From a virus: a stretch of 25,123 nt of DNA. The translations under genes and the position numbers were made by a program. The stretch is taken from positions 78,504 through 103,626 of the IMG/VR virus record IMGVR_UViG_3300031952_000007. One strand, given 5' to 3'. This document shows, in pieces, positions 1-25,123 of the stretch; position 1 is the stretch's first letter, and every line of letters starts with the position of its first letter. The notes beneath the pieces are model-generated. The model searched no databases. It was not told the origin of the DNA and saw only the letters and a list, made by a program, of their open reading frames with translations.

Positions 1-3000
1 AATGAATATAAATCTAATTTAATTCAGAAATGGAAAGATTCTCACAATGGGGAAGATCCAATTGGAAAAGATCTTGATAAAATAAATAGAGATACAGAAT
101 CAGTAGGTAAAGCATCATTCTTTGGAAACTTAGCTCTTCTTGGTATTACAGAATACGTACAATTGCCAAAACTTTTAGGATCAAATTATTCAGCTAGTAA
201 ACAAGCTGCAAATAGTCTTTTAGGAAAAGCTGATGATGTTCTATTAAAGGATGGTAAATATATTGCTAAAGAAGCTACAACTAGATTTGGTAAAGTATAT
301 GATAGGGCAAAAGGTATTGGTAAATATGCATTTAATCCAATGGAAGCTCTTCAAGAAGGTTTACAAACTACATTACAAGTTGGGGTGCAAAACTATTATA
401 ATAAAGCATACCAAACAGGAGATGCAGATGCATGGACTGATGGATTTTTACATGGGTTATATGGAGAAGATGAATCAGGAAAAGGTGTTGGTGTATTAAA
501 TTCTAAAGAAGGTGCTGAAAGTATTTTACTTGGTGGTATCACTGGAGGATTAATGTCAGCTAAAGGTAATTATCAAGAAGCAAAAGCTACTAAGAGTAAT
601 ACAAAACTTTTCTTAAATCAACTTAATGGTGCACCATCATTTAAACAAGCTTTCCAAGAAAGACTTGGTGCTGCAAATAGAAATATTGTTTTACAACAAC
701 AGCAGCAAGATGCTGTAATTCAAGGAGATAAATTAGAAGCAAAAGATCTTGATGCTGATATGATTTATAACTATCTAGCTCCTCGTATCAAATATGGTAG
801 ATTTGATATGGTGATGGAAGATATTAATGAATTAAAAAATGGAGGAATGACAGAACAAGGGCTTGCTGAATTAAAAGCACAAGGTCTTGCTAATGTTAAT
901 GACACTGTACAATCATATCAAGAAAGACTTATACAATTTGAGAATACAGCAAAAGATATTAGTCAATTATATAAATCTAACAATTTACGTTTCTCTGGAG
1001 AGATCCTTAGAGATGAACAAGGAGAACCTGTATTAGATGAGAAAGGTAACACCCAACGTAAATACTCTGCAGAAGTAATTGATAAAATGATTTATGCAGC
1101 AAGTAAAGTTGCTGATTATGATCGTCGTATTCCACAATTATCAGGTAACCTTTTAGCTAAAGGAATTGATGTACAAAGCGTTATTGATAGTGAATTAACT
1201 GATACAGCATCTACAGCACTTGGAGAACAACTGCAAGTGATTGATAATATGGATGATATCAATAAGGATGAGTTAAAACAAGAGCTAACTGATAGTGTTG
1301 AATTATCATTAAGAAGAAGACAATTCTTAAATGAATATTCTGATTTAAAAGGTAACCCTAAAAAATATACAACTTTTGATGATGGTGGTACAAAAGTAAA
1401 TGGTGATGGTAAGAAGTTTAGAACCACTCCTTCTGAACAACCAGAGAAAGGAAGTCCTAATTATTCTGCACAAAGTAGAATGCCATTCAAAGGAGATAAG
1501 AGAACATATGATGATCTTGTATCACAATATGGTGAGGGAGTACAAAATAAATATGATGTACTTCAAAAGATTATGAATTCTCCATATGCTACAACATTAG
1601 AGAAAGAACTAGCTGCTAAATTTTTAACATTTACAAACAGAGATGCTAAGATAGTTTTAGGGGATAGATCACTTCCAAACCCTGGAATTTCTACAACAGA
1701 TCTATCATCTCCTAATGCATCTGTTTCTCATATCAATTATGAATACAATGCTGATGATTATGAAGGGACAACACTTCCTTTAGAATATGTATTGTTACAT
1801 GAGATTGGACATGACCTTACAGTTTATGGACTTTCAGATAAATCAGATCCATTCTATAAAGAACTACAACCCTTGTTTGAATTTGTAAAAGATTATTTCA
1901 AAAATGATCCTAGCAAATATGATCCTAAAGGATTGTTAAAAGAAGGTGCAGAACACTATGCATTCAAGAACATTAAAGAATTTGCTACAGAGGCTTTATC
2001 AAATAGAGATTTCCAAAGGTATTTAAAAACTATTCCTTACAAGGGAACACAAAAAAGTGCATGGGATTCATTTGTAAGTAATTTAAAAACATTCTTTGGT
2101 AGGTTATTTGGTATTACACAAGACAGTGCATTAGAAGAAGCTGTTGCTATTATAACAAATAACGTAGATAGAATCTACAAGAATGAGGCTGCAGAAAATA
2201 AGAAGATAGATCAACAAGAAAGAGAAGCTAAAATTGCTGAAGAGAAACTTAGAAAGCTTGCTGAAGATTTAGAAAAACAACAAGCACAAATTGAAGGTAA
2301 CTCTGGTGATGTTGGTACAGGAGATAATCTTGTAGATGAGGCAGCTCTTCCTAAAGAAGATAAGAAGAAGGCAACAGATGAAATGTTCATTGCTGGTAAA
2401 ACAGAATCTGAAGATTGGAATGACCCTACTAAATCAGAACCACACGTCAAACGTTCTAGAGTATTTTTAAATAAAGTTAAAGAGTTTGCTAATAGAAAAA
2501 ATCTAAGAGCAATTCTTGTAACTCCTAATAATGAAAAAGCATTAGGACTTGATGGTCTTACAAAACTATCATATGGTAAAAATGATATGTCTGGAGCAAC
2601 AGATGTAAATAGAGGATTTGTTGCACAGGTATTTGTAGAATATGTAAATGGTAAGAGTTATTTTGTAAATGAAAAAGGTGAGCAGTTAGGAGAAGTTGGA
2701 ACACAAATTGATATTGATCAAGTGATCTTCCAAACAATGCCTACAACAGATATCACTGGTAAAGATCAAGATAAAAAAACTTATAATTTATTCAGAGCTG
2801 GTGAAGAATCTCAAGCAAAGTTAAAAGCTGCTGCTTGGTTAAAGTTTAGAGAAAAACTATTTGAAAATAAAGGAGCAACATTTACAGCCTATCCATTTAT
2901 TGTATCAAGAGGACTAGCTATTGAAAATCCTAAGATTAATGGTAAAAGTGAAACCAATCAAGTAGCAGGAGTATTAATTGATGCTAAGAATGAGGGTAGA

Positions 3001-6000
3001 ATCTTACGTACAAACCAAAACTTAATTCAAATCTCCACCACTGGAACTATAGAACACCAAGGAAAATTATTAAATGTTCCTAAGGGTAGACCTATGTTAC
3101 AGAACGGTGATACATTCCAATACATAAACAATAGAACTTTTACAAAGAAAGAAGCTCAAGCAATTTATGAAGTAATTAAAAGACTTGCAAAAACTGTTCA
3201 AGATACAGGAAAGATTGATACAACATATGCTGCGTTCTTACAAAATGTTTTATTCTATAGAGGTGGTAAGAGTGTTACAGGTAATCAAATAAGTGTAAGC
3301 ACAAAAGCAATGTCAATAATGCTGGGAGACAAATACTATCCTATCATTGATATTGAAAATCAAGAAGCTGCTATACTAGAACAACTATCAAAAACCTATC
3401 ATAATGTTAATAAGAAAACTATTGACACTAAACTTAATGAGAAGTTTTTAGAATTTTATATAAATGATAAAGGCGAGTTTACAGAAAATGAATGGGACAA
3501 TTACCAATCATATCTTCTTTCTTCCACCTATCCTAATGGTAGTAAGCGTTCTGCTGAGAACACTCCATTAACCACATCTGCTGCAGCTCCTACAACTGCA
3601 CTACCTTATTCATTTAAGCAGAAGTATGCTACACTACAAAATTTAGAATTAGCTGTACAATCGGTTCCTGTGGCCCCTGTAGCAGCTCCTGTAGCTCCTA
3701 CAGCACCAACTGTTCCAACTATTGGTGGATTTGTTGTTGATGGTAAAACAGAAAACACATTTAATTTTGAAAAACCTGCAGCTGACCCTATTGGTAATAT
3801 CCAATTTACAGCATCTGTAGATAAAGATGGTAATGTTGTTGCAGAAGCTATCAGTGGTGATAGAACCAAAGAGATTGCTAAAGATGCTGCAAGAATTCAA
3901 TTGTATGTAGATGCTCTAACAAATGCTGGACAATACGAGCAAGGAATGACAGCTGAAGAAACATTTTTAAAGTTCCTTTCATTAAATCTTTCTGCACGTT
4001 TACAAGAAACTAAAAAGAATGAAGTAGCTGTTCCAGTTCCTGTAACTCAAGAACCTGAAGCTCCCACTCCTACACAAGAAGCTCCTACAGGACCTGTAAA
4101 TCTATCTGGAATTTCAGAACCAAGTGATGATGGTAGAAGAGTGGCTAAGGGTGAGAAAGAAGGAATGACAGATGCTGAACTTCAATTATTTAAAAAATGG
4201 CATGCTGAGAATGCTTCTAACATTCCTTATGAAGTATTGGAACAACTTGTTACAATGCATGATGGAGAAAAAGCATGGGGTGTATTTGAAGATGGTGTAG
4301 CTAAGTTTGTAAGAGGTGGATTGAGAGGTACGGAATATCATGAGATATTTCATGCTATCTATCAAGGATTTCTTTCTAAAGAAGAAATAGCAGCTCTTGA
4401 AGATGAGTTTAAAGCTAAGTCTGGAACATTTACAGATAGAGCTTCTGGTAGAAAGATTGAATATGCTAAAGCTACAGCTAAACAAATTGAAGAAAGAATT
4501 GCTGATGATTTCTCTGACTTCAGACTTGGTAAACTTCCAGCTAGATCATTGGGTGAGAAGATTGCAAGATTCTTTAAGAACATTGTAAACTTTGTTAAAA
4601 GCTTTATAGGAAAGCCTTCATTAAAGGATGAGTTATTTAAAGCTATTGATGCTGGTAAATATAAGAATGCTGTCCTATCTACATCTATTAAAAGTCAAGC
4701 TCCTGCGTACAGAGCAGTTGAAGGATTATCAGAACAAGAAACTCATGACTTTATTCAAGACATGACAGCTAGGGCTGGTGTTATTATATTTAAAGAAAAT
4801 GATATCTCAGCTATATACAACACTGAGAAGTTCATGAAAGGTAATGTCTTTGGTAAGATTAAAGAAATGTATACTGGAGAAGGTAGAATGAATGCATTGG
4901 GTGAGAAGAGATGGGAAGAGTTAGTTAGTAGAACTAAAGATTCTCTACGTACACTAGGTATTACATTTGCTGAAGGTGACAAGGCTGCACTGAATGATAT
5001 TGAAACAAACAAGAATGATTATGCAGCTGATGCATTTTCTGTAGATTGGAAAAAGTCTGCATCATTTGCTATGAAGTTTTCTATGGCTACACTTCCTGCA
5101 ACAGAAGCTACCAATCAAGAGAATGAAGAAGAACTAACTGCTCCAAAAAGAAAGCTTAGTGATAGTGGTGTTAATGGCGTTACATTGTTAGGATATAGTA
5201 GAGCATTTGGAACATTAATTGATAAGCTTGCAAATACAACAAAAGTTAGTAAGGCTATTGAGAAATTAATTAAGCTTGCTGAAACAGATAGTAACTATGT
5301 AAGAATGTTCCAACGTTTGGGTGGAGATTTTACATCAAAGAAAATTAAAAAGACAATCAACTTTTCTAATTTCAAAAGAGACAATTGGAGATTCTTTATT
5401 GAGTTTATGCAAACCACCACTAAGCAAAAGCCTGATGTACATGTTCAATATGTATCAGGAAATGAAGTGTTCATGGGTTCAGCTAATATAAATAAACTTA
5501 CAGATAATATTAAGAAGGATTGGATTGAGAATATTAAACAACTATCTAAAGTTAAAGATAGTCTCATCTCATTTGATTATATTAAAGGTGTATATAAAGT
5601 TGGTAAGCTTGGTGAAATATCTGTAAAGACTCCACAAGAGCAAGTTGATTTCTTAAATAAATTAGGAATTAAATTTACAATGGATTCTTACAACAGATTA
5701 AAAACTGAAGGAGCAGTTAACCAACAGAAAGAGTTTGGTAATGCTGTAAGTGCTATTCGTGAGTTCCTTCCTAAGGTTGGAGCAATCATGACATTTAGAA
5801 ATAAAGTTTTAAACATAAGTGGACAACTTGATACAATAGCTCGTTTGTTTGTTGCTACAGAAAATCCTATACAAGATTCTACCTATCGTAACATTGAAGA
5901 CAAACAAGTTAATGCTTATACAGAAAACAATGTACCATCATTGTTTGAGAATGAGTTTAACGAGGCTAAGACAATAGAAGAACTTCGTGTAGAAAGACCA

Positions 6001-9000
6001 GAACTTAATGATTTATTTTCTAAGCATAGTATTGTTCTTTCAAAAGGAGGAATGTTTTATGATAAGGAAGGTAATAAATTTAGAGATTTTAAAGTGGGTG
6101 CTATACAAGGAACTCGTATAGAAGATACTGATAAGGCAACTGTTACTAGTAGGTTAACTAAGGGTGATAGATTTACACAAGAGATTAATGAAAACCTTAC
6201 AGGTAATTATTACATATTGATTCCAGCAGATAGTTCTACAGAATGGATGATGAATATTGGTAATAATATTCAATTCAAAGATGTAGAGAGTGGAAGAGCT
6301 TGGAAGAAAATTAGCACTATATTCAAAGGATATTTATTTGATGATGTTGCTTTAGCATTAGATGGAGCTAATAGAACAAAGTTGAAAAGCATCAGCAATG
6401 AAAAATCTAAAGAACTTCGTTTCTTTAAAGATATTCTTTCTGAAAAGACCCTATCTGCAATTAACGAAATGATTGCTAACGGTACTTCTCAAGAAACAAT
6501 TGAGAAATACATAAATGAAAACATTGCTGATATAGATGCTTCTGTTAAAGAATTTATAGATGGTATTGTTGCTGAGACTAGAAAGATATTAGTTGATAAC
6601 AAACAAATTGTTTTAAATAAGAAAGAAGGATTCTCCTATCCTAGACTACTTGATACATTTGCAAAAGATGTAGAAGTAAATCTAGATAAGAATAAAATGT
6701 CTGATGCAGATGTAAATAATCTATTGACATTTGCTAGAGTGAATTATGTTATTGCTAATATAGAATACCATAAAATTCTATTTGGTGATCCTTATCAATT
6801 TAAAGTTGGTAAAGATGGTTCATTGGATGAAACTAAACGTGTTAAATCATTTCTTTCTGGTAGAAGAACTACATTTGATAGTCCTGAATATAATGATTTC
6901 TTAAACGAAGATTATAATAAAGTTAGTGCTGAAGATGATGCTATTGTTTTAGAACCCACTGATCCTGGTTATCATACACATAAGGCTTATGTAAACACTT
7001 TAACTTCAAGTGATGTAAATGTTCAAGGGAAGCTATTAGGGAAGACTAATGAGGCTGATGCTGCTTCATGGATCATGGATGGTACATATAGAGAGGTGTT
7101 ACTTAAAAATCACCAATGGAGTAATGATGCTGAAGCTTGGCATCAATATCAAATGTCTTACATGAGACAAACTCTTTCTAAGAAGGGAGGATATAAATAT
7201 ACCAATCCTAAATTAGAAGCACACGATAGGGAAACTCTTTCTAAGAAAGAACCTAAGTATGTATTGAATATATTGAAACCAATTGCCACTGGTAATAAAT
7301 ATGGTAAGAACAACTTTGATCAAGTGTTAGATAAGTTTTCTCAAATGCCTGTATACTATAGCATGGTGGAAGGAACAAATCTTGAAGCTCTTTATTTGAA
7401 AATGATAAAGGAAGGATTTGGATATGCTATTATGGAGAGTGGTAGAAAAGAAGGTGCTGAAGAATTACATTCTTTATATAACAAAAATGGTTCATTCAAC
7501 CAAGATGCTTTTAATAATAAAGTTCAAGTTCCTTGGAAAGCATATGGTATTCAGGTTGAAACTGCATATGAAGAAGGTAAAGAACAAACAAGGGGTTCTC
7601 AGGTCACTAAGGTGGGTAGTATGGATCTTTTTGATAATGGTGTAGCTAGTCCTGAAGCAGAAGAAGAGTACACTCGTAACACTGAGCTATTGGATAAATT
7701 ACATGCCAATGGTTATAAAACATTATTGAAGAGATTAGGAGTTGAAGATCTTGGAAATGCATTTAATATAGTTGACAGAGCTGCACTTGCCAAGACTTTA
7801 AAAACTGAAATGTTCAGAAGAGAACTTTCTGATAACATTAAAGATAGTATTCAGCTTGATGAGAATGGAGAATTTATTGTTCCATTTGAAGCATCCCCTG
7901 CTTACATACAGATAAAGAATATTCTATATTCAATAGTAGATAAATCTATTAGTTCTCCTCAAATGAGTGGTGGTGGTTATGTACAAGCTCCTGTAACAAT
8001 GTGGGAGAATGCAAAAGAAGGTAGGAAGATAGCTATTAAAACTGCAGAAGGATATAAAGAAATATCTAAAGCAGAGTTTGAAAATCTTACTGAAGAAGAA
8101 AAAGCAAAGGTTGTATTAACAGATGACACTCTTAAGTTCTACACTAAAGAAGAACCTTGGTGTGAAATCATGTTACCTCATTGGTTTAAAGATAAGATTA
8201 ATAAGAACAGATTTAAAACTGATGCAGAACTTATCAAATGGTTAAACAGTAGTGAGGAAGGTAAAAAGATTTTATCTGGAATTGGTTTCCGTATTCCTAC
8301 ACAGTCTCTTTCTTCTGCAGAAGTGTTCAAGGTGAAAGGATTTCTTCCTCAGGCTATGGGTAAAACTGTTATTGTTCCTTCTGAAATTACTAGTAAGGCT
8401 GGATCGGATTTTGATATTGATAAATTGAATCTCTACCTTAAATCAATATATATTGATAAGAATGGTGATATTCGTTTAGTTAATTATAAAGGATCAGAAG
8501 AATCTACAAGAGAGTTCTACAGTAGAGTATTTGATGAGAAGTTAGAAAAGAAAAAGATCACTAAAGCTGAAATGTTAGAAGCTGCACAGATTTTATCTTT
8601 TGATTTAGAAGATCCTAATAACTTAGTTGACAGATATTCTTGGTTATTAGATACTTTTGATACAGATAATATAGATGAGAATGTAAATACAATAATGGAA
8701 GAATTAGAGCAACTTGGTGATGTTAATTATCAAGCAGCTCTAAAAGAAAAGTTTGTAGATGATATGTACAGACGTTCATTAGAGAATGAATATTACGATT
8801 CTTTAAGCAAACTTATTTCTCTTCCTGAAAACTTTGAAAGACTTATTTCTCCAGTGGATGATGCAGGATTGAAAGGTCTTTCTGATAAATTAGATGAGTT
8901 GACAGGTAATGATGAGAGTCTTATTAAGAATAGGATTCTTAATCCAAACTACATGACTTCTCTTAGACATGCATTTGTAACTGCTAAGAAGTGGGTGGGT

Positions 9001-11424
9001 ATTGCTGCTGTAAATATTACAACACATTCCCTTTTTCAAAAATCACAAATGCACATTGATACAGATAAAATTTCTTCTCTTACAAAAGTTGATAAAGATA
9101 TGTTAGGAGATGGTAAAATTTTACTTGATCATAACAAAATAACAATAAAGGGTAAGATTTATGCTTCTCTATCTGGAAAGCTAGATGCTGCAGGTAAATA
9201 TATTTCAGATAAATTATCTGGATATGCTACAGCATTTGTGGATGTTGCAAAAGATCCATACATCCTTAAAATTATTAAGAGTGATCTTGCTGTAGGTACA
9301 TTTATGTTCTTAGAAAGAGTTGGCGTTCCAATTGAGCAAACAGCAATGTTTATGAATCAACCTATCATTAGTGAGTATTTATCTCTTCTTGATAGTAATA
9401 ACATGACAACTTTATTTGATTCAAGGAATTTTGCTGAAGTTTATAATAAGTTTCCAACAACTGCTCCTGCAATTAAGAAGGCTTCTTTTAGCACAGCTAA
9501 CTTTGAAAAGAACATTAAAGATTATAGCTTTGCTAAAAAGTTAAACAAAAAGAATGATAATGTTGATAGGAATGCTGAACAACAACTTATTCTAAAAGAG
9601 TTCTTGAAGTATGCTAAGATGGCTGAGTTTGCATTCAAACTTACTCAAGCTGTAAATTATGATACTACTAATTTTAGAAGTGGTGATTCATTGTTCTTAA
9701 AACAAACTAGAACAGGAATTGCAAGAGAGTCGAACATATTCTCTTCTGTAGATGATGTTCTTGACACAACATTTATAGGTGAACAAGCTAGACTCTTAGA
9801 CAGAGGAATGGAGGGAATGGGTGAAGTGTTGAAACTTGAACAAGCTGAGTTCACTGACATTACTAATGATGTACTTCTTCCATATGCAAGAAATCAATTC
9901 TTCAGTAAGGATAAGTTTGATAAGGTTGCATCAAAACTAAAAGCTTCTTTCTTAGATTTTATTATTCAAACTAATTCTAATATAGCTAGTAAAATTAATA
10001 CATTACTATTAGATGGAGAAACTTCTGTAGCTAGTCAGTTGGTTGAAGCTAAATCAAAATATCCTCAACTTAAAATTTTACAATACCTTGAGGTAGCTAG
10101 TTCAGATAGAATTGGTGGTGCTCAAAGTGTTAAGTTAACAGTAAATACATCTCTTGCGTATGATGAAAATTTATATACAGGAATGATGAGAGAGCTTAGA
10201 GACTTTAATGCTAAAGATACTAATGAGCTTTATCAAGCATTGGTTAATGTGGCTGTATTACAAGGAACTTACAAATCAGCTATATCAATTAAGAATGTAA
10301 TTCCTGTTGAAGATTATAGCAAAGCAATTACACCAATTATTAAATCTGTAGTTGCCACTGATGACATGAGAGAATTTGCTAAACAAAACTTATTTCAAAA
10401 GAATAACTTTAAAGACACAGATGCTGTTCCTTCATACACACCAAAATTTCAAGTAACAGGAGAGCCTATGATTGTGGAAACACTTGATGACTCTTATGAA
10501 ATGTATAAGTATGTAAATACAAATCAATTTCCTTCATTACCATCACTTAATATAGATTCTTCAGATAGAAGAATATTAAAATTAAATGGAACCTACCAAG
10601 CTAAGTATGTTCAGTTTGATGTAATTACAGTTCCTAGATTATTAACTATGGAAGATGGTGATAGAGTAGATTTCTTTACAGGATTAAGCGTTCAAGATTC
10701 TGTTATTTCTGCTAGAAGAAAAGCTGGTGATCTTTCTTTACAAGATGTTATAGGATACCAAAAGGTTAAATATACTGATGGTACACCTCTTACAGATATT
10801 GATACAGATGGAAACACTATACATATCTATAGAATGGTTAACTTATATGGAGATGCACAATTTGCTACAGAATATAGAACAGATGGTCGTCCTTCTGTAT
10901 TTAACAATGGTTCATTACCTGTTGACACTGAAATGCTAGACAATGCAATTATACAAGCATTTGGTGGTGAACTAGTTGAGCCTGCAATTCAAACAGAAGT
11001 TGCTCCTGTAGAAACTCCTGAACAAACATCTAATAATATTAAAGAAACTACAGAAGTTACACAAGCTACAGAAACTACTGAAACAACTAAACCAGAAATA
11101 AGTAATACTATTGATGAAAGTTCTGAAGATAGAAAAATTAATGTAAATCAATTTAATATCACTGTGAAGCCTGATGGTAAAATGTTTTATGATAATGGTA
11201 AAGAAGTTACAGATCAAACTATTAAAAACAAAGTGAGCATTAGAAAAGAACTTCAAGATGGAACATTAAGAACTTCTGTATACAATGGTTCAAATTATTT
11301 CGTACTTTTGAATGGTAAAGTGTTAGGAAGTGGAAAAACTAATCTTGGAAAAGAATCCGTTACAGATTCTAAAATTTTAGAATCTATATTATCTAAAGCT
11401 GTAATTTATAAAAAAACTTGTTAG
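1..11424 (+). CDS. Giant virion protein: zincin domains plus single-chain RNA polymerase (5' end outside window)
   Basis: The frame is open from base 1, so the TTG at 163 is not a true start; at least 3807 residues are visible (numbered here from base 1). Visible parts in order: a helical region (about 1-560); a zincin with HEIGH at 600-604 and a possible third ligand in EFATE (660-664); a charged coil (about 730-770); Pro/Ala-rich linkers at about 1221-1240 and 1341-1366; a second zincin with HEIFH at 1447-1451 and EERIADDF near 1497; then an RNA polymerase region (about 1570-3620). The polymerase signature is RIPTQ at 2764-2768 followed by DFDID at 2803-2807, matching the R-x-P...DFDGD arrangement of cellular beta-prime subunits and the DFDID loop of crAss-like virion polymerases such as phi14:2 gp66. 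The three aspartates should hold the catalytic magnesium. A Thr/Glu-rich linker (about 3660-3700) leads to a small C-terminal domain. Domain edges are estimates. Polymerase call strong; proteolytic activity of the zincins is inferred. Confidence 0.88.
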   Translation, partial: NEYKSNLIQKWKDSHNGEDPIGKDLDKINRDTESVGKASFFGNLALLGITEYVQLPKLLGSNYSASKQAANSLLGKADDVLLKDGKYIAKEATTRFGKVYDRAKGIGKYAFNPMEALQEGLQTTLQVGVQNYYNKAYQTGDADAWTDGFLHGLYGEDESGKGVGVLNSKEGAESILLGGITGGLMSAKGNYQEAKATKSNTKLFLNQLNGAPSFKQAFQERLGAANRNIVLQQQQQDAVIQGDKLEAKDLDADMIYNYLAPRIKYGRFDMVMEDINELKNGGMTEQGLAELKAQGLANVNDTVQSYQERLIQFENTAKDISQLYKSNNLRFSGEILRDEQGEPVLDEKGNTQRKYSAEVIDKMIYAASKVADYDRRIPQLSGNLLAKGIDVQSVIDSELTDTASTALGEQLQVIDNMDDINKDELKQELTDSVELSLRRRQFLNEYSDLKGNPKKYTTFDDGGTKVNGDGKKFRTTPSEQPEKGSPNYSAQSRMPFKGDKRTYDDLVSQYGEGVQNKYDVLQKIMNSPYATTLEKELAAKFLTFTNRDAKIVLGDRSLPNPGISTTDLSSPNASVSHINYEYNADDYEGTTLPLEYVLLHEIGHDLTVYGLSDKSDPFYKELQPLFEFVKDYFKNDPSKYDPKGLLKEGAEHYAFKNIKEFATEALSNRDFQRYLKTIPYKGTQKSAWDSFVSNLKTFFGRLFGITQDSALEEAVAIITNNVDRIYKNEAAENKKIDQQEREAKIAEEKLRKLAEDLEKQQAQIEGNSGDVGTGDNLVDEAALPKEDKKKATDEMFIAGKTESEDWNDPTKSEPHVKRSRVFLNKVKEFANRKNLRAILVTPNNEKALGLDGLTKLSYGKNDMSGATDVNRGFVAQVFVEYVNGKSYFVNEKGEQLGEVGTQIDIDQVIFQTMPTTDITGKDQDKKTYNLFRAGEESQAKLKAAAWLKFREKLFENKGATFTAYPFIVSRGLAIENPKINGKSETNQVAGVLIDAKNEGRILRTNQNLIQISTTGTIEHQGKLLNVPKGRPMLQNGDTFQYINNRTFTKKEAQAIYEVIKRLAKTVQDTGKIDTTYAAFLQNVLFYRGGKSVTGNQISVSTKAMSIMLGDKYYPIIDIENQEAAILEQLSKTYHNVNKKTIDTKLNEKFLEFYINDKGEFTENEWDNYQSYLLSSTYPNGSKRSAENTPLTTSAAAPTTALPYSFKQKYATLQNLELAVQSVPVAPVAAPVAPTAPTVPTIGGFVVDGKTENTFNFEKPAADPIGNIQFTASVDKDGNVVAEAISGDRTKEIAKDAARIQLYVDALTNAGQYEQGMTAEETFLKFLSLNLSARLQETKKNEVAVPVPVTQEPEAPTPTQEAPTGPVNLSGISEPSDDGRRVAKGEKEGMTDAELQLFKKWHAENASNIPYEVLEQLVTMHDGEKAWGVFEDGVAKFVRGGLRGTEYHEIFHAIYQGFLSKEEIAALEDEFKAKSGTFTDRASGRKIEYAKATAKQIEERIADDFSDFRLGKLPARSLGEKIARFFKNIVNFVKSFIGKPSLKDELFKAIDAGKYKNAVLSTSIKSQAPAYRAVEGLSEQETHDFIQDMTARAGVIIFKENDISAIYNTEKFMKGNVFGKIKEMYTGEGRMNALGEKRWEELVSRTKDSLRTLGITFAEGDKAALNDIETNKNDYAADAFSVDWKKSASFAMKFSMATLPATEATNQENEEELTAPKRKLSDSGVNGVTLLGYSRAFGTLIDKLANTTKVSKAIEKLIKLAETDSNYVRMFQRLGGDFTSKKIKKTINFSNFKRDNWRFFIEFMQTTTKQKPDVHVQYVSGNEVFMGSANINKLTDNIKKDWIENIKQLSKVKDSLISFDYIKGVYKVGKLGEISVKTPQEQVDFLNKLGIKFTMDSYNRLKTEGAVNQQKEFGNAVSAIREFLPKVGAIMTFRNKVLNISGQLDTIARLFVATENPIQDSTYRNIEDKQVNAYTENNVPSLFENEFNEAKTIEELRVERPELNDLFSKHSIVLSKGGMFYDKEGNKFRDFKVGAIQGTRIEDTDKATVTSRLTKGDRFTQEINENLTGNYYILIPADSSTEWMMNIGNNIQFKDVESGRAWKKISTIFKGYLFDDVALALDGANRTKLKSISNEKSKELRFFKDILSEKTLSAINEMIANGTSQETIEKYINENIADIDASVKEFIDGIVAETRKILVDNKQIVLNKKEGFSYPRLLDTFAKDVEVNLDKNKMSDADVNNLLTFARVNYVIANIEYHKILFGDPYQFKVGKDGSLDETKRVKSFLSGRRTTFDSPEYNDFLNEDYNKVSAEDDAIVLEPTDPGYHTHKAYVNTLTSSDVNVQGKLLGKTNEADAASWIMDGTYREVLLKNHQWSNDAEAWHQYQMSYMRQTLSKKGGYKYTNPKLEAHDRETLSKKEPKYVLNILKPIATGNKYGKNNFDQVLDKFSQMPVYYSMVEGTNLEALYLKMIKEGFGYAIMESGRKEGAEELHSLYNKNGSFNQDAFNNKVQVPWKAYGIQVETAYEEGKEQTRGSQVTKVGSMDLFDNGVASPEAEEEYTRNTELLDKLHANGYKTLLKRLGVEDLGNAFNIVDRAALAKTLKTEMFRRELSDNIKDSIQLDENGEFIVPFEASPAYIQIKNILYSIVDKSISSPQMSGGGYVQAPVTMWENAKEGRKIAIKTAEGYKEISKAEFENLTEEEKAKVVLTDDTLKFYTKEEPWCEIMLPHWFKDKINKNRFKTDAELIKWLNSSEEGKKILSGIGFRIPTQSLSSAEVFKVKGFLPQAMGKTVIVPSEITSKAGSDFDIDKLNLYLKSIYIDKNGDIRLVNYKGSEESTREFYSRVFDEKLEKKKITKAEMLEAAQILSFDLEDPNNLVDRYSWLLDTFDTDNIDENVNTIMEELEQLGDVNYQAALKEKFVDDMYRRSLENEYYDSLSKLISLPENFERLISPVDDAGLKGLSDKLDELTGNDESLIKNRILNPNYMTSLRHAFVTAKKWVGIAAVNITTHSLFQKSQMHIDTDKISSLTKVDKDMLGDGKILLDHNKITIKGKIYASLSGKLDAAGKYISDKLSGYATAFVDVAKDPYILKIIKSDLAVGTFMFLERVGVPIEQTAMFMNQPIISEYLSLLDSNNMTTLFDSRNFAEVYNKFPTTAPAIKKASFSTANFEKNIKDYSFAKKLNKKNDNVDRNAEQQLILKEFLKYAKMAEFAFKLTQAVNYDTTNFRSGDSLFLKQTRTGIARESNIFSSVDDVLDTTFIGEQARLLDRGMEGMGEVLKLEQAEFTDITNDVLLPYARNQFFSKDKFDKVASKLKASFLDFIIQTNSNIASKINTLLLDGETSVASQLVEAKSKYPQLKILQYLEVASSDRIGGAQSVKLTVNTSLAYDENLYTGMMRELRDFNAKDTNELYQALVNVAVLQGTYKSAISIKNVIPVEDYSKAITPIIKSVVATDDMREFAKQNLFQKNNFKDTDAVPSYTPKFQVTGEPMIVETLDDSYEMYKYVNTNQFPSLPSLNIDSSDRRILKLNGTYQAKYVQFDVITVPRLLTMEDGDRVDFFTGLSVQDSVISARRKAGDLSLQDVIGYQKVKYTDGTPLTDIDTDGNTIHIYRMVNLYGDAQFATEYRTDGRPSVFNNGSLPVDTEMLDNAIIQAFGGELVEPAIQTEVAPVETPEQTSNNIKETTEVTQATETTETTKPEISNTIDESSEDRKINVNQFNITVKPDGKMFYDNGKEVTDQTIKNKVSIRKELQDGTLRTSVYNGSNYFVLLNGKVLGSGKTNLGKESVTDSKILESILSKAVIYKKTC

Positions 11425-11436
11425 TATGCCTTGTAA
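11422..11436 (+). other. Junction of the two giant genes: TAG stop, 1-nt gap, ATG, and back-up TAA
   Basis: The upstream gene stops at TAG (11422-11424) and the next gene starts at ATG 11426 in the +1 frame. A run of seven A (11410-11416) lies just before the stop, and frame 2 is open from 11405 into the downstream gene. If TAG were read through, TAA at 11434-11436 would end the protein after three more codons. The tight spacing suggests coupled translation. Confidence 0.7.
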
Positions 11437-14400
11437 AATAGAAATAAGAAAAACAATAGATCAAAGTATTTTAAAAGAAACTGAAAATGATTTCAGAGGT
11501 TTTTTAGAAAAACAAGCAAGAGCTATTTCTGCAAAATTAAATTCTTTATGGGGAAGTATTGCTTCTGCAGAACAAACTACTGGAGATGGAGGATGGAGAG
11601 TTGTTACTTCTAAAATTCCTGAGGCAGTAGATAGAGAATATATTAAACAAGATACAGCAGAGAAAGAGTTTGAAAGGGATCTTGATTTCTTCAAAGGAGA
11701 CCAAGCTTTATATGAACAAGAACAAAGAGACAATACTTTTTTACAGAAATCAAAAAATGAAAAAGAAAATACAATATCATCAACAGCTTCTCCAAAAACA
11801 ATAGCTATTGTTAAAGATTTTCTTAAAAGAATTGGTGTAGATGTTCAAACAGCTAAACAAATAGTTGTTAATGGTGTGCGTCTTGATGCTAACGCTGTTG
11901 CAAATATTACACAAAAGTTAGTTCAAGTTGTAGAAGGACTAGAAGCAAATGCTCTTCCTGAGGAAGCTATGCATTTTGCTGTTGAAATTATTGAACAAAA
12001 AGATCCTGCATTATTTAAAAAGCTTCTTAATGAAATTGGTTCATACAGAATATATACAGCTGTATTAAACCAATATTCAACAGATACTAACTACCAAACT
12101 AAAGATGGTAAACCAGACATACGTAAGATAAAAAAAGAAGCTATAGGTAAACTATTGGCTGAGATGATTATTAATAATAGCGAAGGACTTACAGAAAAAC
12201 CTGAGATGTTAGCTAAGGCTGAATCTTGGTGGAAATCTATATTGAATTCAATTAAATCAATATTCTCTAAGTCTGGATTTGATGAAGCTTCAATGAAGAT
12301 TCTTTCTGGAGAAGATATTGGAACAGCAGAAGATCTTACAGGAGCAGATGGAATATTTTTACAGAAATCTACACAGTCTGAGATTTATGATAACCTTAAG
12401 AAGATACAAGCAAATATAGTTAAAGATGCTGAGGGATATACTATTGATGGTAAAAGAATTACAAGGGTAAGTACACTTGTTAAAGAGTGGTATGATAGAA
12501 GATTTAGTGGTGGAGAATTAACTAAAAGTGATTATCAAAAAGCAATAGATGATCTTAAAGCAGAAAAAGGAACTGCTGGATATGCTGATCTTGAATATAT
12601 ACAAAGTGTATTTGTAGATAAAGATGGTTATTTGAGAGATGTTCCATTAGATGACTCTGGATATGTTTCTCAATTAGATCCTAATGACAGAAGTAAATAT
12701 GAAATACTTAGAGATAATCTAGAAGAAAGACTTAAATCTTTTCCTGTAGGAACTAGATTTATGTCAGAGGTTACTATATATGATGCTGCAAGAAAGAATG
12801 GACTAGCTGGTACAGTGGATTTCTTAGCCATCACTAAAGATGGTAAAGTGCACATCCTTGACTGGAAGTTCATGGATCTTAACATTGATAAGTATACAGA
12901 TGTTCCTTGGTATAAAATAGCTGCTTGGAGAGAACAAATGGATCTCTATAAAGCAATTGTTAGTAAGGCTTATAATGTAAAGACTGAAGACTTTGGACAA
13001 ACTAGAATGATTCCTATTAAGGCTGTATATTCTCAAGGAAATGCTAAAGAAAAGATTCTCCCAACATTATTAGAAGTAAAGATTGGTGATGTTAATGTTA
13101 AAAACATTAAAGAAGACTATTTAATTCCTGTAGGACTTGAGAATGAGAAAACAGGTAATTCTAAAATTGATAAACTTCTTCAAAAGTTAAACGCTGATTA
13201 CAAATCTCTTAGTGAAAAGAAAGTAACACCTGAAGAAAAAGGAGAGAAAGCATTACAATTGAATGCGTTATTCACTGCAATCAGACAGTTGCAGATGAAG
13301 CAAAACATAGAACCTTTATTGAACCAAGCTAAATTGTTGAACAAACGCATTAAGAATATTATTAAAACGTTTAACGAAACTTGGGTGGGTACAAATCCTA
13401 AAGACTATTCAGATGCTCAACTTGATGCATTTACAAAAGAACTAGCTGATGCTGAAAAAACTTTAAGGACGTATACCAATCTTTATATAGATCTTAAATC
13501 TTTATTCCCAGAGAACATGACTGCTGAGGATAAAGAACTTAAAGAAAACTTAAGAGACACTGTTGATACTGCTAAAGAAGTTGAAGCAGATCTTCAAGAA
13601 GTTATGACAGAATTCACCAGAGACTTTAATGCAAAGAGAGAAGATATTGGAGATGTAACAAAAGCTGAAAAGGTTATTAAGGGACTTGCTAAATGGTTTT
13701 CTAGTACAGCAACTTTACAAACTGGTGCTATTGCTGCATTCTTTAAAAAAGCAAACAGAGCATTTACATATGCTGCTATGGAGACTGTTGGTGAAAGTAA
13801 GAAGTTATTAAAGTTAAAAGAAGCATACGATCAATTAGCAGCATCTAAAGGACTAAGTAAAAAAGATTACTTTAACCTTATTAAGAAGAAAGGATCTAAT
13901 GAGCTTATAGATGAATTTGATTCTAAGTTTTATAAATTAGTAAAAGAGAAAATTGCTGATAAAGATTATGATTGGATTAAAGAAAATATAGATGTTGATA
14001 AGTATAAAGAGTTTTTAGAAGAAAAGAAAAGGACTGAAATAGAAAGAATCAAAGCAAAGGCTGACAATAGAATTGGTACAGACTTTGAAAATGATGCTGA
14101 AGAAACTAAAGAGATAGCTCAAGTAAATAAGTTATATGATCTTTCCACTGCAACTAGTGCTGGATGGTTTCAATATAACCTTGTTAAAAAGTTTCCTAAA
14201 CGTAGCACATGGGAATCAAAAGAATGGAAAGAGTTAAACAATAGTGGTAACAAAGCAGCAAAAGACTTCTATGATTATATAATTGATAGGAACGAATACT
14301 ATCAATCTATAGGATATATTAATAGAGGAGAAGCTAGAACATTTCTTCCCTGGGTTAGAAAAGGACTAGTTGAAAAGATGGTGATGGGTGGAAATATTTC

Positions 14401-16348
14401 TTTAGGAGAACAATTCTTGACAAGTATTTCAGTGGATGAAGGTGATGTAGGTTTTGGTAAATACGATCCTTACACAGGTGAGATAATAAATTCTATTCCT
14501 ACATATTTTACAAGAGAGATAGATGGTGAAGTTAGTGAAGATCTTTTTAAAACAATGGCTCTATATAATGAAATGGCTATTAAGTTTAAATTTCTTTCTA
14601 ACATTGAACAACAATCATTAGATCTTATAAGGATTGAAAGAAATAAATCTGCTATTGCAACATCCACCTTTGGTAAAGCTAAGTTTAAAGATGGGGTGCT
14701 AGATGAATCAGAAAGTAATGCTAAGAATGCAGAGCTTCTTGAGAACATGGTGAAGGCTACATTATATGGTCAAAAGTATTTACAAAGTGAAACCTTTGAC
14801 CAAGTGTTAGGAACTGTTGGAAAGTTTGCTGAAAAGATAAATAAAAAATTAGGAGTTAAAGTTTTGCCAGAAGGATTTGAAGGAAAACAAATTTCTGTAA
14901 ATAAGGTGGTTTCTACAATGAATCGCTTTTTCCAAACTAAAACATTAGGTCTTAGTTTGTTAGCTCCTACCTCTAACTTATTTGGAGGTTCTGCACAAGC
15001 ACTTATTAATGCTGGAAAGTATTACACTAAGAAAGATTATGCTTCTTCTGAAATGTGGATTAATGCTAAAATGTTAGGAGGAGTTGATGCTCAAGAAAGA
15101 ATAAACTTCATTGGGGCACTTGATTATTTCTTACCACTCACTGAGAACTACAATAAAGACTTTGCTAAAAAACTTTCTTTAACAAAACTTAGTCAAGAGA
15201 ATATACAAGATGCAATGTTTTATTTGATGAGAAATTCAGATAAGCATGTACAAACAGTTAACTTCAGAAGCTTTATTGCAAACTCAATTGTTGAAAATGG
15301 TCAAGTTGTAAACTCTAGAGAGTTTCTAAAGAGCACCGCTGAGTATAGAGATATGTATTCAGGAACTGAACAAGAAAGAAAAGCACTAGCTGATAAGTTT
15401 GAGAAAGATGTAAAGACACTTAATGAAACTAAAGGTGTGTTAAAGGTTGGTAAGGTAGTTGATGGAGAGTTTGTTATTCCTGGAGTTGAGCAAAAGTCTG
15501 ATAGTATTGTAGCTCTTAGAGCAAAGATTCAACAGGTTACATCAGATGCTATGGGTAATATGACAGAAGCAAACAAAAGACTAATGAACTTAACCATCTA
15601 TGGAGATAGTGCAATGATGTTTAAGAATTGGGTTCCTAGACTAGTAGATGTTAGATTGGGCAATCTTAAATATAATTCTGCTTCAGATGCGTATGAATGG
15701 GGAAGAATGAGAACATTGTTTAGTGTAATGTCCTTTGATGTAATCAAAAGTATTGGCACATTAAAGAATTCTATATTAGCTAATGATAAGGGCATTAATG
15801 CAATTAGAGAAATATATGAAAAAAAGAAAGCTGAATATGAAAGAGAAACAGGGAAAGAATTTAAAATGACTGCTTCTGAGTTCACTGACTTATTTAGAAA
15901 CAACATCAGAAATCAAATGTATGATGTAATGGCTCTTGCTATAATGTTTGCTTTACACTTAGCTCTTAAAGCAAATGCTCCTGATGATGATGAAGATCCA
16001 CAAGTTAAGAATGCTCATAAATTTATGTTGAGAGCTACAGATAAACTTGTTGATGAGATTTCATATTTCTATAACCCTGCAAGTTTCTATCAATTAGTTT
16101 CAAGTGGTGTGTTCCCATCAATGCAATTGCTTACAAACTTTGAAAAGATATTTACAAACTTTATGCAATCAACATATGGTCTTCTTACAGGAAATGAAGA
16201 GCTTAGAGAGAATGCCCAAACAATAAAATATATAATGAAAACTTTCCCTGTAACAAATCAGATACAGCAATATCTACCAATATTCTATCCAGAGCTTGCA
16301 AAAGATCTTGATATTAGAATGCAATCAACCTCTGGTTTTGCTAGGTAA
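11426..16348 (+). CDS. Giant virion cargo protein with PD-(D/E)XK nuclease domain
   Basis: This is a 1640-residue protein starting one base after the polymerase gene. Residues about 165-300 look like a degenerate zincin: EEAMH at 179-183 stands where HExxH would be, followed by an SWWKSIL...IFS helix like those after the zincins of the upstream protein. Residues about 340-540 carry a RecB-type PD-(D/E)XK nuclease signature: E448, D465 in GTVDF, D479-W-K481, and a QxxxY motif at Q504/Y508. Such domains cut DNA using bound metal ions. The rest is mostly helical and charged, with a hydrophobic helix at about 1498-1516 that could cross or insert into a membrane, and an acidic DDDEDP patch soon after it. 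By context with the RNA polymerase gene it is probably packaged in the virion and injected. Whether the nuclease acts on host DNA, phage DNA or RNA cannot be seen. Family assignment of the whole protein is uncertain; the nuclease motif is clear. Confidence 0.82.
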   Translation: MPCKIEIRKTIDQSILKETENDFRGFLEKQARAISAKLNSLWGSIASAEQTTGDGGWRVVTSKIPEAVDREYIKQDTAEKEFERDLDFFKGDQALYEQEQRDNTFLQKSKNEKENTISSTASPKTIAIVKDFLKRIGVDVQTAKQIVVNGVRLDANAVANITQKLVQVVEGLEANALPEEAMHFAVEIIEQKDPALFKKLLNEIGSYRIYTAVLNQYSTDTNYQTKDGKPDIRKIKKEAIGKLLAEMIINNSEGLTEKPEMLAKAESWWKSILNSIKSIFSKSGFDEASMKILSGEDIGTAEDLTGADGIFLQKSTQSEIYDNLKKIQANIVKDAEGYTIDGKRITRVSTLVKEWYDRRFSGGELTKSDYQKAIDDLKAEKGTAGYADLEYIQSVFVDKDGYLRDVPLDDSGYVSQLDPNDRSKYEILRDNLEERLKSFPVGTRFMSEVTIYDAARKNGLAGTVDFLAITKDGKVHILDWKFMDLNIDKYTDVPWYKIAAWREQMDLYKAIVSKAYNVKTEDFGQTRMIPIKAVYSQGNAKEKILPTLLEVKIGDVNVKNIKEDYLIPVGLENEKTGNSKIDKLLQKLNADYKSLSEKKVTPEEKGEKALQLNALFTAIRQLQMKQNIEPLLNQAKLLNKRIKNIIKTFNETWVGTNPKDYSDAQLDAFTKELADAEKTLRTYTNLYIDLKSLFPENMTAEDKELKENLRDTVDTAKEVEADLQEVMTEFTRDFNAKREDIGDVTKAEKVIKGLAKWFSSTATLQTGAIAAFFKKANRAFTYAAMETVGESKKLLKLKEAYDQLAASKGLSKKDYFNLIKKKGSNELIDEFDSKFYKLVKEKIADKDYDWIKENIDVDKYKEFLEEKKRTEIERIKAKADNRIGTDFENDAEETKEIAQVNKLYDLSTATSAGWFQYNLVKKFPKRSTWESKEWKELNNSGNKAAKDFYDYIIDRNEYYQSIGYINRGEARTFLPWVRKGLVEKMVMGGNISLGEQFLTSISVDEGDVGFGKYDPYTGEIINSIPTYFTREIDGEVSEDLFKTMALYNEMAIKFKFLSNIEQQSLDLIRIERNKSAIATSTFGKAKFKDGVLDESESNAKNAELLENMVKATLYGQKYLQSETFDQVLGTVGKFAEKINKKLGVKVLPEGFEGKQISVNKVVSTMNRFFQTKTLGLSLLAPTSNLFGGSAQALINAGKYYTKKDYASSEMWINAKMLGGVDAQERINFIGALDYFLPLTENYNKDFAKKLSLTKLSQENIQDAMFYLMRNSDKHVQTVNFRSFIANSIVENGQVVNSREFLKSTAEYRDMYSGTEQERKALADKFEKDVKTLNETKGVLKVGKVVDGEFVIPGVEQKSDSIVALRAKIQQVTSDAMGNMTEANKRLMNLTIYGDSAMMFKNWVPRLVDVRLGNLKYNSASDAYEWGRMRTLFSVMSFDVIKSIGTLKNSILANDKGINAIREIYEKKKAEYERETGKEFKMTASEFTDLFRNNIRNQMYDVMALAIMFALHLALKANAPDDDEDPQVKNAHKFMLRATDKLVDEISYFYNPASFYQLVSSGVFPSMQLLTNFEKIFTNFMQSTYGLLTGNEELRENAQTIKYIMKTFPVTNQIQQYLPIFYPELAKDLDIRMQSTSGFAR

Positions 16349-16352
16349 AATA

Positions 16353-16376
16353 TATAATATACATTGCTATATTATA
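16353..16376 (+). terminator. Candidate terminator hairpin with T-run
   Basis: Two perfect 9-base arms (TATAATATA and TATATTATA) flank a 6-base loop just after the stop of the second giant gene. Eight T follow at 16385-16392. The stem has only A-T pairs and the T-run starts 8 bases after the stem, so termination would be weak; the position at a functional border supports it. Confidence 0.4.
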
Positions 16377-16398
16377 CCTATTACTTTTTTTTAACACA

Positions 16399-16427
16399 TT
16401 GATTATACATTATTTTAATTAAATTTG
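16399..16427 (+). promoter_or_regulatory. Bacteroidota-type promoter candidate before fibre 1
   Basis: TAAATTTG at 16420-16427 matches the Bacteroidota -7 consensus TAnnTTTG exactly. A TTG at 16399-16401 lies 18 bases upstream, a fair place for the -33 element, though the full TTTG is not present. The ATG at 16433 begins five bases after the -7 box, so the transcript would be leaderless or nearly so. Such short motifs arise by chance in A+T-rich DNA, but the position in one of only two real gaps helps. Confidence 0.5.
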
Positions 16428-16432
16428 CAACT

Positions 16433-18301
16433 ATGAGAACAGCTGCTATTTGCCCTACATGCGCAACATATGAAAATGCTTTATGTATCATTTATAATGG
16501 TGCCTACCTATCTAATATAGATGCAGTGCCATTAGATTCTATCGAAGCTATTTTAGTAAAGACTAATGCTAGAGTTCAAATTCTAGCCAATAAATCTATT
16601 GATGGAACTTTTGCTGCTAACAGCGATACACTCTATCCATCTCAGAAAGCAGTTAAAACTTACGTAACTTCTGTAGCTGCTACATTACAACCATTATTAG
16701 GTTTCACTCCAGAGAATGTAGCTAATAAATCTACAGACGTAACCTTTGCTGCTAATTCTAACACTCTCTATCCCACACAAGCAGCTGTTAAAGCATACAT
16801 TACAGCAAATAGTTCTGCTAAAATATCTCCATATATCAATAATGATATTCTCACTGTTACTTCAGGAAATCCTGTAGATAGTGGTAAGTCATTTTCTGTA
16901 GATGGAAATTTTGCTTCAAACAGTGATGTATTAATTCCTACACAAAAAGCTACAAAAACATATGTAGATGCATCTGTTTCAGGACTTTTAGATGATAGAG
17001 GTAATTATACACCTAGTGTAAGTAACCCTGGAACATGGCCTTCAACAGGTGGTTCTGGTATAGGTGGTGCTATTAGAAAAGGTGATCTTTGGTATATAGC
17101 AGCTGATGGTTATTTAGGAACAACAGCTGTAGTTACAGGATCTAACTTTAGAGCTATTGTAGACACTCCTGGACAAACTGCTGGTAATTGGAATATTCTA
17201 AATGCAGGAGTAGGATATATTCCTGAAAATCAAAATAATAAATCTACAGATGGCACAATGGCTGCAAATTCTGTAGTGTTATACCCTTCTCAATCAGCTG
17301 TAGTAACGTATGTTTCTTCATTCACTTCTGGCGCATATCTTCTTTTAACAGGAGGTACGTTAACAGGAAGTTTAACAGGAAAAAGTGCAGTATTTATTGA
17401 TAGTAATTCAAATGAGTTGGTTTATTTTCAAAATACAAGCACTGATAATGCAAGTTTTGGTTTTGTTGTAGCTGCAGATGCTGGTATAGGTGCTTCAATA
17501 TCTAGTACTACTAATACTGCTTTGGTAGCAAATAGTACATCAGGTAATAATGCTAGTTTTGGTCTTGGTAAAGTGGTAATTGATAATGCAGGACAAATTA
17601 TATTAGGTAATCCTGACGATGATAATGGTGTTAGAATTTATGATAATGGTCTTGTTGCTGTTAGAGGTAATTTTTACAGTACTTTATATCATCCAAATGA
17701 TACAGCTCTTATGGCATATGCTGAAGATGGTTGGTCTGTAAGATTTGGAAGTGGTGGAATAGGATTATCCATCCCATCTAGTAATAATGTTTTAATTGGA
17801 ACTTTAACTGATGATGGAACCAATAAACTACAAGTTACAGGAAATACTAAAATAACAGGAACATTAACTTCAACAGGCACTATAACAGGAACAACTGGTG
17901 CAGTAATTAGTGGATCTGCAGGATTTACAGTTACTCCTAGTGGTCGTACATTAATAGGTACAGCTAGTGATGATGGGATTAATAAATTACAAGTTACTGG
18001 ATCAGGAGAATTAACTGGTAATTTACAAGCAAATAAAATTTCTACAATAAATGATTTTACTCATCCTACGGGATGGATATCAGCAGAAGCACTATATGCA
18101 AATAGTGAAATTTTTGTTGATGGTGATGGTCAATTTAATGGAGATGTTACTGCTGCATCATTTACTCTTGAGACATTAAACACAGCACCTTCAAGTAGTT
18201 TTGACACAGGAACTCTTGGAGAAATTAGAATCACAGCTGGGTATATTTATGTATGTATTGCAACTAATACGTGGGTAAGAGCACAATTATTAACTTTCTA
18301 A
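16433..18301 (+). CDS. Tail fibre / appendage protein 1 with KTYV-type repeats
   Basis: This 622-residue protein is low in charge and rich in Gly, Ser, Thr and Asn, as in phage fibres. Residues 1-48 form an N-terminal domain shared with the second fibre gene (C10, C18, YxGA, DxI, KxNA). Four copies of a repeat of the type NKSTDGTFAANSDxLYPSQKAVKTYV lie at about 53-80, 98-125, 155-182 and 269-296; two are preceded by a PEN motif. Two copies of LIGTxxDDGxNKLQVTG follow at nt 17792-17842 and 17951-18001. The C-terminus, with GEIRITAGYIYVC and TNTWVRAQL, is of a kind often seen at the end of phage appendage proteins. It probably binds the cell surface or joins the tail to a receptor-binding tip. 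No enzyme motif is visible. Its start lies directly downstream of a promoter-like site. Confidence 0.82.
   Translation: MRTAAICPTCATYENALCIIYNGAYLSNIDAVPLDSIEAILVKTNARVQILANKSIDGTFAANSDTLYPSQKAVKTYVTSVAATLQPLLGFTPENVANKSTDVTFAANSNTLYPTQAAVKAYITANSSAKISPYINNDILTVTSGNPVDSGKSFSVDGNFASNSDVLIPTQKATKTYVDASVSGLLDDRGNYTPSVSNPGTWPSTGGSGIGGAIRKGDLWYIAADGYLGTTAVVTGSNFRAIVDTPGQTAGNWNILNAGVGYIPENQNNKSTDGTMAANSVVLYPSQSAVVTYVSSFTSGAYLLLTGGTLTGSLTGKSAVFIDSNSNELVYFQNTSTDNASFGFVVAADAGIGASISSTTNTALVANSTSGNNASFGLGKVVIDNAGQIILGNPDDDNGVRIYDNGLVAVRGNFYSTLYHPNDTALMAYAEDGWSVRFGSGGIGLSIPSSNNVLIGTLTDDGTNKLQVTGNTKITGTLTSTGTITGTTGAVISGSAGFTVTPSGRTLIGTASDDGINKLQVTGSGELTGNLQANKISTINDFTHPTGWISAEALYANSEIFVDGDGQFNGDVTAASFTLETLNTAPSSSFDTGTLGEIRITAGYIYVCIATNTWVRAQLLTF
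16589..17320 (+). repeat. Four imperfect 28-residue repeats in fibre 1
   Basis: The coding repeats lie at 16589-16672, 16724-16807, 16895-16978 and 17237-17320. Each encodes a version of a segment ending in (P)S/TQxAxKTYV. Copies 1 and 2 are 51 bases apart, while copy 4 is separated by a longer insert containing a Gly/Trp-rich region. A fifth related copy occurs in the third fibre gene at about 24103-24174. Confidence 0.85.
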
Positions 18302-18312
18302 AATATAAAACA

Positions 18313-18591
18313 ATGATAATTACAAAATTAACAAACCCAATCCCATTTTTTAATGTGGAAGTTACACAGATTTCTTGGGAAGTTTCCTATCCATCTCTTA
18401 AAATGTATTATGTAATGCAAGACGCAGAAGGGAGTATATTAAATACTGGTAATTGGGATGTTCCTGAAGAACTAATTTCTCAATGGGGTCCTGATAGTAT
18501 TATTGGAAATGCATTAGTTGCAGCTGCTCCTTGGATAATTGCCACAACTACAACCACAACTACAGCTATACAAACAATTGAAACTTTGTAA
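18313..18591 (+). CDS. Small protein downstream of fibre 1, unknown function
   Basis: The ATG at 18313 gives a 92-residue protein starting MIITKL. An in-frame GTG at 18271 would overlap the end of fibre 1 by 31 bases and is less likely. The protein is mixed beta-like sequence with several aromatic residues and a GNWDVPEELISQWG segment, then a hydrophobic stretch (about 67-78) and a run of seven threonines near the C-terminus. It follows fibre 1 by 11 bases and precedes the lysis genes by 9. I do not recognise the family. By position it could be a fibre-associated protein or assembly factor; this is a guess from context. Confidence 0.7.
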   Translation: MIITKLTNPIPFFNVEVTQISWEVSYPSLKMYYVMQDAEGSILNTGNWDVPEELISQWGPDSIIGNALVAAAPWIIATTTTTTTAIQTIETL

Positions 18592-18600
18592 TCTAATTCT

Positions 18601-18915
18601 ATGGCAAACGAACCATCATACAAACTAGAGTTACATAATATGGAAATACGATTATCTGAAATGGAAGATAAAATTGATGTAATTGATACAAAGTTGACAC
18701 AGGTAGTTGATGCAATATTAGGAAACCCTCTTACAAAAGCAGGAGGATTAATGCATGACATTGATGTAATGAAAATGCAAATACAAGTTCTTGAGCAAAA
18801 ACAAGTTAATGTGGATGACTTTAAAAAGAAAATTGCATGGACAATAGGTATTATTGTAACAATTGGAGCAATTATACAATTTGTAGCATCAGTTTATTCA
18901 ACTGTTAAACGTTAA
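18601..18915 (+). CDS. XhlA-like coiled-coil membrane protein, putative holin component
   Basis: This 104-residue protein has a long, charged helical N-terminal part (about 7-38 and 50-78) with heptad-like spacing of Met, Leu, Ile and Val, and a single hydrophobic helix at about 79-100, ending in KR. This layout of coiled coil followed by one C-terminal membrane helix matches the XhlA haemolysin/holin-partner type found next to phage lysis genes. It precedes a two-helix membrane protein by two bases, and the endolysin lies about 1 kb downstream. It probably sits in the inner membrane and helps control the timing of lysis. The family match is by architecture only. Confidence 0.65.
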   Translation: MANEPSYKLELHNMEIRLSEMEDKIDVIDTKLTQVVDAILGNPLTKAGGLMHDIDVMKMQIQVLEQKQVNVDDFKKKIAWTIGIIVTIGAIIQFVASVYSTVKR

Positions 18916-18917
18916 TT

Positions 18918-19124
18918 ATGAAATTTGGAATAAAGCAATATTGGAAACCCACTCCTAAAAAAATTAGAAAACTAGCTGATGCAATTATTTCAGCTTCTGT
19001 TTTTGCAGGAACTATATCATCATTGAATGATAGACCAATGATTGCTACAATTATTTTTGTATCTGGATTTGTTTGTAAAATTGTATCTAATTTTTTCAGC
19101 GAAGAAGAAACCCCTGTTATATAA
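18918..19124 (+). CDS. Putative holin, two membrane helices
   Basis: This 68-residue protein has a basic N-terminus containing the segment WKPTPKKIRK, two hydrophobic helices (about 18-35 and 40-58) joined by a short SLNDRP turn, and an acidic tail (SEEE). Size, helix number and position in the lysis cassette fit a holin, which would form holes in the inner membrane and release the endolysin. It starts two bases after the XhlA-like gene, and its TAA stop shares one base with the ATG of the next gene, so the genes are probably translated together. Holins are too varied for a firm family call from sequence alone. Confidence 0.65.
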   Translation: MKFGIKQYWKPTPKKIRKLADAIISASVFAGTISSLNDRPMIATIIFVSGFVCKIVSNFFSEEETPVI

Positions 19125-19729
19125 TGAATTCTAAGAATATATCATACATTGTCATTGCTATCCTAGTTATAATTATTTATTTAGGGAGGTGTTCTAATTC
19201 TACGATTATAACTTCTCCTAAAATTATAACTATTATAGATACAATTACAATAACTGACACTGTAAAGTCTAAACCTAAGTTTATCAAAGGTGATAGTATT
19301 CCATATGCAAAATGGGATACAATGTATATTCCTGACACTTCTTATAGAGGTCTTAAGAGACAATACTTTGAAATGGCTAATAACTACCTATCTAATAGGT
19401 ATTATAGTGATACACTAAAAATTAAAGACTCTATTACTGGTTGGATTTTTGTTACAGATACAGTACAAAAGAATCTATTAACTGGTAGAGGATATGCTTA
19501 TTCCCTAAGCTACCCTAAAGTGACTACAATTATAACATTGCCTGCTCCTAAAGTTAGGCAGGTTTATATAGGAGGTCAACTATCTGGTAATCAATCTAGT
19601 CCTATTTCTAAAGCAGAAATAGGATTATTATATAAAGATAAAAAAGATCAAATATTTGGAGTGCACCTAGGTTATTCAAATCAAATAGAATTTGGAGTCT
19701 CTAGTTATTGGAAAATTAAATTAAAATAA
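19124..19729 (+). CDS. Membrane-anchored periplasmic protein, spanin-like candidate
   Basis: This 201-residue protein begins with an Ile-rich membrane anchor (about 6-21) followed by LGRC and an Ile/Thr-rich stretch. LGRC is not a good lipobox because Arg precedes Cys. The middle is polar with repeated D-T pairs. The last 60 residues alternate hydrophobic and polar residues with Gly and aromatics (VYIGGQL, AEIGLLY, FGVHLGY, FGVSSYW), resembling membrane beta-strands. An inner-membrane anchor plus a possible outer-membrane contact, placed between holin and endolysin genes, suggests a role in disrupting the outer membrane, as spanins do. It has no recognised spanin signature, and a structural or host-surface role is possible. 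Confidence 0.5.
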   Translation: MNSKNISYIVIAILVIIIYLGRCSNSTIITSPKIITIIDTITITDTVKSKPKFIKGDSIPYAKWDTMYIPDTSYRGLKRQYFEMANNYLSNRYYSDTLKIKDSITGWIFVTDTVQKNLLTGRGYAYSLSYPKVTTIITLPAPKVRQVYIGGQLSGNQSSPISKAEIGLLYKDKKDQIFGVHLGYSNQIEFGVSSYWKIKLK

Positions 19730-19734
19730 ACCAC

Positions 19735-19965
19735 ATGTTAAAGAAAATTATCACATTTATTAAGTCTTTGTTTGGAATTCATGAAACATTAAAATGTCCT
19801 TCTATTAATTTTACAATAGGTAAAAAAGAAGAAGAAATCATTAATGACTTTCCTATTTTTCCTAATATTTCACATAGTGCATTTGATGAAACTTTTCCTC
19901 CTAAAAAGAAGAAGAGAGCGTATAAGAAAAAAGTAAAAACTGTAAACGATGCTGGACTTAAATAA
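19735..19965 (+). CDS. Small protein with amphipathic cationic N-terminus, unknown function
   Basis: This 76-residue protein starts MLKKIITFIKSLFGI. On a helix this places L2, I5, I6, I9, L12 and F13 on one face and K3, K4, T7, K10, S11 and G14 on the other, a pattern that binds membranes. The middle is neutral and the C-terminal third is very basic (KKKKR, YKKK). Its end overlaps the endolysin gene by 17 bases, so the two are probably made together. I do not recognise a family. The location and charge are compatible with a membrane-active lysis accessory protein, or a DNA- or cell-wall-binding protein. Confidence 0.65.
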   Translation: MLKKIITFIKSLFGIHETLKCPSINFTIGKKEEEIINDFPIFPNISHSAFDETFPPKKKKRAYKKKVKTVNDAGLK

Positions 19966-20539
19966 ATTAAAAGGACATGTTCCTGATGGTGTATTAGCTC
20001 AAATTCCAGATGTTATATCTAAGTTTGAAATTAATACAGCTCAACGTTTAGCTCATTTCTTAGCTCAATGTGCTCATGAATCTGGGAATTTTACACTTAC
20101 ACAAGAAAATCTTAATTACAGTGCTAAGGGATTGCGTAATACATTTCGTAAGTATTTTCCTACAGATGCATTAGCTGCTGCTTATGAACGTAAGCCAGAG
20201 AAAATAGCCAACAAAGTTTATGCTAATAGAATGGGCAATGGTCTAGAAGCTTCTGGTGAAGGGTTTAAATTTCGTGGCAGAGGGTATATCCAGCTTACTG
20301 GTAAAGAAAATTACACAGCATTTGATGCTTTTGTACCAGAAGATATACTTAGTTCTCCTGAATTAGTAGGTAGTAAGTATCCTTTACTATCTGCTGCATG
20401 GTTTTTTCATAAAAACTGTCTTAAAAAAGCAGATCTTCCTAATGCTGCAACAGCTGTAAGTAGATGTGTAAATGGTGGAACCATTGGTTTGGAAGACAGG
20501 ATTAAACATTTTAACAACTATTATAAATTACTTGCATAA
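19949..20539 (+). CDS. Endolysin, glycoside hydrolase family 19
   Basis: This 196-residue protein is a single GH19 (chitinase-like) domain of the type used by phages to cut the glycan strands of peptidoglycan. The catalytic region is HESGNF with E44 and the second acid E53 in ENLNYSA; the nine-residue spacing of the two glutamates agrees with known GH19 endolysins. RGRGYIQLTG at 109-118 and VNGG at 174-177 followed by GLEDR are the other family motifs. There is no signal peptide or separate wall-binding domain, so it would reach the wall through the holin. The start ATG lies inside the end of the preceding gene, and the stop codon TAA shares a base with the ATG of a 38-codon gene. The key residues are intact, so it should be active. 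Confidence 0.93.
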   Translation: MLDLNKLKGHVPDGVLAQIPDVISKFEINTAQRLAHFLAQCAHESGNFTLTQENLNYSAKGLRNTFRKYFPTDALAAAYERKPEKIANKVYANRMGNGLEASGEGFKFRGRGYIQLTGKENYTAFDAFVPEDILSSPELVGSKYPLLSAAWFFHKNCLKKADLPNAATAVSRCVNGGTIGLEDRIKHFNNYYKLLA

Positions 20540-20655
20540 TGGCAAAATCAACAAGTAACCCAAGTAAGGTTGGATCTAGAAAAAAGGGTAAAGCAAAAAA
20601 AGGATCAGGTCCTAAAGATAAAAGTGTTTCTAAATACAGAGCACAAGGTAGATAA
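20539..20655 (+). CDS. 38-residue highly basic protein, unknown function
   Basis: A short frame begins at the ATG overlapping the endolysin stop (TAATG) and ends at TAA 20653-20655. The product is 38 residues, about one third Lys or Arg, with many Ser and Gly and no acidic residue except one Asp. The core reads VGSRKKGKAKKGSG and the end is SKYRAQGR. The one-base overlap with endolysin and the strongly biased, in-phase composition support a real gene. It has no hydrophobic segment. It may bind nucleic acid or polyanionic cell-surface material; no function can be assigned. Small basic proteins of this style are, to my recollection, common in related phages. Confidence 0.7.
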   Translation: MAKSTSNPSKVGSRKKGKAKKGSGPKDKSVSKYRAQGR

Positions 20656-20675
20656 AATAACTATTATAGTTATTT
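20655..20675 (+). terminator. Hairpin after the lysis genes
   Basis: A perfect inverted repeat has 9-base arms (AAATAACTA and TAGTTATTT) and a TTA loop. It begins on the last base of the small basic gene's stop codon. Each stem has one G-C pair and no long T-run follows, so it may be a weak terminator or an mRNA 3' stabiliser rather than a strong terminator. Confidence 0.35.
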
Positions 20676-20687
20676 GAAATTATTACA

Positions 20688-20711
20688 ATTGATTAAGATT
20701 ATATATCTTTG
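20688..20711 (+). promoter_or_regulatory. Promoter-like site before fibre 2
   Basis: TATCTTTG at 20704-20711 matches the Bacteroidota -7 pattern TAnnTTTG. The 8-mer ATTGATTA (20688-20695) is also present upstream of fibre 1. There is no well-placed -33 element: the nearest TTG is 12 bases upstream of the box and the nearest TTTG 27 bases upstream. The ATG of fibre 2 is 15 bases downstream of the box. Confidence 0.38.
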
Positions 20712-20726
20712 TTATTATAAATTAAT

Positions 20727-22457
20727 ATGAATACAACCTGCTCAGCTGAAGTTTGTCCTGTTATATTGAATAGCACCTGCGTATTTTATGAAGGTGCTAA
20801 TTTAGTGTATATAGGTGTAACATCTGGAGATAACATTCAAACAGCATTACAAAAAATTAATGCTAAGGTTGAAGATGCTGGACTTGGGTATATATTTACT
20901 AATGGTATAATACAAACAACTCCTGGAGCTCCTGTAGGACTAGGAGGAGCACTTATTAATAACACTACTATAAATGGAAATTATACATTAACTTTTACAG
21001 GAAGTTTAGAATCTTCTAAATTAATAACTACAGGAGGAACTTCTTCTGAGTTTGTTAAGGGAGATGGATCTCTTGATAGTAATTCCTATCAATTGACTGG
21101 TAACTATATTACAGCTCTTACAGGAGATGGAACAGCTAGTGGTCCAGGATCTTCATTATTTACATTAGCCAATGTTAATTTATATGCTGGTACATTTGGA
21201 ACAAGCACACAAGTTCCTGTAATTACAGTGAATAATAAAGGTCTTGTAACAAGTATTTCAACTACATTAATATATATTCCTTCAGATCAATTATTAATTA
21301 CAGGAGATGTTTTTGGTGTTGGTTTTACAGGAAACTACACAACATTAACTCTTAATACAGTTAATACTAATGTATATGGAACAAATACTTTATTAAAGTT
21401 TTCTGTAAATGGTAAAGGACTTATAACTTCTGCTTCTCCAATTACAAACTTTGATATTACAGGACTATTGGGATATACACCAGTTCCAAATAGTAGAACT
21501 CTTTCTATTAATGGTGTAACATACGATCTTACAGTTAATAGAAGTTGGACAGTTGATGGTCTTCCTTCTCAAGGAGGTCATGCTGGTCAGTTTCTTACTA
21601 CAGATGGTTCTGTTCCTAGTTGGGCAACAATTCCTATATCAGGAGGAACTGTAACAAATGTATCTGTAACTTCTGGAACAGGTATTTCTGCAAGTGTAGC
21701 AAACCCATCTACAACTCCAAACATTACTATAACTAATACAGCTCCTGATAGAACAGTAGTGTTAAATAATGGTACAGGAATTTCTGTTACAGGAACCTAT
21801 CCTAATTTTACTATCACTAATACAGGAACTACATCTATTTCAACATTACAACAAGTAGTAAATGTTGGTAATGGTATTTCTAATTTTGGAGGTTCTGGAA
21901 CTGCTGATATTCAATCTACAAATTTTACAAGTAATAGAACACTTTATTTAAATAATAATGGTTTTGCTACAATTAAAATAGAAGATAATCTTAATGGAAC
22001 CCATTATACTATTATTGATATTGATACACTTAACTTAAATGGAACATCTTACAACTGGTCAAGTATTGTAAGTCCTGCAGTTCCCACTCTTCAACAAGTA
22101 ACTGATGTAGGAGCAACAACTACTAATTCAATAGTTATAAATCCAAATGTATCAGGATCTGCTAATTTATCTTTATATTCAAATCCAAATAATACGGCAT
22201 TGTCAGTAGTAATGACTGGTGCATTGTCAAGGGGAATTGAAATTGTGAATTATGATAGTAGTGGTACTTTCCCATTTAATTATAGTTTATTTGATGGTGA
22301 TGCTTCATATATCCCATTAACTACTATTAACGATGCAGGTGAATTAACTGCTAAAAAATTAATAAAACAAGGAGGTACATCAAGCCAATATCTTATGGCT
22401 GATGGTAGTGTGACTACAGGAGGATTTGAAATGAATTTTATGTTAATGGGAGCTTAA
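20727..22457 (+). CDS. Tail fibre / appendage protein 2
   Basis: This 576-residue protein is rich in Thr, Asn, Gly and Ser. Residues 1-48 align without gaps to the start of fibre 1 (C10, C18, YxGA, D35, I37, KxNA), suggesting the same attachment site on the virion. The rest differs: a GGTSSEFVKGDGSL segment near 102-115 and a related GGTSSQYLMADGSV near the C-terminus, VNxKGLxTS repeats, an AGQFLTTDGSVPSW motif near residue 290, and two LQQV segments. These are common in beta-rich phage fibres. The C-terminus is short (GGFEMNFMLMGA) with no peptidase-type chaperone domain. It probably contributes to receptor binding. It is preceded by a 71-base gap with a hairpin and promoter-like site. Confidence 0.8.
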   Translation: MNTTCSAEVCPVILNSTCVFYEGANLVYIGVTSGDNIQTALQKINAKVEDAGLGYIFTNGIIQTTPGAPVGLGGALINNTTINGNYTLTFTGSLESSKLITTGGTSSEFVKGDGSLDSNSYQLTGNYITALTGDGTASGPGSSLFTLANVNLYAGTFGTSTQVPVITVNNKGLVTSISTTLIYIPSDQLLITGDVFGVGFTGNYTTLTLNTVNTNVYGTNTLLKFSVNGKGLITSASPITNFDITGLLGYTPVPNSRTLSINGVTYDLTVNRSWTVDGLPSQGGHAGQFLTTDGSVPSWATIPISGGTVTNVSVTSGTGISASVANPSTTPNITITNTAPDRTVVLNNGTGISVTGTYPNFTITNTGTTSISTLQQVVNVGNGISNFGGSGTADIQSTNFTSNRTLYLNNNGFATIKIEDNLNGTHYTIIDIDTLNLNGTSYNWSSIVSPAVPTLQQVTDVGATTTNSIVINPNVSGSANLSLYSNPNNTALSVVMTGALSRGIEIVNYDSSGTFPFNYSLFDGDASYIPLTTINDAGELTAKKLIKQGGTSSQYLMADGSVTTGGFEMNFMLMGA

Positions 22458-22466
22458 AAAAATATT

Positions 22467-22796
22467 ATGCCAAACGTATACAAAATATTAGGACAAAACA
22501 GTCCATCAGCAACAACAGAAACAGTGTTATATACTGTTCCTAGTCTTACATCTTCTGTGTGTAGTTCTATTTCTATATGTAATAGAGGTGCTACACAGAC
22601 AACATTTAGAATTTCTGTATCTCCAGCAGGAGCTGCTACAGCTAATAAAGATTATCTTTATTATGATGTAACATTAGCAGGTAATGATACATTTATTGCT
22701 ACAATAGGTGTAACACTTGCAACAACAGATGTAATTAGAATTTATTCAGGAAACAATAACCTATCCTTTCAGGTATGGGGTACAGAAATAAGTTAA
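22467..22796 (+). CDS. Small conserved virion-type protein
   Basis: This 109-residue protein contains YKILGQ, SATTETVLYTVP, ISICNRGATQTTFRISV and a final FQVWGTEI. I recognise this pattern from small beta-sandwich proteins found beside tail-fibre genes in many phages, usually annotated as hypothetical or structural. It lies nine bases after fibre 2 and three before the next structural gene. A role as a fibre-associated or virion decoration protein is likely from context; the exact role is unknown. No signal peptide or membrane helix is visible. Confidence 0.72.
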   Translation: MPNVYKILGQNSPSATTETVLYTVPSLTSSVCSSISICNRGATQTTFRISVSPAGAATANKDYLYYDVTLAGNDTFIATIGVTLATTDVIRIYSGNNNLSFQVWGTEIS

Positions 22797-22799
22797 TAT

Positions 22800-24050
22800 A
22801 TGGCACAAAATTATTCAGGATATAGTATAATAAGTCCAGCTATTTCATATGCAAACTCTCCAAATATAGATGCATTTGGTAGACTTAGGGTTAGTAATCC
22901 ATTTACATTATTTGACTCTAGTCATAGATATGCAGATAATGGGTTGTGGTCTACATCTACTGCTACAAGTGGAGCAGCTGTATTTAATGCAGATCAAGGT
23001 CTTGTTGATTTAAATGTTACAGCAGCAAGTGGTTCTCAAGTTCTTAGAGAAACCGTAAAAGTATTTTCTTATCAACCTGGAAAAAGTTTACTTGTATTAT
23101 CAACATTTACAATGTCTCCTGCTAAAACAAATCTTAGACAAAGAATTGGATATTATGGAGCAGCTAATGGTTATTATTTAGAACAAAATAATAGTACAGT
23201 TAGTTTTGTTGAAAGAACTTCAATTTCAGGTTCATTAGTAAATACACCTGTTGCTCAATCAAGTTGGAATGTTGATCCTATGAATGGAACAGGTCCTAGT
23301 GGAATAACACTTGATTTAACAAAAGCTCAAATTTTATTTATGGATCTTGAGTGGTTAGGAGTAGGTACAGTTAGAATGGGGTTTGTTATAGATGGTAATT
23401 TTTATGTTTGTCATAAATTTCATCATGCTAATATAATTGCATCTACATATATTACTACTGCTTCTTTACCATTAAGATATGAAATAACAAATACAGGTGC
23501 TACAAGTGGGGTAAGTACATTAAAACAAATATGCTCCACTGTATTATCTGAAGGAGGATATCAACTTAATGGTTCTCAATTTGCAATTAATACTCCTATT
23601 GGAACTTCATACACTCTTACAACTAAAGAATTATATTACCCAGTATTAGCAATAAGATTAAAGAATACAAAATTAGATAGTGTTACAATACTATCTGCAT
23701 TAACATTATTAGCAGATACAACTGGTGAAAAATATAATTGGCAATTAAGAACAGGTGAAACCAATTTAGTTGGTGGAGGTACATGGCTTACTGCAGGATC
23801 AGATTCTACTGTAGATTATAATATTACAGGTACTAGTGTATCTGGGGGAAGAATAATATCAAGCGGGTTTTTTAGTTCAACAACAAATACTGGAAGTTCT
23901 GTATCTTTATTTAAAGATTCAATGTTTAGATTTCAATTAGAAAGAAATACGTTTACAGGTATTCCATTCGAAATGATTTTGTCGGTAACGGCATCACAAA
24001 ATAATAGTAAAGTATTTGCTTCCTTAGATTGGGAAGAAGTAACAAGATAA
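22800..24050 (+). CDS. Phage structural protein with DAFGRLRVSNP motif
   Basis: This 416-residue protein carries DAFGRLRVSNPFTLFDSSHRY at about 25-45, a hallmark I know from virion structural proteins of many tailed phages. The rest is beta-rich with lectin-like character: LFMDLEWLGVGTVRMGFVI near 180-198, then HKFHHAN, and many Thr/Ser/Gly strands. The end (KVFASLDWEEV) is compact. In such proteins the N-terminal motif probably marks a domain that attaches to the virion and the remainder binds partner proteins or cell-surface sugars, but this is inference. It belongs to the same run of appendage genes as its neighbours. Confidence 0.75.
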   Translation: MAQNYSGYSIISPAISYANSPNIDAFGRLRVSNPFTLFDSSHRYADNGLWSTSTATSGAAVFNADQGLVDLNVTAASGSQVLRETVKVFSYQPGKSLLVLSTFTMSPAKTNLRQRIGYYGAANGYYLEQNNSTVSFVERTSISGSLVNTPVAQSSWNVDPMNGTGPSGITLDLTKAQILFMDLEWLGVGTVRMGFVIDGNFYVCHKFHHANIIASTYITTASLPLRYEITNTGATSGVSTLKQICSTVLSEGGYQLNGSQFAINTPIGTSYTLTTKELYYPVLAIRLKNTKLDSVTILSALTLLADTTGEKYNWQLRTGETNLVGGGTWLTAGSDSTVDYNITGTSVSGGRIISSGFFSSTTNTGSSVSLFKDSMFRFQLERNTFTGIPFEMILSVTASQNNSKVFASLDWEEVTR

Positions 24051-24069
24051 TTAAAATAATAAAAACAGT

Positions 24070-25123
24070 TTGGCACAAGGAACAACCAAAGGAGTACCAA
24101 TAGATATAGATCCACTATTAGCAAATAATAGTGACCTTCTTGTGCCATCACAAAAAGCTATAAAAACATATGTTGATACAGAAGTTTCACAAACAGTAAC
24201 ATCAGTTGCTGCTTTAGCATTAGGTACTACAGGTAATGATTTAAGCTCAACAGTTGCTAATCCAACTACTACACCTGTTATTACACTAAACGTACCTGAT
24301 GCAAGTGCAACGGCTAGGGGTGTAATTACTACAGGACCTCAAATTATTGTAGGTTCAAAAACATTTAGTCCAACGGTTACAGCTTCAGGTGCTATTGCAA
24401 GGGGTACTTATTTAACGCCTATTTTAAACGCAGCAGCAAGCGGTGATGTGTTGGTAGGTTTAGATGTTGCACCAACATTTGTGGGAGGTATAGCTACTGT
24501 AAATATATCTTCGGGGGGAACACTATATACAACGGGAACTTATACTAATGTGCCATTTACGGGAGGTAATGGGGCTGGAGCAATAGCAACTATTGTAGTA
24601 GCAGGGGGAACAGTAACAACTGTTACAATTACAACAGCAGGTACTGGCTATTATATTGATAATATATTAAGTGCTGCTTCTGCTAATATAGGAACTACAG
24701 GTAGTGGATTAAGTATAATTGTAGCAAGTTTAGCTACCAATGTTTCTTCTTATGCGGCAAAAATTAATGGTTCAATTTTAAATACAATAGGGAATACTTC
24801 TTTATATACCTCTAATGTAGTTAATAATTCGTTAACATTACATACCCAAACACCAACAATAGCTAATTTCTTTTTACGGGCAGATGGTACAAATGTATTT
24901 TTAAATGCAGCAAATAGTTCTGGAAATATATTTTTCAGAATTGGGAACACTACTCGAGGTCAATTTATGCCTACAACTGGTAATCTTATTTTACAGAATT
25001 CAGGTACATTTACTGATAATCTAGCAAGATTGCAAGTACAAAATGGAACAGGACAAGGTGATGGACAAATAGGTACTGAATTATTAAGTGCAAGTGGATG
25101 GACTTCAACTGGTTGGACGGGTT
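24070..25123 (+). CDS. Tail fibre / appendage protein 3 (partial, TTG start)
   Basis: Frame 1 is open from the stop at 24052-24054 to the window edge. No ATG or GTG precedes the conserved region; TTG at 24070 begins (M)AQGTTKGVPIDIDPLL, and the neighbouring gene likewise starts MAQ, so TTG is the likely start. At least 351 residues are visible. Residues about 12-35 repeat the fibre 1 element (ANNSDLLVPSQKAIKTYVD). ASATARGVITTGPQ and GSKTFSP follow, as in other phage fibres. At about nt 24481-24720 there is a Gly-rich segment with AGTGYYIDN and GTTGSGLSIIVAS, a beta-roll-like module. The 3' end lies outside the window. It is probably a host-binding fibre or its adaptor. G-ending codons (ACG, GGG, TCG, GCG, CGG) appear more often than in the genes upstream. 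Confidence 0.75.
   Translation, partial: MAQGTTKGVPIDIDPLLANNSDLLVPSQKAIKTYVDTEVSQTVTSVAALALGTTGNDLSSTVANPTTTPVITLNVPDASATARGVITTGPQIIVGSKTFSPTVTASGAIARGTYLTPILNAAASGDVLVGLDVAPTFVGGIATVNISSGGTLYTTGTYTNVPFTGGNGAGAIATIVVAGGTVTTVTITTAGTGYYIDNILSAASANIGTTGSGLSIIVASLATNVSSYAAKINGSILNTIGNTSLYTSNVVNNSLTLHTQTPTIANFFLRADGTNVFLNAANSSGNIFFRIGNTTRGQFMPTTGNLILQNSGTFTDNLARLQVQNGTGQGDGQIGTELLSASGWTSTGWTG
24103..24174 (+). repeat. Fifth copy of the KTYV-type fibre repeat
   Basis: This segment encodes IDPLLANNSDLLVPSQKAIK followed by TYVD, and aligns with the four repeats of fibre 1 (ANSDxLxPSQKAxKTYV). It is about 7 kb away and in a different gene, near its N-terminus, so the module is shared between appendage proteins. 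Confidence 0.75.

Follow-up and report, generated by a model that had tools for sequence, protein, structure and literature searches.

Among the closest described relatives of the protein studied here are proteins of two crAss-like phages, namely the virion RNA polymerases phi14:2 gp66, whose structure has been solved (PDB 6VR4), and crAss001 gp50, together with crAss001 gp47, a virion cargo protein annotated as an RNA-polymerase subunit. All three of gp47, gp49 and gp50 are packaged in crAss001 virions (PMC10172136). Zincin metalloprotease domains are known from other injected phage proteins: those fused to N4-like polymerases and those found in polyvalent proteins were described in 2017, when processing was also proposed (PMC5512222). 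The virion RNA polymerase of N4-like phages (Schitoviridae) is a giant ejected protein with a zincin (PMC5512222; PMC12633501), and polyvalent proteins are giant injected multidomain chains with one to five zincin-like MPTase domains each (PMC5512222). The survey of polyvalent proteins does not mention crAss-like phages (PMC5512222), and the text of the 2021 crAss survey makes no mention of zincins. We found no description of zincins in crAss-like polymerases in the literature searched, though the report of the gp66 structure or the 2018 paper on the crAss family may contain one.

The window analyzed here (the whole 25,123-nucleotide stretch, positions 78,504 to 103,626 of IMG/VR record IMGVR_UViG_3300031952_000007) is the last quarter of a 103.6-kb record (103,626 bases). 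The source virus is a member of the Crassvirales, because its terminase (TerL), portal and major head protein match PHROG 6681, 6547 and 11589, and its portal is 26-27% identical to those of the gut crAss-like phages cr10_1 and cr50_1. Positions 1-11424 form a single open frame of 3807 amino acids, which according to the original prediction belonged to a gene beginning before the window; indeed, the same frame runs 318 codons (954 nt) upstream to an ATG at genome position 77550, followed by PDFDKDLN, to give a full fused chain of 4125 aa. An assembly artefact as the source of this giant frame was ruled out because the frame is unbroken in many relatives (3.9-5.1 kaa). The cargo region has one hydrophobic segment ahead of the window, at full-chain residues 114-133. 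Scanning the entire chain against Pfam and PHROG returned no credible match; no LPD-type or other curated domain rose above Pfam cut-offs (E up to 1), and no Pfam match to a T7-like single-subunit polymerase domain was found, the polymerase being of the DxDxD type. The features of the locus are collected in Table 1, where residues, as in the text, are counted within the window unless given as full-chain.

Table 1. Features of the fused gene and its downstream neighbour, in window coordinates
Feature	Position	Strand	Basis or detail
Fused gp47-type cargo protein and virion RNA polymerase gene, 3' 92%	1..11424	+	Open frame, chain-profile mapping
N-terminal cargo region, matching the N-terminal half of crAss001 gp47	1..1390	+	
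Zincin 1 core, residues 525-719	1573..2157	+	HExxH 600-604 (1798-1812), Glu 660
Zincin 1 third-ligand Glu 660 in KEFATEALSN	1975-2004	+	
Pro/Ala-rich linker, residues 1222-1240	3664..3720	+	
Pro/Thr-rich linker directly ahead of zincin 2, residues 1344-1362	4030..4086	+	
Zincin 2, residues about 1364-1580	4090..4740	+	HExxH 1447-1451 (4339-4353)
Coupled Glu 1497, invariant Glu 1498 and Asp 1502 in EERIADDF	4489-4512	+	
Stretch with direct homology to phi14:2 gp66, residues about 2174-3173	6520..9519	+	Sequence matches, chain profile
Catalytic GSDFDIDK (DxDxD) motif, residues 2801-2808	8401..8424	+	
Thr/Glu-rich linker ahead of a small variable C-terminal piece	11008..11106	+	
Next gene, 1640 aa	11426..16348	+	Position of RNA polymerase-associated protein, phi14:2 gp65 / crAss001 gp49

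Judged by homology, the C-terminal half of the chain is a crAss-like virion RNA polymerase of the phi14:2 gp66 type, in agreement with the single-chain polymerase that had been predicted, and DFDID lies at residue 2803, around which double-psi beta-barrels had been expected. The window protein matches gp66 in tblastn (5e-25) and, as a single-sequence phmmer query, the solved structure 6VR4 (5.4e-23 over about 900 residues); a profile match is partly circular, because gp66 sits in the alignment behind the profile. The homology to 6VR4 spans the catalytic-barrel region, that to gp66 and gp50 covers about 1000 residues with the shared DFDID motif, and the whole polymerase half spans roughly residues 1590-3640. 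In a whole-chain profile, crAss001 gp47 maps onto full-chain residues 87-1877, and crAss001 gp50 and phi14:2 gp66 onto about 2490-3530; because these homologues map to successive parts of the chain, the profile shows the predicted giant protein to be a gp47-gp50 fusion. The extra N-terminal modules of the original prediction are thus attached ahead of the polymerase as proposed, but on the chain profile the full-chain N-terminal ~1880 residues are of gp47 type, a gene fused in rather than a set of novel add-ons. Whereas gp66 and gp50 are separate proteins in which no zincin was detected, the window chain has a two-zincin gp47-type protein fused in front. For its part, crAss001 gp47 aligns with the window chain over its N-terminal half and zincin 2, but is encoded by its own gene on the opposite strand from gp50 and lacks zincin 1. 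Among 80 loci fetched by polymerase sequence alone, zincin 2 and DxDxD lie in one ORF, 1380-1580 residues apart, in 74, and fusion is the rule in the window's part of the tree.

Downstream of the fused gene, the 1640-aa protein showed no detectable sequence match to phi14:2 gp65 or crAss001 gp49. Further along the window, a 416-aa protein (22800-24050) matches PHROG 1645 'virion structural protein' at E 2.6e-132, far more strongly than the other genes scanned in this divergent genome matched, and a 622-aa protein (16433-18301) gives repeated short matches to a tail-fibre PHROG.

Two HExxH motifs with plausible third ligands had been predicted, at residues 600 and 1447; both were recovered at exactly these positions, with Glu 660 and Glu 1498, respectively, invariant in relatives. 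Used as a lone sequence, zincin 1 found nothing in a close-relative search, and an alignment query yielded 13 loci. H600, E601, H604 and E660 are invariant in the zincin 1 alignment, which comprises phi14:2 gp65, Flavobacterium phage Fpv20, cr116_1, a T7-like Limnohabitans phage and Rudgehvirus jaberico, and HExxH is present in every zincin 1 copy detected. The domain fits the pattern of the ejection-protein and N4-vRNAP family (HExxH with a downstream Glu in NxxEFxxxxLTNxxFQ), and hhalign against the zincin of N4-like virion polymerases gave E 1.1e-13 with crAss-like and Fpv20 members only and E 2.6e-15 with all members, pairing HExxH with HExxH and EF with E[FL]. Six of eight zincin 1 members were matched by PHROG 2206 'virion RNA polymerase'. 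A zincin 1 profile built without T7-like members reached the solved 'Internal virion protein' 9SFN (E 2.3e-4) and the solved ejection protein 8VB2 (E 0.034), both matches improving when the T7-like member was included. Zincin 1 matched PDB entries 11FW/11GO (virion DNA-directed RNA polymerase), which from their names and lengths we take to be N4 vRNAP, at E 0.11-0.13 only. The AlphaFold model of zincin 1 was moderate (pLDDT 65); in a viral fold library it matched phi14:2 gp65 and phage internal core proteins (E 3e-5 to 1e-4), and against the PDB it gave weak fold matches, many of them zincins. Profile homology shows zincin 1 to be of one family with the zincins found in N4-like virion polymerases and in ejection proteins of phages.

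Unlike the window chain, the N4-like virion polymerase has a T7-like fold, carries its zincin after the polymerase and has no zincin 2. MPTase domains of polyvalent proteins share with the window chain the combination of an HExxH plus Glu zincin and a giant injected multidomain protein (PMC5512222), but they are joined to other effector domains (LPD, ART, SNF2 and others), and the window chain holds no LPD-type Pfam domain. The R. jaberico protein that already bears the annotation 'ZnMc_tr' matches the zincin 1 profile and likewise places a zincin in the crAss transcription block, adjoining the catalytic subunit, but its gene is separate from the catalytic polymerase. Both cr50_1 KNV26_gp059 (4774 aa) and the cr116_1 chain (2510 aa, zincin 1) combine a zincin and RNAP in one chain, in genomes that are already public, though just one of the two zincins was detected in each.

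The place of zincin 1 varies among relatives. Loci L068 and L270, like the window clade, have it ahead of zincin 2; Fpv20, L280 and L282 have it at the C-terminal end of their polymerase chain; and in phi14:2, L144 and L196 it is part of an adjoining protein. The idea that two zincins in one chain are unique to the window phage was rejected, as L068, L270, L280 and L282 also have both; two zincins and a polymerase share one chain in at least three other lineages. The special system originally envisaged therefore holds as to its parts, two HExxH domains and a crAss-like polymerase in one chain, with its novelty weakened by these lineages and by the N4-like vRNAPs. In 17 loci the zincin 2 protein and the polymerase are separate genes, and zincin 2 retains an intact HExxH in every one. 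In four loci (L245, L249, L253 and L285) the fused polymerase chain is complete, at 3.7-4.2 kaa, but has no HExxH; these chains are either zincin-free or carry zincins too diverged to detect. Loci L124 and L150 have the chain broken into two ORFs downstream of zincin 2, 400-630 residues before DxDxD, at a break point that differs from that of crAss001 and may reflect an intron, a frameshift or a true split. Fpv20 (L024, Fipvunavirus), which is not assigned to the Crassvirales in its record, encodes a structural protein of 4419 aa that has a crAss-like polymerase match (E 1e-20) and ends C-terminally with zincin 1. Public records annotate the giant polymerase chain as 'DNA helicase' or 'DprA-like DNA recombination-mediator protein' (cr50_1, L025; NC_055892, cr109_1; NC_055896, cr113_1).

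Zincin 2 lies at the gp47/RNAP junction, and its residues H1447, E1448, H1451, E1498 and D1502 fit a gluzincin HExxH with an ExxxD/E third-ligand helix. In an RNAP-anchored set of 73 rows, all different, the downstream Glu occurs in every row, and 72 rows have both the first His and the motif Glu, the remaining one being truncated. The AlphaFold model was poor (pLDDT 52 from 12 sequences), its fold search uninformatively returned unrelated chains, and a deep zincin 2 profile found no credible family in Pfam, PHROGs or the PDB; hhalign against zincin 1 gave 44% probability, with both motifs aligned. The motif and this weak profile match suggest the fold of what appears to be a gluzincin-like site, which lies between cargo and polymerase and is conserved in much of the order. 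Bacterial genomes yielded four relatives of zincin 2, and the one read with its full chain is phage-like. In Chitinophaga sp. YR573 (NZ_FOJF01000001.1, about 3.695-3.767 Mb; L290, L294), a crAss-like terminase, a portal and a 4468-aa fused polymerase chain with zincin 2 as HEAFE lie within a bacterial contig of 4.8 Mb, close to a gene for a tyrosine recombinase; the region is likely a crAss-like prophage in a sequenced bacterium.

The window phage has the canonical HExxH, yet in its wider clade zincin 2 alternates between HExxH with Glu and HExxE with Lys/Arg, both residues changing together. The second His position holds His in 19 and Glu in 53 of the 72 RNAP-anchored rows scored; the residue preceding the downstream Glu is Lys/Arg in all 53 HExxE rows and in 2 of the 19 HExxH rows, and this neighbouring column ranks first of all other columns in mutual information with the ligand column. 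Such family-wide counts derive from metagenomic contigs, some of them near-duplicates. Alignment error was rejected as a source of HExxE, which is ungapped and recurs over many rows. On an RNAP tree of 120 rows, about half of them fetched with patterns favouring HExxH or EE, each trait changes 18 times, and all nine independent pairs on well-supported branches are concordant (p 0.004). A tree of zincin 2 itself, built without the two columns, gives 17 and 16 changes with six of six pairs concordant (p 0.03), and the coupling can therefore be explained without the swapping of domains among phages. With RNAP-anchored rows only, there are 8 changes and four of four supported pairs agree (p 0.125); all of these trees come from quick searches, and many of their forks are weak. 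The independent-pair tests on the RNAP and zincin 2 trees reject common ancestry alone as the source of the coupling. In another RNAP-anchored set, drawn from the crAss001 side of the order, 49 of 49 zincin 2 copies have HExxH, 17 of them encoded apart from the polymerase; HExxE is therefore restricted to one large clade, where it is probably derived.

Replacing His by Glu requires two base changes in the codon, and neither Gln nor Asp was seen as an intermediate at the second-His position. We tentatively propose, as a possibility we hold at somewhat less than an even chance, that the active site of zincin 2 works in two forms, one pairing HExxH with a second-shell Glu and the other HExxE with a second-shell Lys/Arg, and that lineages have moved repeatedly from one to the other by paired substitutions, avoiding intermediates. 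The HExxE form need not be dead, since the CLCA proteins, zinc-dependent metalloproteases with HEXXE, are described as self-cleaving (PMC6851300).

On balance, and with modest confidence, we favour an explanation in which the fusion of gp47 and gp50/gp66 would be ejected as the early polymerase, with zincin 1 as a protease acting in trans, zincin 2 as the site of the coupled switch, and no obligatory release. By analogy with crAss001 and phi14:2, the capsid would hold the chain until it is ejected at infection, after which it would transcribe early genes. Zincin 1 would most likely be a working protease that cleaves envelope, host or co-ejected proteins in trans, either during entry or just afterwards, and both zincins would probably serve the ejected cargo complex rather than being an obligatory device for freeing the polymerase. 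The zincin 2 HExxH kept in the 17 loci with the polymerase on a different gene speaks for trans action, as does the packaging of gp47, gp49 and gp50 in crAss001 virions (PMC10172136). Trans action is favoured because the predictions of a release model fail, as set out below, and because N4 vRNAP, with its related zincin, is reported unprocessed. Against the favoured explanation, some fused chains have no HExxH, and thus neither zincin is essential to the class; the fixed junction position of zincin 2 also suits cleavage in cis.

An alternative that we consider unlikely is that the zincin folds are structural modules that scaffold packing and ejection and are not proteolytic, the HExxE form of zincin 2 being a pseudoenzyme in which a Glu-Lys salt bridge replaces the metal. 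It would account for the predominance of Glu at the second-His position and for the Lys/Arg beside the third-ligand Glu in every such row, and in N4 the C-terminal domain, of which the HExxH-bearing C1 is a part, packs against the polymerase (PMC12633501). However, the first His, the general-base Glu and the third-ligand Glu are invariant in HExxE forms, unlike in decaying pseudoenzymes, HExxE zincins can be active, as in CLCA (PMC6851300), and zincin 1 was never seen degenerate.

We consider it quite improbable that zincin 2, zincin 1 or both cut the chain itself, after entry or in the capsid, parting the ejection half from the polymerase half. Zincin 2 does lie precisely where cargo and polymerase meet, a boundary that in crAss001 and phi14:2 falls between separate genes, and Pro-rich linkers flank it; P1 DdrB, which carries such a domain, is processed (PMC5512222), and CLCA zincins self-cleave even with HExxE (PMC6851300). 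Yet release, which had been suggested as the role of the proteases, predicts that zincin 2 should decay where the polymerase is separate, and it is intact in all 17 split loci; it also predicts a protease in all fused chains, and several complete ones have no HExxH. In addition, N4 vRNAP is reported to be packaged without processing (PMC5512222) and to be a giant protein when ejected (PMC12633501). The release idea is weakened accordingly. That the HExxH at 1447 is a chance motif and no zincin is very improbable, because, despite its lack of a usable structure or a Pfam or PDB profile match, HE..[HE] and the Glu with ExxxD/E spacing are conserved order-wide, the ligand changes together with a residue 46 positions later, and hhalign pairs both motifs with those of zincin 1.

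Three observations are apparently new, in that they were not found in the literature searched: the coupled switch between HExxH and HExxE, the chains with two zincins, and the zincin 1 link across both polymerase types. If the two-form proposal is true, zincin 2 would represent a natural series for the swap of a metal ligand in a metalloprotease injected together with a viral polymerase, and the coupled switch offers a concrete, cheap handle on whether zincin 2 is an enzyme and on the evolutionary exchange of zinc ligands. The crAss-type and the N4-type polymerases, both injected by phages but unrelated to each other, carry one zincin family, which points to a shared, so far unexplained need during entry. 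crAss-like phages are an abundant group, and if active, these zincins would count among the earliest-acting proteins in the cells that such phages infect.
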